The notes beneath the pieces were generated by a model, which worked only from the letters and a program-made list of their open reading frames with translations, ran no database searches and was not told the DNA's origin. Shown piece after piece: positions 1 to 64,000 of a stretch of DNA of 64,000 bases. The position numbers were made by a program, and so were the translations under genes. The stretch lies in NCBI RefSeq assembly GCF_004135975.1, contig NZ_CP026538.1, forward strand, positions 3,596,001-3,660,000, given 5' to 3'. The DNA is from Solidesulfovibrio carbinolicus (GTDB taxonomy: Bacteria; Desulfobacterota; Desulfovibrionia; Desulfovibrionales; Desulfovibrionaceae). Positions within the stretch are counted from its first letter, which is position 1, and every line of letters begins with the position of its first letter.

Positions 1-55
1 AAAATTGGATTTGTTTGAAAACGGTCTTGTGTAACCGCTTTGTTTAATTTTTAGT

Positions 56-345
56 CCGAAGGTGGACCGCCCTGCCCAGGTGGTTCACCTTTTTTTAACG
101 GCGTGGTATGCTGGGCCATGATCAGTCCCAGGTGGTCCCAGTGCCGCCCGTTGGGTCAGTGTGGTGAGTGTATCCCATCGGCCACAGCTTGGGAAGTTTG
201 CTTGGTGTTGCTGCTGGGGTAGAAAAAGTTCAAGAATTACTTTGGACAAGAGTCCAGTGAAGTTGCCATGAAACTCACCGTGAGACCGATGCCCCAGGAT
301 TCCAGTTTACTGGACTTTTGAAAAACCGGAATTTAGCGTTTTCTC
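56..345 (+). repeat. ~290-bp non-coding repeat, copy A
   Basis: This segment and 630-920 share long blocks in the same order: a block around ggtggttcacctt followed by taacggcgtggtat, a block around gtgccgccc and gtgagtgtat, a block around ttggtgttgc, and a last block ending in ttccagtttactggactttt. They are diverged by substitutions and small indels. No open frame is conserved between them, so the conserved unit is probably non-coding or a dead mobile element. Confidence 0.7.
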
Positions 346-629
346 GGCGTAGAAAATCGCAGGATCCTGTGGATGGAAGGTTGCCAACTCGTCTGTAAAA
401 CGGTAAAACCAAGCAAAACGGCGTGATATAATCATTTTGGAGTGAAAAAGCACTTTCCAAATGGCATAATCCTGCCATTTTTCGGTAGAGGGAGGAGTCA
501 AATACGTGGTGAACCGCGTTTTTGGAACAAAAGTGGAGCCTATGCAGTCAAAAGTTTTGGGTTCGATCCCCTTGTAAAAATTTACTTGTTTGAGAATAAT
601 CCTATGTAAGTCCCGGACTTGCTCGTCTC

Positions 630-920
630 CTGAAGGTGAACAGCCCTGCCCCGGTGGTTCACCTTTCGTTAACGGCGTGGTATCCTGGACAAGGATAATT
701 CCCAGTGCCGCCCAGCTGAACCAGTAGAGGTGAGTGTATGCCATTGGCAGCAACTTGGGAGGTTTACTTGGTGTTGCCGTTGAGGGAAAAAAGATTAAGA
801 ATAACTGGCAATAAGATGTTCCTATGGTTGCCGAGATAATTACCGTGCATCCACCGATGCTCAAAGATTCCAGTTTACTGGACTTTTGAAAATCCTGAAT
901 TTAGCCGTTTTTTTCGGTAC
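630..920 (+). repeat. ~290-bp non-coding repeat, copy B
   Basis: Second copy of the segment at 56-345, in direct orientation about 575 bp downstream. Matching blocks are ggtggttcacctt (653-), taacggcgtggtat (669-), gtgagtgtat (730-), ttggtgttgc (767-) and the closing block at 868-. It lies about 140 bp upstream of the broken histidine kinase. Confidence 0.7.
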
Positions 921-1062
921 GGGGAATAACAAATATATTTTTCATATTGCACAAGCGACACTACGTTTACGACGAACCAGTATTGTCCTATTAAATGCAC
1001 TGTTGGATACACAAACGTTCGGTCCCAAATGAAACAAAACCCTGTTTTACCTTGGACTATTT

Positions 1063-1638
1063 ATGCAAAATACAAACAAAACAAAAGAACAGCTTACACT
1101 AGAACTACAGGCCGCACGAAAATTAATTTCAGAACTTTGGGATATCGAAACTGATCGTCAGTTAGCTGAAGAAGCTCTAAAAGAATCGGAACAATTTCTA
1201 AGATCAACGTTGGACTGCCTTTCTGCTAATATTGCCTTGCTGGACAACCAAGGAAATATTTTACATGTTAATAAAGCATGGGATGATTTCGCTCGACAAA
1301 ATGGCCTTTATCCAAATGATGTTTCAATAGGAACAAACTATTTGGGCATCTGTGATAACGCCTCTGGAACACATGCTGAAGAGGCAGTTCATTTCGCAAA
1401 AGGAATTAGAAGTGTTGCGAGTGGGGAGACAGATTTTTTTATACTTGAGTATCCGTGTGACTCACCAACGAAAAAGAGGTGGTTTGCAGGACGGGTCACT
1501 CCATTTCCCGGCGAAAGCCCCCGCAAAGTTGTCGTCGCCCATGAAGACATTACTGAACGGAAGATAGCCGAAGAAGAGATGCGTAAAAGTGAAATTCGTT
1601 TTCGACGCATAACAGATTCTGCACTAGATGCATATTGA
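1063..1638 (+). CDS. PAS histidine kinase, 5' part (frameshifted)
   Basis: N-terminal 191 residues of a sensor kinase. A short coiled-coil (about 1-45) precedes a PAS domain (about 45-165), and a second PAS domain begins at the very end (RFRRITDSALDA) where the frame stops. The rest of that PAS domain continues at once in the next frame (NPAAERLLGYS). Restoring a single A after GATGCA near 1633 would join the frames as D-A-I-L-M-I-D-S, the normal start of a PAS domain. So this is one gene of about 526 codons with a one-base deletion, or a sequencing error. There is no signal peptide or membrane segment, so the protein should be cytoplasmic. A weak site precedes the ATG. The broken state may be real because the neighbourhood is full of remnants. 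Confidence 0.7.
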   Translation: MQNTNKTKEQLTLELQAARKLISELWDIETDRQLAEEALKESEQFLRSTLDCLSANIALLDNQGNILHVNKAWDDFARQNGLYPNDVSIGTNYLGICDNASGTHAEEAVHFAKGIRSVASGETDFFILEYPCDSPTKKRWFAGRVTPFPGESPRKVVVAHEDITERKIAEEEMRKSEIRFRRITDSALDAY

Positions 1639-2642
1639 TGATTGATTCTCAAGGAAAAGTATCTTTTTGGAATCCGGCTGCTGAACGCTTACTAGGCTAC
1701 TCGAAAGATGAAGCCAGTGGCCAAGATTTACACTCACTTATTGCGCCGGAAAGATATCTCGATGCTTATACTAAAGGATTTAAGAAGTTTCACAACACTG
1801 GTCAAGGCGACGCAATTGGCAAGACTATAGAACTTTCCGCACGTATAAAAGACGGTCGGGAGATTCCTATTTCTTTGTCACTTTCTTCACTTCATACAGC
1901 CGACGGATGGCATGCTGTCGGAATTATTCGAGACAATTCTGAATTACGACGACTCGAAAAGGCAAAAGACGACTTAGAACGTATTTCTCGTCATAATTTA
2001 AAAAGTCCACTGACTGGCATTATAAATATTCCAGAACTTCTTATGGAGGATGAAAATTTAACAGTCCAACAGAAAAATATGCTTAACTTGGTTATTGTCT
2101 CTGGGCGGAAAATGCTACTACAGATAAATAGTTCGTTGGACTTATACAAGATTGAAAATGGCACATACGAGTTTCTTCCTCAGGACTGTGACCTACTTGA
2201 GATCATCAAAGGAGTATCTGAACTACTTGGCAAAGGAATGGGATTTAATCCCAACAAAGTGCACATTCATGAAAATTACACACTAAACAACACAACTGGA
2301 CTTTCTATTTATTCAGACGCTGGACTATTAGAAATAATTTTGATCAACCTTATAAAAAATGCGGTGGAATCCAGTGGACACGATGATCCAATAGACATAT
2401 CCATCTCGTACGATTGCGTTAAATGTAATATTTCAATTTCAAACAGCCGTCCAGTCCCTACTGAGATTCGAGATAAATTTTTTGAAAAATATGCAACGGC
2501 AGGAAAGCCTGGCGGAACTGGATTAGGAACTTATAGTGCAGCTATTATGACCAAAGCAATCGGAGGAACAATTTCCATGACAACATCCGATGAAATCGGA
2601 ACAAAAGTCACTGTGTGTATTCCAAAAGTCCCATGGTCCTAG
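1635..2642 (+). CDS. PAS histidine kinase, 3' part (frameshifted)
   Basis: C-terminal 335 residues of the kinase begun at 1063. It starts inside a PAS domain, then carries the dimerisation/phosphoacceptor helix with the H-box RHNLKSPLTG and an HATPase domain with an N-box (INLIKNAVES) and a G2-box (GTGLGTYSAAIM). The H-box has N where most kinases have D/E after the His. The frame overlaps the upstream stop by four bases (TTG start overlapping TGA), so coupled re-initiation could in principle give a second polypeptide, but a PAS-less fragment would probably not sense anything. No response regulator is adjacent, so it is an orphan kinase. Confidence 0.7.
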   Translation: MMIDSQGKVSFWNPAAERLLGYSKDEASGQDLHSLIAPERYLDAYTKGFKKFHNTGQGDAIGKTIELSARIKDGREIPISLSLSSLHTADGWHAVGIIRDNSELRRLEKAKDDLERISRHNLKSPLTGIINIPELLMEDENLTVQQKNMLNLVIVSGRKMLLQINSSLDLYKIENGTYEFLPQDCDLLEIIKGVSELLGKGMGFNPNKVHIHENYTLNNTTGLSIYSDAGLLEIILINLIKNAVESSGHDDPIDISISYDCVKCNISISNSRPVPTEIRDKFFEKYATAGKPGGTGLGTYSAAIMTKAIGGTISMTTSDEIGTKVTVCIPKVPWS

Positions 2643-2727
2643 ATATTATTTCAAAAGCTCTTAGAGCTTACAACAACATTTTGATGCAAGAAACTGGCTA
2701 ACCGGCATGACACCGAAAATCTACAAC

Positions 2728-2800
2728 TTCAGTTTACTGGACTTTTAAAAAACCGGAATTTAGCGATTTTTCGGCTTTAAAATTCGCAGGATCCTGCGAG
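2728..2800 (+). repeat. partial third copy of the 290-bp repeat end
   Basis: Matches the end of copy A: cagtttactggactttt, then aaccggaatttagcg, then cgcaggatcctg (compare 302-369). It lies just after the broken kinase, so the kinase is flanked by related sequence on both sides, as expected if the unit were once mobile or if the gene was inserted between repeats. Confidence 0.65.
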
Positions 2801-2921
2801 AGCATACCTACCATGTACAGCTAATCCCGGGAACAACCTGAAAATACACAGAAAATGCTGACTTTAGTCCAAAACGGCATGTCCCATAACAGGATTCTGC
2901 CATCCAGTCCCATAGTCTACC

Positions 2922-2949
2922 TCAAAAACGAAAGAAATTTCGTTTTTGA
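2922..2949. repeat. perfect 12-bp inverted repeat
   Basis: Arms of 12 bases (TCAAAAACGAAA and its complement) surround a 4-base loop GAAA. The top strand ends in a run of five T, so it could act as a weak terminator for the upstream kinase transcript, although it lies 280 bp away. Confidence 0.45.
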
Positions 2950-3078
2950 CCAGTTGGACATTGGATGGACCAGGAGAATTGGGACGGATCAGGAGAATCG
3001 GCGGGAAATAGAAACCGAGTTGGCTGGACCGCCACAGTCCGACCACAGATGCGCCAACCAGGCCGAAAACAGACCTAT

Positions 3079-3117
3079 AAAAAACAAAAAATCCCGTTGG
3101 CTACTCGCCAACGAGAT
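3079..3117 (-). terminator. rho-independent terminator (minus strand)
   Basis: On the minus strand an 11-bp stem (3107-3117 pairing with 3091-3101, two mismatches at most) with a 5-base loop is followed by TTTTTTGTTTT. It lies 55 bp downstream of the tRNA relic, which is on the same strand, and was probably that tRNA gene's terminator. Confidence 0.7.
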
Positions 3118-3171
3118 CACTTTTTGAAAGGGGCTTCTTTAAAGATTTCAGGGGGTTAAATCCTGCTTGTG

Positions 3172-3210
3172 GCGTGTCAAGCAAGTGCTCTCCCCCTGAG
3201 CTACGCTCCT
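3172..3210 (-). pseudogene. 5' half of a tRNA-Val(GAC) gene
   Basis: Read on the minus strand, the sequence has the acceptor 5' strand GGAGCG, the D-arm TAGCTCAGGGGGAGAGC, and the anticodon arm CTTGC-TTGACAC-GC with anticodon GAC. Just after the anticodon loop the match ends. There is no variable loop, no T-arm (GGTTCGAATCC type) and no acceptor 3' strand, so it cannot make a tRNA. This is a broken gene, perhaps left by an integration or excision within the tRNA. The terminator at 3079-3117 supports the orientation. Confidence 0.65.
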
Positions 3211-3726
3211 ATAAACAGAATCAGGGAAGGGGATATCTATTCCGAACGCTTCCCGAAGTCAACCCTAAATTTTCCATTCTCCAGAAATTTTCGGGTACCA
3301 AAGACGTTGGCGCTTGTTGGCTCGTCGTTGGTCGGAGGAGATTACACTCCCACGGGCTGAGAGGTCAAGGGAAAAGTTTAGGAAATGTGCTGTTGGAACT
3401 TATGCCAAATTTAACTTATGCCAAAACTGATACAACACAATGCAAGGATCTGCATTTTGCCGCAACTTCGAAAAATACCACTTCAGACTCGTATGTGCAA
3501 CGCCTTTTACTAAAACATTTATCTTGAAAGTGTTTTGCATCAGCGGTAAAAAGCAGATACACTTCAATCTCCTATCAGCGTGTCCTAAGCGATATGCGAG
3601 AGTGGATATGAATTTTACACTAACTCGAACGTCTTTTTTTAGCACAGCCACAACGTCGGGATGCTTCATCGAAAGAAATAGCACGGTCACTCACCCTGAA
3701 ACCCGGAAACCTGGCGGGGGAATTCG

Positions 3727-4236
3727 ATGAAAGAACCAACAGATAGCTGCGATGACCAGTACTTAACTTTTACCCTAGAAAAAGGGTTATACGCCTTAAG
3801 TATCAATCACGTAAGAGAAGTTCTTGAGTATGTGACAATCACCAGAATGCCTAAGACACCGGACTATATCTGTGGTGTCATCAATTTAAGAGGTCACGCA
3901 GTCCCAGTAGTCGACCTCAAAGTAAAGCTCGGCCTTGGGCAAACCGAAAAAACCATCAATACGTGCATCATAATTACAGAAGTTAATTTTGAAGGCGACC
4001 AAACTGTTTTCGGCATTCTTTCTGATTCTGTACGAGAAGTGTACGAGATGGATACGGGACAAATCGAACCACCGCCAAAGATGGGCACTGCCATTCGAAA
4101 AGATTTTATTGTCGGGATGGGTCGGTCAGATGAAGTATTTATCATAATTTTGGACATCAACAAAGTTTTCAGCTCACAAGAGTTAGCGATCGTTCTTGAT
4201 GCTGTGGAGAACGAACAAACTGCCATAGCTCTTTAA
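3727..4236 (+). CDS. CheW-family chemotaxis coupling protein
   Basis: 169 residues covering one CheW (SH3-like) domain over nearly the full length. The markers are an N-terminal strand (YLTFTLEKGLYALSI), the conserved INHVREVL, and GVINLRGHAVPVVDLK (residues ~55-72), where the NLRG segment contacts receptors and the kinase CheA. CheW bridges chemoreceptor hairpins and CheA in the cytoplasm. The start is set by GGGGGAATTCG just before the ATG. The chemoreceptor follows 67 bp later and is very probably its partner in one operon. No cheA, cheY, cheR or cheB is nearby, so the pair must use a pathway encoded elsewhere. Confidence 0.93.
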   Translation: MKEPTDSCDDQYLTFTLEKGLYALSINHVREVLEYVTITRMPKTPDYICGVINLRGHAVPVVDLKVKLGLGQTEKTINTCIIITEVNFEGDQTVFGILSDSVREVYEMDTGQIEPPPKMGTAIRKDFIVGMGRSDEVFIIILDINKVFSSQELAIVLDAVENEQTAIAL

Positions 4237-4303
4237 ACATTCTTTCAAAATGGACCGTCGCAACTTCATTTTGAACTGACCAAATACTAATCAGGAGGAT
4301 GAG

Positions 4304-6313
4304 ATGCGAAATCTTAAACTTGGAATGAAAATTGGCATTGGATTTGGCATCCTCATACTAATTGCATGCTCTCTTGGCGGTATGGCCATATTTAATATGA
4401 CCACAGTTGAGCACAATGCAAAAAGATTATCAGACGAGTATGTCCCAGAAGTAGCTATTGCCAACAACGTTGAACGCTCTTCGTTTTTGACAATGTACGC
4501 ATGGCGCGGATATAGTCTTTCAGAAGAAACTTCCTTTCTTGATGAAGGAAAAAAAGAACTCAATCAGGTTCAAAAGTATTTATCTGACGCAAAATCACAT
4601 GCTGACAAGTATACTGATTTGGTCAAGCTACGAGAAAACGTGGCTTTAGCCCAAGGTAAAGTCAACGAGTATTCAAAATTAGCAGATCAGACAGTTGCTC
4701 AAATCCAAGCGTTAGATAAAGACCGAAAGCTTCTTGATACTGCGGCTGCTAGTTACATGAAAAATTCGAACGATTTTCTTAAAAGTCAAGAAGAAGCTCT
4801 CGCCAAAGAAATCGCTAACGGCGCATCTGGCGACAAGCTTAAGGAAAGAACTAGTAAAGTTTCTATGATCAATGACGTCATAGACATCGGAAATGAAACA
4901 CGTATTTTGGTTTGGAAAGCTCAAGCACTTCGAGAACCTAAAATTCTTGAAGGAGCGATGAGTAACTTCCCAAAGATTGAAGATTTGCTGACAAAAATAA
5001 AAGTGATAACGTTTGCTGAAGCAAATATTAGGCAGCTAGCAACAACGAGTGAATCTGCACAAGCCTACAAATCTGCGATGACAGGTCTAGTTACAAATTG
5101 GAATGAATTACAAAAGATCAACGTTAAAAGGACAGAAATCGGCCAAGCAGTTTTAAGTGCTGCGGCTCAGACCTCACTTGCAGGTATGGATCAAACAAGT
5201 GAAATTTCGAAGGAAGCAGTCACAAGTCTTGGGACTGCCTCAACTACCATGGTTGCAGGACTTTCTATCGCTCTTCTCCTAGGTATTATCGTTTCAGTCG
5301 TTTTAACAAAAGCAATTACGGGACCAGTTCAAAAGGGTGTTCAGTTTGCCGAAGCCATGTCTAACGGAGATTTCACTAAAACCCTTGAAATAGATCAAAA
5401 AGACGAAATCGGTATTTTGGCAGCATCCCTTAACACTATGGTTGTAAAATTGCGTGAAGTTGTGGCTGAGATTCAATCTGCATCTGAGAATGTCGCTTCA
5501 GGTTCAGAAGAATTATCTGCTTCAGCTCAAAGCATGTCTCAAGGCGCAACAGAACAAGCGGCCAGCGTTGAGGAGATTTCTTCATCCATGGAGCAAATGT
5601 CCTCGAACATAAAACAAAATGCTGAGAATGCCCAGCAAACCCAGTCAATTGCAGTCAAAGCTGCACAAGACGCTCAAGAAGGTGGAAAAGCTGTCATTTC
5701 AGCTGTGACCGCCATGAAAAATATTGCTGAAAAAATTTCGATCATCGAAGAAATAGCACGGCAGACCAATCTGTTAGCCCTAAACGCCGCCATCGAAGCA
5801 GCTAGAGCAGGTGAACACGGTAAAGGATTCGCAGTCGTCGCCGCAGAAGTCAGGAAACTGGCCGAACGGAGTGGCAGTGCTGCATCCGAAATTTCTGACC
5901 TTTCGACCTCGAGTGTTCGAATTGCTGAGCAAGCTGGGGAAATGTTGACCAAGATGGTCCCAGACATCCAGCGGACAGCTGACCTTGTCCAGGAAATCGC
6001 TGCATCCAGTATGGAACAAAACTCTGGCGCAGACCAGATCAATAAAGCCATCACTCAACTTGATCAGGTTGTCCAACAGAACGCATCCGCTTCCGAGGAA
6101 ATGGCTTCGACATCCGAAGAGCTATCAAGTCAAGCGGAACAACTCCAAAGCACTATTGAATTCTTCCAAGTTGGCACTACTGCTAACAGACGGCGTTCAA
6201 TTCCTAAAGCGTTGCCTACCGGACGCTCACGCGTCGTTCACACTGCCAGAAAGCAAACATCTACCGCAAAGATTGATCTGGATATGGAAGATTCCGACTT
6301 CGAAAAATTCTAG
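4304..6313 (+). CDS. methyl-accepting chemotaxis protein
   Basis: 669-residue transmembrane chemoreceptor. It has a TM helix at about 8-29, a ~285-residue mostly helical periplasmic sensor domain (size fits a helical bimodular or four-helix type), a second TM at about 317-337, then HAMP (about 338-390) and a long cytoplasmic signalling coiled coil. The hairpin tip at about 480-520 has the signature [19 protein letters not shown] that binds CheA/CheW. Glu/Gln-rich methylation helices flank it. The C-terminus is a short linker ending EDSDFEKF, which does not match the CheR-tethering pentapeptide. The start has a strong AGGAGG eight bases upstream. A hairpin right after the stop ends the cheW-mcp transcript. 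The ligand cannot be read from sequence. Confidence 0.95.
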
Positions 6314-6324
6314 CATGTAAATAC

Positions 6325-6349
6325 GGGAGGAGGTCAATGACCTCCTCCC
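6325..6349 (+). terminator. hairpin terminator after the chemoreceptor gene
   Basis: Perfect palindrome with 12-base arms (GGGAGGAGGTCA and its complement) around a single base, starting 11 bases after the stop codon. It is followed by ATTTC rather than a full T-run, so it may work as a weak terminator or an mRNA-end stabiliser. Confidence 0.6.
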
Positions 6350-6491
6350 ATTTCAGATGAGGCGACAAATGAATCTTACCCACACCATAGAAGAGCCTGT
6401 CCCGCGAATGGCTAACTGAACCCTTGTCTGTTGGCCGATATTTTGATATATAGTCAGTAAAATCTGATGAATAGATAAGGCGGCCCGCGTT

Positions 6492-6608
6492 ATGGGGTAC
6501 AACTTTTGCGACTACAATCCCAACCAGTTGCTTCTGCTTGCTTCCAACTTAGATGACTGGCTCCCGCAAGCATCTTTGAGCCTAAGAGCTTGCGACTTGA
6601 TGTTATAA
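6492..6608 (+). pseudogene. IS1182-family transposase, N-terminal fragment
   Basis: A 38-codon frame starting MGYNF and containing YNPNQLLLLASNLDDWLPQ, which matches the conserved N-terminus of IS1182-type transposases (usually YNPDQLLLLPPNLDDWLPE). The similarity ends after about 28 residues and the frame stops at 6608, so only the first few percent of a ~450-residue transposase remains. The rest of the stretch from 6350 to 6700 shows nothing else I can identify. Confidence 0.6.
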
Positions 6609-6701
6609 CCAACTATATTCTTTCTAACTCCACCGGAATACACAGGCATTCCCCGCTGCCACTGTTGACATCGCCGAAGAGATGTATAAGTTTCAAACCA
6701 A

Positions 6702-6800
6702 CTGAAGGGGAGTAGCTCTTTCGGGCAAGGTCAACAGTACTGGCGCTTATACCCGGCGCTTGGCCTTGCCGTCGGTCCCCACCGATGAGCGAGACCTTCA
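6702..6800 (+). ncRNA. yybP-ykoY manganese riboswitch
   Basis: The two invariant parts of this aptamer are both present and correctly placed: AAGGGGAGTAGC (6705-6716) near the 5' end and GCGAGACCTT (6789-6798) near the 3' end. The closing helix P1 pairs CTGAAGG (6702-6708) with CCTTCAG (6794-6800). The interior folds into the expected two helical legs (TGGCGCTTATACCCGGCGCT and GTCGGTCCCCACCGA). Known members bind Mn2+ and switch on Mn exporters and related genes. Here it precedes a four-gene run that includes a TerC-family protein, a family repeatedly found under this riboswitch. The downstream ATG is at 6875, so the riboswitch is in the 5' leader. Confidence 0.9.
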
Positions 6801-6842
6801 GCATGAGTAATCATGCTGGATGTCTCGTTTTCTTATTCGGGA

Positions 6843-6870
6843 CCTCCAGCCTAACCTGGCAACCTGGAGG
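6843..6870 (+). promoter_or_regulatory. SD-sequestering hairpin, riboswitch expression platform
   Basis: CCTCCAG (6843-6849) is complementary to CTGGAGG (6864-6870), and the latter contains the GGAGG Shine-Dalgarno sequence four bases before the ATG at 6875. Between it and the aptamer sits another hairpin (GCATGA-GTAA-TCATGC, 6801-6816). This suggests translational control: Mn2+ binding should free the Shine-Dalgarno sequence. No poly-T follows, which argues against a transcriptional switch. Confidence 0.65.
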
Positions 6871-6874
6871 CCCC

Positions 6875-7903
6875 ATGAAAAAAAGTCTTCCCCTTTTCCC
6901 GTATCAGCCGATGGCTGGCGATTCCCACACCAAAGCACTCAGCCTCAATGCTCCTGCTCAGGCAACTGTCATGCGCTGGCTCAGCCTGCCGCTGCTTGCT
7001 CTGGCCTTAATCCTTCTGTCTATTGATCTCGCTGAAGCCAAGCGGCTCGGCGGAAACAAGTCCTTTGGCAGCAAGGATTCCTATTCCAAGAGCTACGATA
7101 AGCCCACTCCCCCGAATACGAGCGCATCGAACATGCAGTCAACGCCACCCCAGGCGAAGGCTCCTGGCGGGTTTCTCTCAAAATTTGGCGGAATGGGGGG
7201 AATGGTCGGTGGCCTGCTCATGGGTGGCCTGTTAGGGTCACTCTTTTTTGGCGGTGGCTTTGGCGGATTTGGAATCCTTGAAATGTTGCTCCTCGGCGTC
7301 GGCGGCTTCCTGCTCTTCCGATTCATCCGTGCCCGGCGTGGAGCGCAGGCGGGGGGAACCACCCGCATGGAGCAGCCCGCTCCCGGCGTACATGATCGCT
7401 TAGCCTATGCCGCTGGACCTGCTGGGGATGTCGCCCCGAATCAGGAGTCACGTTCCTGGGGCTCTCTGCGAACCACCGCAGCCTCCTCTGGTGGCCCAAA
7501 CGATACCATAGCCCCTGTTGTCATGCCTGCTGGCCTGGACGAGGCCGAGTTCCTCTCCGGAGCCAAGGCTCTCTACAACCGCTTACAGACCTCCTGGGAT
7601 CGTCGTGACCTCACCGACATCCGTGGGTTCACCAGCCCCGAAGTCTATGCCGAAATCGCCCACCAAGCGAGTGAAGACCCTACACCCGGCAAAACCGACA
7701 TACTCATGATCGAAGCTCGTGTCATCGAGGCCGGCACAGAAGGAACACAGACTGTGATCTCGGTACTTTATGATGTCCTGCTGCGCGAAAACCAAGCCAA
7801 CGATCAGCCCTCTCAGATTCGTGAAGTCTGGCACATCAGTCGTGACCAGTCTGCCTCAAAGCCAGAATGGATTCTTGAAGGCATCCAACAGTTGGAGAGG
7901 TAG
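6875..7903 (+). CDS. Tim44-like domain membrane protein
   Basis: 342 residues. A signal-like hydrophobic helix (about 35-52, ending AEA) is followed by KRLGGNKSFG, a serine/proline-rich linker, then a Gly-rich membrane segment (GGMVGGLLMGGLLGSLFFGG, ~110-150) and Arg-rich stop-transfer. The C-terminal half (about 220-340) is a Tim44-like domain (ALYNRLQTSWDRRDL, FTSPEVYAEI, VWHISRD). Bacterial members are membrane proteins of uncertain role. I chose the ATG at 6875 because it has GGAGG at the right distance, whereas the longer frame begins inside the riboswitch aptamer. An internal ATG at 6971 would give a cleaner signal peptide but lacks a ribosome-binding site. First gene of the Mn-riboswitch operon with htpX and terC. 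Confidence 0.8.
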   Translation: MKKSLPLFPYQPMAGDSHTKALSLNAPAQATVMRWLSLPLLALALILLSIDLAEAKRLGGNKSFGSKDSYSKSYDKPTPPNTSASNMQSTPPQAKAPGGFLSKFGGMGGMVGGLLMGGLLGSLFFGGGFGGFGILEMLLLGVGGFLLFRFIRARRGAQAGGTTRMEQPAPGVHDRLAYAAGPAGDVAPNQESRSWGSLRTTAASSGGPNDTIAPVVMPAGLDEAEFLSGAKALYNRLQTSWDRRDLTDIRGFTSPEVYAEIAHQASEDPTPGKTDILMIEARVIEAGTEGTQTVISVLYDVLLRENQANDQPSQIREVWHISRDQSASKPEWILEGIQQLER

Positions 7904-7977
7904 TCTTAGCGAACCGCCCGGGGCTACGGCCCCGGGCTTGGCATAATGAAACCGCCGCGAGAGTTACAGGTGGAAAG

Positions 7978-8844
7978 ATGACAAGCCAAATCAAAACTGT
8001 TCTTTTGCTCGGCTTACTCACCAGCCTCATGTTGCTCATGGGGCGAGCTTTGGGTGGGCAAACGGGCCTTCTCATAGCTATTGTGTTCGCCCTCGTCATG
8101 AACGTGGGAAGCTACTGGTTTTCCGACAGGATTGTCCTGAAAATGTACCATGCCCAAGAGGTCTCTCCTCATGACGCCCCAGCCCTACACCACATGGTCG
8201 AGGAGCTTTCAGCCAAGGCAGGCATTCCCAAACCACGGATATATGTTATCCCCGAGGAAGCACCCAACGCGTTTGCCACGGGGAGAAACCCAAAGCATGG
8301 CGTGGTTGCCGTGACCGAAGGCATCATGCGCCTGCTTTCCCCCGCAGAGCTTCGTGGTGTCATCGCGCATGAAATTGGTCACATCAAAAACAGAGACATC
8401 CTGGTACAAAGTATTGCTGGGGTCATTGGCGGGGTCATTGTCTCGGTGGCCAACATGCTCCAATGGGGAGCTATCTTCGGTCTGGGCGGAGGCAGAGATG
8501 AGGAAGAAAGCGGCGGTGGCGGCGGTCTTGCCAGTTCGCTGCTCATGGCCTTCCTTGCTCCTATCGCGGCCATGCTTGTTCAGATGGCCATATCCCGCTC
8601 ACGTGAGTACCTCGCCGACGACACGGGTGCCCAATTGGCTGGCGATCCCAAGGCACTGGCCAGGGCCTTGGAAAAACTTGGAATGTGGTCAGGCCGAATT
8701 CCCATGCATTCTGGCAACCAGGCCACGGCACACATGTTTATCGTAACCCCTTTTAGCGGTTCCACATTTTCCTCACTTTTTAGTACACATCCGCCGCTGG
8801 AAGAACGCATCGCACGTCTGGAGGCCATGCCCTCCAACGCATGA
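7978..8844 (+). CDS. htpX: membrane zinc metalloprotease HtpX
   Basis: 288 residues, typical HtpX length, peptidase family M48. Two TM helices lie at the N-terminus (about 7-45), then the catalytic motif HEIGHIKNRD with zinc ligands H131 and H135 and catalytic E132, two further hydrophobic segments (about 150-205) and the third zinc ligand in SREYLADD (Glu). The C-terminus carries the conserved FSTHPPLEERI. HtpX degrades damaged inner-membrane proteins together with FtsH, with its active site in the cytoplasm. It follows the Tim44-like gene by 74 bp, a gap that contains a GC-rich hairpin (7916-7937) without a T-run, and shares the Mn-responsive leader. Confidence 0.95.
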   Translation: MTSQIKTVLLLGLLTSLMLLMGRALGGQTGLLIAIVFALVMNVGSYWFSDRIVLKMYHAQEVSPHDAPALHHMVEELSAKAGIPKPRIYVIPEEAPNAFATGRNPKHGVVAVTEGIMRLLSPAELRGVIAHEIGHIKNRDILVQSIAGVIGGVIVSVANMLQWGAIFGLGGGRDEEESGGGGGLASSLLMAFLAPIAAMLVQMAISRSREYLADDTGAQLAGDPKALARALEKLGMWSGRIPMHSGNQATAHMFIVTPFSGSTFSSLFSTHPPLEERIARLEAMPSNA

Positions 8845-8953
8845 CCAAGTGGTTGGACCGGAACCCAGGCCAGTCCAGCCCCTACCTTGACGGCAGTGGC
8901 GTAAATGACGAAACGAGAGAGAATGGTCACCGGTTACAGGCGGGAGGGAATTC

Positions 8954-9982
8954 ATGGATAGTGCATGGATGTGGATTGGTTTTAATGTGCTGGTTCTGGC
9001 CTTACTGGCTTTGGACCTTGGCGTCCTGCACCGCCATGGACGAGAGATCGGCGTACGCGAAGCGTTGTTGCTGAGCCTAGGCTATGTCATTTTGGCTTTG
9101 TCTTTCGGCGCCGGCATCCATTACTTCCTTGGCCCCCAAGCTGCGACAGAGTACCTGACAGGCTATCTGATAGAAAAAAGTCTCTCAATCGACAACATCT
9201 TCGTCTTCGTTCTCGTCTTTATGCACTTTTCCGTTCCCAAGGACTGCCAGCACAAGGTTCTCTTCTGGGGTATTCTTGGCGCGTTGATCATGCGCGCTGC
9301 GCTTATCCTGGCCGGGGCAGCGATTATTGAATCCTTCCACGGAATCATCTACGTCTTTGGGGCGTTCCTCGTCTTCACAGGAATAAAGATGCTGGTTACG
9401 GTTGGACAAGAACCGAACCTGGACGAGAACCACATCAATCGTTTTATGCGTCGCCACTTCCGGGTGACCGAAAACTTCGAAGGCAAAAAATTCTTCGTTC
9501 GACGCAATGGCGCACTCTTCATTACGCCACTCTTCATCGTCCTGGTACTTGTCGAAGTCACAGACGTAATCTTCGCTTTGGATTCCATTCCGGCCATTTT
9601 CGCCATTACCACCGACCCATTCATCGTTTATACGTCAAATGTCTTCGCCATCCTCGGTCTCAGGGCGCTCTACTTTGCTCTCGTGGGTATCATTCACCGG
9701 TTTCATTATCTCAAATATGGTCTGTCTCTTGTACTCGTGGTCGTAGGCGCGAAAATGATAGTCAACGCCTGGTTCGGCGAAAAAATAGTATCCACAGAAC
9801 TGGCCTTGTTTATCACGGCAGTGATCATCGGCAGCTCTATGTTGTTTTCGTTGCTGCGAACGCAGAAAATGCCCACCGAAGAAGCTCTCAAAGATGCGAC
9901 CCGTTGGTGGGTTCCGGGCAGCCCTCCAAAAGTTGAAGCGGACAAGCAGCCACGGAACGACAACAAGAATGGTAAGTCTTGA
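8954..9982 (+). CDS. TerC-family membrane protein (probable Mn2+ exporter)
   Basis: 342 residues, with eight or more TM helices and the family's conserved acidic motifs: ALDLGVLHR in the first helix, EKSLSIDNIFVFVLVF (about 78-93), and VEVTDVIFALDSIPAIFAIT near residue 200. The name comes from tellurite resistance, but several members (MeeY/MeeF, Alx, YkoY) are known to export manganese. Placement under a yybP-ykoY riboswitch supports that role here. The start has GGGAGG about nine bases upstream. It lies 109 bp after htpX and 70 bp before the truncated AI-2E gene, all on one strand. The hydrophilic C-terminal tail (PKVEADKQPRND) is poorly conserved. Confidence 0.92.
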   Translation: MDSAWMWIGFNVLVLALLALDLGVLHRHGREIGVREALLLSLGYVILALSFGAGIHYFLGPQAATEYLTGYLIEKSLSIDNIFVFVLVFMHFSVPKDCQHKVLFWGILGALIMRAALILAGAAIIESFHGIIYVFGAFLVFTGIKMLVTVGQEPNLDENHINRFMRRHFRVTENFEGKKFFVRRNGALFITPLFIVLVLVEVTDVIFALDSIPAIFAITTDPFIVYTSNVFAILGLRALYFALVGIIHRFHYLKYGLSLVLVVVGAKMIVNAWFGEKIVSTELALFITAVIIGSSMLFSLLRTQKMPTEEALKDATRWWVPGSPPKVEADKQPRNDNKNGKS

Positions 9983-10052
9983 CGCTAAGCAGTACACAGT
10001 GGGGATAGCAGTCGTCGACACAGCATGATGCCCCAAGCCAGGAAAGTGAACC

Positions 10053-10442
10053 ATGTCCGAACAAGACGATACTATTTCCCAGGAAACGACAAACGCATCA
10101 AAAACACCAGTGGCGCAAAGCGTGCCCGATACCGAGGTGGCCTTAGAAGCCCGCAATGATGGTGAGGATGATGTCGGTCCCTTATACGCCAGATCTTATC
10201 ACCCTTTTTTGCTCCTCGTATTCATTGCGTCTGTGGCCATTCTTGGATCACTTCTGTGGCCGTTTCGCCATGCTGTCATCTTAGCCGCCATACTCGCGCT
10301 GCTGCTGCCCCCTCTGCATAAACGGAGCGTGCACATTTTAAGGGGCGCACGCCTAGCCTCGGCCGCTTTGCTGACAATTCGCCACCTGGGCGCGTCACAA
10401 GACCCAGGCCGTGCTGCGGCTGCTTCGTGGCGAGGACATTGA
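10053..10442 (+). pseudogene. AI-2E family transporter, N-terminal fragment
   Basis: The frame encodes an acidic, Ser/Thr-rich leader of about 48 residues, then YHPFLLLVFIASVAILGSLLW and PFRHAVILAAILALLLPPLH, the first transmembrane pair of AI-2E/PerM-type permeases. After RGARLASAALLT (about 10375) the sequence changes to a transposase remnant, and the last ~20 residues are read from it. A full member has about 350 residues and eight TM helices, so over two thirds is missing. It was the fourth gene of the Mn-riboswitch operon before the insertion. Confidence 0.75.
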
Positions 10443-10800
10443 CTTGGTGAGCCGGGAGTTGGGGGTGACCGCCGCGACGTTGTCTCAGTAGCGCAACATC
10501 TTCTTGGAGGCCGGGGAGTCGGGTCTGAAGCCGCAGCCAATCAAGGAATCCGCAGAATTCGGCCGGCTCCGCGAGAAGATTGGCGAGCAGGCCATGGAAA
10601 ACGAGCTGTTTCGGGAGAAGATTGCCCGGCTGGAGCAAAACCGCCCTTTGGCCCGGGGGAGGTCGAGGAAATGAGCCAAGCCGCCTCGGCCTCCACTGGG
10701 AAAAACTACGGGCTGGCGCTGGTCTGCCGTGTCTAGGCGCGCCCTCGTTCTACGGTTTACTGGCAACGTCGATACGTGGTCGAGGCTGTACGCCACAGTT
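10378..10800 (+). mobile_element. IS3-type insertion sequence remnant
   Basis: Reading from 10378, the frame gives KTQAVLRLLRGEDIDLVSRE followed by LGVTAATLSQ, then a TAG in place of the expected Trp, then RNIFLEAGESGLK and a leucine-zipper-like EQAMENELFREKIARLEQ. This is OrfA of an IS3-family transposase. It ends at 10674 in an ATGA overlap with OrfB, whose first residues (MSQAASASTGKNYGLALVCRV) also run into a TAG where Trp is expected. Homology fades after STVYWQRR near 10770. Both frames are dead, no full OrfB and no clear inverted repeats remain. The insertion cut the AI-2E gene. Confidence 0.8.
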
Positions 10801-10802
10801 AC

Positions 10803-10829
10803 TGTCCAAGAAAACCCTAGGCCAATCCA
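10803..10829 (+). repeat. 27-bp exact repeat, copy 1
   Basis: This 27-base sequence, starting TGTCCAAGAAAACCC, recurs exactly at 33744-33770. The flanks differ at both places. Copy 1 is at the end of the IS3 remnant, copy 2 is just upstream of the sensor kinase at 33859. A match this long by chance is not expected, so both are likely the same end of an insertion sequence. Nothing else is identifiable between here and 11165. Confidence 0.7.
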
Positions 10830-11165
10830 GGGACTGAAGCCGGCTGAAGGCGGGGCATACAGGGCCTTACCCCTTGTCACCGACACGGAAGTACGAGAAT
10901 CTCTGCGGCTGGCCAGGGTAAAAAAAATCCGTCGCCCGCCCACTGCACTCCGCTGGATCGCTGTTGCGACAGGGCGTCGATTCTCTGGACTACCCTTCTT
11001 TCATTGCCGTGGTGGAAGAGCTGTTGCGGGCTGACCACACCCAGGCGCCGGCAGGGGAATTGCCCAGGCGTGAGAAGCTTGTCGCGCAGCGCAACAAGCA
11101 GGGAAAATTGCCGCATTCGCACCGAAGAACGAGTTCCAGGCCAGCGGGCCTGAGCAGAGGAAACG

Positions 11166-12458
11166 ATGGACTGCGATATCGATACGCTCAAGGCATTTTT
11201 GGCGACAGCGGGATGTCCGGGCGAAACCGTTGCCGCCCTCTCCCGGGATGTGCCGCTGGCGGCCCAAGGCCTTGCAGCGGAGCGTTGCGCCGCCCTGGCC
11301 CAGGGCCTGACCGAAGCCCTGGGCGTGCCTGAGGCGCCCGCAACGCTTTGCCAGGAAGGCTCTCTGGACGATTGGCTCGACTTTGTCGCCCGGCATCTGG
11401 ACGACGAGACGCTCAAACGAGCGGCCATTGCCCGCATCGTGAAAAACAAGACGGAAATCCCTCACGGAAAGCCCTATGTCATCGACCGGATGCGCCCCCA
11501 GGACGCACTTGGCGTGGCCGGCTTGTTTTATACCATCTACGACGCCAACTATCCGGTCCTGGATTACATCGTGCCGGAAAAGCTGGTGGCCCTGAACCAG
11601 CAGAAGGCCGTGGTGACGCTGGTGGCCAGGGCCGAAACCGGCGAGATCGTCGGCCACGGGGCGTATTACCGCAGTTCACCGCCCAATCCGACCGTATATG
11701 AGCAGGGGCAACTTTTGGTCGATCCGGCCTACCGCCAGACCTCCCTGGCCTTCAGGCTTCTTAAGGAACTCGACGCGGTCTCCTACGCCATGACCTGGGC
11801 CGAGGCCTTTTTCGGCGAGGCGGTGTGCAACCATGTCGTCACCCAGAAAAGCGGCGACCGCCAAGGCTACGTGCCCTGCGGCATCGAACTGTCCCTCATG
11901 CCGGACGGGGCCTATGCCAAGGAGGGGGCTTGCGGCCGGATCACCTGTATGACGGGTTTTCGGGTGCATCGGGACAAGCGGCTGCCGCTCTATCTGCCCG
12001 AAGACTGCCGCCCGGTGTTGGAGCCAATCCTTACTGGCTTTTCCCTGAACCGGGATATGCATTTTGCCGCCAGCGACGTCCCCGAATCGTCGGAAACCGT
12101 GCTCGACGCCCGCCTTTTCGACTTCGCCCAGGTGGAACGCATCCAGGTCGCCACCATCGGCCGGGATTTTCCCGGGCATGTCGCCGCCATTGAGGAGCGG
12201 GCCGTTCGTCTGGGACTGGCCGTGGTTCAGATTTTTTGCAACACGGCCTCCCCGGGCGTGGCCTTTGCGGTCAAGGCCCTGCGGCAACGCAGCTACGTGT
12301 TCGGAGGGTTTATGCCTTTGTGGTTCCCCGACGGCGACGCCATCATGTTCCAACGGTTGGCAACAGCGCCGGACTTCGAGGCCGTGCGCCTGTTCACCGA
12401 CCGCGCCAAGGCGATTCTGGCGCATATCCAGGCTGAGTGGCACGCCTATGGGCGCTGA
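11166..12458 (+). CDS. GNAT-like acetyltransferase-fold protein (paralogue A)
   Basis: 430 residues. The N-terminal ~100 residues are helical and unassigned. From about residue 105 the protein resembles GNAT N-acetyltransferases: YVIDRMRPQDALGVAGLFYT, EIVGHGAYYR as the beta4 strand, and LLVDPAYRQTSLAFRLLKEL as the acetyl-CoA binding loop region, though the canonical R/Q-x-x-G-x-G/A is degenerate (RQTSLA). The C-terminus has GGFMPLWFPDGDAIMFQRL. Two relatives in the window (18546-19859 minus, 51619-52689 plus) share the layout. The start follows AGAGGA by six bases. The xanthine dehydrogenase-family genes follow within 8 bp, so it is probably co-transcribed. Substrate unknown; it may be regulatory. 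Confidence 0.75.
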   Translation: MDCDIDTLKAFLATAGCPGETVAALSRDVPLAAQGLAAERCAALAQGLTEALGVPEAPATLCQEGSLDDWLDFVARHLDDETLKRAAIARIVKNKTEIPHGKPYVIDRMRPQDALGVAGLFYTIYDANYPVLDYIVPEKLVALNQQKAVVTLVARAETGEIVGHGAYYRSSPPNPTVYEQGQLLVDPAYRQTSLAFRLLKELDAVSYAMTWAEAFFGEAVCNHVVTQKSGDRQGYVPCGIELSLMPDGAYAKEGACGRITCMTGFRVHRDKRLPLYLPEDCRPVLEPILTGFSLNRDMHFAASDVPESSETVLDARLFDFAQVERIQVATIGRDFPGHVAAIEERAVRLGLAVVQIFCNTASPGVAFAVKALRQRSYVFGGFMPLWFPDGDAIMFQRLATAPDFEAVRLFTDRAKAILAHIQAEWHAYGR

Positions 12459-12465
12459 GGCGGAC

Positions 12466-14745
12466 ATGGCTGGACAAGCAGAGTCTCCCCGGGTCGATGC
12501 CCTGGCCAAGGCCTGCGGCTGCGAACGCTACGCCGTAGACGAAACGCCCTCAGGCTGCCTGTGGGCCGGGGTCAGGCGGGCAGGCCTCCCCCACGGCCGC
12601 ATCGCCAGCCTGGATGTCGCCCCCGCCCGAGGCCTGCCCGGCGTCGTTGCCGTGCTGACCCGCGCCGATGTCCCGGGGACCAACCGCCAGGGTATCGTCC
12701 ACAAGGACCAGCCGGTGCTGTGCGGGCAGGTCGTGCGGCACTGCGGCGACCCGGTGGCCCTGGTTGTGGCCGAAAGCCGGGAGGCCCTGGCCGCCGGGCT
12801 GGCCGCCATCCAGGTCGATTTGAAGCCGCTGCCCGGAGTTTTTGATCCCGTCCAGGCCCTATCGCCGGATGCTCCGCTGGTGCATTCCGGCCGCGAGGGC
12901 GGCAACCTGCTGGCCCATGGGCTTATGGAAAAGGGCCAGGCCGGGGCGGCCCTGGCCGGCTGCGACGTCGTGGTGGCGGGCCGATTTGAAACGCCCCTGC
13001 AGGACCATGTCTTCCTGGAACCGCCAAACGGGCTGGCCCGGCTCCTGCCGTCCGGCCTGCTGGACATGATCGTCTCCACCCAGGCCCCTTTTCGGGACCG
13101 CTTCGAGATTGCCCAGGCCCTGGGGCTTGATCCCCTGCGCATCCGCGTCCGCGCGCCCTATCTCGGCGGCGGCTTTGGCGGCAAGGACGGGGCCACTGTC
13201 CAGTGTCTGCTGGCCCTGGCCGCCCTGCGTCTGCCGGGCCGATGGGTCAAGATGGTCTGGAGCCGCGAGGAAACCTTCCTGGCCGGCTACAAGCGCCATG
13301 CCGCCGTCATAAACCTCCGCCTGGGGGCTCACGCCGACGGCACGCTTGCGGCCCTTGATTGCACCATGCATTTTGACGCCGGCCCCTATGCCCACTTAAG
13401 CGGCGAGATCATGGAACTGAGCCTGGAGCACGCCGGCGGCCCGTACCGCATTCCCCATACGCGCATCGAAGGCTTTTGCGCCTACACCAACAACCCCGTG
13501 GGCGGAGCCTTTAGGGGCTTTGGCGTGGTCCAGGCAACCTTTGCCGTGGAACGGGCCATGGATCTCCTGGCCAAACGACTTGGCCGGGCGGTGGACTCCT
13601 TGCGGCTGCAAAACGCCTTGCGCACAGGGGAGGAAAACGCCGTCGGCGTGCCGGTCGAACCCGGAACCGACATCGCCGCCTGCCTCAAGGCGGCCATGGC
13701 CCATCCGTTTTGGAGCCAACGCCAGGCCTGGAAGCAGGCAGCCCCGCCGCTCACTCGACGCGGGGTGGGGTTGGTCGCCGTGCACAACGCCATGGGCTAT
13801 GGTCGGGGCCTGCCCGACCACGCCGCCGCCAAGCTGGAGCTGACCCGCCAGGGAACATTTCGCCTGTACAACTCCGTGCCGGACATGGGGCAAGGCAATG
13901 CCGCGGCCTTCGTGGCAATGGCCGCCAAGGCGCTTGGCCAGCCCGAGACCGCGTTTGCCTGCGTCCAGCCCGACACCCGGGTCTGTCCGCCGGCCGGCTC
14001 GTCCTCGGCCAGCCGCACCACCTACACCTTTGGCAACGCCCTGCTCCGGGCCTGCCGGGCCATGGCGGAGAAATTGCGCACCCGGGCCGCGCTGGCGCTT
14101 TTTTGCGATGCGCCGGACCGGCTCACCCTCGTGCCCGGAGGCGTCTTCGATCCGGCCAGCGGTCGCACAGTCCCCCTGGCGCTGCTAGCCGGTTTCCTTC
14201 TGCGCGATGACCGGATCTGCATCGACCAGTTCGTGATGCCGGTGGTGGCCGACCCGCCCGATACAGGCCATGCATTCAAGCTCGGTTTCCCCCACCGCTT
14301 CTATTCCTATGGGGCCTGCCTGTGCGGGGTCGAAGTGGACGAACTGACGGGCACGGTCAGGCTGGCCCAATGCCTGGCAGTCGTTGCCTGCGGCCGCGTC
14401 TTTTCCCTGGCGGGCGTTGAACAGCAACTCCAGGGCGCGACCGCCCAAGGCGCGGGGTTCACCCTTTTTGAGGACATGGCGCCAGACCAGGGCCGCATCC
14501 GGGGAGCAGACCTTGGCGCCTATCTGATACCCACCGCCCTGGATCTGCCGGACATCGCCTGTCTGGCCCTTCCCGACGACGAACCATCAGGCCCCATGGG
14601 ACTCAAGGGCATGGGCGAGGTCGGCATCCACGGCCCCGGTCCGGCCGTGGCTCAGGCCCTTGACGACGCCATTGGAATGGACGTGACCCGCCTGCCGGTT
14701 GCCCCCGAGGCAGTGCTTTCGGCCCTGGAGGACAAGAACGCATGA
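12466..14745 (+). CDS. xanthine dehydrogenase-family molybdopterin subunit
   Basis: 759 residues, the usual length for the large subunit of molybdenum hydroxylases (xanthine dehydrogenase, aldehyde oxidase, CO dehydrogenase families). It has the N-terminal a/b hammerhead domain (about 25-130), then the molybdopterin-binding part with GGGFGGKDG (about 233), GAFRGFG (about 346), DMGQGNAAAF, and near the C-terminus GPMGLKGMGEVG, in which E718 is the catalytic base. The CoxL-specific active-site Cys motif is absent, so CO is an unlikely substrate. The frame is open far upstream, but the ATG at 12466 with TGAGG before it is the best start (an ATG at 12448 overlaps the previous gene). It overlaps the iron-sulfur subunit by four bases. 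Substrate unknown, probably an N-heterocycle or aldehyde. Confidence 0.9.
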   Translation: MAGQAESPRVDALAKACGCERYAVDETPSGCLWAGVRRAGLPHGRIASLDVAPARGLPGVVAVLTRADVPGTNRQGIVHKDQPVLCGQVVRHCGDPVALVVAESREALAAGLAAIQVDLKPLPGVFDPVQALSPDAPLVHSGREGGNLLAHGLMEKGQAGAALAGCDVVVAGRFETPLQDHVFLEPPNGLARLLPSGLLDMIVSTQAPFRDRFEIAQALGLDPLRIRVRAPYLGGGFGGKDGATVQCLLALAALRLPGRWVKMVWSREETFLAGYKRHAAVINLRLGAHADGTLAALDCTMHFDAGPYAHLSGEIMELSLEHAGGPYRIPHTRIEGFCAYTNNPVGGAFRGFGVVQATFAVERAMDLLAKRLGRAVDSLRLQNALRTGEENAVGVPVEPGTDIAACLKAAMAHPFWSQRQAWKQAAPPLTRRGVGLVAVHNAMGYGRGLPDHAAAKLELTRQGTFRLYNSVPDMGQGNAAAFVAMAAKALGQPETAFACVQPDTRVCPPAGSSSASRTTYTFGNALLRACRAMAEKLRTRAALALFCDAPDRLTLVPGGVFDPASGRTVPLALLAGFLLRDDRICIDQFVMPVVADPPDTGHAFKLGFPHRFYSYGACLCGVEVDELTGTVRLAQCLAVVACGRVFSLAGVEQQLQGATAQGAGFTLFEDMAPDQGRIRGADLGAYLIPTALDLPDIACLALPDDEPSGPMGLKGMGEVGIHGPGPAVAQALDDAIGMDVTRLPVAPEAVLSALEDKNA

Positions 14746-15227
14746 ACGACCCTATGGAAATTGCCTTTCAGCTCAATGGCCGTCCGGCGCGCCTGACGAC
14801 CGACCCCGCCCGGCGGGCCATCGATGTCTTGCGGGACGATTTTGGGCTTATCGCCACCAAGGAGGGCTGCGGCTCGGGCGAATGCGGCGCATGCGCCGTG
14901 CTCCTGGACGGGGTGGCCAGACTGTCTTGTCTCATGCTGGCGGCCCAACTTGACGGCCATGAGGTGACCACGGCCGAAGGCCTTGGCACGCCCGAAGCGC
15001 CGCATCCCGTCCAGACGGCCTTTGCCGTCCACGGCGCCGTGCAGTGCGGCTATTGTTCGCCGGGCATGACCATTGCGGCTGCCGAACTTCTGGCCAACGA
15101 TCCTGCCCCGGACCGGGGAACCGTGCGACAGGCCTTGTCCGGCAATCTGTGCCGCTGCACCGGGTACGTCAAAATCGTGGATGCGGTCCTGGCGGCGGCT
15201 GCGACCATGCGCGGGGAAGAGTCATGA
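14742..15227 (+). CDS. molybdenum hydroxylase [2Fe-2S] subunit
   Basis: 161 residues, standard for the small subunit. An N-terminal plant-ferredoxin-like domain carries CGSGECGACAVLLDG and a later SCL, giving four Cys for one [2Fe-2S] cluster. The C-terminal helical domain binds the second cluster with CGYCSPGM and NLCRCTGYVKI. Electrons pass from the molybdenum centre in the large subunit through both clusters to the FAD subunit. It overlaps the genes on both sides by four bases (ATGA), so all three are translationally coupled. Confidence 0.96.
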   Translation: MNDPMEIAFQLNGRPARLTTDPARRAIDVLRDDFGLIATKEGCGSGECGACAVLLDGVARLSCLMLAAQLDGHEVTTAEGLGTPEAPHPVQTAFAVHGAVQCGYCSPGMTIAAAELLANDPAPDRGTVRQALSGNLCRCTGYVKIVDAVLAAAATMRGEES

Positions 15228-16051
15228 TCGGCCGGGTCCATCGGCCGACTTCGCTGGCGGCGCTTTGGCCGCTGTTGGACGACGGCGCGCGCCCCATGGC
15301 CGGCGGAACCGACCTGCTGACGCGGGGCCGGGGCCGGTCGCTTGGCGAAGTCGCCCTGCTCGAAGGGATTGCCGGCCTGGACGGCATCGTGAGCGAGGCA
15401 GGCTGGCTTCGCATCGGGGCCACCGCCACCCATGCCCGCGTGCTGCGCCATCCGGTGGTCCGAGAGCGCTTAGCGGTCCTGGCCCAGGCGCTTACCTCCC
15501 TTGGCTCGCCGCTTATCCGCAACATGGGCACCCTCGGCGGCAACTGTATTACCGCCTCGCCGGCCGGCGACACCCTGCCGCCGCTCTACGCCTTGGACGC
15601 CCTGGTGGAGCTGGTTTCCCGGGACGGCGCACGCCGTCTGCCCGTGTCCGAATTTCTTGTCGCCCCGGGGCGCACGACCCTTGCCCCGGGCGAAATCCTG
15701 GCGGCATTCCTCGTCCCGCTGCCCCCGGCCGGAGCGCTGCACCATTTTGAGAAAGTGGGACGGCGCGACGCTCTGGCCATTGCCGTGGCCAGTCTGGCCG
15801 CGCTGGTCGTCAGGGACGAGGCCGGACAGGTGACCGAGGCCCGGCTGGCTGTGGGCAGTCTGGCCCCGACCGTGGTGCGCTGCCGGGAAGCCGAGGCGCT
15901 TTTGTGCGGGGGCCGGCTGGACCGGGAAACCCTGCTCGCGGCCGGGCAGTTGATTCGAAAGCGTATCTCGCCCATCAACGACATCCGGGCCACGGCCGCC
16001 TACCGTCGGGAAGTGGCCGGCAAGCTGCCCCTGCGCCTGCTGACGATTTAG
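15224..16051 (+). CDS. molybdenum hydroxylase FAD subunit
   Basis: 275 residues, the medium subunit of the complex. It has an FAD-binding (PCMH/VAO-type) domain with GGTDLLTRGRG (about 26-36) and NMGTLGGNCITASPAGD (about 98-114), and the C-terminal CO-dehydrogenase flavoprotein-type domain (KRISPINDIRATAAYRREVAG). The start is the ATG overlapping the stop of the 2Fe-2S gene; the open frame upstream is a shadow of that gene. The gene order large, 2Fe-2S, FAD is less common than FAD, 2Fe-2S, large. No XdhC-type maturation or MoCo insertion gene is next to it. Confidence 0.94.
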   Translation: MIGRVHRPTSLAALWPLLDDGARPMAGGTDLLTRGRGRSLGEVALLEGIAGLDGIVSEAGWLRIGATATHARVLRHPVVRERLAVLAQALTSLGSPLIRNMGTLGGNCITASPAGDTLPPLYALDALVELVSRDGARRLPVSEFLVAPGRTTLAPGEILAAFLVPLPPAGALHHFEKVGRRDALAIAVASLAALVVRDEAGQVTEARLAVGSLAPTVVRCREAEALLCGGRLDRETLLAAGQLIRKRISPINDIRATAAYRREVAGKLPLRLLTI

Positions 16052-16130
16052 ATCCTGGCCAGCGCCTTGCCCTCTGCGGCTGACCAGCCGCTTGCCGTCA
16101 GCTGCTGGCCGGCTGCTTTTCTGTCTGGCC

Positions 16131-16240
16131 GCTAGTGTGGCGTTCGCAAAAAACATTTATGTTTTTTTGTGAATAGAAATAATGATTACGGGTTATTACC
16201 GCACCCAGTAGGGCATGGCATTCCCGAACGCGACACTAGC
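16131..16240. mobile_element. MITE-like element, copy 1
   Basis: A ~110-bp AT-rich unit in very GC-rich DNA with 16-bp terminal inverted repeats (16131-16146 against 16225-16240, one mismatch; core CTAGTGT-GCGTTCG). A second unit with the same ends lies at 24975-25079. Neither encodes a protein. The right end provides the TAG stop codon of the MFS gene on the minus strand. The size, terminal repeats and lack of coding fit a non-autonomous transposable element. Confidence 0.7.
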
Positions 16241-17456
16241 CAGCGGCTGGCCGCGCCTGCCGCCGGCTGGCGGCGACCAGCGGGACCACCAGCAAGCCCG
16301 CCCCGGCCGCAAAGGCGCAGGACGTGAAAAACAGCGTCGGATAGCCGGCTCCCCCCGCCAGGATGGCCCCACCCGCAATCGGGCCGAAGACATAGGCCGT
16401 ATCCATCATAAAAAGCATCAGGTTGAGATTCGTCCCGCGCATGGCCGGTGGGGAGTAGCCAAACATGACCGCGCTCATAAGCGGCAGGGCGACCCCCAGG
16501 CATAAGCCATAGGCACCGGCCAGGACCAGCAGCCGGGTCTGCCCCGTCGTTGCAGCAAAGCCGACCATGCAGGCGGCCAGACAGACTAAAGCCCCGACCA
16601 GAACGGTTTCCTTGGGCAACCGGTCGAAATACCGCCCGGCCAGAACCCGCACGGCCATGGACGCGCCCGTGGACACGGTGAAAAAAAGGCCGGGATCGGC
16701 GAGCCCCAGGCCCACGGCAAAGGGTTTGATGAAAAAAAAGATCAGCGTGGTGCTCATGAAAAGGCACAGGTTAGCCAAAAGGACCAACCGTATCGGCGGC
16801 AGGGCCAGGGTCTGGAGCACATCGGACACCGTCGGCCGTCCTGCACCGGCCAGGCCGGCCTTTGCTTGTCGCTTCAAGCGCTTGCCAAGCGGCGCAAGCA
16901 GGGCCAGGGCCGGCAGCGCCAGAATTGAACAGACGGCATAGACCCGGTCCTCCCGGCCCAGACGCGGCAACAGCCATTCGGCCAGCGGCGGCATGAGGGC
17001 ATAGGGCACAAGAGAGGACAGGGAGAAATAGCCAAAAGCCCGGCCGGCAAGCGCTTTCGGGATGATCTGGGCCAGCAGCACGGTGACGGCGCTGACCAGA
17101 AAGACAAAGGAGACGCCGTGAAACAGGCGTACGGCCAGGATCGGGCCGATCCCCCGGGCGAACTGGTAGGCGCAAAGGGCCAGCCCCATACCGATCAGGG
17201 AAGCCCGGACCAGGGGCAAGGCGTTTCGCGGCGTGACAAGGACACTCAAAAAAGGCCGCAGACAAAAGGCGGCCAGAGGCTCTGCGCCAAGCAGCCACCC
17301 CCGCCAGGCCGGATCAATGCCCAGGCGCGCCAGATAGGTTTCGAAGCCGTAAAAAATGGCGATGTTGCAAAACCCGAAGGTGGCCGCCAGGAGCAACACC
17401 TTAAAATCGTAGGTGAAAAGTCGCTCGGCTTGGGTCAGCTGGTTGTCCTCGGTCAT
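16236..17456 (-). CDS. MFS transporter
   Basis: 406 residues with about twelve hydrophobic helices in two halves separated by a basic loop (PLGKRLKRQAKAGLAGAGRP, about residue 200). Helix 2 ends in ITPRNALPL-type sequence near the usual MFS loop 2-3 position, and the second half has AGRYFDRLPKETVL, the repeated loop motif. It belongs to the drug/metabolite efflux type but the substrate cannot be called. Its start overlaps the aminotransferase stop by four bases, so the pair is coupled. The stop codon lies within the terminal repeat of the MITE-like element at 16131-16240, so the natural C-terminus may have been altered. Confidence 0.88.
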   Translation of the reverse strand: MTEDNQLTQAERLFTYDFKVLLLAATFGFCNIAIFYGFETYLARLGIDPAWRGWLLGAEPLAAFCLRPFLSVLVTPRNALPLVRASLIGMGLALCAYQFARGIGPILAVRLFHGVSFVFLVSAVTVLLAQIIPKALAGRAFGYFSLSSLVPYALMPPLAEWLLPRLGREDRVYAVCSILALPALALLAPLGKRLKRQAKAGLAGAGRPTVSDVLQTLALPPIRLVLLANLCLFMSTTLIFFFIKPFAVGLGLADPGLFFTVSTGASMAVRVLAGRYFDRLPKETVLVGALVCLAACMVGFAATTGQTRLLVLAGAYGLCLGVALPLMSAVMFGYSPPAMRGTNLNLMLFMMDTAYVFGPIAGGAILAGGAGYPTLFFTSCAFAAGAGLLVVPLVAASRRQARPAAG

Positions 17457-18562
17457 GGGGTGTCCAACACGCTTGTAAAAGCCTTGGCAAAAGCCTCCAT
17501 AGCCGGGGCCTCGGCCATGGAGACCCGAATCCAGTTGGGATAGCGGAAGCCGGTCATGGTGCGCACCATCACCCCTTTCTGCATGAGCTTGCGATAGAGC
17601 AGGGTGTCGGACATGGGTGTACGGACCATAATAAAATTGCCGGCTCCGCTGACATATTCCAGTCCCAGGGTATCAAAGAGATCGTGCAGAGCGCTTTTGG
17701 CCGCAGCCACCATCTGCCGGGTGGCCGCAATATGGCCGGCATCGTCGGCCAGGGCCGCTGTTGCGGCAATTTGCCCCAGGCTATTGACGGAATAGGCGAT
17801 GTGGGTGCGGCGCACGATGTCCACCGCCTCCAAGGAGCCGCACAAATAGCCCACCCGAAATCCGGCCAGACCGTACATCTTGGAAAAGGTGCGAAAGACC
17901 AGGACGTTGTCGTGGCGTTCCATGATCTCCATGCCGTCCGGGAAATCCGGATCGTCCAGGTATTCCCGGTAAGCTTCGTCGAGCACCACCAGCGCCCGGC
18001 TGTCCAGACCGGCCAAAAAACGCTCCAGGGTCGCCCTGTTCCACCAGGAGCCGGTGGGATTGTTGGGATTGCACACGAAAACAACCCTGGTGTTCTCTGT
18101 CACGGCCGCCAGCATGGCCGCCGGGGCCAGGGCCTGCTTCGTAAGCGGAACCAGCCGTGTCTCGACGCCGGAAAACTTCGCCACCCATTCGTACACGGCA
18201 AAAGTCTTGTCCGCAGTGACAATGGCATCGCCCGGACCGCAGAAGGCCCGGATGACGGAACCGATGACCTCACAAGAACCGTTGCCGACCAGAAACTGGT
18301 CCGGGGACTTGCCAAACCGGGTAGCCAGGGCCTGGCGCAGGTCATAGGCGTCGCCGCTCGGATAGACGGCGGCCCGTTCGGCCGGGAACGCAGCGATAGC
18401 CTCCCGGGCCAGGGGCGGCGGCCCCAGGGTGTTTTCGTTGTTATTGAGCCGATACAGATACGATGCGCCGTATTGGCGCATGAGGACAGGATCGGGGCGA
18501 CTCGGGACGTAGCGTTCGAAGTGCCGGACATAGTCCGGGATGCGTTCAAGAATCCTGGTCAT
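17453..18562 (-). CDS. HisC-like PLP aminotransferase
   Basis: 369 residues, class I/II aminotransferase, closest in look to histidinol-phosphate aminotransferase. Visible features are NNENTLGPPP at the substrate-binding N-terminus, CNPNNPTGSWW (Asn binding PLP), VLDEAYREY with D195, and FRTFSKMYGLAGFRVGY with the PLP lysine K228. The protein has no neighbouring his genes, so it more likely serves a peripheral pathway with the MFS carrier and the ATPase-GNAT protein. I start at the ATG at 18562, which overlaps the upstream gene by 15 bases; an ATG at 18574 is also in frame. Three genes on the minus strand run without gaps and form one operon. Confidence 0.9.
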   Translation of the reverse strand: MTRILERIPDYVRHFERYVPSRPDPVLMRQYGASYLYRLNNNENTLGPPPLAREAIAAFPAERAAVYPSGDAYDLRQALATRFGKSPDQFLVGNGSCEVIGSVIRAFCGPGDAIVTADKTFAVYEWVAKFSGVETRLVPLTKQALAPAAMLAAVTENTRVVFVCNPNNPTGSWWNRATLERFLAGLDSRALVVLDEAYREYLDDPDFPDGMEIMERHDNVLVFRTFSKMYGLAGFRVGYLCGSLEAVDIVRRTHIAYSVNSLGQIAATAALADDAGHIAATRQMVAAAKSALHDLFDTLGLEYVSGAGNFIMVRTPMSDTLLYRKLMQKGVMVRTMTGFRYPNWIRVSMAEAPAMEAFAKAFTSVLDTP

Positions 18563-19859
18563 GCTGCCATACAACCATGTCGCCCTGCCCCCCGTGAGGA
18601 AGCACGACTTTCGGGGAGAACCCCGACTGCATCAAGTCATCGGCCAGAGCGGCCTCCCAGGGGCGGGACAGGTCCATGTAATAGAGGATGCGATGGATGC
18701 CCTTGTCGCGGATGGCCGCCACACTGGCGGCCAGATTGGCGGCCATGTCCTGGCCGTCCAGAAACGGACGCAGTTCCGCCAGATCGCGGTGACGGTCGAG
18801 CAAGGTGCCAAGCAGCGATTCGCGCCGGGGCCGGCCGGCCGGGGCCTCGACCGGGAGAATGTCCCGGGGCATGGCCAGCCGCTCGTAGGTCTGGCGCAGA
18901 AAGTTTTCGATGCTCGGGCTGCACCACACGGCCATGCCGGTATCCTCCCGCAGATGCCGAAAGACCACTGGTTGCCGATCGCAACCCGTCTCGGCGCAGG
19001 CTTGCAGGGAACCAAGCGGCTCGAAATAGCCTGGGATAAGATCGTCGGAGGACCGAAAGCCCAGCACTATAGCGTAATGCTCCCGGGCCACGGCTTCCAG
19101 AAAGCCGTCGAGCAGCACTCTGGCCACGTCGCCCCGCGCTTGCTTGGCTGCAAAGACAAAGGGGCCGGAAAAGTAAAGCGCCTGATCGCTACACCGATTC
19201 CAGGTGAGAAGCCCCACAGTTTGCCCGGCCGCGTCAAGGGCACACACGCAGGCAACCTGGCCGTCGGCGACGAGATCGGCGAATTTTTCGGGCGTGCGGA
19301 AACTGCCAGGGCATTGCCAGGCCGGATAGACACTCATGGCCAAGGCGGCGGCCTGGGAAAGACGCGCCGGGTCAAGAGCCAAAGCGAGCCTGTAGGGCGG
19401 GCGCGTCTGCTCGGGTGCGTGGACGGGTGTCAGAGCCGGATAGCGCCGGTCCACTTCGGCCACAATGCAAAACTGGTCACCGCCTCGATGATCGAGGCGG
19501 AAGCGGTCCGCCGCCTGGGCAGCCAGCAGCAATCCCAGGTCGCGGGGCATCTCGCCGTTCTCCCGGCCAACGGAGCAGGCCGTGCTATTGAGTCCGCCCA
19601 AGGAAAGATCGGCCGCCTTAAAGGAGAAGGCGGCGCGAAGCAGATACCGTTTTCCGGTCATGTCGATACGCAACGGTTCGTCGGCCTGCGCCAGCCCGAT
19701 GAGGCAGAGGCAAAATTCCTCGACAGTCAATTGGAATCGGTAGCTTTCCCGCTGGCCGAAGCCTGCACGCTGCGCCAAGGTCTGGGCCGCGCCTGCCACC
19801 GGACAGGCAAAGGCGGTGTCCGGAGGAATCTCCATCGAGACACACAGATCGTCAGGCAT
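18546..19859 (-). CDS. ATPase-GNAT fusion protein (paralogue B)
   Basis: 437 residues. The N-terminal ~120 residues resemble an RsbW/anti-sigma-type HATPase: QRESYRFQLTVEEFCLCLIG corresponds to the helix with the N-box region, here without the usual N-x-x-x-H/N. A GNAT-like region follows (about 150-330; YRLALALDPARLSQAAALAMSVY, AKQARGDVARVLLDGFLEA with a degenerate acetyl-CoA loop), then a C-terminal part (about 330-437) with GFSPKVVLPHGGQGDMVVW that matches the ends of the two relatives in this window. It is the first gene of the minus-strand operon. Such fusions suggest a nucleotide- or acetyl-CoA-responsive regulator, but this is inference; no function is established here. Confidence 0.7.
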   Translation of the reverse strand: MPDDLCVSMEIPPDTAFACPVAGAAQTLAQRAGFGQRESYRFQLTVEEFCLCLIGLAQADEPLRIDMTGKRYLLRAAFSFKAADLSLGGLNSTACSVGRENGEMPRDLGLLLAAQAADRFRLDHRGGDQFCIVAEVDRRYPALTPVHAPEQTRPPYRLALALDPARLSQAAALAMSVYPAWQCPGSFRTPEKFADLVADGQVACVCALDAAGQTVGLLTWNRCSDQALYFSGPFVFAAKQARGDVARVLLDGFLEAVAREHYAIVLGFRSSDDLIPGYFEPLGSLQACAETGCDRQPVVFRHLREDTGMAVWCSPSIENFLRQTYERLAMPRDILPVEAPAGRPRRESLLGTLLDRHRDLAELRPFLDGQDMAANLAASVAAIRDKGIHRILYYMDLSRPWEAALADDLMQSGFSPKVVLPHGGQGDMVVWQHDQDS

Positions 19860-19960
19860 ATCGCCTCCCCAGACAAGGTTTCAACCAAGCATCGCGTGGT
19901 CAACGATGTCCTTATCTCTCCTATTTCTTTGGCAATTGCAATGAAAAGGGGAAAAACCCA

Positions 19961-20272
19961 ATGGGTGGTTTACACGGCCGGCCGCTCATCATCGACGAAA
20001 TGGACCATGTGGTCGAGCGCAACGCCGTGGAGCTGGTGCGGGATCTGTACGAGGCGTCGCGCGCCGCGATCCTGCTCATCGGCGAAAAGGCGCTGCCCGG
20101 AAAGCTGGCCCAATGGGAACGCTTCCATGGCCGCATCCTGGATTGGGTGAGCGGCCCTATCTTTATGACATGGCCCGCCGCTGGGGACTGGGCAAGTGGG
20201 TTCCCGGCGTCTGCCATCACAACTTGGTGGCCACGCAAAAGGTCCATTCGACCGGTAGAGCTTCAAAACTAA
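19961..20272 (+). pseudogene. Mu B-like transposition ATPase fragment
   Basis: The first ~63 residues (RPLIIDEMDHVVERNAVELV, RDLYEASRAAILLIGEKALP, WERFHGRILDWV) match the Walker B to sensor region of AAA ATPases that assist Mu-type transposases. No Walker A portion is present upstream and no C-terminal DNA-binding part downstream. The frame then continues as unrelated sequence. It is the relic of a Mu-like prophage or transposon, and lies next to the att-like repeat at 20309. Confidence 0.7.
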
Positions 20273-20308
20273 ACGTCGTTGTGAACAAATCTACCCGTCG
20301 TGCTACAA

Positions 20309-20460
20309 CCCCGGATAACCATTCCCCTGGAATCCCAGGCCACGAGGTTATCCATCGAGAAAAGGGCTACGGACTATCTCCGTAAACCATTGAAATATCT
20401 GGCCGGAAAGAGAGGAACGGTTGTCCGGGGCGACCCAATGTCCAAATGTCAGGGGGCGGG
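20309..20460. repeat. degenerate tRNA-Pro downstream repeat (copy 1)
   Basis: The order of elements is as at 52830-52972: CCCCGGATAACCATT, GGAATCCCAGGCCA, GGTTATCCA, a GAAAAGGGGCTACGG-type terminator hairpin, then TTGAAAT-TCTGG. Here the tRNA part is reduced to CTGGCCGGAAAGAGAGGAAC, with several substitutions. A GGGGCGACCCAATGTCC segment, which precedes the repeat at 52.8 kb in inverted orientation, follows it here. It looks like a decayed attachment site from an older integration. Confidence 0.6.
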
Positions 20461-20675
20461 GAATGCCAAGTCTCAAGGCCTGAGCAGCCGACTCTTCCCA
20501 TTCTAGACAGAGTAGAATACCCTGAATCTATAGGCGAGCACCCCCTGTATCGCTGCAAACCCGGCATGGCCGATGATCGTTTCTTTGGTGATTTGAGGGG
20601 CCAACGTTCCCACAAGGTGCTTTCGGATACAAAGTTATCATCCCTCTAGAGTCTATCACGGAGCAAAGACCCGCC

Positions 20676-22688
20676 ATGAGCGATGCCCTCCCCAACGATC
20701 CGCTTTTTCCTCTCCAGTGGCACCTTCTCAACACCGGCCAAAGCGGCGGAACGCCGGGCATCGACCTCAATGTGGTAAGGGTCTGGGAAGATTACGATGG
20801 ATCGGGCGTGGTTGTGGGCGTCATCGACGACGGCACAGAAACGGACCACCCGGATCTCGCCGCCAACGAGGACCCGGCCCTGGGCTTCGACTTCCTGCGC
20901 CCCGACAACCGTGGCCTGCCGGTCAGCAAGGAAGACATGCACGGAACGAGCGTGTCGGGCGTCATTGGTGCCGTCGCGGACAATGGCCTCGGGGGCACGG
21001 GGGTGGCTCCGGGCGCGACCCTCGGAATCGTGCACCTCACCCTGGGAGAGCCGCCCGAATCCATAAGCGACGAGGCGCTCACCGCCGAGAGCGCGGCCAT
21101 ATTCTCCTATGCGCAAGAGTATTTCGACGTGGTGAACAATAGTTGGGGGGATTCGGGGTACGTCGCCAACACCCCAAATGTCCAAGCGGCCATCGAAAAT
21201 GCCGTCCAATACGGACGCGACGGCCTCGGAACTGTGGTCGTCTTCTCGGCGGGCAACAATCGTAACATATCCGGCGATTCCAACACGGATGCCACGAAGC
21301 GCTCGCCCTTCGTCATCGCCGTGGCCGCTGTGAACCATGACGGCGTACCGACCTTCTATAGTAGCCCCGGGACGAATGTCCTCGTGGCCGCCCCTTCGGA
21401 CGACAGGATCGACGGGAACTGGGTCTGCGGTGTCGTGACGACGGACCGCATGGGCTACGAGGGCTACAACACGGCCCCCTCGCCTGAGGGGGACTATGCC
21501 TATGATTTCGGGGGCACTTCGGCCGCCGCGCCCGAAGTGACGGGTGTGGTCGCGCTTATGCTCGAAGCCAACCCGGACCTCGGCTACCGGGATGTTCAAG
21601 ACATCCTCGCTCTTACCGCCCGCAATGTGGACCCCGAAGGGAATTGGGCCATCAACGGAGCGACCAACTGGAACGGCGGCGGCATGCATGTCAGCCGCGA
21701 CGTTGGCTACGGCCTTGTGGACGCCCTGGCTGCCGTACGCTTGTCAGAGACCTGGGAAGGGCAAAACACCTACGCCAATCTGGCTACAGCCGAAAGCTCC
21801 GTCGAGGTCGGGCAGACCATCCCCGATGGTCAAGGGTATGTAACCTCCTCCATCGCCGTGATCGAGGACATCGACGTCGAGCGGGTGGTCGTCTCCTTCG
21901 ACATGGAACATGAAAGCTCCTCGGACCTGCGCATCCTGCTGGTCTCGCCATCCGGAACCGAAAGCCTGCTCCTGGACCAAGCCTGGCCGACGAAAAACGC
22001 CGCATGGCCGGTGGACATGTCCCTGTCCTCAACCTTCCACCTCGGGGAGAACTCCAAAGGGACCTGGACTCTCTACGTGGCCGACGCCCAAGGGAATAAC
22101 CTGACGGGGACCCTCAATTCCTGGAAAATCGATTTCTACGGCAAGGAAGCCTCCGACGATTCGCTGTACGTCTACACCAACGAATACTCGGGTATGGCCG
22201 CGAGCGACCCGGCTCGGACCATTCTCTTGGACACCTCAGGGGACGACGTCGTCAACGTCGCCGCCGTCTCCTCGGGCAGTGTGGTCAACCTGACCCCCGG
22301 AACGCTTGGGCTGGTGGACGGAACACCGCTTGTCCTCGCCGCTGGAACGGCCGTGGAAACTGTTTACGCCGGGGATGGGGACGACGGGCTGGTGGGTGAC
22401 GTCGCGGACAATTATCTTTTCGGCGGACGCGGAAACGACATCCTCATGGGTGGCCTTGGTGACGACGTGCTCGATGGCGGCCAGAAGGGCGTCGATACCG
22501 CCGTCTATACGGGCTCAAGGCTCGATTACCAGCTCGTGCGACAAGATGACGCCGTGACGGTCTCCGGCCCCGAGGGAACCGACCTGCTGCGCAATATCGA
22601 CGTATTGTCCTTCGCGGATGGCATCTACGCCGTTTCCGCCCTCTATGCGCCGGGATTTGCGGGGGCTACGGGCATTCTTGCATCCTAG
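20676..22688 (+). CDS. kexin-like S8 protease with P-domain and RTX repeats
   Basis: 670 residues, probably secreted. A subtilisin-type catalytic domain (about 5-350) has all catalytic residues: D51 (GVIDDGTETDHPD), H89 (MHGTSVSG), oxyanion N193 (SAGNN) and S281 (GGTSAAAPEVTG). A proprotein-convertase P-domain follows (about 370-490; FHLGENSKGTWTLYVAD). Next come RTX-type calcium repeats (GDGDDGLVGD, GGRGNDILMGGLGDDVLDGG, about 565-605) and a C-terminal segment typical of type I secretion substrates. There is no N-terminal signal peptide and no propeptide; the protein begins LPNDPLFPLQWHLLNTGQ, as in other bacterial kexin-like enzymes. No ABC/HlyD/TolC genes are adjacent. A strong hairpin 200 bp downstream ends the transcript. 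Confidence 0.93.
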   Translation: MSDALPNDPLFPLQWHLLNTGQSGGTPGIDLNVVRVWEDYDGSGVVVGVIDDGTETDHPDLAANEDPALGFDFLRPDNRGLPVSKEDMHGTSVSGVIGAVADNGLGGTGVAPGATLGIVHLTLGEPPESISDEALTAESAAIFSYAQEYFDVVNNSWGDSGYVANTPNVQAAIENAVQYGRDGLGTVVVFSAGNNRNISGDSNTDATKRSPFVIAVAAVNHDGVPTFYSSPGTNVLVAAPSDDRIDGNWVCGVVTTDRMGYEGYNTAPSPEGDYAYDFGGTSAAAPEVTGVVALMLEANPDLGYRDVQDILALTARNVDPEGNWAINGATNWNGGGMHVSRDVGYGLVDALAAVRLSETWEGQNTYANLATAESSVEVGQTIPDGQGYVTSSIAVIEDIDVERVVVSFDMEHESSSDLRILLVSPSGTESLLLDQAWPTKNAAWPVDMSLSSTFHLGENSKGTWTLYVADAQGNNLTGTLNSWKIDFYGKEASDDSLYVYTNEYSGMAASDPARTILLDTSGDDVVNVAAVSSGSVVNLTPGTLGLVDGTPLVLAAGTAVETVYAGDGDDGLVGDVADNYLFGGRGNDILMGGLGDDVLDGGQKGVDTAVYTGSRLDYQLVRQDDAVTVSGPEGTDLLRNIDVLSFADGIYAVSALYAPGFAGATGILAS

Positions 22689-22747
22689 CTTCTAAGAAAG
22701 GAGGTCCTGGAATTTAACTGGAGCCGCCCCACGCCAGATAGAATTTC

Positions 22748-22767
22748 AGGGGAATGGTTATCCGGGA
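22748..22767 (-). repeat. inverted copy of att-like block
   Basis: CAGGGGAATGGTTATCCGGG is the exact reverse complement of 20311-20330. The two copies flank the protease gene in opposite orientation, 2.4 kb apart. Confidence 0.7.
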
Positions 22768-22885
22768 GCCTCTTTCCCCTGGGGGCTTTCCCGACGGAGG
22801 CGATTGGGGAATGACCTATTCCTCGGCGACAAGCCGAATGCGCCGTGATTTCGCACGTCTGCCGCTGTCGGTCTGCGAAGCGGCC

Positions 22886-22923
22886 ATGACCGGCCGGGGA
22901 GCCCCGGCCGGTCATGCTTTTTT
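22886..22923 (+). terminator. strong rho-independent terminator
   Basis: Perfect 14-base arms (22886-22899 and 22902-22915, ATGACCGGCCGGGG and its complement) with a 2-base loop, followed by GC and six T. It would end the protease transcript, about 200 bp after the stop codon. Confidence 0.85.
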
Positions 22924-23534
22924 CAGGAAGCAGGTCTTGAGCACCAATCCTTTGACCTTGTCGGCGTTGCACTCAATTTCCGCCGGGTCGCCCCCTTTCT
23001 CCGCTTGATTGGCCCGGGATATCTGGCAACACGGGACAGTCGCGCCCACGGCCTCTCTGCGAACAATCCGGGCGGTGGCGGCTCTATACGGCATCCGATT
23101 TCGATGCGTCATACGCATCCGACACGGAGGAGGCATGGTCGCGGCCGTGGGCAAGCTGATGCGCCATGCCGGCGCCAGGCTGCCTGCAGACCAACGCCGC
23201 ACTTGGCTGACTGAAATTATTAGTGAAAATCAGAATGTTGGCAATGACTGGCGAGCAGAGAACGGAATAAGGGACGCTTCGAAACCACAGCGCCATGACG
23301 AAAGCACCGCATGTCCACAAACTGCTAAGCATGCTAACTGTTTCCAGAACAACTACATTGCTTCAGCCTTGACCGAGACACCCAAAGGAAATAACATGTT
23401 TTATTGGTCAATACGTTAACAATGAAATTTCTTTCAACGGCTCTCATCAGCACCATCAGAACAGGCTTCTTTCCAAGCTTCCCTGCACAGCAGCGGAGGC
23501 GCGCACGCATCGCATCCTCCGGGGGGGGCGAATT

Positions 23535-24194
23535 ATGTACGTCGGTCTCAAGATGCTCAAGGACTTCAAAAAAGTCACGCCGCAAACGCCGGTTCTTGAC
23601 GCGGACAAACTGCTTACAGGCAGCGATTTCTGGATGCTTCTTGTCGTTGACGACGACAGGAAGCTGCTCGGCTACGTGCGCAAGGAAGACATCGCCCTGG
23701 CCCTGCCCTCCATCATGACCACCCTGGAAAAGCACGAGGCGCTCTACCTCCTGTCCAAGCTCACCGTGCAAAAAATCATGCGCAAGGACATCATCGCCGT
23801 GCATCCGGAAATGGAGATCGAGCAGGCCGCCGAAATCATGCACCAAAAAAATCTGGCCGGACTGGCCGTGGTGGGCGACCAGCAAAAGCTCGTGGGCTAC
23901 ATCACCCGCTCGGTCATGCTTGACGTGCTGGTCGAGGAAATGGGGCTGAAGCAAGGCGGTTCGCGCATTGTCTTCGAGGTGGAAGACCGCACCGGCGTCC
24001 TTCATGAAGTCTCCGGCATCATCAACGATCTTGGCGTCAGCATCATCGCCACCGGCACCTTTTATCACAACGACCGGCGCATGGTGGTCATCCGGCTGGC
24101 AGTGGACGATCCGTATCTGGTGGCCGGGGCCATCGAGCGCAAGGGCTACCGGCTGGTGTCCGCCGCCGACTTTGAAGAGGAGTGGACGAGCTGA
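23535..24194 (+). CDS. CBS-ACT domain regulator (AcuB-like)
   Basis: 219 residues. Two CBS motifs form a pair over about residues 1-135 (VLDADKLLTGSDFWMLLVVD; IIAVHPEMEIEQAAEIMHQK, GYITRSVMLDVLVEE), usually a site for adenine nucleotides. An ACT domain follows (about 143-210; IVFEVEDRTGVLHEVSGII), usually an amino-acid-binding module. Proteins with this layout sit at the head of liv/acyl-CoA ligase operons in many deltaproteobacteria and are thought to sense amino acid and energy state, though I know of no proven mechanism. It starts after a G-rich stretch (GGGGGGGCG) and its stop shares one base with the LivG start. Confidence 0.9.
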   Translation: MYVGLKMLKDFKKVTPQTPVLDADKLLTGSDFWMLLVVDDDRKLLGYVRKEDIALALPSIMTTLEKHEALYLLSKLTVQKIMRKDIIAVHPEMEIEQAAEIMHQKNLAGLAVVGDQQKLVGYITRSVMLDVLVEEMGLKQGGSRIVFEVEDRTGVLHEVSGIINDLGVSIIATGTFYHNDRRMVVIRLAVDDPYLVAGAIERKGYRLVSAADFEEEWTS

Positions 24195-24976
24195 TGGCCT
24201 TTTTGGAAATCGATAACGTCACCCTGACCTTTCGGGGCATCGCCGCCCTGACCGGTGTGAGCTTCACCGTGGAAAAAGGCGGCATCGTCTCGCTCATTGG
24301 CCCCAACGGCGCCGGCAAGACCAGCATGCTCAACTGCATAAGCGGCCGCTACACCCCGGACTCCGGGAGGATCAGCCTGGGCGGGCGCGATCTGCTGGCC
24401 GTGCCGGCCCACGCCCGCACCAGCCTTGGCCTGTCGCGCACCTTTCAAAATATCGCGCTGTTTAAGGGCCTTTCGGTGCTCGATAATCTCATGGTCGGCC
24501 GCCACGCCCGCATGGACTACGGTCTGCTGGCCTCCATCCTCTATTTCGGGCCGGCCCGACGGGCCGAGGACGCCCACCGCCGCCGGGTGGAGGACGTCAT
24601 CGATTTCCTGCGGCTTTCGCCCTACCGCCACCATCCGGCCGGCAAGCTGCCCTACGGCGTGCAAAAACGGGTGGAACTCGGCCGGGCCATGGCTGCCGAA
24701 TCCGACCTCATTTTGCTGGATGAACCCATGGCCGGCATGAATCTTGAGGAAACCGAGGACATGGCCCGCTATATTCTCGATATCAATGAAGAATGGGGCA
24801 TGACCGTGCTGCTCGTCGAGCACGACATGGGCGTGGTCATGGACATCTCCAGCAAGGTGGTGGTCCTGGATTTCGGCCGGGTGCTGGCCGAAGGCCCGCC
24901 CGAAGCGGTCATGGCCGATCCGGCCGTGGTGGCCGCCTACCTCGGCGGCGAAGACGCGGTGTTTCTGGGACGCTAG
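24194..24976 (+). CDS. livG: branched-chain amino acid ABC transporter ATPase LivG
   Basis: 260 residues. It has Walker A GPNGAGKTS, a Q-loop (RTFQN), LPYGVQKRVELGRAM (LivG-type signature replacing LSGGQ), Walker B LILLDEPMAGMN with catalytic Glu, and the H-loop VEHDMGVVM. The C-terminal extension GRVLAEGPPEAVMADPAVVAAYLG is typical of LivG. The start is the ATG overlapping the previous stop; a GTG 12 bases earlier is also in frame. The stop codon TAG lies within the left terminal repeat of the MITE-like element at 24975, so the last codons may derive from the insertion. It powers the uptake system with LivF, LivH, LivM and LivK. Confidence 0.95.
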   Translation: MAFLEIDNVTLTFRGIAALTGVSFTVEKGGIVSLIGPNGAGKTSMLNCISGRYTPDSGRISLGGRDLLAVPAHARTSLGLSRTFQNIALFKGLSVLDNLMVGRHARMDYGLLASILYFGPARRAEDAHRRRVEDVIDFLRLSPYRHHPAGKLPYGVQKRVELGRAMAAESDLILLDEPMAGMNLEETEDMARYILDINEEWGMTVLLVEHDMGVVMDISSKVVVLDFGRVLAEGPPEAVMADPAVVAAYLGGEDAVFLGR

Positions 24977-25079
24977 TGTCGCGTCCTCGAAAAGAACACA
25001 GCATGTTTCGTCGGCAACATGCTAAAACCATGCATTTTCTTAAAAAAATACTCTCGTATTGTTTAAGGGACGCGACACG
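24975..25079. mobile_element. MITE-like element, copy 2
   Basis: AT-rich ~105-bp unit with 11-bp perfect terminal inverted repeats (24976-24986, GTGTCGCGTCC, against 25068-25078). The ends and the position directly at a stop codon match copy 1 at 16131-16240, while the inner sequence differs. It separates livG from the acyl-CoA ligase gene within the operon and has no T-run terminator, so read-through is possible. Confidence 0.7.
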
Positions 25080-25118
25080 AGGCGTCCGGCAACCGATAAC
25101 CGATACGCGGATGTGACA

Positions 25119-27038
25119 ATGGGCGACGCCCGAAAAATCTACGACGACACCCTGCCCGGCCTGCTGCTGCGGCGCGCCCGCGCCCATGGCGCAAAGACCG
25201 CCCTGCGCGAAAAACAGTGGGGCGTGTGGCAGCGCTTTTCCTGGAGCGACTACCTCACCGCCGCGGCCGAATTTGCCGGCGGCCTCAAAAAATACGGCCT
25301 GGGCCGGGGCGACATCGTCATCCTCATTGGCGACAACCGACCCGAGTGGCTCTTTGCCGAACTGGCAATCCAGGCCCTTGGCGGCATTGCCCTGGGCCTG
25401 TACCAGGACGCCCCGGCCGAGGAGATCGCCCACATCTTCAAACTGTCCGAAGCAAGGCTGGTCGTCGCCGAAGACCAGGAGCAGGTGGACAAGATCCTGG
25501 GCCTTCGCCCCGAGCTGCCGCATCTGGCCCACATCGTCTACCACGATGCCAAGGGCCTGGCCGGCCTGGACGAACCCGGACTGGTCAGCTTTGAGGCCGT
25601 GCGCAACCTTGGCCGCGAACTGGCCGGCGAGTTTGAAGCCTGGACCCAGGCCCTTTCCCCGGATGATCCCTGCCTCATTGCCACCACCTCCGGCACCACC
25701 GGCCGGCCCAAGCTGGCCCTGCTCTCACACAAAAACCTCCTGGCCATGGCCCACAACCTGGGGCTGGTGGACGCCAAGCGCGACACCGACGAGTTCGTCT
25801 CCTTCCTGCCCCTGGCCTGGATGGGCGAGCAGATGATGGCCGCCGCCTCGGCGCTCCTTTTCGGCTTCACCGTCAATTTCCCCGAAGACCCGGACACGGT
25901 GCAGGAAAACATCCGGGAGATCGGTCCCCACGTCATCTTCTCCCCTCCGCGCGTCTGGGAGAATCTGGCCGCCCGGGTCCGGGTCAAGATCATGGAGACC
26001 ACGCCGCTCAAACGCTTTCTCTACGAAAAGCTCCTGCCCATCGGCATCCGCTACGCCGATGCCCGCTTTGCCGGCCGCAAGCCGGGCCTGCCCCTGCGTC
26101 TGGCCTATTTCCTCGCCTGGGTCTGCCTGTTCCGGGCGCTCAAAGACCGGCTCGGTTTTTCCAACGTCCGTTCGGCCAGCACCGGCGGCGCGGCCCTTGG
26201 TCCCGACGCCTTCCGCTTTTTCCACGCCATGGGCGTCAATCTTAAGCAGATATACGGCCAGACCGAAATCGCCGGCATCTCCTGCATCCACCGCGACGGG
26301 GCCGTGGATTTCACTTCGGTGGGCCAGCCCATCCCGGACACCGAGCTGACCATTGCCGCAGACGGCGAGATTCTGTCCAAAAGCCCGTCGGTCTTTCTCG
26401 GCTATTACAAAAACCCCGAGGCCACGGCCGAAACCCTCACCGACGACGGCCGGTTGCGTTCGGGCGATGCCGGCTATTTCGACGACGCCGGCCGGCTGGT
26501 GGTCATCGACCGGGTCAAGGACGTCATGACCCTGGCCGACGGCTTCAAGTTCTCGCCCCAGTTCATGGAGAACAAGCTCAAGTTCTCGCCCTACGTCAAA
26601 GAAGCCGTGGTCCTCGGCCACACCCGCGACCATCTGGCCGCCATCGTCTGCATCGACGCCGAGATCGTCGGCCGCTGGGCCGAGTCCAAGGGCCTCACCT
26701 ATACCACCTACCAGGATCTTGCCGCCAAGGCCGAGGTCTACGGGCTGGTGCAGGGCGAGATCGCCGGCATAAACGCCGGGTTGGCTCCCAAGATGCGGGT
26801 GCGCCGCTTCGCTTTGCTGTTTAAGGAACTCGACGCCGACGACGGCGAACTGACCCGCACCCGCAAGGTGCGCCGCAAAGTGGTCGGCGAGCGCTATGCC
26901 GGCCTCATCGAGGCGCTCTACTCCGACGCCTGCAGCCTCAATCTGCGGGCCGAGATCACCTACCAGGACGCCAGCGTCCGGGAGATGTGCGGCGAACTGC
27001 GTCTGGAAAACGTGGCCGAGACGGCCGGTCCCGGCTGA
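25119..27038 (+). CDS. long-chain acyl-CoA synthetase-like AMP-binding enzyme
   Basis: About 639 residues from the ATG at 25119, typical of bacterial FAA1-type acyl-CoA ligases. The AMP-binding P-loop is TTSGTTGRPKLALLSHKN, followed by the A5 motif YGQTEIAG, the A7 motif RSGDAGYFDDAGRLVVIDRVKD, and the linker to the C-terminal lid domain. The enzyme makes acyl-adenylate and then acyl-CoA from a carboxylic acid, ATP and CoA. In this operon the substrate is perhaps a branched or aromatic acid made from the transported amino acid. The open frame extends into the MITE-like element upstream, so I take the first ATG after it. GCGGA precedes it as a weak ribosome-binding site. Confidence 0.88.
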   Translation: MGDARKIYDDTLPGLLLRRARAHGAKTALREKQWGVWQRFSWSDYLTAAAEFAGGLKKYGLGRGDIVILIGDNRPEWLFAELAIQALGGIALGLYQDAPAEEIAHIFKLSEARLVVAEDQEQVDKILGLRPELPHLAHIVYHDAKGLAGLDEPGLVSFEAVRNLGRELAGEFEAWTQALSPDDPCLIATTSGTTGRPKLALLSHKNLLAMAHNLGLVDAKRDTDEFVSFLPLAWMGEQMMAAASALLFGFTVNFPEDPDTVQENIREIGPHVIFSPPRVWENLAARVRVKIMETTPLKRFLYEKLLPIGIRYADARFAGRKPGLPLRLAYFLAWVCLFRALKDRLGFSNVRSASTGGAALGPDAFRFFHAMGVNLKQIYGQTEIAGISCIHRDGAVDFTSVGQPIPDTELTIAADGEILSKSPSVFLGYYKNPEATAETLTDDGRLRSGDAGYFDDAGRLVVIDRVKDVMTLADGFKFSPQFMENKLKFSPYVKEAVVLGHTRDHLAAIVCIDAEIVGRWAESKGLTYTTYQDLAAKAEVYGLVQGEIAGINAGLAPKMRVRRFALLFKELDADDGELTRTRKVRRKVVGERYAGLIEALYSDACSLNLRAEITYQDASVREMCGELRLENVAETAGPG

Positions 27039-27096
27039 TTCGCCGCTGTTGCGAAGAATTTGGCCGCCGCCTGCGGCCAGGGCATGAGGAGAGAGC

Positions 27097-27984
27097 GTGG
27101 ACTATTATCTGCAACTGCTTGTTTCGGGGCTGGTCATCGGCAGCATCTACAGCCTCGTGGCCCTGGGTTTTGTCATCATCTACAAGGCCACCAAGGTGGT
27201 CAATTTCGCCCAGGGCGAACTGGTCATGGTCGGGGCCTACATCTGTTTTTCGCTGACCGTCCAGGCCAAGCTGCCCTTTCTGGCGGCCTTTTTCCTGACG
27301 CTCGCCTTCTCGTTCATTCTCGGCATCGCCATCGAACGGCTCATCCTGCGGCCCATGATCGGCGAACCCATCATCAGCGTCGTCATGGTCACCATCGGCC
27401 TGTCCTCGGTACTCAAATCCCTGGTCCAGCTGTTCTGGGGCACGCAGATCCAGGTCTTTCCGCCGGTGCTGCCCCAGGAGCCGGTGATGATCGCCGGGCT
27501 GCCCGTGGCCCCGGTCTATCTGGCCGCCTTTGCCCTCTCCATCATCCTCTTCCTCATCTTCTCGGCCTTTTTCAAATACTCGCGCCTGGGCATCGCCATG
27601 CGGGCCACGGCCTTTGACCAGCAGGCCGCCGCCAGCATGGGCATCGGGATTAAAAACATCTTCGCCCTGTCCTGGTGCATCGCCGCCATGGTCTCCTCCA
27701 TCGGCGGGATCATCCTCGGCAACATCAACGGCATAAACGCCCAGCTTGGGCATTTGGGCCTCAAGGTCTTCCCGGCCGTGATCCTCGGCGGCCTGGACAG
27801 CCTGCTCGGCGCGGCCCTGGGCGGCCTTATCATCGGCGTCCTGGAAAACGTCTGCGATGGCGCGGCCAAGGAGTTTCTCGGCCTTGGGGGCTTCAAGGAC
27901 GTGGCCGCTTTTCTCTTCCTCGTCGTCATTCTCATGATCAAACCCTACGGGCTCTTCGGCGCCCGGGAAATCGAGCGGGTGTAG
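27097..27984 (+). CDS. livH: branched-chain amino acid permease LivH
   Basis: 295 residues with about eight TM helices. N-terminal DYYLQLLVSGLVIGSIYSLV and LGFVIIYKATKVVNFAQGEL are highly typical of LivH. The later block MRATAFDQQAAASMGI is the coupling region that contacts the ATPases. It starts with a GTG or the nearby GGAGAGAGC-GTG context at 27097, 58 bp after the ligase gene, and is followed after 3 bp by LivM, so the two permeases are translated together. Confidence 0.95.
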   Translation: MDYYLQLLVSGLVIGSIYSLVALGFVIIYKATKVVNFAQGELVMVGAYICFSLTVQAKLPFLAAFFLTLAFSFILGIAIERLILRPMIGEPIISVVMVTIGLSSVLKSLVQLFWGTQIQVFPPVLPQEPVMIAGLPVAPVYLAAFALSIILFLIFSAFFKYSRLGIAMRATAFDQQAAASMGIGIKNIFALSWCIAAMVSSIGGIILGNINGINAQLGHLGLKVFPAVILGGLDSLLGAALGGLIIGVLENVCDGAAKEFLGLGGFKDVAAFLFLVVILMIKPYGLFGAREIERV

Positions 27985-27987
27985 CCC

Positions 27988-29034
27988 ATGCACGGACAAT
28001 GCGGACTGTTTTTCCGAACCTATGCCGGCGAGGCCCAGCTTTTCCCCGGCCGGTTCTTGAAAATTTCCATGCTCCTTTTTTTTGCGGCCCTGTGCCTGGC
28101 ACCCTGGGCCATGAACAAGTACCTCGTCTCGATCCTGTGCCTGATCAATATTTCCGTCATCGGCGCGGTGTCGCTCAACCTGCTCACCGGTTCCTGCGGC
28201 CAGATCTCCCTGGGCCACGGAGCCTTTTTCGGGGTCGGGGCCTACTCGGCCGCCTATCTGGCCAACCTGGGCCTGCCCTTTCTGCTGGTTCTGCCCGGGG
28301 CCGGGGCCATCACGGCGCTGACCGGCATGGTCTTCGGCCTGCCCTCCCTGCGCCTGAAAGGCATCTATCTGGCCATCGCCACCCTGGCCGCCCAGCTCAT
28401 CCTCGAATACGTCTTTCTCCACTGGGACGCCGTCACCGGCGGCTCCGGCGGCATGGCCCTTGATCCGCCGTCCATCTTCGGTTTCGCCTTTGATTCCGAC
28501 CTCAAGATGTTCTACCTGACCCTGGCCGTGGCCGCCTTGTGCGTCCTTTGCGTGCGAAACGTCATGCGCACCTGCCTGGGCCGGGCCTTTGTGGCCATCC
28601 GCGACTACCACCTCTCGGCCGAGATCGTCGGTGTGGACCTTTTCGCCTACAAGCTGCGGGCCTTTGGCCTCAGTTCCTTTCTGGCCGGTGTGGGCGGGGC
28701 GCTGTGGGGCTCCTACACCATGTACATCACCCCGGAACAGTTCGGCATAGGGCTGTCGGTCAGCTATCTGGCCATGATCATCATCGGGGGCCTGGGCAGC
28801 GTCATCGGCGGCGTTTTCGGCGCAGTCTTTATTACCATCCTGCCGGAACTGCTCAATTTCATCGCCCAACATGCCGGCGCGGCCTTCACGGATTTAAGCG
28901 GCGCGCTGCTGGCCATGAAGGAAGGCGTCTTTGGCCTGGTCCTGGTCCTGTTTCTCATCTTTGAACCCGAAGGGCTGGCCAACCGCTGGCGGCTCGTCAA
29001 ATCCTATTGGAAGCTCTATCCCTTTGCCCATTAG
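27988..29034 (+). CDS. livM: branched-chain amino acid permease LivM
   Basis: 348 residues with about nine TM helices. The family blocks are LNLLTGSCGQISLGHGAFFGVGAY (cut here as LTGSCGQISLGHGAFFG), SGGMALDPPS, and the coupling loop CLGRAFVAIRDYHLSAEIVG. The N-terminal ~15 residues (MHGQCGLFFRTYAGEAQLF) form a short cytoplasmic extension. It forms the transmembrane heterodimer with LivH. The next gene, the binding protein, starts 115 bp downstream after a GC-rich leader with inverted repeats. Confidence 0.94.
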   Translation: MHGQCGLFFRTYAGEAQLFPGRFLKISMLLFFAALCLAPWAMNKYLVSILCLINISVIGAVSLNLLTGSCGQISLGHGAFFGVGAYSAAYLANLGLPFLLVLPGAGAITALTGMVFGLPSLRLKGIYLAIATLAAQLILEYVFLHWDAVTGGSGGMALDPPSIFGFAFDSDLKMFYLTLAVAALCVLCVRNVMRTCLGRAFVAIRDYHLSAEIVGVDLFAYKLRAFGLSSFLAGVGGALWGSYTMYITPEQFGIGLSVSYLAMIIIGGLGSVIGGVFGAVFITILPELLNFIAQHAGAAFTDLSGALLAMKEGVFGLVLVLFLIFEPEGLANRWRLVKSYWKLYPFAH

Positions 29035-29149
29035 CCCTGCGCCGCAAGGCGGCGGACTGTCGGGGCGCGGCGCAAGCCGTCAGGCCAGGGGATTACCGGA
29101 CATCCCGGCGGACAAAGCCGGGACGCAACACGCAACCGTGGGGGGAAAC

Positions 29150-30325
29150 ATGAAACGACTGGCAAAACTGCTCACCCTGGCCCTGGCCTGGACCCTGGCT
29201 GTGCCCGGTGTCGTGCGCGCCGAGGAGACCGTCAACATCGGCCTGCTCTCCGACCTGTCCGGCCCGACCTCGGCCGTGGGCGTGCCCTACTCCGAGGGCA
29301 TCAAGGATGCGGCCAAATATTTAAATGAAAACGGCGGTATCGCCGGCAAGCCCATAAAGCTCATCGAGGTGGACTACGCCTACAACGCCCAGCAGGCCCT
29401 GTCTGCGTATAAGCGCTTCACCTCCCAGGACAAGATCGTGGCCCTGCAGGGCTGGGGCACCCAGGACACCGAAGCCCTGACCAAGTTCGTGGGCAAGGAC
29501 CAGATCCCGACCCTGTCCGCCTCCTACTCCGCCCACCTCACCGATCCGGCCAAGGCCCCGTACAACTTCTTCGTGGCCGCCGACTATTCCACCCAGATTC
29601 GTGGAGCGCTCAAATACTTCAAAGGCAACTGGAAAGAAGCCCGCGCCCCCAAGGTGGCCTTTGTCTACCCCGACCATCCCTACGGGTTGGTGCCCATTCC
29701 GGCGGCCAAGGACTATGCCAAGGAACTGGGCTTTGAGCTCGTGGGTGATGAGACCGTGGCCCTGGGCGCCATGGACGCCATGGCCCAGATGCTGCGCCTG
29801 CAAAAGCTGGCCCCGGACTACGTCTGGATCGGCGGCACCACGCCGTCGGCCGCCGTCATCATGAAGGACGCCCAGAAACTCGGCTTTAAAACCACGTTTT
29901 TCTGCAACATCTGGGGCGTGGACGAGAGCCTGTTCAAGCTGGCCGGCGACGCCGCGGGTGGCGCCTATTCGCTCCAGACCGCCGTGGTCTACGGCCAGAA
30001 GGTTCCCGGCATGGCCGTCATTGAAAAGCTGACGGGCGGCACGCCCAAAATGACCCACTACATCCGGGGCTTTGCCTCCATGCTGGTCATGGCCGAAGGC
30101 CTGAAGATCGCCGCCGCCAAAGGCCCGCTTACCGGCCCGGCCATCAAGGACGCCTTGGAGACGCTGCGCGACTACAATCCCATGGGTCTGACCCCGCCCA
30201 TCAGCTTCTTCCCCAACGACCACCGGCCCAACATGTCGGTCATCATCTACAAGGTCGAAGCCGGCAAGATGGTCGAAGTGGCTACGGAAACCCTGGAACG
30301 CAAGCCCGAATGGCTGGGGAAATAG
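29150..30325 (+). CDS. livK: branched-chain amino acid binding protein LivK
   Basis: 391 residues. It has a signal peptide MKRLAKLLTLALAWTLAVPG cleaved near VRA-EE, then a periplasmic-binding domain of the Leu/Ile/Val type (VNIGLLSDLSGPTSAVGVPY, EVDYAYNAQQALSAYKRF, VAFVYPDHPYGL). The ligand may be a branched-chain amino acid, an amide or an aromatic acid; sequence alone does not decide. The start at 29150 is chosen because GGGGGAA precedes the ATG and the signal peptide begins there; the longer open frame reads through LivM. It ends overlapping LivF by 16 bases if LivF starts at its first ATG. Confidence 0.94.
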   Translation: MKRLAKLLTLALAWTLAVPGVVRAEETVNIGLLSDLSGPTSAVGVPYSEGIKDAAKYLNENGGIAGKPIKLIEVDYAYNAQQALSAYKRFTSQDKIVALQGWGTQDTEALTKFVGKDQIPTLSASYSAHLTDPAKAPYNFFVAADYSTQIRGALKYFKGNWKEARAPKVAFVYPDHPYGLVPIPAAKDYAKELGFELVGDETVALGAMDAMAQMLRLQKLAPDYVWIGGTTPSAAVIMKDAQKLGFKTTFFCNIWGVDESLFKLAGDAAGGAYSLQTAVVYGQKVPGMAVIEKLTGGTPKMTHYIRGFASMLVMAEGLKIAAAKGPLTGPAIKDALETLRDYNPMGLTPPISFFPNDHRPNMSVIIYKVEAGKMVEVATETLERKPEWLGK

Positions 30326-31128
30326 ACGCCGTGGATCTGCTCGCCGTTGAAAACCTCGAAGTCGTTTACAACGACGTGGCGCTGACCCTCAAAGGGCTGT
30401 CGCTTCGCGCCGGGCAGGGTCGGATCACGGCCCTGCTCGGGGCCAACGGGGCCGGGAAGTCCACCACCCTCAAAGCCATCTCCGGGCTTCTGGCCGGCGA
30501 GGACGGAGCCATTACCGACGGGCGCATCGTCTACGACGGCGCGCCCATAAGCCGGCTGGCCCCGGAACGCATCGTGCGCCTGGGCGTGTTCCAGGTCATG
30601 GAAGGACGACGGGTGTTCGAGGACATGAGCGTGGAGGACAACCTGCGCTGCGGCGGCGTCACCCGCCCGGCCAGGGAGTTTCGGGCCAGCGTGGAGCGCG
30701 TCTACGACTACTTCCCGCGCCTCAAGGAACGTCGCCTGCAACTGGCCGGCTACATGTCCGGCGGCGAGCAACAGATGCTGGCCATCGGCCGGGCGCTCAT
30801 CGCCAAACCGCGCCTGCTGCTCCTCGACGAGCCTTCCCTGGGGCTGGCCCCGCTGCTCGTGGAGGAAATCTTTGACATCATCCGCCGGGTCAACCGCGAC
30901 GAGGGCGTGACCATCCTTTTGGTCGAGCAAAACGCCCGGGCGGCGCTCGGTATCGCCGATGTCGGCTTTATCATGGAAAACGGCCGCATCGTCCTCGACG
31001 GCACGTCCCAGGAACTTTTAAACAACCCCGATGTCCAGGAATTCTATCTGGGCCTGTCCCACGGCGGCGAAAAACGCCGCTACCGGGACGTCAAACACTA
31101 CCGCCGCCGCAAACGCTGGCTGGGGTAG
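30310..31128 (+). CDS. livF: branched-chain amino acid ABC transporter ATPase LivF
   Basis: 272 residues. It has Walker A GANGAGKSTTL, the signature YMSGGEQQMLAIGRAL, Walker B LLLLDEPSLGLAPLL with catalytic Glu, and the H-loop VEQNARAAL. The Walker B sequence is the standard LivF one and separates it from LivG upstream. The true start may be the GTG at 30331, which has GGGGA ten bases before it and begins VDLLAVENLEVVYND; the ATG at 30310 lies inside LivK. The C-terminus is basic (RRYRDVKHYRRRKR). A GC-rich hairpin without a T-run follows (31166-31188). Confidence 0.94.
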   Translation: MAGEIDAVDLLAVENLEVVYNDVALTLKGLSLRAGQGRITALLGANGAGKSTTLKAISGLLAGEDGAITDGRIVYDGAPISRLAPERIVRLGVFQVMEGRRVFEDMSVEDNLRCGGVTRPAREFRASVERVYDYFPRLKERRLQLAGYMSGGEQQMLAIGRALIAKPRLLLLDEPSLGLAPLLVEEIFDIIRRVNRDEGVTILLVEQNARAALGIADVGFIMENGRIVLDGTSQELLNNPDVQEFYLGLSHGGEKRRYRDVKHYRRRKRWLG

Positions 31129-31165
31129 GGGTAACAGAATACATAAGAAAAGACGCCTCCGGCGG

Positions 31166-31188
31166 CCGGGGGGGATAATCCCCCCCGG
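31166..31188 (+). terminator. GC-rich hairpin after livF
   Basis: 8-bp stem CCGGGGGG with its complement around a 6-base loop GATAAT. It is followed by ACCCCC rather than T, so termination is uncertain. It could lower read-through into the PaaK-like gene. Confidence 0.4.
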
Positions 31189-31300
31189 ACCCCCTTGATG
31201 GAACGAGTTATCAGGGGGTTATGGCGTGAGCTGGCAAGTTGGCCGGTTGTGGACAGGACGGCGGAAACAGACCCAACGCAATTCGAGAAAGAGGCGAAAT

Positions 31301-32569
31301 ATGGACGCAGCAAAGCCCGCTTCCGGCTTTTATTCCCCCCTGGAGAGCATGGACCGCGAGGCCGTGGCGGCTCGCAAGTTCGACCGCCTGGGCCGGCTCC
31401 TGAGCCATGCCTTCGCGCACAGCGGGGAGTTTCGCAGCCGCCTGGAGGCCGCCGGTCTGGTTCCGTCCGACATCACGTCCTGGGACGATTTCGCCCGCAT
31501 CCCGCCGCTTGGCAAAAAACAGCTCCTCGCCCTCCAGGACGGCGGGGCCGGACTGGCCCGCCTGCTCACCGGCGGCGTTGCCGGGCTGCGCCGCATCTAC
31601 CAGTCGCCGGGACCGCTTTTTGATCCCGAAGGACCGGGACCGGACTATTGGGGCTGGGCCGAGGCCTTTTACGCCGCCGGCTTTGCCCGGGGCGATCTGG
31701 TCCAGATGACGTTTAGCTATCACCTGACCCCGGCCGGCCTCATGCTGGAGGAACCGCTGCTGGAACTCGGATGCGCCGTCATCCCGGCCGGACCGGGCAA
31801 CACCGACGTCCAGATCGACCTCATGACCCGCCTGCCAGTGACCGGGTTCGTCGGCATGACCAGCTACCTCGACGTCATCGCCGACAAGGCCCGGGAGCGG
31901 GGCCTCGACCTGCATCGGGATTTCCGGCTGCGCACGGCCTTTGTGGCGGCCGAGCGTCTGCCCGAGAGCCTGCGCCAGAAAGTCCAGGACGCCTTTGCCA
32001 TGACCATCCTCCAAGGCTACGGCACGGCCGACGTGGGCTGCATCGCCTACGAATGCTCGGAACTCACCGGCATGCACGTCAGTTCCCGGGGCATCCTGGA
32101 AATCTGCGAACCAGGCACCGGCCGGCCCCTGCCAGCCGGCGAAATCGGTGAAGTGGTCTTTACGCCCTTTGTTAACGCCTACCCGCTCATCCGCCTGGCC
32201 ACGGGCGATCTCTCCAAGCTTGCTGACGCGCCCTGCCCCTGCGGGCGCACCGCACCGCGCCTGACCGGCATCCTCGGCCGGGCCGACGATACGGCCAAGG
32301 TCAAAGGACAGTTCATTTATCCGGCCCAGGCCGCCGAAGTCGCCGCCGGCTTCCCGGCCATCGCCGCGTGGCAGATCGTTGTGCAAAATCCCGACGGCAA
32401 GGATGCCATCGAAGTGCGCCTGTGCTGCAGCGCCCCCCTGGACACAGGCGCTTTCGCGGCCCGGTTCCAGGAACGGCTCAAGCTGCGCCCCCAGGTGACG
32501 GTGCTGCCCGCGGGTGAAACCATCAGACCCGACGCGCCCAGACTCATCGATCTGCGCCGTTTCGACTAG
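31301..32569 (+). CDS. phenylacetate-CoA ligase-like AMP-binding protein
   Basis: 422 residues, PaaK-type. Visible parts are the N-terminal RLLSHAFAHSGEFRSRLEAAG, the IPPLGKKQLLALQ segment, then motifs of the adenylation core (QGYGTADVGCIAYEC, STRE-type RLATGDLSKLADAPCPCGRTAPRL with the paired Cys usual in PaaK, and GRADDTAKVKGQFIYP). The P-loop T/S-rich motif is weak (RRIYQSPGPLFDPEG instead of SSGTTG), as in a subfamily of PaaK relatives of unsettled activity. The start has GAGGCGA before the ATG. It is the last gene of the liv operon and probably activates an aromatic acid derived from the transported compound. Confidence 0.85.
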   Translation: MDAAKPASGFYSPLESMDREAVAARKFDRLGRLLSHAFAHSGEFRSRLEAAGLVPSDITSWDDFARIPPLGKKQLLALQDGGAGLARLLTGGVAGLRRIYQSPGPLFDPEGPGPDYWGWAEAFYAAGFARGDLVQMTFSYHLTPAGLMLEEPLLELGCAVIPAGPGNTDVQIDLMTRLPVTGFVGMTSYLDVIADKARERGLDLHRDFRLRTAFVAAERLPESLRQKVQDAFAMTILQGYGTADVGCIAYECSELTGMHVSSRGILEICEPGTGRPLPAGEIGEVVFTPFVNAYPLIRLATGDLSKLADAPCPCGRTAPRLTGILGRADDTAKVKGQFIYPAQAAEVAAGFPAIAAWQIVVQNPDGKDAIEVRLCCSAPLDTGAFAARFQERLKLRPQVTVLPAGETIRPDAPRLIDLRRFD

Positions 32570-33128
32570 CCTCAGGGCTGGCAGGCAGACCCAAACAAGG
32601 CCGATGGGAATAATGGAGACAGCCAGGGACATCATCCCGCGCAGGCCGCCCCCCTGAGTTTCGTGAATTGGAGCCGCCCCGGCTCCGCATTTCCCTAGAA
32701 TCCCAGGCCAAAAGATTATCCAGGCAGGTTATCCAACAGAAAAAGGGGTCAGATCTTTCGATCTGACCCTTTGAAATCTCTGGTCGGGATGAGAGGATTT
32801 GAACCTCCGCCCCCCTGAACCCCATGGGCCGGGCACCTGATCTGAATTCTGAAATCATTGGATATTTTTTTGAAAATGATAACTTTTTTCCGACATACCT
32901 GCTTGGCGACGAAGGGGAACGGTTCTCCAGATGTTATCCAGATTGCAGCGGCGGCCCCGGGAAAAATATCCCCCTGTTCTAGGTCAAAACGCCCTCTCCC
33001 CTCTCCTCGCCTTGGATAACATCCAAAAATCTATTACAGCCGATCTCCTTGACCAACAGTCCCCCAAAGGGGATAAGTCAAGTACCTCTCTCGCCGCTCA
33101 TACTTACAAACCAAGGGGGACTTCATCC
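32570..33128. other. non-coding region with tRNA-Pro att copy
   Basis: No gene. It contains the attachment-site repeat (32671-32824), then an AT-rich 300-bp stretch with an 11-bp inverted repeat (GATGTTATCCA at 32930-32940, complement at 33013-33023) upstream of the glutaredoxin gene. Confidence 0.5.
32671..32824 (-). repeat. tRNA-Pro 3' end repeat (copy 2, att-like)
   Basis: On the minus strand 32781-32824 reads as the 3' part of a tRNA: anticodon-loop end GGGGTTCAG, T-arm GGAGGTTCAAATCCTC, and acceptor strand with CCA (TCATCCCGACCA). It is followed by a tRNA-type terminator hairpin (32744-32772, GGGTCAGATC and complement) and the GGTTATCC/GGAATCCCAGG-type blocks. It agrees with 52928-52972 in 44 of 45 bases, but the hairpin stem differs from that copy. 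No 5' half of the tRNA is attached. Confidence 0.8.
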
Positions 33129-33425
33129 ATGTCTGCCAAAGTAAAAATTTACACCCTCTCAACTTGCTCACACTGCACCCAAGCCAAAGACTTTCTCGAC
33201 GAACGCAATGTCGCCTATGACCCCGTCAGCGTGGACTTCATGTCCGGCGACGAGCGAACCCAGGTTCTCGACACACTCCGCAAGCTCAACCCGGCAATCA
33301 CGTTCCCGACCATCGTCATCGGCGAAAAGGTTATCGTGGGATTTCGCCGCGAAGAAATTGAAGCTGCCCTCAAGGAAGCCGACATCGAGACGGAAGTCAA
33401 AGCTCCGACTTGGCAACAGCCCTGA
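33129..33425 (+). CDS. glutaredoxin family protein
   Basis: 98 residues with a thioredoxin fold of the glutaredoxin type. The active site is CSHC (residues 13-16, in YTLSTCSHCTQAKDFLDERN), the cis-Pro motif FPTIVIGEKVIVGF comes at about 59-72, and the GF pair is followed by the usual C-terminal helix. It presumably reduces disulfides or glutathione mixed disulfides in the cytoplasm. The start is supported by GGGGGAC before the ATG; the open frame runs further upstream without a site. A hairpin (ACCTCCG with complement, 33443-33472) follows. Confidence 0.9.
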   Translation: MSAKVKIYTLSTCSHCTQAKDFLDERNVAYDPVSVDFMSGDERTQVLDTLRKLNPAITFPTIVIGEKVIVGFRREEIEAALKEADIETEVKAPTWQQP

Positions 33426-33473
33426 AAGAGACTGAATAAACCTCCGCACAACCGGCCAGAACCGGAGGTGTCA

Positions 33474-33627
33474 TCATTGCTCTTGAGGGGTAACAGTCCA
33501 TATCCGTTTCAATGGGGGCTCAGTCTTCAAATCTTCATCGAATTTTTCGTACGTCAAGAACAACTGCTCAAGTAATTCCTTCTGCGACCAAAGCCTTACT
33601 CGGAAGAAACTTGCCGCCTGTTCTCGC
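33474..33627 (-). pseudogene. restriction endonuclease C-terminal fragment
   Basis: On the minus strand the frame ends with AASFFRVRLWSQKELLEQ, LFLTYEKFDEDLKTEPPLKR and IWTVTPQEQ, the conserved end of Mrr-like restriction endonucleases. The part upstream of about 33627 (PAASRREQ and before) is unrelated. The N-terminal half of the same kind of gene lies at 38417-38710 on the same strand, ending in almost the same 17 residues. The 4.8 kb between them hold a complete sensor cassette, so the gene appears split by insertion. Confidence 0.7.
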
Positions 33628-33743
33628 CTCGAAGCAGCCGGAGCACGGCCTGAGTCTTGTGAGGCGCCCAGAATCGCTTGAGTGCTTCTCCCTCTCTCAG
33701 CATACGGCACATCCCGAGCGGCAGAGTCATACCGCCAAGTTGG

Positions 33744-33770
33744 TGTCCAAGAAAACCCTAGGCCAATCCA
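33744..33770 (+). repeat. 27-bp exact repeat, copy 2
   Basis: Exact copy of 10803-10829. It lies 61 bp before the first possible start of the sensor kinase gene and 120 bp from the restriction endonuclease fragment, at the left edge of the inserted cassette. Confidence 0.7.
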
Positions 33771-33858
33771 CTAGTGAAAATTGACAGACTGCGCCGTCTG
33801 TGCGATATTGTAAAAAAATAGTGTATCTTAGATGATGCAATCCAGACCGGGAGGGGCG

Positions 33859-36789
33859 ATGCCGGCTCGGAATCACGGACGTGCCTGGTGCTTGGGGGTG
33901 CGGTGTCTGGCCTGGGGGCTGGCCGTGCTGCTCGGCTTGGCCGCAGTTGCCCATGCGGCGGATATCATGTCTCCCGAGGAGCGAGCCGCCCTGGCCGAGC
34001 TCAAGCAGATCCGCCTCGTCTACGACTGGAAATACCCGCCGTTTGAGTTCCTGGGCGAGGACGGCCGTTTCTCGGGGCTAGCCGCCGATTTCATCAAGGA
34101 GATTGAGAACAGCTTGGGCGTCGCCATCCGGGCCGAAGCCGAGCGAGATTGGCCGGCGTTGCTGGAAAGCCTCAAGGAGCGTCGGGCCGACATGGCCCCG
34201 GCCATGGCTTACACCGCCGAGCGCGCTCAGTATCTGCTGTTTACCGACCCCTACGTGCATCTGCCCACTGTGGTGTTCACCCAGAAGCATTTTAAGCACA
34301 TTGACGGACTAGCCGATCTGCGCGGCCTGCGGGTGGGCGTGGTCAACGGCTATGTCTCCCACGCCTTTCTCAAGAGCAATTATCCGGACACGTTTACCAT
34401 TGTGCCGGTGAACAACATCCAGGAAGGCCTGCGCCAAACCGCATTCGGCGATCTCGACGCTTTTGTGGAGAACGTGGGCGTGGCCTCGTATTACATCGAG
34501 CAGGAAGGCCTGCGCAATCTGCGGGTGGCCGCCACCACCGAGCACGAGACGGCCTTGTCCATGGCCGTGCGCAGCGACCGACCGTTACTGTTCTCCGCCA
34601 TCCAGAAGGCCCTGGCCAACATTCCCCAGGAGCGTCGACGCGCCTTGCTTGACAAATGGGTCCATCCCCAGGAGCGCCAGATACGCACCCTGACCTGGCT
34701 GTTATACGCAGCCATCGGGCTGCTCTCGGTCACTGTGGCGTTGCTTGGCGTCCTGCTTTACCGCTCCCTGGCCTTGCGGCGGGCCTACCAAAACAAGGCC
34801 CAGGAACTGGCGGCCGAACTGGAACGCAGCCTGACGTTCCAGCAGGCTCTGCGGGCCAGCGAGGAAAAATACCGGGCCATCTTCGATCATGCCCCCATCG
34901 GAATCTTCCGCTGCACCTATGGCGACGGCCTGCAGGAGGTCAACGCCGCCCTCGCCCGCATGCACGGCTTCTCCAGCCCCGAGGCCATGCTCGGCGGTCT
35001 CGAACATCTGCCGCTTAACAGCTATCTGCGTCCCCAAGGATCACGGGATATCCGCAGCGCTCTGGCCGTCTCGCCCCAGGGGCTGCGCTTGGAAGCGCTC
35101 CTGGGACGTAGGGACGGACAAGCGTTTCCGGCCATCATCAACGCTTCCCTCCAGTACGACGCCGCAGGCGAACCGGCCAGCATTAACGGCCTTGTCGAGG
35201 ACGTGGCCGAGCGACGGCAGGCCGAAGAGGCTCTGCGCGAAAGCGAAGCCCGGTACCGTTCCGTCATTGAGAACATCCAGGACATGTACTACCGCACCGA
35301 CCGCGAAGGCCGGCTGGTAATGCTCAGCCCCTCCACGCCGCGCCAGCTCGGCTACGACTCGGTCGATGAGCTGCTTGGCCGGCCGGCCGCAGATTTCTGG
35401 ATGGAACCTGACAAACGCCACGCCCTTTTGGAGCGCATCGCGGTCGAGGGCCGGGTCCTGGACTACGAAGTCACTCTTAAGGACAAAAGCGGAGGGCCGG
35501 TGCTGGTTTCAACCACCAGCGCTTATTACCGCGACGGAGAGGGGCGGGTGCTTGGCGTGGAGGGCATTTTCCGGGACATCACTGGGCGCAAGCAGCTGGA
35601 GATGCAACTGGCCGACCAACTGGCCTTCCAACAGGCGCTCCTGGACACCATCCCCTACGCGGTCTTTTACAAGGGCACGGACTGCCGATTCTTGGGCTTT
35701 AACAAGGCCTATGAAGACTGGTTCGGGGTGCGCCGTCAGGATCTCATTGGCAAGACGGTGCTGGATCTGGACTATCTGCCCGCCGAGGACCGGGCTGCCT
35801 ATCAGGCCGAGGATGAGGCCGTTATTGCCGGGGCCGAGCCGGTGCACAAGGAAATGTCCATCCCCCTGGCCGACGGCGCGGTGCACCAGACCCTGTATTC
35901 GGTCACCGGATTTCGCCTGTCCGGCGGCGCTTCAGGCGGGCTGATCGGCGTCATCGTGGACATCACCGAGCACAAAAAGATGCAGGAGCTGATGATCCAA
36001 ACCGAGAAGATGATGAGCGTGGGCGGGCTGGCCGCAGGTATGGCCCACGAACTCAACAACCCCCTAGGCATCATCTTGCAGTCGGTGCAGAATATGGAGC
36101 GCCGGTTATCGCCTGCCCTGCCGGGCAATCTGGAAGTGGCCCGGCGGCTCGGCTTGGAAATGGATTCCATTGCCGCCTACATGCGCGCCCGCAACATCGA
36201 CGAATACCTACGCGGTATCCAGGAGGCCGGCGACCGGGCCGCCCGGATCATCCGCACCATGCTCGATTTCAGCCGCAGCAGCCAATCCCTGCGCGCTTCA
36301 TGCAACGTCAACGCCCTCCTCGATATGGCCGTGGATCTGGCCGCCAATGATTATGATCTCAAAAAACGCTATGACTTCAAAGGCATCCGCATCGAACGCG
36401 ATTACGATCCGACCCTGCCGCCGGTGGAGTGCATGGAGACGGAGATCGTCCAGGTGCTGCTCAATATCATCAAGAACGCGGCTCAGGCCATGGCGGACCG
36501 GGGCCAGCGGCCCGACCCGCCCACCCTGCGTCTGATCACCCGCCACGACCCCGACGCCGCCCGCATCGAGATACGGGACAATGGACCGGGCATGGACGAG
36601 GCCACCCGCCGACGCGTGTTCGAACCGTTTTTTACCACCAAGCCCCAGGGCGAAGGGACGGGCCTTGGCCTGTCTGTGGGTTTTTTCATCATCGCCCAGA
36701 AGCACAAGGGAAGAATCTCCGTGGCGTCGCGTCTCGGTCAGGGAACCGCGTTTGCCGTCGAGATTCCCCTGGGAGATGCCCAAACATGA
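33859..36789 (+). CDS. SBP3-PAS sensor histidine kinase
   Basis: 976 residues. The signal peptide is MPARNHGRAWCLGVRCLAWG through AHA. A periplasmic family-3 solute-binding domain follows (about 32-265; LVYDWKYPPFEFLGEDGRFS, VGVVNGYVSHAF). One TM helix comes at about 277-300, then three PAS domains (about 335-450, 460-580 and 590-710), and a kinase core with the H-box MAHELNNPLGII (H730), N-box LLNIIKNAAQAM, DNGPGM, FEPFFTTK and GTGLGLS. The ligand may be an amino acid or small organic acid. The ATG at 33859 is chosen for its GGAGGGG; an ATG at 33832 is in frame. It overlaps the receiver gene by four bases and is the first gene of a three-gene signalling operon. Confidence 0.92.
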   Translation: MPARNHGRAWCLGVRCLAWGLAVLLGLAAVAHAADIMSPEERAALAELKQIRLVYDWKYPPFEFLGEDGRFSGLAADFIKEIENSLGVAIRAEAERDWPALLESLKERRADMAPAMAYTAERAQYLLFTDPYVHLPTVVFTQKHFKHIDGLADLRGLRVGVVNGYVSHAFLKSNYPDTFTIVPVNNIQEGLRQTAFGDLDAFVENVGVASYYIEQEGLRNLRVAATTEHETALSMAVRSDRPLLFSAIQKALANIPQERRRALLDKWVHPQERQIRTLTWLLYAAIGLLSVTVALLGVLLYRSLALRRAYQNKAQELAAELERSLTFQQALRASEEKYRAIFDHAPIGIFRCTYGDGLQEVNAALARMHGFSSPEAMLGGLEHLPLNSYLRPQGSRDIRSALAVSPQGLRLEALLGRRDGQAFPAIINASLQYDAAGEPASINGLVEDVAERRQAEEALRESEARYRSVIENIQDMYYRTDREGRLVMLSPSTPRQLGYDSVDELLGRPAADFWMEPDKRHALLERIAVEGRVLDYEVTLKDKSGGPVLVSTTSAYYRDGEGRVLGVEGIFRDITGRKQLEMQLADQLAFQQALLDTIPYAVFYKGTDCRFLGFNKAYEDWFGVRRQDLIGKTVLDLDYLPAEDRAAYQAEDEAVIAGAEPVHKEMSIPLADGAVHQTLYSVTGFRLSGGASGGLIGVIVDITEHKKMQELMIQTEKMMSVGGLAAGMAHELNNPLGIILQSVQNMERRLSPALPGNLEVARRLGLEMDSIAAYMRARNIDEYLRGIQEAGDRAARIIRTMLDFSRSSQSLRASCNVNALLDMAVDLAANDYDLKKRYDFKGIRIERDYDPTLPPVECMETEIVQVLLNIIKNAAQAMADRGQRPDPPTLRLITRHDPDAARIEIRDNGPGMDEATRRRVFEPFFTTKPQGEGTGLGLSVGFFIIAQKHKGRISVASRLGQGTAFAVEIPLGDAQT

Positions 36790-37166
36790 CTTCCGAACGC
36801 ATCCGCGTGCTGATTATCGACGACGAGGCCCTGTTGGGCTTGGCCGCCCAGGATTACCTGGAAGACGAAGGGCGCTTCGAGGCGTTCGTGGCGCAGGATG
36901 CCGAGTCCGGCCTGGACCTTCTGCGGCGTCAGGCCATTGACGTATGTCTGGTGGACCTGCGTTTGCCGGGTTCAAACGGCATTGAGTTTATGCTCCAGGC
37001 TCAGGACCTGTACCCGGCCCTGCGCTTTCTCGTCCATACCGGCTCCCCCGAGGAGCAGTTCCCCAAGGCGATCATGCAGGACATCCCCGGCTTCCGGGGC
37101 GTGCTCTACAAGCCCGTGGCCGACATGGAGGTGATCGTCCGTGCCCTTGACAATGCCCTTCGCTAA
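36786..37166 (+). CDS. single-domain response regulator
   Basis: 126 residues forming one receiver domain. The acidic pocket is IIDDEA, the phosphoacceptor is D57 in VDLRLPG, the conserved Thr is T79 region (LVHTGS) and the Lys is in YKPV. There is no output domain, so it acts by protein contact or as a relay between the upstream kinase and the HD-GYP protein. ATGA overlap with the kinase and a 14-bp overlap with the next gene place it in one operon. Confidence 0.93.
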   Translation: MTSERIRVLIIDDEALLGLAAQDYLEDEGRFEAFVAQDAESGLDLLRRQAIDVCLVDLRLPGSNGIEFMLQAQDLYPALRFLVHTGSPEEQFPKAIMQDIPGFRGVLYKPVADMEVIVRALDNALR

Positions 37167-38313
37167 GGCCCTGGGCCTGCCTCCCGGGCAGGCGGTGCGG
37201 GTGCTGGTCATTGACGACGAGGCCATGCTGCGCCGCACCCTGGCCGATTATCTGGAAGACATGGGCTGCCGGACCGCCCTGGCCGCCAACGGGGCCGAAG
37301 GGCTCGAGGTCCTGGAGCGCTTCGCCCCGGACGTGGTTCTGGTGGACCTCAACATGCCGGTCATGGACGGCTATGGCTTTATCGAGCGGATTCGGGCCAG
37401 CGCCCCTGAACTGCCCCTGATCGTGGTCTCCGGCGTCGGAACCGTGGACAAGGCCGTTGAGGCCATCCGGCTGGGAGCCTGGGACTACATCACCAAACCG
37501 GTGTCGCGCTTTGCCGTGGTGGAGCACGCCCTGTCCCGGGTCCTGGAGCGCGCACGACTCCTGCGGGAAAACCGCAACTACCAGCACAACCTGGAAGCCC
37601 TGGTGGACGCGCGCACGGCCGAACTGCGCGACACCCGCCGCCAGATTCTCTACAGCCTGGGCAAGGCGGCGGAATACCGCGACAACGAGACCGGCCACCA
37701 CGTCATCCGGGTGGGCGAGATGTGCGCCGCCCTTGGCCGTTGCCTGGGCCTGGACCCGGCCCGGGTGGAGATGCTGCGCGAGGCCGCCCCCCTACACGAC
37801 ATAGGCAAGATCGGCGTGCCCGACCACATCCTGCTCAAGCCCGGTCCGCTCACCCCGGAGGAATGGGTCGTTATGCAGCGCCACTGCGAATACGGCTGCA
37901 TGATCCTCAGCCAGCCCCTGGCCGAGGGCCAGCCCGAGGCCATGGTCTGCACCACCGCAGATCCCATGGCCGCCCTCGGCGCGAAACAGCAACTCATGCC
38001 CCTGGCCCAGACCATCGCCCTATCCCACCACGAACGCTGGGACGGGACCGGCTATCCCAAGGGGCTGCTCGGGGAGTCCATTGCCCTGGAAGCCCGCATC
38101 GTCTCGGTGGTGGACGTCTACGACGCCGTTGGCAACCATCGCCCCTATAAGGCCGCCTTTCCCGAGGATGCCTGCCAACGCATCATACGCCAGGGCGCAG
38201 GCACGGCCTTTGATCCGGCCGTGGTGGAGGCCTTTTTCGCCGAACTCAAGACCATCCTGTACTACAAGGACCGCTGGCGTGATGTGCTCGCCCACGGGCC
38301 AGCGAATTTCTGA
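37153..38313 (+). CDS. REC-HD-GYP response regulator (c-di-GMP phosphodiesterase)
   Basis: 386 residues. A receiver domain (about 13-130) has phosphoacceptor D65 (VDLNMPVMDGYG) and Lys in TKPVSR. A helical linker leads to an HD-GYP domain (about 170-370) with H215-D216 in LHDIGKIGVPDHILLKPGPL and the GYP motif in HHERWDGTGYPKGL. HD-GYP enzymes hydrolyse cyclic di-GMP. A ~20-residue insertion (SQPLAEGQPEAMVCTTADPM) separates the HD and GYP parts compared with common members. The start at 37153 (ATG) lies inside the previous gene; a GTG at 37141 is possible. It is the likely output of the kinase at 33859. Confidence 0.92.
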   Translation: MPFAKALGLPPGQAVRVLVIDDEAMLRRTLADYLEDMGCRTALAANGAEGLEVLERFAPDVVLVDLNMPVMDGYGFIERIRASAPELPLIVVSGVGTVDKAVEAIRLGAWDYITKPVSRFAVVEHALSRVLERARLLRENRNYQHNLEALVDARTAELRDTRRQILYSLGKAAEYRDNETGHHVIRVGEMCAALGRCLGLDPARVEMLREAAPLHDIGKIGVPDHILLKPGPLTPEEWVVMQRHCEYGCMILSQPLAEGQPEAMVCTTADPMAALGAKQQLMPLAQTIALSHHERWDGTGYPKGLLGESIALEARIVSVVDVYDAVGNHRPYKAAFPEDACQRIIRQGAGTAFDPAVVEAFFAELKTILYYKDRWRDVLAHGPANF

Positions 38314-38713
38314 ATTCAGGCAACTTTTGACGAGCCAAGCTTTCGTTCACCTGGGTTTCTCGCCTGGAGAAGCGTTTCAATTCTATTGAAGCCATGCAGA
38401 CATCCTGCTCGGCGGACTACCGGCGCTGGTGAAGTGGCGCATGTGCGGCTCTGTTACAGCCGAATGTGTTATAAGAACACTGTTCAAACAATTCCTTCTG
38501 TGACCAAAGTCTTACTCGAAAAAAGCTCGCGGCCAATTCCTTTTGTACATTTGGCTTGAAACCTCCCCAAGAAACGAAGAGTCCTTCTGTAGCTCCGAAC
38601 TTGGTGACGGCTCCCAGCAACTTGTCGACGGTCGGACGGTCGGTAGGCGTCAAGCCTGACTTCACCTCGACGCAAAGCCGTGGCTGTCCAAATCCATACG
38701 GTGTATTCTATCC
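38314..38713. other. region after the signalling operon, mostly remnant
   Basis: Holds the N-terminal restriction endonuclease fragment (38417-38710, minus) and no other recognisable element. I see no clear terminator for the signalling operon. Confidence 0.4.
38417..38710 (-). pseudogene. restriction endonuclease N-terminal/catalytic fragment
   Basis: The minus-strand frame reads YGFGQPRLCVEVKSGLTPTD, then VDKLLGAVTKFGATEGLFVS, WGGFKPNVQKELAASFF and RVRLWSQKELFEQ before leaving the family. The E-V-K of CVEVKSG and the Q-K-E-L region match the catalytic core of Mrr-like type IV restriction endonucleases. There is an in-frame stop just upstream and no start codon with a ribosome-binding site. 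The final residues overlap in content with the C-terminal fragment at 33474-33627. Confidence 0.7.
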
Positions 38714-39856
38714 CTATTTTATTTTCATACTCCGACGAAAACGCACAACTGCTGCTGAAGCTTTAGTGGCAAGTTCGCAGGCCAAGGTTTTTGACGCCAG
38801 AAAAGAACCCGTCTCGGCCAGTTTGTTGGAAGGCGAGCCGCCGCCGCAGAGCATGAAGTCCTTGCACAAAGCACGGCAGTTAAGGATCCCCTGCCGTATT
38901 TCCTGCCAAATGCGCAAAAAACGATCGTTCCACCTGATGTCCCGCACATGATCAAGATGCACATTGCCTAATATCAAGCTGCCGTGAACAGGGTGCGTCA
39001 TACTGTTGAGTTCCGGCGAAAACGTCGACAAACCGCCCTGGGCATTGACTGTGACGTGATGCCACGGCAGGCAGGTCCCTGAGGCGCGGGGACGCTCGTC
39101 GTCCAGAGCGTCCTCGATCTCCTGGAGTTCCCGAATGACCATGTCGCTGCCCCGGCTGTCCGTTTGCTGCGCGAATTCCTGCAGAAAGGCGGCGAAGTCT
39201 TCAGCTCTGCCGGCGGCATCGGTGGCAAGGGACGTCGTGCGGTTTTCGCCCTCAATTTCCTCAGGGTTGAAGGATAGCCGCCGCAGTCCGTGGTCATAGA
39301 AAAAATCGGCCAGTTCTTTCCCGTAGTCCAACGTGCCCGCCGTTACGACGCAGAGTATCGCGGGCACCAAGCCTGCGTCGTGCAGTCGCGCGATGCCGTT
39401 CAGGGCGCGGTCGAAACTGCCCCGCCCTGAGGCAAAACGTCGATTGGCGTCGTGGAGGGCGGCGAAACCGTCGAGGCTCACGCCGACAGCCACATCATGG
39501 TCCCGCAGAAATGCGGCCCAATCTCGGTCGAGCAAGGTGGCGTTCGTCTGTATGCTGTGGCGGATAGCCACGCCGGGTCCAAGTCGCCTGCGGATGGCGC
39601 TGAAAGCCTGCTCGAAAAAAAGGCGGCCTGCCAGCAAAGGCTCCCCCATGTGCCAGGATACCCGCAGTTCGCTGCCTATCAGACCGGCATCGGCGAGGTT
39701 GTCCACGGCCCGGCCGGCCGTCTCCACGGACATGGACGTCGTCGGCTGATCATGGGGCAAATAGCAATACCGGCAGCGCAGGTTGCAGGCCGTGGTTGGC
39801 TGCAGGGTGAGAAGAGCCGTTTTCAGTTTCATGGATTCGGGCCCTGTATCCTGCAT
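38714..39856 (-). CDS. GrrM-type radical SAM/SPASM peptide maturase
   Basis: 380 residues. The radical SAM motif is CNLRCRYC (C24, C28, C31) followed by YLPHDQ. Then come SWHMGEPLLAG, IQTNATLLDRDWAAFLRDHD, VGVSLDG and FNPEEIEGENR. The C-terminal motif is CRALCKDFMLCGGGSPSNKL with AETGSF, binding auxiliary clusters. All these blocks are those of cyclophane-forming maturases of the GrrM/OscB group, which link an aromatic side chain to a neighbouring residue in a RiPP precursor. The usual Gly-rich GrrA precursor is not next to it. The start may be the internal ATG at 39832 (MKLKTALLTLQPT), as neither has a strong ribosome-binding site. Last gene of the minus-strand RiPP operon. Confidence 0.88.
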   Translation of the reverse strand: MQDTGPESMKLKTALLTLQPTTACNLRCRYCYLPHDQPTTSMSVETAGRAVDNLADAGLIGSELRVSWHMGEPLLAGRLFFEQAFSAIRRRLGPGVAIRHSIQTNATLLDRDWAAFLRDHDVAVGVSLDGFAALHDANRRFASGRGSFDRALNGIARLHDAGLVPAILCVVTAGTLDYGKELADFFYDHGLRRLSFNPEEIEGENRTTSLATDAAGRAEDFAAFLQEFAQQTDSRGSDMVIRELQEIEDALDDERPRASGTCLPWHHVTVNAQGGLSTFSPELNSMTHPVHGSLILGNVHLDHVRDIRWNDRFLRIWQEIRQGILNCRALCKDFMLCGGGSPSNKLAETGSFLASKTLACELATKASAAVVRFRRSMKIK

Positions 39857-39870
39857 GTCATGCGTCGTAT

Positions 39871-41400
39871 TTATAATTCCCGTGGAACGTAAGGGGCCAG
39901 TTGTTGAAGCATACTCGGCAGGTCACGCTGTTTGTCCCCGCGAAAATTGATTGCCCGCCAACCCGATGCCGTCTCCTCGGCTGTAAAGCCTGAAAGCGTC
40001 TGGCTCGCAAAAAGGCCCAGTGCAGCCAATAAGACCTCGCGGGTGCGCTCCCGGCGAACCACATGCCGATCAGCACAGACAGCCAAATCAGCCGCAACAA
40101 CGCAGCCACCGCCGTCGAGGAGTCCAAAGGGAAAGACGGCATCCATGGCGTCAGACCCGATCTCCAGGCGGCCAGCCTGACTAGGGAACAACTGGACGCC
40201 GTCGCGACCATAGGTGCCCACGCGTCTATCCGCTCTTCCCGCCTCTTCGTAACAGGCGTATATGTCGCCAAAAGGATCCAAAAGATAGCAGTGTTCCTTA
40301 GCCCTCATGCAGTATTCCGCCGCCATTGGGCCAGGACCGGTTTCAGCGACGGCAAGACGGGCCAAGGCAGCGGCATGGCGCGTCACATCTGAACCAATGT
40401 GGTTGGCAAACCTCGCGAGATCTTCGGCCGAAACCATTTCTAGACCATCATCAAGGTGTTCACCCGGCACATTACGGATGGCTGCGGCATAGGGGTGGAT
40501 GTTCTCCATGGCAAGCAAACCGGCCTTGTCTAGAATATCCAAAAGAGAATCCAAGGCTTGGCGGCGAGCTGGTTGCAAATGCAAGCGCAAGTCGATGGCA
40601 ACGCCTGTCTGGCTGGCCGCCTCAACATGAGCCAATATCAAAGCAAACGCATCGCTTCTTGCTCGACCGTGGCCCTGGCCCCCAAAACATGCCGGGTCTG
40701 CATCCAAGGCGATTTGCAACCGGGAGATCGTTCCCGGCCCCTGTCCCAGGACATCCAGGTAGCCGGCCAGTTCCAAGCCATTGGTCACGGCCTCCACTTC
40801 GGCCCCGCCGGCTTTGGCGTGATGCAAAAGCCGCTGCACCGTATCCCGATGGCGGTTACGCAAAGGCTCGCCGCCGTACAGGACATAGCACATGCGATGC
40901 GCCGGCACGTCTGGGCACAATGCCGGTTGGACTTGACGCCAAATCGCATCGATGTCTTTCGGGGCAAGGCGGACATCGCCCAGTCTTGCACGGATATCTC
41001 GCTGAAAACAATAAGGACAGTCCAGATTGCAGGCATAGGACAACGCCAACATAAGATACCCTGTTTGGCGTTGAAGATGCCGGTTGAGCCAACGGATCAT
41101 CCGAAAGTACTGCAAGAATAACGTCTTTTCCTCGAACAGGGACAGGGACGTAACATGGCCCCGCGCAGCAAGTCCTGCAAGGTGCTTCGAATAAAAACCT
41201 GACAGTCCAAGAGGTTCGTGCGAAAGCCGAGACTCCCAGGCATCGGCAAGCCAATGGCCAAAAGCGCCGGACACCACGTCCAAACAGCCGTTGAGCGTAT
41301 GAAACAGGACAGCGCCGCCTTCGTGCCGCCGCAAAATGCTCAAAGCACTGGGACGCCATGCCGGCGCGACGCCCAGGGGCTCATTGCCGTCCGGGTTCAT
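39871..41400 (-). CDS. radical SAM protein with N-terminal peptide-binding-like domain
   Basis: 509 residues. The N-terminal ~110 residues (AVLFHTLNGCLDVVSGAFGH, LAARGHVTS) look like the small domain that precedes many RiPP radical SAM maturases and binds leader peptides. The radical SAM motif is CNLDCPYC (C124, C128, C131), followed by YGGEPLRNRHRDTV. A SPASM-like region has EYCMRAKEHCYLLDPFGDIY and ACYEEAG, then a ~110-residue tail with few Cys. I start at the ATG at 41400 because GGAGGGAGG lies eight bases upstream; the frame is open to 41469. It overlaps the ABC transporter gene by 20 bases. Probable modification enzyme for the peptide at 45334-45522; the reaction is unknown. Confidence 0.8.
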   Translation of the reverse strand: MNPDGNEPLGVAPAWRPSALSILRRHEGGAVLFHTLNGCLDVVSGAFGHWLADAWESRLSHEPLGLSGFYSKHLAGLAARGHVTSLSLFEEKTLFLQYFRMIRWLNRHLQRQTGYLMLALSYACNLDCPYCFQRDIRARLGDVRLAPKDIDAIWRQVQPALCPDVPAHRMCYVLYGGEPLRNRHRDTVQRLLHHAKAGGAEVEAVTNGLELAGYLDVLGQGPGTISRLQIALDADPACFGGQGHGRARSDAFALILAHVEAASQTGVAIDLRLHLQPARRQALDSLLDILDKAGLLAMENIHPYAAAIRNVPGEHLDDGLEMVSAEDLARFANHIGSDVTRHAAALARLAVAETGPGPMAAEYCMRAKEHCYLLDPFGDIYACYEEAGRADRRVGTYGRDGVQLFPSQAGRLEIGSDAMDAVFPFGLLDGGGCVVAADLAVCADRHVVRRERTREVLLAALGLFASQTLSGFTAEETASGWRAINFRGDKQRDLPSMLQQLAPYVPREL

Positions 41401-43093
41401 GCAGCCGACCTCCCTCCAGGATGCAAACTCGGGAGTGTTCATCAATGGCGTTCTCGGCGTGGGAAACAACGATCACAAAGCGGTCGCGGCAAACACGCCG
41501 TATTGTTTCCATGACGCGACTGGCGTTTTCCGCGTCCAAACCACTCGTGGGCTCGTCGATGACGATGATGTCAGCGTCCTTCACCAAGGCTCGGGCCAGG
41601 GCGATGCGTTTTTTCTGCCCAAGAGAGAGGTTGGAGCCACCTTGGCGCAGGTTCGGCCCGTCTTCTCCGGCGGCGGTGTCCTCGGAATCAAGGAGTCCTT
41701 GCAGTCCGACGCTGGCCAGCACTTGACGGGCTTGGGACGTCGATATCCAATCACGTCCCAAACGGACGTTTTCCACAAGGCTGTCGGCAAATACAAAGGG
41801 CTCTTGTTCCACGTAAGCTGTCATCCGACGTCTATCGGCCGAGGGCAAAGGCTCGCCGTCCAGCAGGATATCTCCTTTCTCCTGTTCGAAAAGCCCGGCG
41901 ATGATCTTGAGCAAGGTGGTTTTGCCTGATCCGGATTCACCCATGATGACCAGCAGATCGCCTCGGGCCAAAGTCAGGGAGATGCCTTCCAATGCGCCTC
42001 GCTCCTGCTCCCCATATCGAAAAGACAGGTCGCGTAACGTCAGGTGCCGGCCTCCCGGAGCAGTGGTTTTGACCCCAAGCGATTCTCTGGGGAGGCGAAG
42101 CAGTTCGTTGACCCGGGTAAGCCCCACCAGCCCCCCCTGGGCGCTCACAAAGTATTCCACGGTCCGGCGCAGAGCGGGAAATAGGTAAGCCATGAAGGCC
42201 GACAAGGCCACAAAGGCCCCAAGATTGAAGGAACCACCCAAAATAAGAAAGGCGCATACCATAAGGATGGCCACGGGCAGCACGTTACTGATCCAGAGGA
42301 TGACGGCGTAAGAGGCGGCTCGCATACGCATCATCCGGTCTGCCGCTCGGATGGAAACAGCGAAAGAGCGGGTGAAGCTGTCCGTGAGATAAATTTTCGA
42401 GTGCATCTTGGCCACTTCCGGGGCACCCAGAAGATTGCAATAGAGGCCGTTGTCCTCGGCTGTCGCGTCATAGAATGTATCGGTCAGCAGGCGTATGCGT
42501 TCTCCAAAGTGGCCCAGGAGAAATACGTAGACAGGGATGGCCGCCATGACCAGCAGCGTCGGTTTTAAAGCGATAATAGCCATGGCGACTAGACAAACCA
42601 GTACAGTGATGGCGTTTTCGCAAACGGAGATCAGGTTGTCATAGAAAGCGGACAAGGCCATGTCCGTATCGTTGAAGATTCGCGCTCCCAAGGCTGTGGG
42701 CTCTTCCTCCGCCAGCAACGCCAAGGGCGTCGTCAGCACGTGGTCGAGAACCTGCAAGCGCAGATCGCACAAAAGCATCCTGTATTGACGGAAGATGATA
42801 ACCCCGTGCCAGTAGCTGACGCATCGTTCGAAGGTGACCGCCCCCAGGGCGAGCAAGCCATAAAAGACGATCTTCCAAGGATCACCCTGGACTTCCACGA
42901 GGTTGACGATGGCCTTGGAGAGCAGCGGCACCGGCAAGATGAGCGCGGTTGAGCAAAAAACGAGCAAGGCCACGCCGCAAAAGCTTCCAGGGTACCGGGC
43001 AATACAGTGCAGGGCGAAGCGGAGCCCCTCGTAGAGGGTGTCGCCGTTCTTGCCGGGATCGCTTGGCGTCCAAAACACATTGCGCTGCGTCAT
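41381..43093 (-). CDS. ABC exporter of the RiPP cluster
   Basis: 570 residues, half-transporter with six TM helices (about 30-300) and a nucleotide-binding domain (about 335-565) with Walker A MGESGSGKTTLL, the Q-loop VEQEPF, signature NLSLGQKKRIALARAL, Walker B DIIVIDEPTSGLD and the switch His (VVSHAE). It should work as a homodimer. It lacks an N-terminal C39 peptidase domain, so it cannot cleave a double-glycine leader. Its position between radical SAM genes suggests it exports the mature peptide. It starts 10 bp after the stop of the upstream radical SAM gene. Confidence 0.93.
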   Translation of the reverse strand: MTQRNVFWTPSDPGKNGDTLYEGLRFALHCIARYPGSFCGVALLVFCSTALILPVPLLSKAIVNLVEVQGDPWKIVFYGLLALGAVTFERCVSYWHGVIIFRQYRMLLCDLRLQVLDHVLTTPLALLAEEEPTALGARIFNDTDMALSAFYDNLISVCENAITVLVCLVAMAIIALKPTLLVMAAIPVYVFLLGHFGERIRLLTDTFYDATAEDNGLYCNLLGAPEVAKMHSKIYLTDSFTRSFAVSIRAADRMMRMRAASYAVILWISNVLPVAILMVCAFLILGGSFNLGAFVALSAFMAYLFPALRRTVEYFVSAQGGLVGLTRVNELLRLPRESLGVKTTAPGGRHLTLRDLSFRYGEQERGALEGISLTLARGDLLVIMGESGSGKTTLLKIIAGLFEQEKGDILLDGEPLPSADRRRMTAYVEQEPFVFADSLVENVRLGRDWISTSQARQVLASVGLQGLLDSEDTAAGEDGPNLRQGGSNLSLGQKKRIALARALVKDADIIVIDEPTSGLDAENASRVMETIRRVCRDRFVIVVSHAENAIDEHSRVCILEGGRLHEPGRQ

Positions 43094-43103
43094 AGCGTCT
43101 CGT

Positions 43104-44111
43104 TCACGAGGTACATTTCCTGGCGGCCAGCCGCTGGGAGATCTCCGCTGCCGTGTAGGGGATCACCTCCGGCGAATCCGTGACCGCCAGATACGATTGG
43201 TACAGGCCGCCGCAAAAGGCCTTTATGGCGCACTGCGTGCAAACCTGTGCGTATGAACGTTCGTGGGCGTTAAGCGGTTGAAACATGGCGGCATCTTCGA
43301 CTGATTCTGACAGATTGAAATCCTTGAGCCCAACAATGTTGAGCGTATTGGCTTTCTGAAAATCCAGACACAGGTGCTCCCGTCCCCGCAGCAGGCAAGG
43401 CGGAATGTTGTCCGCGTAGACAGCTTGGCCGTTTTGCAGCAAGAAATCGCAGGCAGCCAGCAAGCCAGGCAGGACGGCGGCATAGGGCGTCATGAGATCC
43501 AGGTATTTCTCATAGGAACCGGCCTGGATGACGCAGTACGAGAACAGGACGTAGACTGGCCTATAGGGCAAAAGAAAACGGGCCATGGACTCCAGGCCGT
43601 TGCAGTTATGGGCATGAATGACGTGAACGAGGGTCAGGTCGAGGTGGACGTGCTCCCGCAGGGCAAGAATGTTGGCGAGGCCTTCTTGCGTTTCCCGAAA
43701 ACTGCCGGACACACGAGTGACCGCGTCATGCAAGCCGGCATGGTCCGCATGGACCGGAACATGGAAGTGATCCACTCCTGCGGCGACCAAGGCTTCGAGC
43801 CAGCTCCTATCCCGAAGGGCGCGGCCGTTGGTCAGCACACTGACGCCCAGACCGCCCTGACGCAGCCGACTTGCAAGCTCCGGCAGATCGGGCCGCAATG
43901 TCGGCTCTCCGCCGCTGATGCCGACCCGACCTAAGCCAGAATCGACGGCCACGGCCAAAGTGCGCGTCACGATTTCGTCCAGGGAGGGGAGATCCTCGAT
44001 CGCTTGCGGCTTGTCCTTGTCGTAGCAATAGAGGCAGTTGTTGTTGCAGCGTAGGTCTGGAGCGATGATGACGAAACCCGTCGGGCCGGAAAGCGCGGAT
44101 GCGTCAGGCAT
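43104..44111 (-). CDS. radical SAM peptide maturase, tandem copy B
   Basis: 335 residues. FVIIAPDLRCNNNCLYCYD contains the motif C22-x3-C26-x2-C29, then GISGGEPTLRPDLPELA, VLTNGRALRDRSWLEALVAA and FHVPVHADHAGLHDAVTRV. The C-terminal Cys set is PPCLLRGREHLCLDF and CTQCAIKAFCGGLYQSYLAV, for at least one more cluster. It is clearly a duplicate of the gene at 44104-45135 (about 40 percent identical by eye) and starts within its last 8 bases, so the pair is translationally coupled. They resemble each other more than they resemble the two larger radical SAM proteins of the cluster. Likely acts on the precursor peptide. Confidence 0.88.
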   Translation of the reverse strand: MPDASALSGPTGFVIIAPDLRCNNNCLYCYDKDKPQAIEDLPSLDEIVTRTLAVAVDSGLGRVGISGGEPTLRPDLPELASRLRQGGLGVSVLTNGRALRDRSWLEALVAAGVDHFHVPVHADHAGLHDAVTRVSGSFRETQEGLANILALREHVHLDLTLVHVIHAHNCNGLESMARFLLPYRPVYVLFSYCVIQAGSYEKYLDLMTPYAAVLPGLLAACDFLLQNGQAVYADNIPPCLLRGREHLCLDFQKANTLNIVGLKDFNLSESVEDAAMFQPLNAHERSYAQVCTQCAIKAFCGGLYQSYLAVTDSPEVIPYTAAEISQRLAARKCTS

Positions 44112-45135
44112 GGGCTGTGTCCTGTTGCGCCGGCGTCGTCGCCGTTTGGATCATGGCGCGCATTTCATCCATGGAAAAGGGCCGCAGATCGTCACGGCCA
44201 AAAGCTGCGAGGTGCGAACGGTAGACGCCGCCGCAAAAAGGTTCCAGGACACAACGTCCGCAGGGAACCGGCCGGGCGCGTTGTCTGCTTTTGATGGATT
44301 GTTCGAGCCCCTCGAAGGACGGGAGCCCCCTGTCGCCGGCAGCTTTTAGACCGTGAACACGTAGCCGGTTGTACTTGTGGAAGTCTAAACACATCGTTTC
44401 CAGGCCGCGCATGGCGCAGGGAGGAACATTCTCCAGGTAAACGGGCATATCCGCCGCAACGATGGCCGGCAGGGCTGCTTTTAGGGCATCAACTGTCTCC
44501 TGGAACGGCACGAGCAGTTCCTGCTGAGACTCGGGAGATTCATTTTCCACAATACAGGACGAAAAAAGAATGTAGTCCGGCATGAAACGCGCGGCAAAAT
44601 CAATGAACGCCGCCAAGCGCTTTACGTTTCCCGTGTGCACGACCTGGACAATGGAGAATTTGAAAATGCTTTCCCGCCGCAGCGCCATGATATTCTGTAT
44701 TCCAGCCAGTGCCTGCCGGAAGCTGCCCTGGCTTCGCGTGGTGGCGTCATGGCGGTCCTCCTGGTCCGCATGCAGGGGAATGTGGAAATGACCGACGCCG
44801 GCCTCGACCAATTCGCGCAACCGATTCTCGTCGGCCATAGTTCGGCCGTTTGTCAGCAGACATACGGAAATTCCGGCCTCGGTCAATGCCCGGACGTAAG
44901 ACGTCAGATGCGGGTAAAGAGTTGGTTCTCCACCGCTTATCGCTACACTGGAGAGACCAGTACTGCGCGCTAAGCCAATGGTCCTGTCGAACAGTTCGTC
45001 TACGCTTGGCACAGCGCGAAAGGCATTGTCCCGATAATTCTCGTAGCAAAAAATGCAATTATTGTTGCATAAAAGCGTTGGACTGATGACGATAAAACCT
45101 TTCCGTGAGCCCATCGAGAGGAGAACTTGGTCCAT
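44104..45135 (-). CDS. radical SAM peptide maturase, tandem copy A
   Basis: 343 residues. FIVISPTLLCNNNCIFCYEN contains C23-x3-C27-x2-C30, then AISGGEPTLYPHLTSYVRAL, LLTNGRTMADENRLRELVEA and FHIPLHADQEDRHDATTRS. The C-terminal part has PPCAMRGLETMCLDFHKYNR and CGRCVLEPFCGGVYRSHLAA, so auxiliary cluster binding is likely. It lies 198 bp downstream of the precursor peptide, a gap with a GC-rich hairpin, and is the first enzyme of the operon. With copy B it could form a heterodimer or modify successive sites. Confidence 0.88.
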   Translation of the reverse strand: MDQVLLSMGSRKGFIVISPTLLCNNNCIFCYENYRDNAFRAVPSVDELFDRTIGLARSTGLSSVAISGGEPTLYPHLTSYVRALTEAGISVCLLTNGRTMADENRLRELVEAGVGHFHIPLHADQEDRHDATTRSQGSFRQALAGIQNIMALRRESIFKFSIVQVVHTGNVKRLAAFIDFAARFMPDYILFSSCIVENESPESQQELLVPFQETVDALKAALPAIVAADMPVYLENVPPCAMRGLETMCLDFHKYNRLRVHGLKAAGDRGLPSFEGLEQSIKSRQRARPVPCGRCVLEPFCGGVYRSHLAAFGRDDLRPFSMDEMRAMIQTATTPAQQDTAHA

Positions 45136-45217
45136 TTCAGTTTCTCGGCGCTAAGCACTTGTTATGAAAACAGCGCCACCCCACCCGAACCATCCAACCG
45201 CCCCGGACAGAGAGGCA

Positions 45218-45241
45218 CCGCCGGGAAAACTTGTCCGGCGG
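45218..45241 (-). promoter_or_regulatory. intra-operon hairpin between precursor and enzymes
   Basis: On the minus strand CCGCCGG (45241-45235) pairs with CCGGCGG (45224-45218) around a 10-base AT-rich loop. No T-run follows, so it is not a full terminator. In RiPP operons such hairpins between the precursor and the enzymes give excess precursor mRNA by partial termination or 3'-end protection. That role is inferred from position. Confidence 0.45.
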
Positions 45242-45333
45242 CACCAACTGGAGACGGAGTAGGCACAGCAGCCAATCCTGCGAACAACCGAAAAAGCCAA
45301 GCAGAAAGTTATAAGCAAAAGCCTCTCCAATAG

Positions 45334-45522
45334 TTACTTCGGCCTGGGCTTAGACTTCTTCTTTCCACCTCCGAAATCACCGCAGTAATCTCGATAAAAA
45401 AGGATCCGAGGATCAGCTGTGCCGAAGATTGGCAGCAACTCTTCAAGCGTTAACTCTTCCTTGCTCTCGTTCTGCCCCGCTGCGATCCCCACTTGAAGAA
45501 CAGTCTGGCGCTTCTTTTCCAT
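45334..45522 (-). CDS. candidate RiPP precursor peptide
   Basis: 62 residues. N-terminal MEKKRQTVLQVGIAAG and the acidic helix ESKEELTLEELLPIFG have the look of a leader peptide; the C-terminal part, TADPRILFYRDYCGDFGGG then KKKSKPRPK, is the likely core, with F, Y, Y, F, one Cys and a Gly triplet followed by a basic tail. Aromatic residues next to Arg/Asp and Gly fit substrates of cyclophane- or thioether-forming radical SAM enzymes. The start is firm: AAGGAG lies seven bases before the ATG and a good promoter precedes it. It is the first gene of the minus-strand operon of four radical SAM proteins and an ABC exporter. I know no described precursor family with this sequence. Confidence 0.8.
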   Translation of the reverse strand: MEKKRQTVLQVGIAAGQNESKEELTLEELLPIFGTADPRILFYRDYCGDFGGGKKKSKPRPK

Positions 45523-45565
45523 GACATTCTCCTTTTACAAAACAGGTTCTTTACTCCTACCATCA

Positions 45566-45594
45566 GTTATCGCCTAGGAGGCGAATACTGTCAA
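45566..45594 (-). promoter_or_regulatory. sigma70-type promoter of the RiPP operon
   Basis: On the minus strand a perfect -35 box TTGACA (45594-45589), a 17-base spacer and a -10 box GATAAC (45571-45566) precede the precursor start by about 44 bases. Confidence 0.75.
45570..45584. promoter_or_regulatory. palindrome within the promoter spacer, likely operator
   Basis: TCGCCTAGGAGGCGA is a perfect 6-base inverted repeat around AGG, located in the spacer between the -35 and -10 boxes. A dimeric regulator bound here would block or re-shape the promoter. No regulator gene is in the cluster. Confidence 0.6.
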
Positions 45595-45842
45595 CCCCGC
45601 ATCGATGCCACGTTCATCAAACACGACACTTTCTGACAATCACTTCCGCCGCAGCCCTCAACCCCTGGCCCCGCCCCAAGCCCCTGCCCCGGACAGCCCC
45701 CAGGCGCGCGATCTCCTCCCCTCCCTGGGCCGTTTCCAAAGGCCCAGGGGCAAATCCCCACCCATTCCCCAAAAACAAAGCGCGGCCCTTATGCCGACCG
45801 CTAGAATACTACTTTGAACAAATGAGCATCTATTAGACATGG

Positions 45843-45869
45843 GGAGGGTCGCAAGGCCCTCCTTTTTTT
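45843..45869 (+). terminator. plus-strand rho-independent terminator
   Basis: GGAGGGTC pairs with GGCCCTCC (one G-T) around a GCAA tetraloop, followed by seven T. It serves a plus-strand transcript arising between 45600 and 45840, where no credible gene exists; a small RNA is possible. Confidence 0.8.
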
Positions 45870-45875
45870 GGTTCT

Positions 45876-46346
45876 TCACCTTACGTAACCGAAAAATTCG
45901 ACAAGCTTCCGCAGCCGAAACGCGAATATCTGCTCCAACCTTTTCGCGACGACGAATTTGTGGACGACAAGACCGAGAATACCATAGGGCATGGCGTAGT
46001 GGACGATATCGGTCATCTCGACACCCTCGCCCACTTCACGGAAATGATGCTGGTGGTGCCAGAACCGGTACGGGCCGAAACGCTGCTCGTCCACGAAGTA
46101 GTTGGGCGCGACGACATGCGTGATCTCCGTCACCCAGCTCATGGGTAAGCCGGCAAGCGCCTTGATCCGGTACTCGATGATGCAGCCGGGATACATGCAC
46201 GGCGGCACCTCCGAGCGGATGTCGAAGCAGAGCCAGTCCGGGGTGATCGCGCCCAGATTTCGGGGATCGCAGAAAAAGGTCCACGCATCGGCAAGCGGTA
46301 TCGGCAGCACCTGGACCTGCTTGATCTGGAAAATTTGCACTGCCAT
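45876..46346 (-). CDS. SRPBCC-fold ligand-binding protein
   Basis: 156 residues, one START/Bet v1-like domain. The pattern is typical: VLPIPLADAWTFFCDPRNLG at the start, ITPDWLCFDIRSEV, then GCIIEYRIKALAGLPMSWVT, FRFWHHQHHF-type strand (FGPYRFWHHQHHFREV) and a long C-terminal helix. These proteins bind hydrophobic ligands or act as cyclases; the subgroup with LPMSWVTEI is annotated in many genomes without a known role, sometimes next to SDR epimerases. It starts with AGGATAAC before the ATG and is transcribed towards the RiPP operon. No functional link is visible. Confidence 0.85.
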   Translation of the reverse strand: MAVQIFQIKQVQVLPIPLADAWTFFCDPRNLGAITPDWLCFDIRSEVPPCMYPGCIIEYRIKALAGLPMSWVTEITHVVAPNYFVDEQRFGPYRFWHHQHHFREVGEGVEMTDIVHYAMPYGILGLVVHKFVVAKRLEQIFAFRLRKLVEFFGYVR

Positions 46347-46558
46347 CAGTTATCCTTTTTGTTCAAGGAGATATTTTGGCTAACCATACTCGTGTTAGAT
46401 TTCGCATTACGCCCTGCCATCGACATAAACAGAGCCGAGTAATCTCAGAACTTGTGAAAAACACTTGCCCCGGGCATTCACTTCAGAGTATTTAAAAAGA
46501 GTTGTAAACTGCCTCAAACATGAAAAATTTGGCCACCACAGAAACTTGGGAGTAGCTT

Positions 46559-49500
46559 TTGGAATTCAAACTATTCACAGGTCTTGCACACAACATTTCA
46601 CTGCTTTTAGCGGTGGCCCTGCTCTTCGACGTCACAGCGACTCGCTGGAAAATCGGAGAAGCAAAGCCACGCCAATGGCTTGTGGGTCTCCTGCTCGGAG
46701 CAGTCGGCCTCGTGGTCATGTCTACGCCCTGGACATTGATGCAAGGGGTGGTTTTTGACACCCGTTCAGTACTCCTCGGCATTTCGGGGCTTTTCTTTGG
46801 TTTGATTCCCACGACCATCGCTGTGGGAATCACCGCAGCCTACCGCCTTCACCAAGGAGGTCCCGGAGCTTGGACCGGCGTCTATGTGATCCTGGCATCC
46901 GGAGCGATTGGCATTCTGTGGAGATATTTCCGACGCAGCGGCCTTGCACGCCTTTCTTTTGGGGAACTCCTGATCTTCGGCCTGGCTATCCACTTGGCGA
47001 TGCTAGGGTTGATGCTGACCCTCCCATCGGACATCGCTTGGAATGTCTTGTCGAAGATTACCCTGCCGGTGTTGCTGATCTATCCTTTGGGCACGTCCCT
47101 TTTGGGAAAGCTCATGTCATCCCGGGCCGCTCGAGAAGAGGAGAAGGTCAAAACCCTAGAAAGCGAGGAAAAATATCGCGCTCTGTACGCCTCGGTCATG
47201 GACCCAATCCTTGTCGCCGAGACGGATACAGGCATCATCGTCGAGTGCAACCCCGCCGCCGAGGAACTATTTCATCGGTCGCGCAAGGAACTGCTGGGGA
47301 TGCATCAAAGCGACCTTCATCCGGCCGGGGATGTCGTTCCTCACACAAAGACGCCGCAATTCTGTCGACAAGTAGCATCCCCTGACCAAGTCCAGGAAGT
47401 CCGCTTCAGCCGGTCTGACGGCGATATCCGAACAGCCTTGGTTCGTGCCAGCGTTTTTCATCTGCAGGGGCGGGCGCTCATCTTAGGTGTCTTTCACGAC
47501 ATCACCGAACGCAAGGCATTTGAAGAGGCATTGATCAAATCCGAGCAAAAATGGCGTCATGTCCTGCTCAATACCCCGCAAATAGGTATCTCTCTTGACG
47601 TCAAGGCCAAGGTCCTTTTTGCCAACCAGTATTTTCTTGACCTGACGGGATGGCGCGAAGAAGAGATCTTGGGGCTAGATTGGTTTGATCTTTTCATCCC
47701 GACCGACGTTCGCGAGCAAGTCCGAAGTGTCTTTAATGCCGTCATGTCACAGCAGCACATTCATGGTTTCTCTACATATGAAAACGAAATCATGACGCGC
47801 TCTGGAGAAAAGCGTGTCATCTCTTGGGCAAACGCCCTGACTTTGGACCACAAGGGCTACGTTATAGACGTCACCTGCCTTGGCGTGGATGTGACTGAGC
47901 GCCGCAGAGCTGAGCAGGCTCTTCGAGACAGCGAAGATCGCTACAGACGCCTAGTCGAGACCGCAAACGAAGGCATTTGGTCAATCAATGCCGAGCATGT
48001 GATTACACTCGTTAACCACGCCATGGCCGAAATGCTCGGATATGAAGTCAAAGAAATAATAGGACACAAGGTAGAAGATTTCATTTTTCCAGAAGAGCTT
48101 GACCAGCATACTGAAAAGATGCAAGCCCGGCATGCCGGAGCAAGCGACATATATGAACGCAGACTGACACGCAAAGATGGATCTATTCTTTGGACTATTG
48201 TTTCTGCAAAGGCCCTAACAGACGACAAAGGAACCTTCCTCGGCGCGTTCGCCATGTTCACAAACATTACCGAGCGCAAACACATGGAGGAGAAGCTACG
48301 CGCCAACGAGTCACGTTTAATCAGCCTGGTCGAGGTTCTACAGCATCCATTCACTGAACCTCAAGAGTTCCTCGACTTTGCCCTCCACGAAGCGATCCGT
48401 CTCACAGAAAGCAAACTCGGTTATATCTACCTCTACGACGAGGAAACTGAGCGCCTCACCCTGAATTCTTGGTCAAGGGACGTCATGCATGAGTGCACAA
48501 TCGTAAAACCCCATACCCACTACCAATTAAAAGGTACCGGGGTGTGGGGTGAAGCTGTGCGCCAACGATCACCTATTGTCATCAACGATTTTCAAGCAAC
48601 CCATCCATTGAAAAAAGGCTACCCTGATGGCCACGCAAAGCTATATTCCTACATGACTATTCCCGTTTTCAGGGAAGGAAAAATCGTTTCTGTCGTGGGA
48701 GTCGCTAACAAGGAAGGCGAGTACACCGACACCGACATTTATCAACTCAGCCTGCTCATGGATGCTGTATGGAAGGTGCTCGACCGCGAAGAAGCCGAAT
48801 CAACTCTTCGTGAAAGAGAAGCACAGTTGGCCTCCCTGAGCGACAACCTCCCCCAAGGCATGGTCTATCAGCTAGACAGTGGAACAGACGGCACCCTACG
48901 CCACTTTACCTATTTGAGCGCGGGGGTCATGAAACTCCACGGAGTCTCCCCGGAGCAGGTTTTGGCTGACGCAAATATTCTTTACAGTCAAATTATTGAA
49001 GAAGACAGGGCGGCTCTAGCTGAACGAGAAAACCAAGCTATACAAAGCAAGTCGACGTTTAGCGCTGAAGTTCGCATGAAAATGCCATCAGGCGAAATTC
49101 GCTGGCATCTTCTCACCTCAGCGCCGCGACGCATGCTGAACGCCCACACCATTTGGGATGGCGTCGAAATCGATATCGATGACCTCATGAAATCCAAGGA
49201 AGCTGCAGAGAACGCCAACCGCGCCAAGTCCGAATTCTTGGCGAACATGAGCCATGAGATCAGGACACCGCTCAACGGCGTCTTGGGCATGCTTCAGCTT
49301 CTCGAGACAGCCCCTCTCGGCGCAGAGGAAAAAGAGTATGTCGACGAGGCAATTACAGCCTCAAAACGATTGACAAATCTTCTTTCGGACATCCTTGATC
49401 TCTCACGAATTGAGGCTGGAAAACTCAACATCAGAATTGACGAGTTCTCTTTAGCGGACATGTTCGATTCCGTTGACGGACTACTCGCAGCTACGGCTCG

Positions 49501-50356
49501 TAAGAAAGATTTGGAACTGCGCTTCTTCCTTGATGAACAATTGCCTTCATTTGTTCTCGGGGACGAGGTTCGGCTCAGACAGATACTCTTTAACCTTGTC
49601 GGAAACGCGATAAAGTTTTCTGACCAAGGAACTATTTGCGTCCAGGCCTACCTGCTGCCATTTGCAAAAGTTGCACAAGAACGAATCTTGTTCATGGTTA
49701 GCGATGAAGGCATTGGAATCAACGACGAAATTCTTGGACTTATTTTCGAGCCTTTCTCACAGGGTGAGGGGAATTACACTCGCCGTTTTCAAGGAGCAGG
49801 ACTTGGACTTTCCATTGTCAAACGACTTGTCAGTCTATTAGAAGGTGAAATTGCCATCGATAGCGCTCCAGGGCTGGGAACGACCGTTTACCTGTCATTG
49901 CCTTTTGGGGCTTCAAAAAAGGCAACCGGAGCCGTTTCTCTCCCAAATATACCTTTGTCTTCGCATCCTTCCCCTGCCCACTACAAGGTTTTGCTTGTGG
50001 AGGACGAAGACATCAACGTTGTCACTGTCAAGGCATTATTGAAAAAGCACGGCTACGCCGTCATTGTCGCCACGGACGGACAACAGGCCATAGAAGTTCT
50101 TTCAGAAAAGGACATAGACCTTGTTTTGATGGACATCAGGATGCCCATCATGGATGGCGTGCAGGCCACCTTGGCAATTCGGTCAGGAAAAGCAGGGCAT
50201 GACAAAAAGGATGTTCCCATCATTGCCATGACGGCTTATGCCATGGCTGGAGACCGTGAGAAGTTTCTTGCGGCGGGAATGAATGACTACATCGCCAAAC
50301 CTGTGGACATACAAGACTTAAAAGAAGTCATCAAACGAGTTCTTGGCCCCAGATGA
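46559..50356 (+). CDS. 5TM-PAS-GAF hybrid histidine kinase
   Basis: 1265 residues. An N-terminal five-to-six-helix membrane module (about 8-190) of the 5TMR-LYT type (LLLGAVGLVVMSTPWTLMQG, VVFDTRSVLLGISGLFFGLI) is followed by PAS domains at about 205-325, 330-455 and 460-580, a GAF domain at about 590-745 (KLGYIYLYDEETERLTLNSW), another PAS at about 755-880, a HisKA domain (ANMSHEIRTPLNGVLGM, H899), an HATPase and a C-terminal receiver (DLVLMDIRMPIMDG, D1192). It starts at TTG 46559 with GGGAG upstream; no ATG in the first 50 residues would keep the membrane module. An orphan with no adjacent regulator, so a phosphotransfer protein elsewhere is probably needed. Confidence 0.93.
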   Translation: MEFKLFTGLAHNISLLLAVALLFDVTATRWKIGEAKPRQWLVGLLLGAVGLVVMSTPWTLMQGVVFDTRSVLLGISGLFFGLIPTTIAVGITAAYRLHQGGPGAWTGVYVILASGAIGILWRYFRRSGLARLSFGELLIFGLAIHLAMLGLMLTLPSDIAWNVLSKITLPVLLIYPLGTSLLGKLMSSRAAREEEKVKTLESEEKYRALYASVMDPILVAETDTGIIVECNPAAEELFHRSRKELLGMHQSDLHPAGDVVPHTKTPQFCRQVASPDQVQEVRFSRSDGDIRTALVRASVFHLQGRALILGVFHDITERKAFEEALIKSEQKWRHVLLNTPQIGISLDVKAKVLFANQYFLDLTGWREEEILGLDWFDLFIPTDVREQVRSVFNAVMSQQHIHGFSTYENEIMTRSGEKRVISWANALTLDHKGYVIDVTCLGVDVTERRRAEQALRDSEDRYRRLVETANEGIWSINAEHVITLVNHAMAEMLGYEVKEIIGHKVEDFIFPEELDQHTEKMQARHAGASDIYERRLTRKDGSILWTIVSAKALTDDKGTFLGAFAMFTNITERKHMEEKLRANESRLISLVEVLQHPFTEPQEFLDFALHEAIRLTESKLGYIYLYDEETERLTLNSWSRDVMHECTIVKPHTHYQLKGTGVWGEAVRQRSPIVINDFQATHPLKKGYPDGHAKLYSYMTIPVFREGKIVSVVGVANKEGEYTDTDIYQLSLLMDAVWKVLDREEAESTLREREAQLASLSDNLPQGMVYQLDSGTDGTLRHFTYLSAGVMKLHGVSPEQVLADANILYSQIIEEDRAALAERENQAIQSKSTFSAEVRMKMPSGEIRWHLLTSAPRRMLNAHTIWDGVEIDIDDLMKSKEAAENANRAKSEFLANMSHEIRTPLNGVLGMLQLLETAPLGAEEKEYVDEAITASKRLTNLLSDILDLSRIEAGKLNIRIDEFSLADMFDSVDGLLAATARKKDLELRFFLDEQLPSFVLGDEVRLRQILFNLVGNAIKFSDQGTICVQAYLLPFAKVAQERILFMVSDEGIGINDEILGLIFEPFSQGEGNYTRRFQGAGLGLSIVKRLVSLLEGEIAIDSAPGLGTTVYLSLPFGASKKATGAVSLPNIPLSSHPSPAHYKVLLVEDEDINVVTVKALLKKHGYAVIVATDGQQAIEVLSEKDIDLVLMDIRMPIMDGVQATLAIRSGKAGHDKKDVPIIAMTAYAMAGDREKFLAAGMNDYIAKPVDIQDLKEVIKRVLGPR

Positions 50357-50409
50357 TCGAAGACCACCGGAAACTTGAAGAGAACAATCTCTAATGCTAT
50401 ACTATCACC

Positions 50410-50622
50410 ATGTTGAAGTTGCTCAAGCAGGAAAAACCCTGGGCCATCCTCAAGGTTTCCCGTCGTCAGTACGAAACGAAGTGACCTTGGGTTACTGCGA
50501 ACGTACCCCGCAAGAAATTTGAAGAATTACTCGCCATGCTGCCGGAAGGATTCATTGACCACTGTCACCGCGATGCCGAAGCTGAAAGGTTGGTCGAAGC
50601 GATCTTTGGAAAGGTTGAGTAG
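50410..50622 (+). pseudogene. small conserved-looking gene with internal stop
   Basis: A 70-codon frame, MLKLLKQEKPWAILKVSRRQ YETK, then TGA at 50482, then PWVTANVPRKKFEELLAMLP, EGFIDHCHRDAEAERLVEAI and FGKVE. Both halves have normal coding character in one frame, so it is a gene with one nonsense change. No selenocysteine context (no following hairpin I can see) is apparent. I do not recognise the family. It follows the hybrid kinase by 53 bp. Confidence 0.5.
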
Positions 50623-50626
50623 GCGA

Positions 50627-51496
50627 TCAACGCCGCCAACGCCTACGGTCGGCAACATACGTCCCCTCTGCGGCAAGGACCTTGACGATCGGAATGTCGA
50701 CTTCTTCTCCGAGTCGTTCCCATTCGTCAGCGTTCCTGGACGCGAAGATCGTGCTGAGTTCCCCGGCCGTACTCACCCCGCCGAGATAGGCGAACAGCCG
50801 CTCGCGGAAACGTGGCTCCAGGGCAGCAACAGCGACGAAACCGTCCTTCGCCGGATAGATATTGTATTCCGGCGATCCGCCGCCGAACAGTCCGCCAGGA
50901 CGGGTAAGCCCGTACCTCAAGGGGGCGGCCGCCTCTAATGCGGCGTCCGACAGCACCACCTTCGCAAAGCCGCTTCGCCCAAAACGCTCGCGCGCGAACA
51001 ACAGCCCAAGCGCTGTGGAAACAGCCCGCTCCGCGCCAGCCATGTCGGCCAGAAGCGTGCGGGGCAGGTTCGGCGGATACAAAAGCCCAAGGGCCGCCTG
51101 ATAGGTAAGATCGTGACCAGCCACGTCGCCGCGAGGCTCCGGGTAACCAAAGATGGCAACCTGACAGAGGGTTGGGAACCTCGGGTGCAGCGTTTCCCAG
51201 TCGATATGCAGCCTGGCGAGCACCGATGGGCGGTTGGAAGTTATGAGCAGGTCGGCTCCGGCGAACAGTTCGCCGCATCGCGCTTGCCCTTCCGGCGTTT
51301 TCATGTCCAGCCGGACAAGTTCCTGCCCTGCCGCCATTTCCCGGTACCATGCGGCGCTGTAGAGTTCCATGGGATCGCCGGCTGGCGGTTCGACCTTGAT
51401 CACTTCTGCCCCCATGTGGGCGAGGCGATTCGCCGCCAGGGGGCCAGGGAGATTGAGGGCAAGATTGACGACCCGAATGCCGCGCAAGATATCCAT
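50627..51496 (-). CDS. CaiB/BaiF-type CoA transferase (short)
   Basis: 289 residues, family III CoA transferase. The N-terminal Rossmann part is well preserved: GIRVVNLALNLPGPLAANRL, MGAEVIKVEPPAGDPMELYS, KTPEGQARCGELFAGADLLI, and the catalytic-Asp region AGHDLTYQAALGLLY (D in GHDL). Typical members have 380-440 residues. Here the frame ends soon after the domain swap region, with DIPIVKVLAAEGTYVADRRR WRR, so the C-terminus may be lost or this may be a naturally short form. It is divergent from the GNAT-like gene at 51619, with 122 bp between the starts. Substrate unknown. Confidence 0.83.
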   Translation of the reverse strand: MDILRGIRVVNLALNLPGPLAANRLAHMGAEVIKVEPPAGDPMELYSAAWYREMAAGQELVRLDMKTPEGQARCGELFAGADLLITSNRPSVLARLHIDWETLHPRFPTLCQVAIFGYPEPRGDVAGHDLTYQAALGLLYPPNLPRTLLADMAGAERAVSTALGLLFARERFGRSGFAKVVLSDAALEAAAPLRYGLTRPGGLFGGGSPEYNIYPAKDGFVAVAALEPRFRERLFAYLGGVSTAGELSTIFASRNADEWERLGEEVDIPIVKVLAAEGTYVADRRRWRR

Positions 51497-51618
51497 GGCT
51501 CACCGATCCTGCTCTTTTTAGCTGATCTAGTCGCTTTGACAGGATAAAGTCCAGAAGCGAAGTGCGGGCTGCAATCTGTCTTCCCTCAAAACCGTCTGGG
51601 AGGACCAAGGGAGAATCC

Positions 51619-52689
51619 ATGGACCGCGACGCCTTGATCGTGGCGCACCGCCTGGGAGACAGCGAAGTCCCCCCGGATCAGGATTATGCCATCTGCCTGA
51701 TTTCCCCCCAGGATGCGCTCGGTGTCGCCCGGCTGACCTACAGCGTCTATGGCGACCAACATCCCTTCGATTACGTTTACGATCCTTCCGAGATCGCCCA
51801 ACGGTACGCCTCGGGAGCCCAGCACGCCGTGGTGGCCAAATCCAGTCAGGGCCACGTGCTCGGCATGATCGGCATCTACCGATGCTCGCCCTGGCCGCGT
51901 CTGTTTGAACTTGCCCAGCTCATGATCCTCAAAAACCAGCGCAGCAAGGGCATGGCCCGCGATCTCTGGCTTCAGGCCATGGAACGGCTGCCAGGCATGG
52001 CACAAGCCGGGGCGATTTTCGGCGAGGCCGTGTGCACCCACACCTTTTCGCAGCGCATGTGCGAAACCACCGGCATGATTCCCTGTGGCATAGCCATGGA
52101 CGCCATTCCTGCCAAAGCCTATTCCGACGACTACCGGCACGGGGACCGGACGTCGCTCGTGTTGACCGTCAAGCCCATGCTCTTCACCCCGCAGACCGTC
52201 CACCTGCCCGCCGCCTACCGCGCGGCCTACGTCGACTTTTGCGCCAGGGCCGGCCTGAACAGACAGATCGAAGACTTTTCCCAAGCGACTTTGCCCGAGT
52301 CTTCGCGGGTCGAGATCATCGATTTCGAGAAAGCCGCCTGCATCAAGGTCTGGGTTCACGAGCCGGGTCGCGATCTGGAAAGGATCGTGTCCGACCTGGA
52401 ACGCAAGGCCGGAGACGACGGCATCGTCCAGGTGATTTTCGATCTGGGGCGGCCGGATGCTCCGGCGGGAATAGCGGCGCTCAATTCGCGGGGCTATTAT
52501 TTCGGCGGCTTCATGCCCTACTGGTTTGAGACGGACGCCCTCATGTTGCAGCGTCGCAGGTCACCGTCGTCATTCCAAGATCTTCGGCTGTACGGGGACT
52601 CAGTCCAGGCCGTCGTCGCCCTGGCCGAACGCGATCAACGCCGCGTCACGATGAGCCAGGCGGGCTGGGGCAAGGCTTCAAAGGGATAG
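51619..52689 (+). CDS. GNAT-like acetyltransferase-fold protein (paralogue C)
   Basis: 356 residues. DYAICLISPQDALGVARLTY, GHVLGMIGIYR and LMILKNQRSKGMARDLWLQA give a GNAT-like domain (about 20-180) with an acetyl-CoA loop (NQRSKGMA, close to Q/R-x-x-G-x-A). The C-terminal half (about 200-345) carries RGYYFGGFMPYWFETDALML, nearly the same as in the gene at 11166. It lacks the ~100-residue N-terminal part of that paralogue. The start at 51619 has AGGGAGA upstream. It is divergently arranged with a CoA transferase and ends 140 bp before the att repeat of the integrative element. Confidence 0.78.
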   Translation: MDRDALIVAHRLGDSEVPPDQDYAICLISPQDALGVARLTYSVYGDQHPFDYVYDPSEIAQRYASGAQHAVVAKSSQGHVLGMIGIYRCSPWPRLFELAQLMILKNQRSKGMARDLWLQAMERLPGMAQAGAIFGEAVCTHTFSQRMCETTGMIPCGIAMDAIPAKAYSDDYRHGDRTSLVLTVKPMLFTPQTVHLPAAYRAAYVDFCARAGLNRQIEDFSQATLPESSRVEIIDFEKAACIKVWVHEPGRDLERIVSDLERKAGDDGIVQVIFDLGRPDAPAGIAALNSRGYYFGGFMPYWFETDALMLQRRRSPSSFQDLRLYGDSVQAVVALAERDQRRVTMSQAGWGKASKG

Positions 52690-53228
52690 CTTGTTTTTCG
52701 GAGGGACAGACATTTTTCGATGAAACCAGGGAGCACGTTGAAGCCCAGGTTCCCCTCGAAATCGCGAACGCACTGAATTTCCACGAGCCTTCTCCGACCC
52801 CCTGACATTCGGACATTGGGTCGCCCCGGATAACCATTTCCCAGGAATCCCAGGCCAATAGGTTATCCACCCGGTTATCCAACGAGAAAAGGGGCTACGG
52901 ATTGGCTCCGTAACCCCTTGAAATCTCTGGTCGGGATGAGAGGATTTGAACCTCCGACCCCCTGAACCCCATTCAGTTCGAGCGGCTTTCCCGTAGTTTC
53001 CCGAATCATCCCAAAAGCCTTGACATCACTGACTTCCCGAGTGATTCACTCTTACCGGACTTTCCCCCGAAATACCCCCCTTTCACCTTAAAAGTGGGGA
53101 CAGGGTGGGGACAGGACGGGACAGAGAACGACCCCCTGATAGTCGAACAAAAAATCAGGGACCACCCCAGGCCCATACGCCCGGAGTGGGGACAGCATTG
53201 AAATTGCAGCTTAATCCGGTCGAGCACA
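52690..53228. other. att region and leader of the integrase gene
   Basis: No gene. Left part: an inverted GGGGCGACCCAATGTCC-type block (52793-52830) and the att repeat (52830-52972). Right part (52973-53228): sequence with short repeated GGGGACAG blocks (around 53095, 53110 and 53190, and again at 53258), possibly arm-type sites for the integrase. Confidence 0.5.
52830..52972 (-). repeat. tRNA-Pro 3' end repeat (copy 3), attL of the element
   Basis: On the minus strand 52972-52928 reads ATGGGGTTCAGGGGG, T-arm GGAGGTTCAAATCCTC, acceptor TCATCCCGA and CCA: the 3' part of tRNA-Pro with anticodon GGG. Beyond it lies a terminator hairpin (52886-52917, GGGGTTACGG and complement, T-run on the minus strand). 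To the right, where the tRNA 5' half should be, the sequence is unrelated. So the intact tRNA is expected at the far right end of the element, outside the window. The integrase starts 257 bp to the right. Confidence 0.85.
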
Positions 53229-54545
53229 ATGAAAAACCGGCCCAAAACGGGGACAGGTCCGAATTCACAGGACAAATCACAAGCCCCGCGCGCGAGCACA
53301 AGCATGAAATGGCATCAAACCAGCTTCCCAGGCGTGCGCTACCGGGAGCACCCCGAACGCAAACATGGCATCAAGCCTGACCGCTACTTTGCCATTCGCT
53401 GCCAAGCGGACGGCAAACGCCGCGAGGAAGGCCTTGGCTGGGGCTCCGAGGGCTGGACCGCCCAAAAGGCCGCCGTGGTCCTGGCCGATCTTAAAAAAGC
53501 CCACGTGACCGGCGAAGGGCCTAAAACCCTACAAGCCAAGCGCGACCTCGAAAAGACCCGGGAGGAAGCCGAGGCCCGACAAAAAGCCATCCAGGAGACC
53601 GAGGCCGTCACGTTCGGTTCCATCTTCGAAGGCGTCTACCTGGAGAGCGCCCGGCAGAATAAAAAGCCGAACTCTGTCCAAACCGAGAAGGGCCTTTTCA
53701 AAAAGTGGGTTGGCCCGGTCATTGGCGACGTGCCCCTGAAAGACATTTCCCCGTTCCATCTGGAGCGGATCAAAAAGAACATCGCCGCCGCCGGACTTTC
53801 GGCCAGAAGTGCCCACTACGCCCTTTGCGTCGTGCGCCAAGTCTTCAATTTCGCCCGGGACCGCGACATGACCGCGTGCGTCTCGCCCACCAACAAAGTC
53901 AAAGCTCCCAAGACCGACAACCGCCGCTTGCGGTTCCTGACCCGGGAAGAGGCCGCCAAGCTCCTTGAGCACTTGGCGAAGCGAAGCCCCGAACTGCACG
54001 CCATTTCCCTGGTCTCCCTGCATTGCGGCCTTCGCGCCGGGGAGGTCTTTAGCCTCATGTGGTCGGACGTGGACCTTGACCGGGAGACGCTTACCCTTCG
54101 GGACACCAAAAACGGCCGAACCCGCATCGCCTACATGACGGGGCAAGTCCGCGAACTTCTCGCGGCCAGACCACGGGGAGGGCCCGGGGATGCCGTCTTT
54201 CCCGGCCGGGGAGGTGTTCGCCGCTCCTACGTCTCCAACGCCTTTGAACGCGCAGTCAAGGACCTCGGCTTTAACGAGGGCATCACCGATTCCCGGCAAA
54301 AGGTAGTTTTCCACTCCTTGCGCCACACGTTCGCGTCCTGGCTGGTCGAACAGGGAACGGACCTGTACAGCGTCAAGGAGCTTATGGGGCATCGCACGTT
54401 GTCCATGACGGAACGCTACAGCCACCTTTCGCCGGACAGCCTGCGCCGGGCCGTCAAAGGGCTCGAAACCGGCAGCGCGGCCCGAACTGAAGAAAGCAAG
54501 GTGGTAGGCCTGGGCGACGGGCACAAGAGGCGGCAAACCTCATGA
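53229..54545 (+). CDS. tyrosine integrase of the tRNA-Pro element
   Basis: 438 residues, phage-type tyrosine recombinase. An N-terminal arm-binding domain (about 25-95; FPGVRYREHPERKHGIKPDR) is followed by a SAM-like core-binding domain (about 125-215) and a catalytic domain (about 235-410) with R269 (CGLRAGEV), H362 and R365 (FHSLRHTF), H388 (LMGHRTL) and nucleophile Y397 (MTERYSHL). All catalytic residues are present. It would recombine the att copies at tRNA-Pro. The start may be the ATG at 53304 (MKWHQTSFPGV), since the first 25 residues look unstructured. It overlaps the Fic gene by four bases. Confidence 0.95.
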   Translation: MKNRPKTGTGPNSQDKSQAPRASTSMKWHQTSFPGVRYREHPERKHGIKPDRYFAIRCQADGKRREEGLGWGSEGWTAQKAAVVLADLKKAHVTGEGPKTLQAKRDLEKTREEAEARQKAIQETEAVTFGSIFEGVYLESARQNKKPNSVQTEKGLFKKWVGPVIGDVPLKDISPFHLERIKKNIAAAGLSARSAHYALCVVRQVFNFARDRDMTACVSPTNKVKAPKTDNRRLRFLTREEAAKLLEHLAKRSPELHAISLVSLHCGLRAGEVFSLMWSDVDLDRETLTLRDTKNGRTRIAYMTGQVRELLAARPRGGPGDAVFPGRGGVRRSYVSNAFERAVKDLGFNEGITDSRQKVVFHSLRHTFASWLVEQGTDLYSVKELMGHRTLSMTERYSHLSPDSLRRAVKGLETGSAARTEESKVVGLGDGHKRRQTS

Positions 54546-55732
54546 GGCCCGAAGCATTCACCAGCCAGGCTTCCGGCCAGGTCATGCGCGTTGGCCAGGG
54601 CGAAGCAGCCTACCACGCCTTTGTTCCGACGCCCTTGCCTCCGGCCTTCGGCTTGGACCCTGAATTGATTTTGACCCTCTCCGATGCAGACCGGGCCTTG
54701 GGCGAGCTGGCGGGGCTTGGCCGGGCCATCGCCAACCCGTCCTTGCTGGTCCGCCCTTTCATGCGCCAGGAAGCTGTCCTGTCCTCCCGCATCGAAGGCA
54801 CTCAAGCCGATCTTGCGGACCTCTACGGCTACGAGGCCGGCCAACTGCTGTTGCCGGGCGTGCGCCCGCGAAAGCAGGCGTCCGACGTGCGGGAGGTGTT
54901 CAACTACGTCCAGGCCATGGAATACGGCCTGGAACGCCTGGAGACCCTGCCTTTAAGCCTGCGTCTTATCCGCGAAGTCCACGCCCGGCTCATGACAGGC
55001 GTTCGCGGGGACACGGCAACGCCCGGCGAGTTTCGACGTTCACAAAACTGGATCGGCCCGCCCGGCTGCCTCCTTGCCACGGCGAGTTATGTTCCGCCGC
55101 CCGTGCCCGAGATGACCGAGGCCCTGGCCGCTTTCGAAAAATACCTGCACGAAGGGAACGCCTACCCGCCCCTGGTGCGGCTGGCCTGCATCCACTACCA
55201 ATTTGAGGCCATACACCCGTTCATTGACGGCAACGGCCGCGTCGGTCGGTTGCTTGTCCCGTTGCTCATGGTCTCGTGGGGACTCTTGCCCCACCCGCTT
55301 TTGTACTTGAGCGTCTACTTCGAGCGACGGCGAGAGGATTACTACCGGCTGCTCATGGCTGTCAGCACCCACGGCGACTGGCGGGCCTGGATAGCCTTTT
55401 TCCTGCATGGCGTGGCTGACCAAGCCCGGGACGCCGTTGCCCGGGCCAAGCGCCTGCAAGACCTGCAAGCCGGCTGGCGGGACACCCTGCAAAAGGAAAG
55501 GGCTTCGGCCCTGGTTCTGCGTCTGGCCGATGCCCTCTTTGACCAACCCATTTTGACCATCCCCGTGGCGGCCGAGGTCCTGGGCACGTCCTATCCCTCG
55601 GCCAAGGCCGCCGTAGCCAAGCTGGAAGCCATCGGAGCCTTGCGCCAAGTGACGGCCGAGGGCACGGCCAAGACCTACGCGGCAACGGGCATCCTGGACA
55701 TTGTCGCGGGTGACAACAAATCCGCCAATTAA
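54542..55732 (+). CDS. Fic family protein (predicted AMP-transferase)
   Basis: 396 residues. A Fic_N-type domain (about 25-110) contains the autoinhibitory motif SSRIEG (S81-E85-G86), the Fic core has HPFIDGNGRVGR (H225 to R236), intact for catalysis, and the C-terminus is a winged helix (about 310-390; VAAEVLGTSYPSAKAAVAKL). Fic enzymes transfer AMP or other NMPs to protein hydroxyls. The internal inhibitory motif means no separate antitoxin is needed. This single-chain layout is common in chromosomes of bacteria, but here the gene is read through from the integrase (ATGA overlap), which ties its expression to that of the integrase. Confidence 0.93.
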   Translation: MRPEAFTSQASGQVMRVGQGEAAYHAFVPTPLPPAFGLDPELILTLSDADRALGELAGLGRAIANPSLLVRPFMRQEAVLSSRIEGTQADLADLYGYEAGQLLLPGVRPRKQASDVREVFNYVQAMEYGLERLETLPLSLRLIREVHARLMTGVRGDTATPGEFRRSQNWIGPPGCLLATASYVPPPVPEMTEALAAFEKYLHEGNAYPPLVRLACIHYQFEAIHPFIDGNGRVGRLLVPLLMVSWGLLPHPLLYLSVYFERRREDYYRLLMAVSTHGDWRAWIAFFLHGVADQARDAVARAKRLQDLQAGWRDTLQKERASALVLRLADALFDQPILTIPVAAEVLGTSYPSAKAAVAKLEAIGALRQVTAEGTAKTYAATGILDIVAGDNKSAN

Positions 55733-55904
55733 AGGAAACTGCCTTTTTTATTAACGCAAGCGTTAGCGATTAAAGCAAGCGTTAACAAACGACCCCACTT
55801 TTCCCCGGCCTAGACCCGGCCTCGCGAACCGGGTTGAAAGGCCGTCTTCCTGAACGGCTTGGCCGGGGATTCATGGCAGGAGCAAGCGACGGGAGGCTTG
55901 GAGG
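55733..55904. promoter_or_regulatory. repeats before the AT-rich orphan gene
   Basis: Two GCAAGCGTTA direct repeats (55757-, 55779-) with dyad character (AACGC-AA-GCGTT) stand 16-22 bases apart, followed by a GC-rich dyad (CCCGGCC, GGCCGGGG). They could be an operator for the next gene. No gene fits in this gap. Confidence 0.4.
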
Positions 55905-56735
55905 ATGGAATTGCAATTCGGAATGAAATTCGAGGAGCTTCAATTTACTCCGCCAATCTTATCGCTGTCTGGCTATGATTTTTGCGACTCGATGCTATCT
56001 GCCTGCTATTTATTATCAACAATGTGCTTTCCTAGTCCAGAAAGCGAAAGACTAAGAAAAAAATCCACAGCATTATTGTATGCCTCCATGGTTTCAGAAT
56101 CGAATACCTCCGATGTCTTTGCTCAAATGCATTCAAAAGTCGATGCCAACTTCATCGAAGCACTAATATCCCCACCTCCAATAGACATTGATGGGTTATT
56201 TAGGAGCATGAAAGAATCCCAAAAAGAAGGCCTCATAGCCGGCGAAATACTTCACAAAATATACTGCATGAACAAGGCCAACGTAATTCAGCCAAGCTAC
56301 AACAAGGCCAGGGCTTTTATTCAACATGACGCCGAAAAGAACAATCTACAAATAAGCCACTCAAACTCGACCATAGACCGTATTTGGTCAAAATATAAGA
56401 ATGTTTCTCATCTTTGGACAGCCATGCAATATCTAGAACCACACAAATACGTTGATGGCCCTCCCCCAATAACTGCACTTGTTGGCGAGGAAAATATCGT
56501 CACACTACTCAGCATTGCCGAACACTTTAGATTGTTTGGAGAAAACTACGTCACGCACAATACGAACGCAAATTCCCAGAGACCTATGTTTGAAACAGGC
56601 GAGGCTTGGCGTCCCGCCCCATGCTTCCCACTCCTCCACTTAGACTGGGAAGCATGGGGTGAAGGTCAAAAAATAATCCCCGACCTCACAGAAAAGCTAA
56701 AACACTTTAAAAACAGAAGAAAAAGATTAAAATAG
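55905..56735 (+). CDS. AT-rich orphan protein of the element
   Basis: 276 residues that I do not recognise. No signal peptide, TM helix or enzyme motif is visible. The first half is helical (CDSMLSACYLLSTMCF, ESERLRKKSTALLYASMVSE) and the middle has an IQHDAEKNNLQISHSN segment; the C-terminus is basic (KNRRKRLK). The start is backed by GGGAGG nine bases before the ATG. The gene is markedly AT-rich with A/T-ending codons, unlike the integrase, Fic and primase genes around it, so it was probably acquired separately as cargo. A hairpin after the stop (ACCCGCA with complement, 56761-56781) may end its transcript. Confidence 0.65.
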   Translation: MELQFGMKFEELQFTPPILSLSGYDFCDSMLSACYLLSTMCFPSPESERLRKKSTALLYASMVSESNTSDVFAQMHSKVDANFIEALISPPPIDIDGLFRSMKESQKEGLIAGEILHKIYCMNKANVIQPSYNKARAFIQHDAEKNNLQISHSNSTIDRIWSKYKNVSHLWTAMQYLEPHKYVDGPPPITALVGEENIVTLLSIAEHFRLFGENYVTHNTNANSQRPMFETGEAWRPAPCFPLLHLDWEAWGEGQKIIPDLTEKLKHFKNRRKRLK

Positions 56736-56760
56736 ACGTACCCTCACAGCCTATGAAGGT

Positions 56761-56781
56761 ACCCGCACAGCCTTTGCGGGT
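56761..56781 (+). terminator. hairpin after the orphan gene
   Basis: ACCCGCA pairs with TGCGGGT around a 7-base loop, followed by GATTTTC. A weak rho-independent terminator. Confidence 0.5.
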
Positions 56782-56814
56782 GATTTTCGTCTACACCCAC
56801 ATGTGATTTTCCCT

Positions 56815-56843
56815 GGGACAACCTAATGATTGGAGGTTGTCCC
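56815..56843. promoter_or_regulatory. inverted repeat covering the SD of the AlpA-like gene
   Basis: GGGACAACCT (56815-56824) and AGGTTGTCCC (56834-56843) form perfect 10-base arms around a 9-base spacer that contains TTGG. The right arm includes part of the GGAGG before the ATG at 56844. It could be an operator for auto-regulation or an mRNA hairpin masking the start. Confidence 0.6.
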
Positions 56844-57077
56844 ATGTCACACGATCCCACCGTTACCGACTTCCTTGCCGACTTTGAGAAGGAATGCCCG
56901 CCCCTGGTGCGGCGCACCGACCTCAAACAGTTCGGCTTTCCGCTCACGCCCCAAACACTCGCCAACCTCGCGGCCTTAAAACAAGGCCCCCCGCTCTTCA
57001 AAGTCGCCGGCCGGGCTTGCTACCGCCGTGCCGACCTTGTCGCGTTTCTCCGGGAACGGACCACCAGGGCTTTATAG
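56844..57077 (+). CDS. AlpA-like DNA-binding protein / excisionase candidate
   Basis: 77 residues. The pattern LTPQTLANLAALKQGPPLFK followed by VAGRACYRRADLVAFLRER is the winged-helix of MerR/AlpA-type proteins, where the helix-turn-helix is followed by a short wing ending in a Tyr-Arg. Such small proteins serve as excisionases or prophage activators. The start is at 56844, with GGAGG seven bases upstream inside the dyad; the ATG 18 bases before lies in the dyad spacer. The helicase-primase gene follows after 84 bp. Confidence 0.8.
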   Translation: MSHDPTVTDFLADFEKECPPLVRRTDLKQFGFPLTPQTLANLAALKQGPPLFKVAGRACYRRADLVAFLRERTTRAL

Positions 57078-57161
57078 CCACTGACCACAAGGAAGCTCCG
57101 CCCTCTCAATGCACCGGGCAGGGGCAAAACCTGCAATTCTCGAAAGCCTTGGAGCAGGTCA

Positions 57162-58736
57162 ATGGCCGGACCATCGAAGAAAGACCCCCAGGAGGCAGCG
57201 CGCCGGGCCTCGGCGCGGGCCGAAGCGGGGAAAACCAAGCACGCCAAACCACCAGCCAAGCCGAAGGACGTGGTCTTCCCCGTTGAAGAGCTATGGCGCG
57301 CCGTCTCCGAAGAAGAGGAAGTGGGGCTGGCCAATCTCGGCGTCAAAGCGCTTAAAAACCGCTTTGCCTACGACATGCAACGCGGCGTTTTCCTCGAACT
57401 GACCCCAGGCGGCGGTTTTTTCGCCGAGGACCACGCCGGGCAAATCAAGGTGGCGCTGCAAAAAGCCTTGCGCCCACAGCTTGAGCAGCAGCGGGACGCC
57501 CTGACGACGGAAGCATATCGGCAGGATACCAGCAAAGAAGATCGAGGCCGGGCCGAATTTGCAAGGAAGAAGTATATTTCCGCGCTCAAACGGCTTTCCG
57601 GCAAGCACAGCCTGGACAACCTGACGGATTTGATGCGCACGGGCCGGGACTCCCTGGCCCGGGATAACGCCGATTTCGACCGGGACCCGTGGGCGCTGCA
57701 CTGTCTCAATTGCCGCGTGGATTTGCGGACCGGGCAGGATCGTGAAGGGCAGCATCAGGATATGAGCACCAAGTATGCCCAGGCTGTATGGAGGGGGCTG
57801 CACTACGAGCATTCTGCCTGGAACGCTTACATAGAAAGCCTACTTCCGGCCGACATGGCCGAGTATCTTCAACAATTCGTTGGCTATGCCATTACAGGCA
57901 TACAGCGAAAGGCCTTTGCCATTTTCTTTTCCAAGTTCAGCGACTCAGGGAAGACGCTTCTTCTGGAGACGTTCAAAGCCGTCTTCGGCAACTATGCGGG
58001 GATGCTTCCGGCCGCGCTGTTGATGGAGGACAAAAAGGGCAAAGGCCTTGGCCCGACGCCCGAGCTGGCCGCGCTGCAAGGGCTGCGGATGGCCTTCCTG
58101 TCCGAGTCGGGCAAGTCGGATCACTTCGAGGTCGCCCGCCTAAAATGGCTGACCGGCGGGGACACCCTGGTTGCCCGGGGCCTTTTCGCCAAGCCTGTCA
58201 CCTTCGAGCCCACGCACACGCTCTTTCTGGCGTCCAACCACTTGGCCCGGATCGGCATTGATGAAGACGCCATGTGGGGCCGCATCCACGTGTTCAAGTT
58301 CCCCTACGCTTTCAAGGACCACCCGACCAAGCCGCACGAAAGGCCGATTAATCCTGACCTCAAGGACCAGTTGCGCCAAGAGGAGGTCAAAAGCGCCGTT
58401 CTGGCCTGGGCCGTCCGGGGCTGTATCGCCTGGCAAGGGAACGGACAGAAATTCAATCCGCCCCTTTCATCACGGGAAGCCTTGGAAAACTACAGGCTTA
58501 ACGAAGACTATCTTGAGAGTTTCGTCCGCGCCTGCTGCCTGATCGGAAAGGACCACCGGGAACAGGCCAAGCCCCTGCATGAAGCCTACTCGCAATGGCA
58601 CGTGGAGGAATTCGGCTCAAATTCCAAGCCCCTGGGAAGACGGAAGTTTTGCGAAGCTATGGCCGGGAAATTTGAGAAGGATGACGATGGACGCCACCAC
58701 TTCTACCTTGGGCTTCGGCTGAAAAGTTCTTTTTGA
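57162..58736 (+). CDS. phage/plasmid SF3 helicase (primase C-terminal type)
   Basis: 524 residues. The N-terminal ~130 residues are charged and unassigned. From about 160 the D5-type N domain starts (LDNLTDLMRTGRDSLARDNA, DPWALHCLNCRVDLRTGQ), then the SF3 helicase: Walker A in SKFSDSGKTLLLETFKAVFG (less canonical than G-x-x-x-x-G-K-T), Walker B-type LRMAFLSESG, sensor THTLFLASNHLARI, and a C-terminal winged helix (ENYRLNEDYLESFVRACCLI). These proteins unwind the origin of satellite phages and plasmids. With the next primase it makes a two-gene replication module. The ATG at 57162 has GGAGCAGGTC upstream. Confidence 0.9.
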   Translation: MAGPSKKDPQEAARRASARAEAGKTKHAKPPAKPKDVVFPVEELWRAVSEEEEVGLANLGVKALKNRFAYDMQRGVFLELTPGGGFFAEDHAGQIKVALQKALRPQLEQQRDALTTEAYRQDTSKEDRGRAEFARKKYISALKRLSGKHSLDNLTDLMRTGRDSLARDNADFDRDPWALHCLNCRVDLRTGQDREGQHQDMSTKYAQAVWRGLHYEHSAWNAYIESLLPADMAEYLQQFVGYAITGIQRKAFAIFFSKFSDSGKTLLLETFKAVFGNYAGMLPAALLMEDKKGKGLGPTPELAALQGLRMAFLSESGKSDHFEVARLKWLTGGDTLVARGLFAKPVTFEPTHTLFLASNHLARIGIDEDAMWGRIHVFKFPYAFKDHPTKPHERPINPDLKDQLRQEEVKSAVLAWAVRGCIAWQGNGQKFNPPLSSREALENYRLNEDYLESFVRACCLIGKDHREQAKPLHEAYSQWHVEEFGSNSKPLGRRKFCEAMAGKFEKDDDGRHHFYLGLRLKSSF

Positions 58737-59050
58737 GGCTAATAGCATGAAATATCAATCTGTTATCCCTACTACTGACGATGAAAGACCGCGTGGGGTC
58801 GGGTCGCAACTCTCGAAGTCTCGCCAGATTAGATCAATGAAATCAGCAACAACGAATTTCGACTTTCTTTCACTTCTCTCTATAGGAGAGAAAAAGGGAA
58901 AAAAGAGATGGGGTATATATATAAGAAAGGGGTGCACAACTCTCGAATGTCGCACATCCATTAATAACAATAGGTTAAGCACTCAACATTTCGACAGTCG
59001 CGCCCGGCACGCTCTTCCAGCCTTACCCGAGAATCAGAGGTAACAAGCTT
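58737..59050 (+). other. candidate replication origin of the element
   Basis: AT-rich stretch between the helicase and the primase. CAACTCTCGAA occurs twice (58807-58817 and 58937-58947), with a related TTTCGACAGTCGCG at 58989. Between them lies an AT-rich patch with ATATATATAAG and a CTCTC-TATAG-GAGAG dyad (58876-58890). A frame at 58747-59043 (98 codons, MKYQSVIPTTDDERPRG) follows TGAGG by eight bases but shows no motif and spans the repeats, so I do not call it a gene. Confidence 0.45.
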
Positions 59051-60586
59051 ATGTCAAACGACATTTTGAGCTTGTACCAGGGCATGGGGTTTACGGCCAA
59101 ACAGAAGACCGCGACCGAATTTGCCGGCCCTTGCCCGGCCTGCGGCGGTAATGACCGCTTCTGCATCTGGTGCGGCGGCGAGGGCAAGCACGGCCTGGGG
59201 CGATTCTACTGCCGGGGCTGCGGGCTTCAGGGCGATGCCATCCAGTTCTTGCGAGAGTTTCAGGGCTTCGGCTACGGCAAGGCCTGCCGCGAACTTGGCC
59301 TGACGCCGGCCGCGCCATCCGGCAGAAGCGCCGCCCGTGAGCCAGACGCACCGACCCCGGTCACGCCCGCGTGGACGCCCAAACCCGGCGAACTGCCCAA
59401 CTCACGATGGCAAGCCCAGGCGCGGAAGCTCATCCCTTGGGCCGCGCGGCAACTCCAAGCCACGCCTGACGCCCTGTCCTGGCTCTTGGCCGAACGCGGA
59501 TTGACCCCCGAAACGGCCGCCCGCTTTCATGTCGGCTGGCTCCCCGATGACCTTTACCGTGACCGTACCGCCTGGGGCCTGCCCCAGGAATTCAAGCCGA
59601 ACGGGAAGCGCCGCATGTTGTGGCTCCCCCGTGGCCTCGTGCTGCCGGTCCTCGACGCCTCGGGCAAGCCGGCACGCATCAAGTTTCGCCGCCCAAACCC
59701 CGGCCAGGACGAGCCCAAATATCTTTACCTGCCGAGCCTGCCCAAGAATACCGCGCCCTTGACCATCGCCGGCACGGCCGCCGCCTGGATCGTGGTGGAA
59801 AGCGAACTGGATGGGCTCCTTCTCGCCCAGGCAGCCGGCGACCTTGTCAACGTCCTGGCCCTTGGCTCGGCGTCCTTGCGTCCGGACGCCGAGGCCCACG
59901 CCCGCCTTGAAACGGCGGCGTTTATTCTTGTGTCCCTCGACGCCGACGATGCCGGCGACAAGGCGGCCTGGACATGGTGGGCCACCCACTACCCGCCCGA
60001 AAAGCTCCGCATCTGGCCCGTGCCCGAAGGTAAAGACCCGACCGATGCGTGGCGCGCCGGATGGGATTTGCGCGCCTGGATCGAAGCCGGCCTACCCCCC
60101 CGCTTCATGCCGACGCGGCCGGTCAAAATCGCCGCCCCCGCGCCAAGGCCCGAGCCAGCCCGGCAAGATGAAGAGGCGCAAGAACCACGCCAGGCCCCAG
60201 CCCTGAACGCCATCGCCCCATGCCCTCACCGCGACGATACCCCCGACTCGCCGCCGGCATTGGTCAACGCTCCCGGCCAGAATGCGCACAGGCGGCTTTC
60301 CCGGCCGCGAAAATCAAAACCGACCCCGGACATGGTCCGCAGCTACAAAAGCGGCCGTCGCTGGATTCTGGCCCATCTGGACGCCTTGCTTGCCCATGGC
60401 TGGACACGGCCCGGCCTTTTCCGCGCCGGCCAGTTCAAATTTCCGTGCGGCGGCTGGGGGCTGGCTTGGGCCTCGGCCTGGGGCAAGCCGAACGTCGGTA
60501 GCGTGACCATCGCCGAGGACGGGACCGTCGTCTTTGAACTTAACGAGGCCGGCCGCGTCGTGCGGCAGACCGTGCAAGCAAAATAA
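59051..60586 (+). CDS. zinc-finger/TOPRIM DNA primase
   Basis: 511 residues. A CHC2-like zinc finger lies at about 30-60 (CPACGGNDRFCIWC, FYCRGCGLQGDAIQFL), a primase linker follows, then a TOPRIM domain at about 235-330 (AAWIVVESELDGLLLAQAAG with the catalytic Glu, and ILVSLDADDAGDKAAWTWW with the DxD). The C-terminal ~170 residues are Pro/Arg-rich then a conserved-looking end (VRSYKSGRRWILAHLDALLA). It should synthesise primers for element replication next to the SF3 helicase. The start is the ATG at 59051, with GAGGTAAC upstream. Confidence 0.9.
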   Translation: MSNDILSLYQGMGFTAKQKTATEFAGPCPACGGNDRFCIWCGGEGKHGLGRFYCRGCGLQGDAIQFLREFQGFGYGKACRELGLTPAAPSGRSAAREPDAPTPVTPAWTPKPGELPNSRWQAQARKLIPWAARQLQATPDALSWLLAERGLTPETAARFHVGWLPDDLYRDRTAWGLPQEFKPNGKRRMLWLPRGLVLPVLDASGKPARIKFRRPNPGQDEPKYLYLPSLPKNTAPLTIAGTAAAWIVVESELDGLLLAQAAGDLVNVLALGSASLRPDAEAHARLETAAFILVSLDADDAGDKAAWTWWATHYPPEKLRIWPVPEGKDPTDAWRAGWDLRAWIEAGLPPRFMPTRPVKIAAPAPRPEPARQDEEAQEPRQAPALNAIAPCPHRDDTPDSPPALVNAPGQNAHRRLSRPRKSKPTPDMVRSYKSGRRWILAHLDALLAHGWTRPGLFRAGQFKFPCGGWGLAWASAWGKPNVGSVTIAEDGTVVFELNEAGRVVRQTVQAK

Positions 60587-60596
60587 AGAAGGTCAT

Positions 60597-60929
60597 ATGG
60601 GACAAGTAGTTTTACAGCGAACCGGGAAACCCACAGTTGTGTTCAATGGGAAGCGAATCCTTTTTGAAGCGGCTACAATCGGCTGCTCTTCCTTTGAGTT
60701 TCACGCCTATGTCTCTCGTTCCCCTGTCAAGTGCCATGTCCTGTCCATTCGAGAGAAGAGCCTTTGCCGTGACCAACAAGATATTACGGTGTTCGATGAT
60801 TGGGAATCTCTCGAAAAGGCACTTGCTGCCGCCCGAGGCATGACAGCCATGTTTCGTGTGGTCCTGAAATTGACAATGGGACCGGAAGGCTCCCAGCAAT
60901 GTGCAATCTGCCCCCGGGGAGGGAAGTGA
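60597..60929 (+). CDS. small hypothetical protein of the element
   Basis: 110 residues. I do not recognise it. The sequence has alternating strands (VVLQRTGKPTVVFNGKRILF, FEFHAYVSRSPVKCHVLSIR), a following helix (DDWESLEKALAAARGMTAMF) and a C-terminal pair CAIC. The start is set by AAGAAGG before the ATG, ten bases after the primase stop. One base separates its stop from the next start, so all three genes are one transcript. Confidence 0.7.
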   Translation: MGQVVLQRTGKPTVVFNGKRILFEAATIGCSSFEFHAYVSRSPVKCHVLSIREKSLCRDQQDITVFDDWESLEKALAAARGMTAMFRVVLKLTMGPEGSQQCAICPRGGK

Positions 60930-60930
60930 C

Positions 60931-61317
60931 ATGCCAGCAAAAGCCGCGTTGCCGCCCACCATTGAGGACATACCGCAGCTTCTCAACCCCCAGGCCTGCC
61001 GGGACTGGCTCTTTCGCCAACTCCACCCGTCTGGCCCCGCCTGCCCAAGCTGCAACCGCCCCATTGAGGACACCCGAGCCGTGCGCCGGTTCTTCGCCGG
61101 GCGCATGATCCAGTGCGATGCCTGCGACACCCGGTTTACCCCGATCACGGGGAGCGTCTTTTCCGGTTCGCAAATGTTCCCGGAGGACATCGCGGCCATG
61201 CTGGTGCTTTTCGGCATGGGCCGGCGAGACGCCGACATTGCGACCGCCCTTGACCTCAACCGCTCCACGGTCAGCCGTTGGCGGCGCGTCCTCAACGATC
61301 ACGGCGCGGGGATATGA
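60931..61317 (+). CDS. zinc-ribbon HTH protein (IS1595-like N-terminus)
   Basis: 128 residues. A zinc ribbon with CPSCNRPIEDTRAVRRFFAG and MIQCDACDTRFTPITGSVFS gives two C-x-x-C knuckles, followed by a helix-turn-helix (DADIATALDLNRSTVSRWRR). This is the same layout as the N-terminus of IS1595/ISXO2-type transposases, but the catalytic DDE domain is absent and the frame ends after the HTH. It could be a truncated transposase or, more likely given intact coupling to the gene before, a domesticated regulator. Alternative roles remain open. Confidence 0.75.
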   Translation: MPAKAALPPTIEDIPQLLNPQACRDWLFRQLHPSGPACPSCNRPIEDTRAVRRFFAGRMIQCDACDTRFTPITGSVFSGSQMFPEDIAAMLVLFGMGRRDADIATALDLNRSTVSRWRRVLNDHGAGI

Positions 61318-61876
61318 TCCGGCAGCATGGCCCGGCAAGGACAGGGGCCGGCACTCTTCCCCGTGTCGGCGGCCAGGGGTTCGGGCATCGCCACGGCCGG
61401 CAAGCTTGGTGCAACATGCACAAGTCGATAGTCATTTCCATTTTTCCACGCCATTTTTTCCACATCACAGCGGCGACCCTCGGGCTGCTTTTGACCCCTG
61501 ACGAAACGCCTCCAGGAAGGACCCACGACATAGCCGCACCGATGTCTCCTCTTTTCATTCTTTGCGTAGCGGTCCCGGGAGGCAGGAGGCGCGGAGTTGA
61601 GCGGAATATGAACCCGTTTATTTCTAACGGGACGAGAAATAGGGCGGGGCCGTGGCCTTGGTTTTGGCCTGGACCAAAACCTCATGCTGTCTTGAGAGGA
61701 AAACAAGGAAAAAGCAGTAACAAGCAGCTTTGCCAATTAAGAATCTTTCCAAAGGCCCCAACAGACATCAATAGTGACCCAAGACAGAAAATCATGCAAA
61801 CGCAACAAAAAAATTCAAACCGAACACCAACCGAAGAGAATAGCTGCACAAATTGCAGCACACCCGGACAATCCCC
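61318..61876. other. AT-rich transition without clear gene
   Basis: About 560 bp between converging genes. The plus-strand frame 61278-61880 has a low-complexity tail (QKNSNRTPTEENSCTN) and no ribosome-binding site. An 8-bp dyad (GGTTTTGG at 61660, complement at 61674-61681) may act as a weak terminator. GC content falls sharply to the right of about 61700. Confidence 0.4.
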
Positions 61877-63826
61877 CTAAGAAACAAGACTAGCCAAATC
61901 AATCCCTTCGCTATTTAAACAAATTGCAAGAGATCGTTTCTCATCTGGACTTACACTTCCAAAACATTCTTTATAAGACCGAGGTATGTCTTCCGCACTC
62001 AAAGACATTAAACTATAAAGTTTCGAGTAAAAAAACATTAGATCGAGGCACCCAGGATATAACTTGTCGTCCACTGTCACGAAAGATGTCTGGAGCAATT
62101 CTTTCAGAAGTCCCTTGCTTTGACTTGATAGCAAATAAAACATACTGTAAAAAGAAGAGATTGTCGCCCGGTTAACCCACGGGTGCGGGCTCAATAGACC
62201 CCATTGCATGTTCTCAAAGATCAATTCAGGAGGTTGCTTAGTCAAATTTAATGACTCAAAGAAAGCAACCTGTAAACTTGCGGAAGAAAAATTCTTTAAA
62301 TTATTTGAAAACTGAACAAACATTTCCCTGTTTAAAGCAGAGAGAATACGACTCATTGCAAACGTTGTGTCATCGCGCCAAGTTCCATACAGCAAAGAGT
62401 GCACCCATTTTGATAATCCAGACGTATGCAAAACACCTCTAGGCGACAAACCCTTCACAATATCAAGAAAGTCAGAATCATAAGACTGCACAAGTTCAAT
62501 ACCAGAGTCATTTAAAATTTCCTCAACATCGTTTGAAAAATATATACTCAAGTGAAGCAAAAAATCATTCTTTTTTCTTGAGTCTTGAAGACAAGGGCAA
62601 GCCAACATCAAGTCAATCGCCTCTTTCAAAAATTCCTTCGGCATACTCTTATAAAAACGTGCCCATACTTCCAGAGCACCCCATGTAGTATTTGAAAATG
62701 CCGATAGAAATAATCTAAATTCCGCCTCAACAAAAGAAGATAATTTGTCTGTATAGTACAACAACACGAGCCATTTCAACTCTACCGGCACAGATCGTGT
62801 TAAAATTTCTAAATAAGACTCTCGCATGTCTAATTCAGGCAAATATCTCGACCCGATCACGCCTATACATTGGTTTGTCCAATGACTTGTTGGACTCAAA
62901 AGTTTTCCACAGAATGTTTTCTGCTGTTCTGTAAGATACTTTATTGACGCCAAGGAATTTCCAATCGCTCTCCTTACATCCCACAGCGATTCTAAATTAT
63001 CTTTTAAATAAAAGTCTAGAACGCTAAAAAAAACTTTTTCACCATACAAAGGCAACGAATTCCAAATATTTTTTCTTTCACACCGCGAAGAGTTGCGAAT
63101 TTTATCGGCTAACATTTGCTCATTATTTTCATCAACACCCATCTCCTCCGACCTACTATTTAAAACGACATCCTTTACTCCATCAGGTAAAAAAATCAAT
63201 GGTGTTTGATCTAGGCTATCTTTTTTTGTCATTTCCTCAGCATAATCAAAAATAAGCGACAAAGAAGCTTTCGCATCTTCTCTTGTGGAATATATCGACT
63301 TAGCAAGGTATTTTGTAAACAAACTGCCTTCAGAGTCAAACGCAGCCTCTCTATTTTTTGCAGCCGAAGTAATTATTGCCGTAGCAGACCTTTTATAACC
63401 ATCAAATTCAGAAACAGCACCAGCCAGCCCTGAATAACAACAATCCAATATAAAAATCTTAGATTTGAAGCATGCTTTCAAAAAAAGTAAGTCTAACTCC
63501 TCCGGTGTCACAGAGCCGCTGAATTTACCTTCTTCATAATCATGCAATTGAATTTCAAGACGCGAACCAATCATGTCCCCATGACTACTTACATATAAAA
63601 CAAAAATATCATCTGCCGACAAAGAAGCAGCTTGCGCTCCCACGGCAGCAACAAGTATGCTCCTAGTAGGATTCACAAGAATGTGACTTCTCAAATGATC
63701 AAAGTCACCATAAAAAGATTCCGAGAAAGCATTATAAATCAACTCAGCATCTTTAATTGCACAAGGCAAAGCAAGGTGGCCTCCACAGACGCAAGAAGCC
63801 ACCCCTACAGACAACAGTCGAATCAT
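61877..63826 (-). CDS. caspase-like (C14) peptidase with large helical C-terminus
   Basis: 649 residues. The N-terminal caspase fold (about 1-225) has FVLYVSSHGD with catalytic H82 and IFILDCCYSG with catalytic C130, and a nearby SAVITSA-like strand (AIITSAAKNREAAFDSEGSL FTKYL). The remaining ~420 residues look helical and may form a sensing or scaffolding array, without a motif I can name. Caspase-like proteases of bacteria commonly act in anti-phage or cell-death systems. The start overlaps the stop of the gene before it (ATGA), whose end resembles EACC1. Both are AT-rich and sit at the right end of the integrative element, as cargo in opposite orientation to the replication genes. Confidence 0.9.
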   Translation of the reverse strand: MIRLLSVGVASCVCGGHLALPCAIKDAELIYNAFSESFYGDFDHLRSHILVNPTRSILVAAVGAQAASLSADDIFVLYVSSHGDMIGSRLEIQLHDYEEGKFSGSVTPEELDLLFLKACFKSKIFILDCCYSGLAGAVSEFDGYKRSATAIITSAAKNREAAFDSEGSLFTKYLAKSIYSTREDAKASLSLIFDYAEEMTKKDSLDQTPLIFLPDGVKDVVLNSRSEEMGVDENNEQMLADKIRNSSRCERKNIWNSLPLYGEKVFFSVLDFYLKDNLESLWDVRRAIGNSLASIKYLTEQQKTFCGKLLSPTSHWTNQCIGVIGSRYLPELDMRESYLEILTRSVPVELKWLVLLYYTDKLSSFVEAEFRLFLSAFSNTTWGALEVWARFYKSMPKEFLKEAIDLMLACPCLQDSRKKNDFLLHLSIYFSNDVEEILNDSGIELVQSYDSDFLDIVKGLSPRGVLHTSGLSKWVHSLLYGTWRDDTTFAMSRILSALNREMFVQFSNNLKNFSSASLQVAFFESLNLTKQPPELIFENMQWGLLSPHPWVNRATISSFYSMFYLLSSQSKGLLKELLQTSFVTVDDKLYPGCLDLMFFYSKLYSLMSLSAEDIPRSYKECFGSVSPDEKRSLAICLNSEGIDLASLVS

Positions 63827-64000
63827 TGTTTAATAATGATTGTTGAAATTTCTTTGGCTGTAGTGACTTGAATATCAACAGGGTTGCCATTGATGGCGAT
63901 CTCAATTTTTACGTCATTTTGAAAAAACGACTTCGCTAACTGCTTAAGAGTTGAGGAAATTATGTTCGCGAAAACACCCGATACTGTGCCAACAACAAGG
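63823..64000 (-). CDS. EACC1-like small protein, C-terminal part (truncated by window edge)
   Basis: The last 58 codons of a minus-strand gene whose start lies beyond position 64000. They encode LVVGTVSGVFANIISSTLKQ, LAKSFFQNDVKIEIAINGNP and VDIQVTTAKEISTIIIKQ. A hydrophobic segment followed by a strand pair with IEIAINGNPVDIQV resembles the C-terminus of effector-associated constant component 1 (EACC1), a small protein known to be coded next to caspase and trypsin effectors in predicted bacterial conflict systems. The stop overlaps the caspase start by four bases. The family call is by eye and should be confirmed with the full gene. Confidence 0.55.
   Translation of the reverse strand, partial: LVVGTVSGVFANIISSTLKQLAKSFFQNDVKIEIAINGNPVDIQVTTAKEISTIIIKQ

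Follow-up and report, generated by a model that had tools for sequence, protein, structure and literature searches.

The locus raises the question of whether four radical SAM genes and one short open reading frame of Solidesulfovibrio carbinolicus together encode a RiPP system, and what its product might be. The window analysed, a 64,000 nt stretch of contig NZ_CP026538.1, carries six genes on the minus strand from 45522 to 38714 (gene calls and sequence), in the order precursor, radical SAM protein A, radical SAM protein B, ABC exporter, a third radical SAM protein (rSAM3) and a GrrM/OscB-type maturase (Table 1). The genes for A and B overlap by 8 nt. The initial annotation had described this same set, and all six genes were found where it had placed them. 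Its reading of A and B as a tandem radical SAM pair was borne out by PF04055 scores of 76.3 (A) and 72.7 bits (B) against a cutoff of 29.5, and its statement that the cluster has no protease holds for the six cassette genes.

Table 1. Positions of the cassette genes and neighbouring features within the window
Feature	Position	Strand	Remarks
Precursor peptide, 62 aa	45334..45522	-	ATG start; orthologues in MBC34 and D. baarsii
Shine-Dalgarno AAGGAG of precursor	45529..45534	-	Read from sequence
Promoter-like TTGACA-17-GATAAC	45566..45594	-	Read from sequence; without call in consensus scan
Spacer, 198 nt	45136..45333	-	G+C-rich hairpin; between precursor and gene A
Radical SAM protein A, 343 aa	44104..45135	-	HxsC-like; PF04055
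Radical SAM protein B, 335 aa	43104..44111	-	Paralogue of A; PF04055
ABC exporter	41381..43093	-	Fused membrane and ATPase domains; Pfam ABC_membrane, ABC_tran
rSAM3, 509 aa	39871..41400	-	N-terminal extension, radical SAM core, C-terminal Cys residues; weak TIGR04463, TIGR04334 and TIGR04280 matches
GrrM/OscB-type radical SAM/SPASM maturase, 380 aa	38714..39856	-	Predicted cyclophane-forming; TIGR04261
Gene remnant, left cassette edge	38474..38701	-	89.5% DNA identity to 3' part of L047:7089-8123
Right-edge sequence	45601..45788	+	Common to G005 and G001, two partial copies in each
Phage-type integrase	53229..54545	+	PF00589

Recurrence of the cassette in other genomes

Two other genomes carry the six genes in identical order: Solidesulfovibrio magneticus MBC34 and one from a different class (G054). 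The latter was identified as Desulfarculus baarsii because its only detected Nif11-type peptide, 111 aa long and divided 71:40 at VAGG, agrees with the length and split tabulated for Deba_2490 of that species (PMC4289311). Identities of the cassette proteins to MBC34 were 89–97%, with dN/dS values for the six genes from 0.059 (the ABC gene) to 0.244. Identities to D. baarsii were 55% for the ABC protein (tblastn), 51% for B, 48% for A, 47% for the GrrM-type maturase and 40% for rSAM3. At the sequence level, this comparison shows the six genes to be a conserved unit, and a chance arrangement is unlikely because the whole gene order and an almost unchanged peptide core recur in another class. 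The arrangement that marks a RiPP cluster, in which a conserved operon joins the gene for a short precursor to genes for peptide-modifying enzymes, was present in three genomes in the same order. The cassette is very probably a RiPP system, triceptide-like in kind, that acts on the 62-aa peptide.

The A/B pair was found in 2 of 40 relatives and 2 of 395 genomes of the phylum, and by class in 2 of 247 genomes for that of the window and 1 of 63 for that of D. baarsii; these samples overlap, and the pair occurs in three genomes in all. Pair and peptide co-occur in all three, in answer to a check proposed in the initial annotation; its refuting case, tandem enzymes that always lack such a peptide, was not encountered. 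A profile of the precursor matched 3 of the 395 sampled phylum genomes at E <= 0.01, namely the window genome, D. baarsii and G160; the last was set aside as a chance match (E 0.0084) of 23 residues within a 303-aa frame. The precursor had no match among plasmids. A scan of a contig collection for A and B gave 277 pattern matches with a single relative, MBC34, and did not return D. baarsii; it is therefore insensitive. Of the three known cassette copies, two come from a single genus, and the rarity of the cassette applies to the sampled genomes of one phylum only.

The precursor peptide and its upstream region

The precursors share a conserved block, E-x-TLEEL-xx-IFGTADP-x-ILFYRDYC-x-D, followed by a basic tail. 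E-x-TLEEL-xx-IFGTADP is the likely leader and ILFYRDYC-x-D the likely core. Identity to the MBC34 orthologue was 93.5%, and 22 of 27 residues of the block were identical in D. baarsii, compared with 40–55% identity for the other cassette proteins. In a codon comparison with MBC34, whose precursor sequence was taken without its last codon and stop, residues 23–61 carried 8 synonymous and no nonsynonymous changes and residues 1–22 carried 0.5 synonymous and 5.5 nonsynonymous changes; by this comparison the second part of the peptide is under purifying selection. The core contains two Tyr, two Asp and one Cys, and YRD, an aromatic-x-acceptor triad as in triceptides, is invariant in all three precursors. 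The near-fixed core suggests a defined rather than a diversifying product.

The peptide had been described as new-looking, and it does not come from a known widespread small-protein family: no NCBIfam family matched it (E <= 1), and its one Pfam match, to Fur_reg_FbpA, lay far under the cutoff (12.9 bits vs 22, E 0.089). Nor did the D. baarsii precursor match any NCBIfam family (E <= 10).

The strong ribosome-binding site and promoter claimed at the outset fared differently. The Shine-Dalgarno sequence stood, whereas the promoter-like element received no call in the consensus scan, which returned 3 sites vs 2.9 in shuffles and so no excess. The MBC34 copy has TTGACA-16-GATAAT upstream of its precursor. 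The centre and 3' end of the spacer are nearly identical in MBC34, and the spacer, going by the folding of the native sequence alone, appears strongly folded; it had no match in Rfam and is possibly an attenuator. It also holds a 59-aa frame (TTG start, 45151-45330) with a 62-aa counterpart in MBC34. Indels and changes are spread over the frame in the MBC34 comparison, and a structured spacer is preferred here to a second peptide.

The modifying enzymes and their proposed action

A and B share 38% identity, and their counterparts in D. baarsii 48%, the same value as between A and its orthologue there. A carries the radical SAM cysteines 23, 27 and 30 and invariant cysteines at 240, 249, 292, 295 and 301. 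Both proteins are nearest to the HxsC4 and HxsC models (HxsC4: A 108.8 bits, B 103.7 bits), but A and B of both lineages reach only 93–114 bits against cutoffs of 500 (HxsC4) and 267.9 (HxsC). The cassette further differs from Hxs systems in that both partners are HxsC-like, rather than one HxsB and one HxsC, and in that the precursor has no His and hence no His-Xaa-Ser repeats. In the portions of the literature found, no proven chemistry is given for HxsC-type radical SAM proteins, and one paper terms their role putative; here, two such proteins adjoin a single substrate candidate. A structure model of A (pLDDT 65.7) had BlsE, DesII, tetraether synthase, viperin, SuiB and SkfB as fold relatives, all of a general radical SAM kind. 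Among sequences of solved structures, A and B had 33 radical SAM matches, the best being cytosylglucuronate decarboxylase. Viral contigs gave one match (25% identity over residues 23–162). A matched 31 plasmid records; among the 30 listed, identity was 24–32% and the proteins were annotated as HxsC, PqqE, NirJ, MoaA, BlsE and others, or unannotated.

For rSAM3, the ATG at 41400, behind GGAGGGAGGT, was preferred over the TTG at 41469, giving a 20 nt overlap with the ABC gene. Its PF04055 score of 26.8 bits was under the cutoff of 29.5. It resembles the TIGR04463, Clo7bot and geopeptide maturases in aligning over the radical SAM core, with the D. baarsii protein aligning to the geopeptide model TIGR04280 from profile position 17 onward. 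It differs in scoring at most 82.8 of 525 on TIGR04463 and 65.6 of 400 on TIGR04280, both in D. baarsii (46.3 and 32 in the window). A, B and rSAM3 are far under their family cutoffs and the precursor is outside all curated families. The N-terminal extension of rSAM3 is possibly a leader-binding domain; its secondary structure runs bbb-aaa in a model of low confidence (mean pLDDT 43.6; below 50 for residues 1-52), and neither a Pfam match nor a relevant NCBIfam match was obtained for it. Among solved structures, nine sequences matched rSAM3 at E <= 10, with MoaA among them and also myosin and pyruvate kinase as chance matches. Three plasmid records matched at 25–27% identity, with no precursor or ABC protein match in their flanks (up to 9 kb). 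In the ABC protein, no C39 peptidase was found among the 25 of 29 Pfam families displayed.

The last enzyme scored above the TIGR04261 cutoff of 310 in both lineages, by 1.3 bits in the window (311.3) and at 323.9 bits in D. baarsii. The partner precursors of GrrM/OscB maturases carry Gly-rich repeats, to which the name of the model alludes, whereas the present precursor has one GGG only and the operon has three more radical SAM enzymes. Three-residue cyclophane enzymes are described, in the part of the source considered here, as joining residue i to C-beta of residue i+2, with OscB linking Trp to Asn or Asp, and Phe to Asn (PMC11002830). The Tyr–Asp linkage is documented there for the related YxdB, not for OscB, and the invariant Tyr-x-Asp triad of the precursor is the motif that YxdB cross-links (PMC11002830).

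In the mechanism that we propose, TLEEL..IFGTADP would be the recognition (leader) sequence and would be bound by rSAM3 through its N-terminal part, with A and B as further possible binders. The GrrM-like enzyme would take a beta hydrogen from Asp45 and link the beta carbon to the Tyr43 ring; the closure of such a Tyr-Arg-Asp three-residue cyclophane has about an even chance of being correct. A, B and rSAM3 would add one or more further changes to the core, likely at Phe42, Tyr46 or Cys47, all of this core chemistry being predicted from sequence, and the ABC protein would export the product. Leader removal, if any, would fall to a protease coded elsewhere. The TldD/TldE family is a usual candidate coded outside RiPP clusters; among the three genomes searched it was present in D. 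baarsii alone, and it was rejected as the leader protease for the window genome and MBC34, where it had no match at E <= 1e-5.

The initial annotation had proposed more than one type of radical-installed crosslink, which is plausible because the cassette combines one short core with four radical SAM proteins, all conserved and belonging to three types. We put forward a fuller reading tentatively, as possible but somewhat less than probable: all four enzymes would work on ILFYRDYC and install at least two different radical linkages, for example a Tyr-Asp cyclophane together with a link at Tyr, Phe or Cys from the HxsC-like pair, which would form a new class of peptide maturase. The core being fixed across classes, the product would in this reading be defined, exported and cofactor- or metallophore-like. 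Several linkages on eight residues would, if true, extend the radical chemistry known in small peptides. The cassette offers a clean testable system: a single short precursor whose core hardly varies, one exporter, and four radical SAM enzymes that can be taken apart from one another. One copy is in the culture-collection strain D. baarsii DSM 2075.

Alternative explanations and genomic setting

That the 62-aa frame is a chance open reading frame and the radical SAM genes a non-RiPP operon is hardly credible. The frame is short and in no curated family, but 22 of 27 block residues are kept in another class, a Shine-Dalgarno sequence is present in both the window and D. baarsii copies, and the 8 synonymous and no nonsynonymous changes in residues 23–61 already contradict the idea. 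It is also rather improbable that the peptide is a substrate of the GrrM-like enzyme and rSAM3 alone, with A and B acting elsewhere, for example on a host protein. The nearness of A and B to HxsC-type models, without proven chemistry in the portions of literature found, would fit this, as would the NHLP-type precursor that follows the cassette in D. baarsii, beside which some of the enzymes might serve another peptide; however, A and B come directly after the precursor in all three copies. An NHLP/Nif11 RiPP cluster is reported for D. baarsii, Deba_2490 (PMC4289311). Such clusters likewise encode peptides with radical SAM proteins, and this one lies in the same genome region, but the Deba_2490-type precursor is about 25 kb from the present precursor and the present precursors match neither leader model. 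The NHLP precursor was set aside as the true substrate because in each of the three copies the conserved short peptide precedes A and B, and because the tested window open reading frames gave no NHLP match.

Two further alternatives concern the role of the product and are compatible with the reading as a RiPP cassette. An exported antibacterial, bacteriocin-like peptide for competition is only slightly less than an even prospect. It is favoured by the dedicated ABC exporter and by the site, a hotspot where a sister genome has a type I restriction-modification system and candidate-defence genes. Against it, bacteriocin cores usually vary, whereas this one is nearly invariant across classes, and none of the six genes is evidently an immunity gene. 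Alternatively, the Tyr/Asp/Cys core might be modified, cut out and exported, giving a small cofactor or metal binder of peptide origin, much as PQQ and mycofactocin derive from short precursors of conserved sequence. In favour of this, the block has changed less between classes than the enzymes have, which fits a product that is chemically fixed, and the core has Tyr and Asp twice each and Cys once. This is nonetheless unlikely, if not negligibly so, given that the cassette is accessory (2 of 14 genomes of the genus, with other sequence in its place in two relatives) and without a protease, and that an unsystematic look at its surroundings revealed neither a user enzyme nor a receptor.

The gene represented by the left-edge remnant is intact in G001, where it matches the candidate-defence model PDC-S02. 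The right edge is marked by repeated sequence and less firmly placed than the left one. The cassette has the look of exchangeable cargo, and the integrase within the window adjoins one copy of a direct repeat (52822-52972), with another at 32675-32825.

Cassette layout and protein families

The six genes claimed in the initial annotation were all found in the window, and their reading as a real RiPP cassette is well supported by sequence comparison. In order, they encode a 62-residue precursor, two tandem radical SAM proteins (A and B), an ABC protein, a third radical SAM protein (rSAM3) and a GrrM enzyme. Gene spacing indicated operon-like packing: the reading frames of A and B share 8 nt, a gap of 10 nt separates B from the ABC gene, and one of 14 nt separates rSAM3 from GrrM. 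With the candidate ATG at 41400, preceded by GGAGGGAGGT, as its start, rSAM3 would share 20 nt with the ABC gene. The precursor has its own Shine–Dalgarno sequence. Upstream of it lies TTGACA-17-GATAAC (TTGACA-16-GATAAT in Solidesulfovibrio magneticus Maddingley MBC34), which was not called by a consensus promoter scan.

A and B were assigned to the radical SAM proteins (PF04055). HxsC4 and HxsC were their nearest curated models, yet the scores of 93–109 bits were below both cutoffs (500 and 267.9 bits respectively). The nearest models for rSAM3 were TIGR04463, Clo7bot and other SPASM maturases, all far below their cutoffs, and the last enzyme scored above the cutoff of the GrrM/OscB model TIGR04261 (311.3 vs 310). 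The precursor had no NCBIfam family match, and its single Pfam match was sub-cutoff (12.9 of 22 bits).

Distribution and conservation

The tandem pair was detected in 2 of 40 relatives, 2 of 395 genomes sampled from the phylum, 2 of 247 from the class of the window and 1 of 63 from another class. These samples overlap, giving a total of three genomes: S. carbinolicus, MBC34 and G054, which carries all six genes in the same order. The one Nif11-type peptide detected in G054 (111 residues, 71 through VAGG and 40 beyond) equals the Deba_2490 entry of Desulfarculus baarsii in table 7 of PMC4289311 (111 residues, 71:40 split), and on this agreement G054 is identified as D. baarsii. Since the Nif11 gene is about 25 kb from the cassette precursor, that table does not concern the present cassette. 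Among the matches listed from open-licence papers, as far as their accessible text extends, no description of the cassette was found in literature on Hxs, GrrM/cyclophanes, triceptides/YxD, or RiPPs and radical SAM proteins of D. baarsii or Solidesulfovibrio, an absence that is not proof.

Between the window and MBC34, dN/dS was 0.165 for the precursor, 0.152 for A, 0.128 for B, 0.059 for the ABC gene, 0.244 for rSAM3 and 0.214 for GrrM. Within the precursor, residues 1–22 had 5.5 nonsynonymous and 0.5 synonymous changes and residues 23–61 had 0 and 8, all small numbers. The D. baarsii precursor has a shorter N-terminus, with 22 of 27 residues identical across E-x-TLEEL-xx-IFGTADP-x-ILFYRDYC-x-D; the remaining cassette proteins are 40–55 % identical. 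As the substitution split and this alignment agree, the functional part starts near residue 23. ILFYRDYC is present in all three precursors, followed by only GGG and a few residues in common.

A and B were 48 and 51 % identical to their respective D. baarsii counterparts and 38 % identical to each other in the window. This higher cross-class identity suggests two old, separately maintained paralogues, an argument weakened by the 48 % identity between A and B within D. baarsii.

Predicted modification, cleavage and export

PMC11002830 describes three-residue cyclophane enzymes as bonding the ring of an aromatic residue to C-beta of the residue two positions later: Trp–Asn, Trp–Asp and Phe–Asn for OscB, and Tyr–Asp for YxdB. 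Because the invariant Tyr43-Arg44-Asp45 of the precursors fits this aromatic-x-acceptor triad, a Tyr–Asp three-residue cyclophane is proposed, in which the GrrM/OscB-type enzyme would act on the Tyr. Phe42, Tyr46 and Cys47 are conserved reactive residues outside the triad and candidate sites for whatever changes A, B and rSAM3 may install. The N-terminal extension of rSAM3 has a bbb-aaa order in a low-confidence predicted model, the order used in PMC12710340 to define RREs, and no family match supported an RRE there.

Given its protein type, the ABC protein may export the product; no C39 peptidase domain was present among the 25 listed of its 29 Pfam families. The cassette contains no protease, as had been noted initially. 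According to PMC10885120, genes for TldD/E frequently lie away from the RiPP clusters; at E <= 1e-5 this family was not found in the S. carbinolicus genome or MBC34, and it is present in D. baarsii.

Genomic setting

GC3 was 0.57–0.71 for the cassette genes; among seven other window genes measured, six had 0.70–0.85 and the kinase at 46559 had 0.56. Two relatives with other sequence in the place of the cassette were compared at this locus. In the sister genome G005, identity to the window is 96 % through 38369, where the left flank ends; 1.6 kb of other sequence and then an 82.5 % match to 45601-45788 follow, and the SRPBCC-like gene that lies right of the cassette in the window is 11–12 kb further off in G005. 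In G001, matches to 38474-38701 and 45601-45774 are separated by 8.7 kb, in which PDC-S02 candidate-defence genes accompany a type I restriction-modification system. The left cassette edge is firm because it cuts a gene intact in G001, and the right edge less firm because the 45601-45788 sequence has two partial copies in both relatives. Long direct repeats flank the region with an integrase beside, and are possible attachment sites of integrative elements; no tRNA was called at them by ARAGORN or Rfam. Considering GC3, the alternative contents, the edges and the flanking repeats with integrase, the cassette looks like exchangeable accessory cargo.

Features of the window and of the compared loci
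Feature	Location	Observation
Six cassette genes	window 45522-38714	minus strand
Spacer, precursor to A	window 45136-45333	198 nt; strong predicted fold, computed without shuffle control; hairpin and 3' end nearly identical in MBC34
Hotspot content, cassette	window 38370-45600	
Hotspot content, type I restriction-modification system	L047:7400-16157 (G001)	
Hotspot content, third	L046:12420-14053 (G005)	1.6 kb with 385-aa frame, without PADLOC match
NHLP-leader precursor	L012:15951-16220 (D. baarsii)	behind cassette; 71.8 bits vs cutoff 50.9
155-aa frame	L012:16432-16899 (D. baarsii)	behind cassette; partial radical SAM match
Resembles daptide intramembrane metalloprotease	L012:16938-18623 (D. 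baarsii)	behind cassette; 165.5 bits vs cutoff 300
Long direct repeats	window 32675-32825, 52822-52972	on minus strand, resemble 3' end of a tRNA gene by eye
Third, short repeat copy	window 20309-20354	
Integrase	window 53229-54545	
Fic protein	window 54542-55732	SoFic defence model match, 397 bits; overlaps integrase gene end
511-aa protein	window 59051-60586	weak match to DRT-related model, 29 bits
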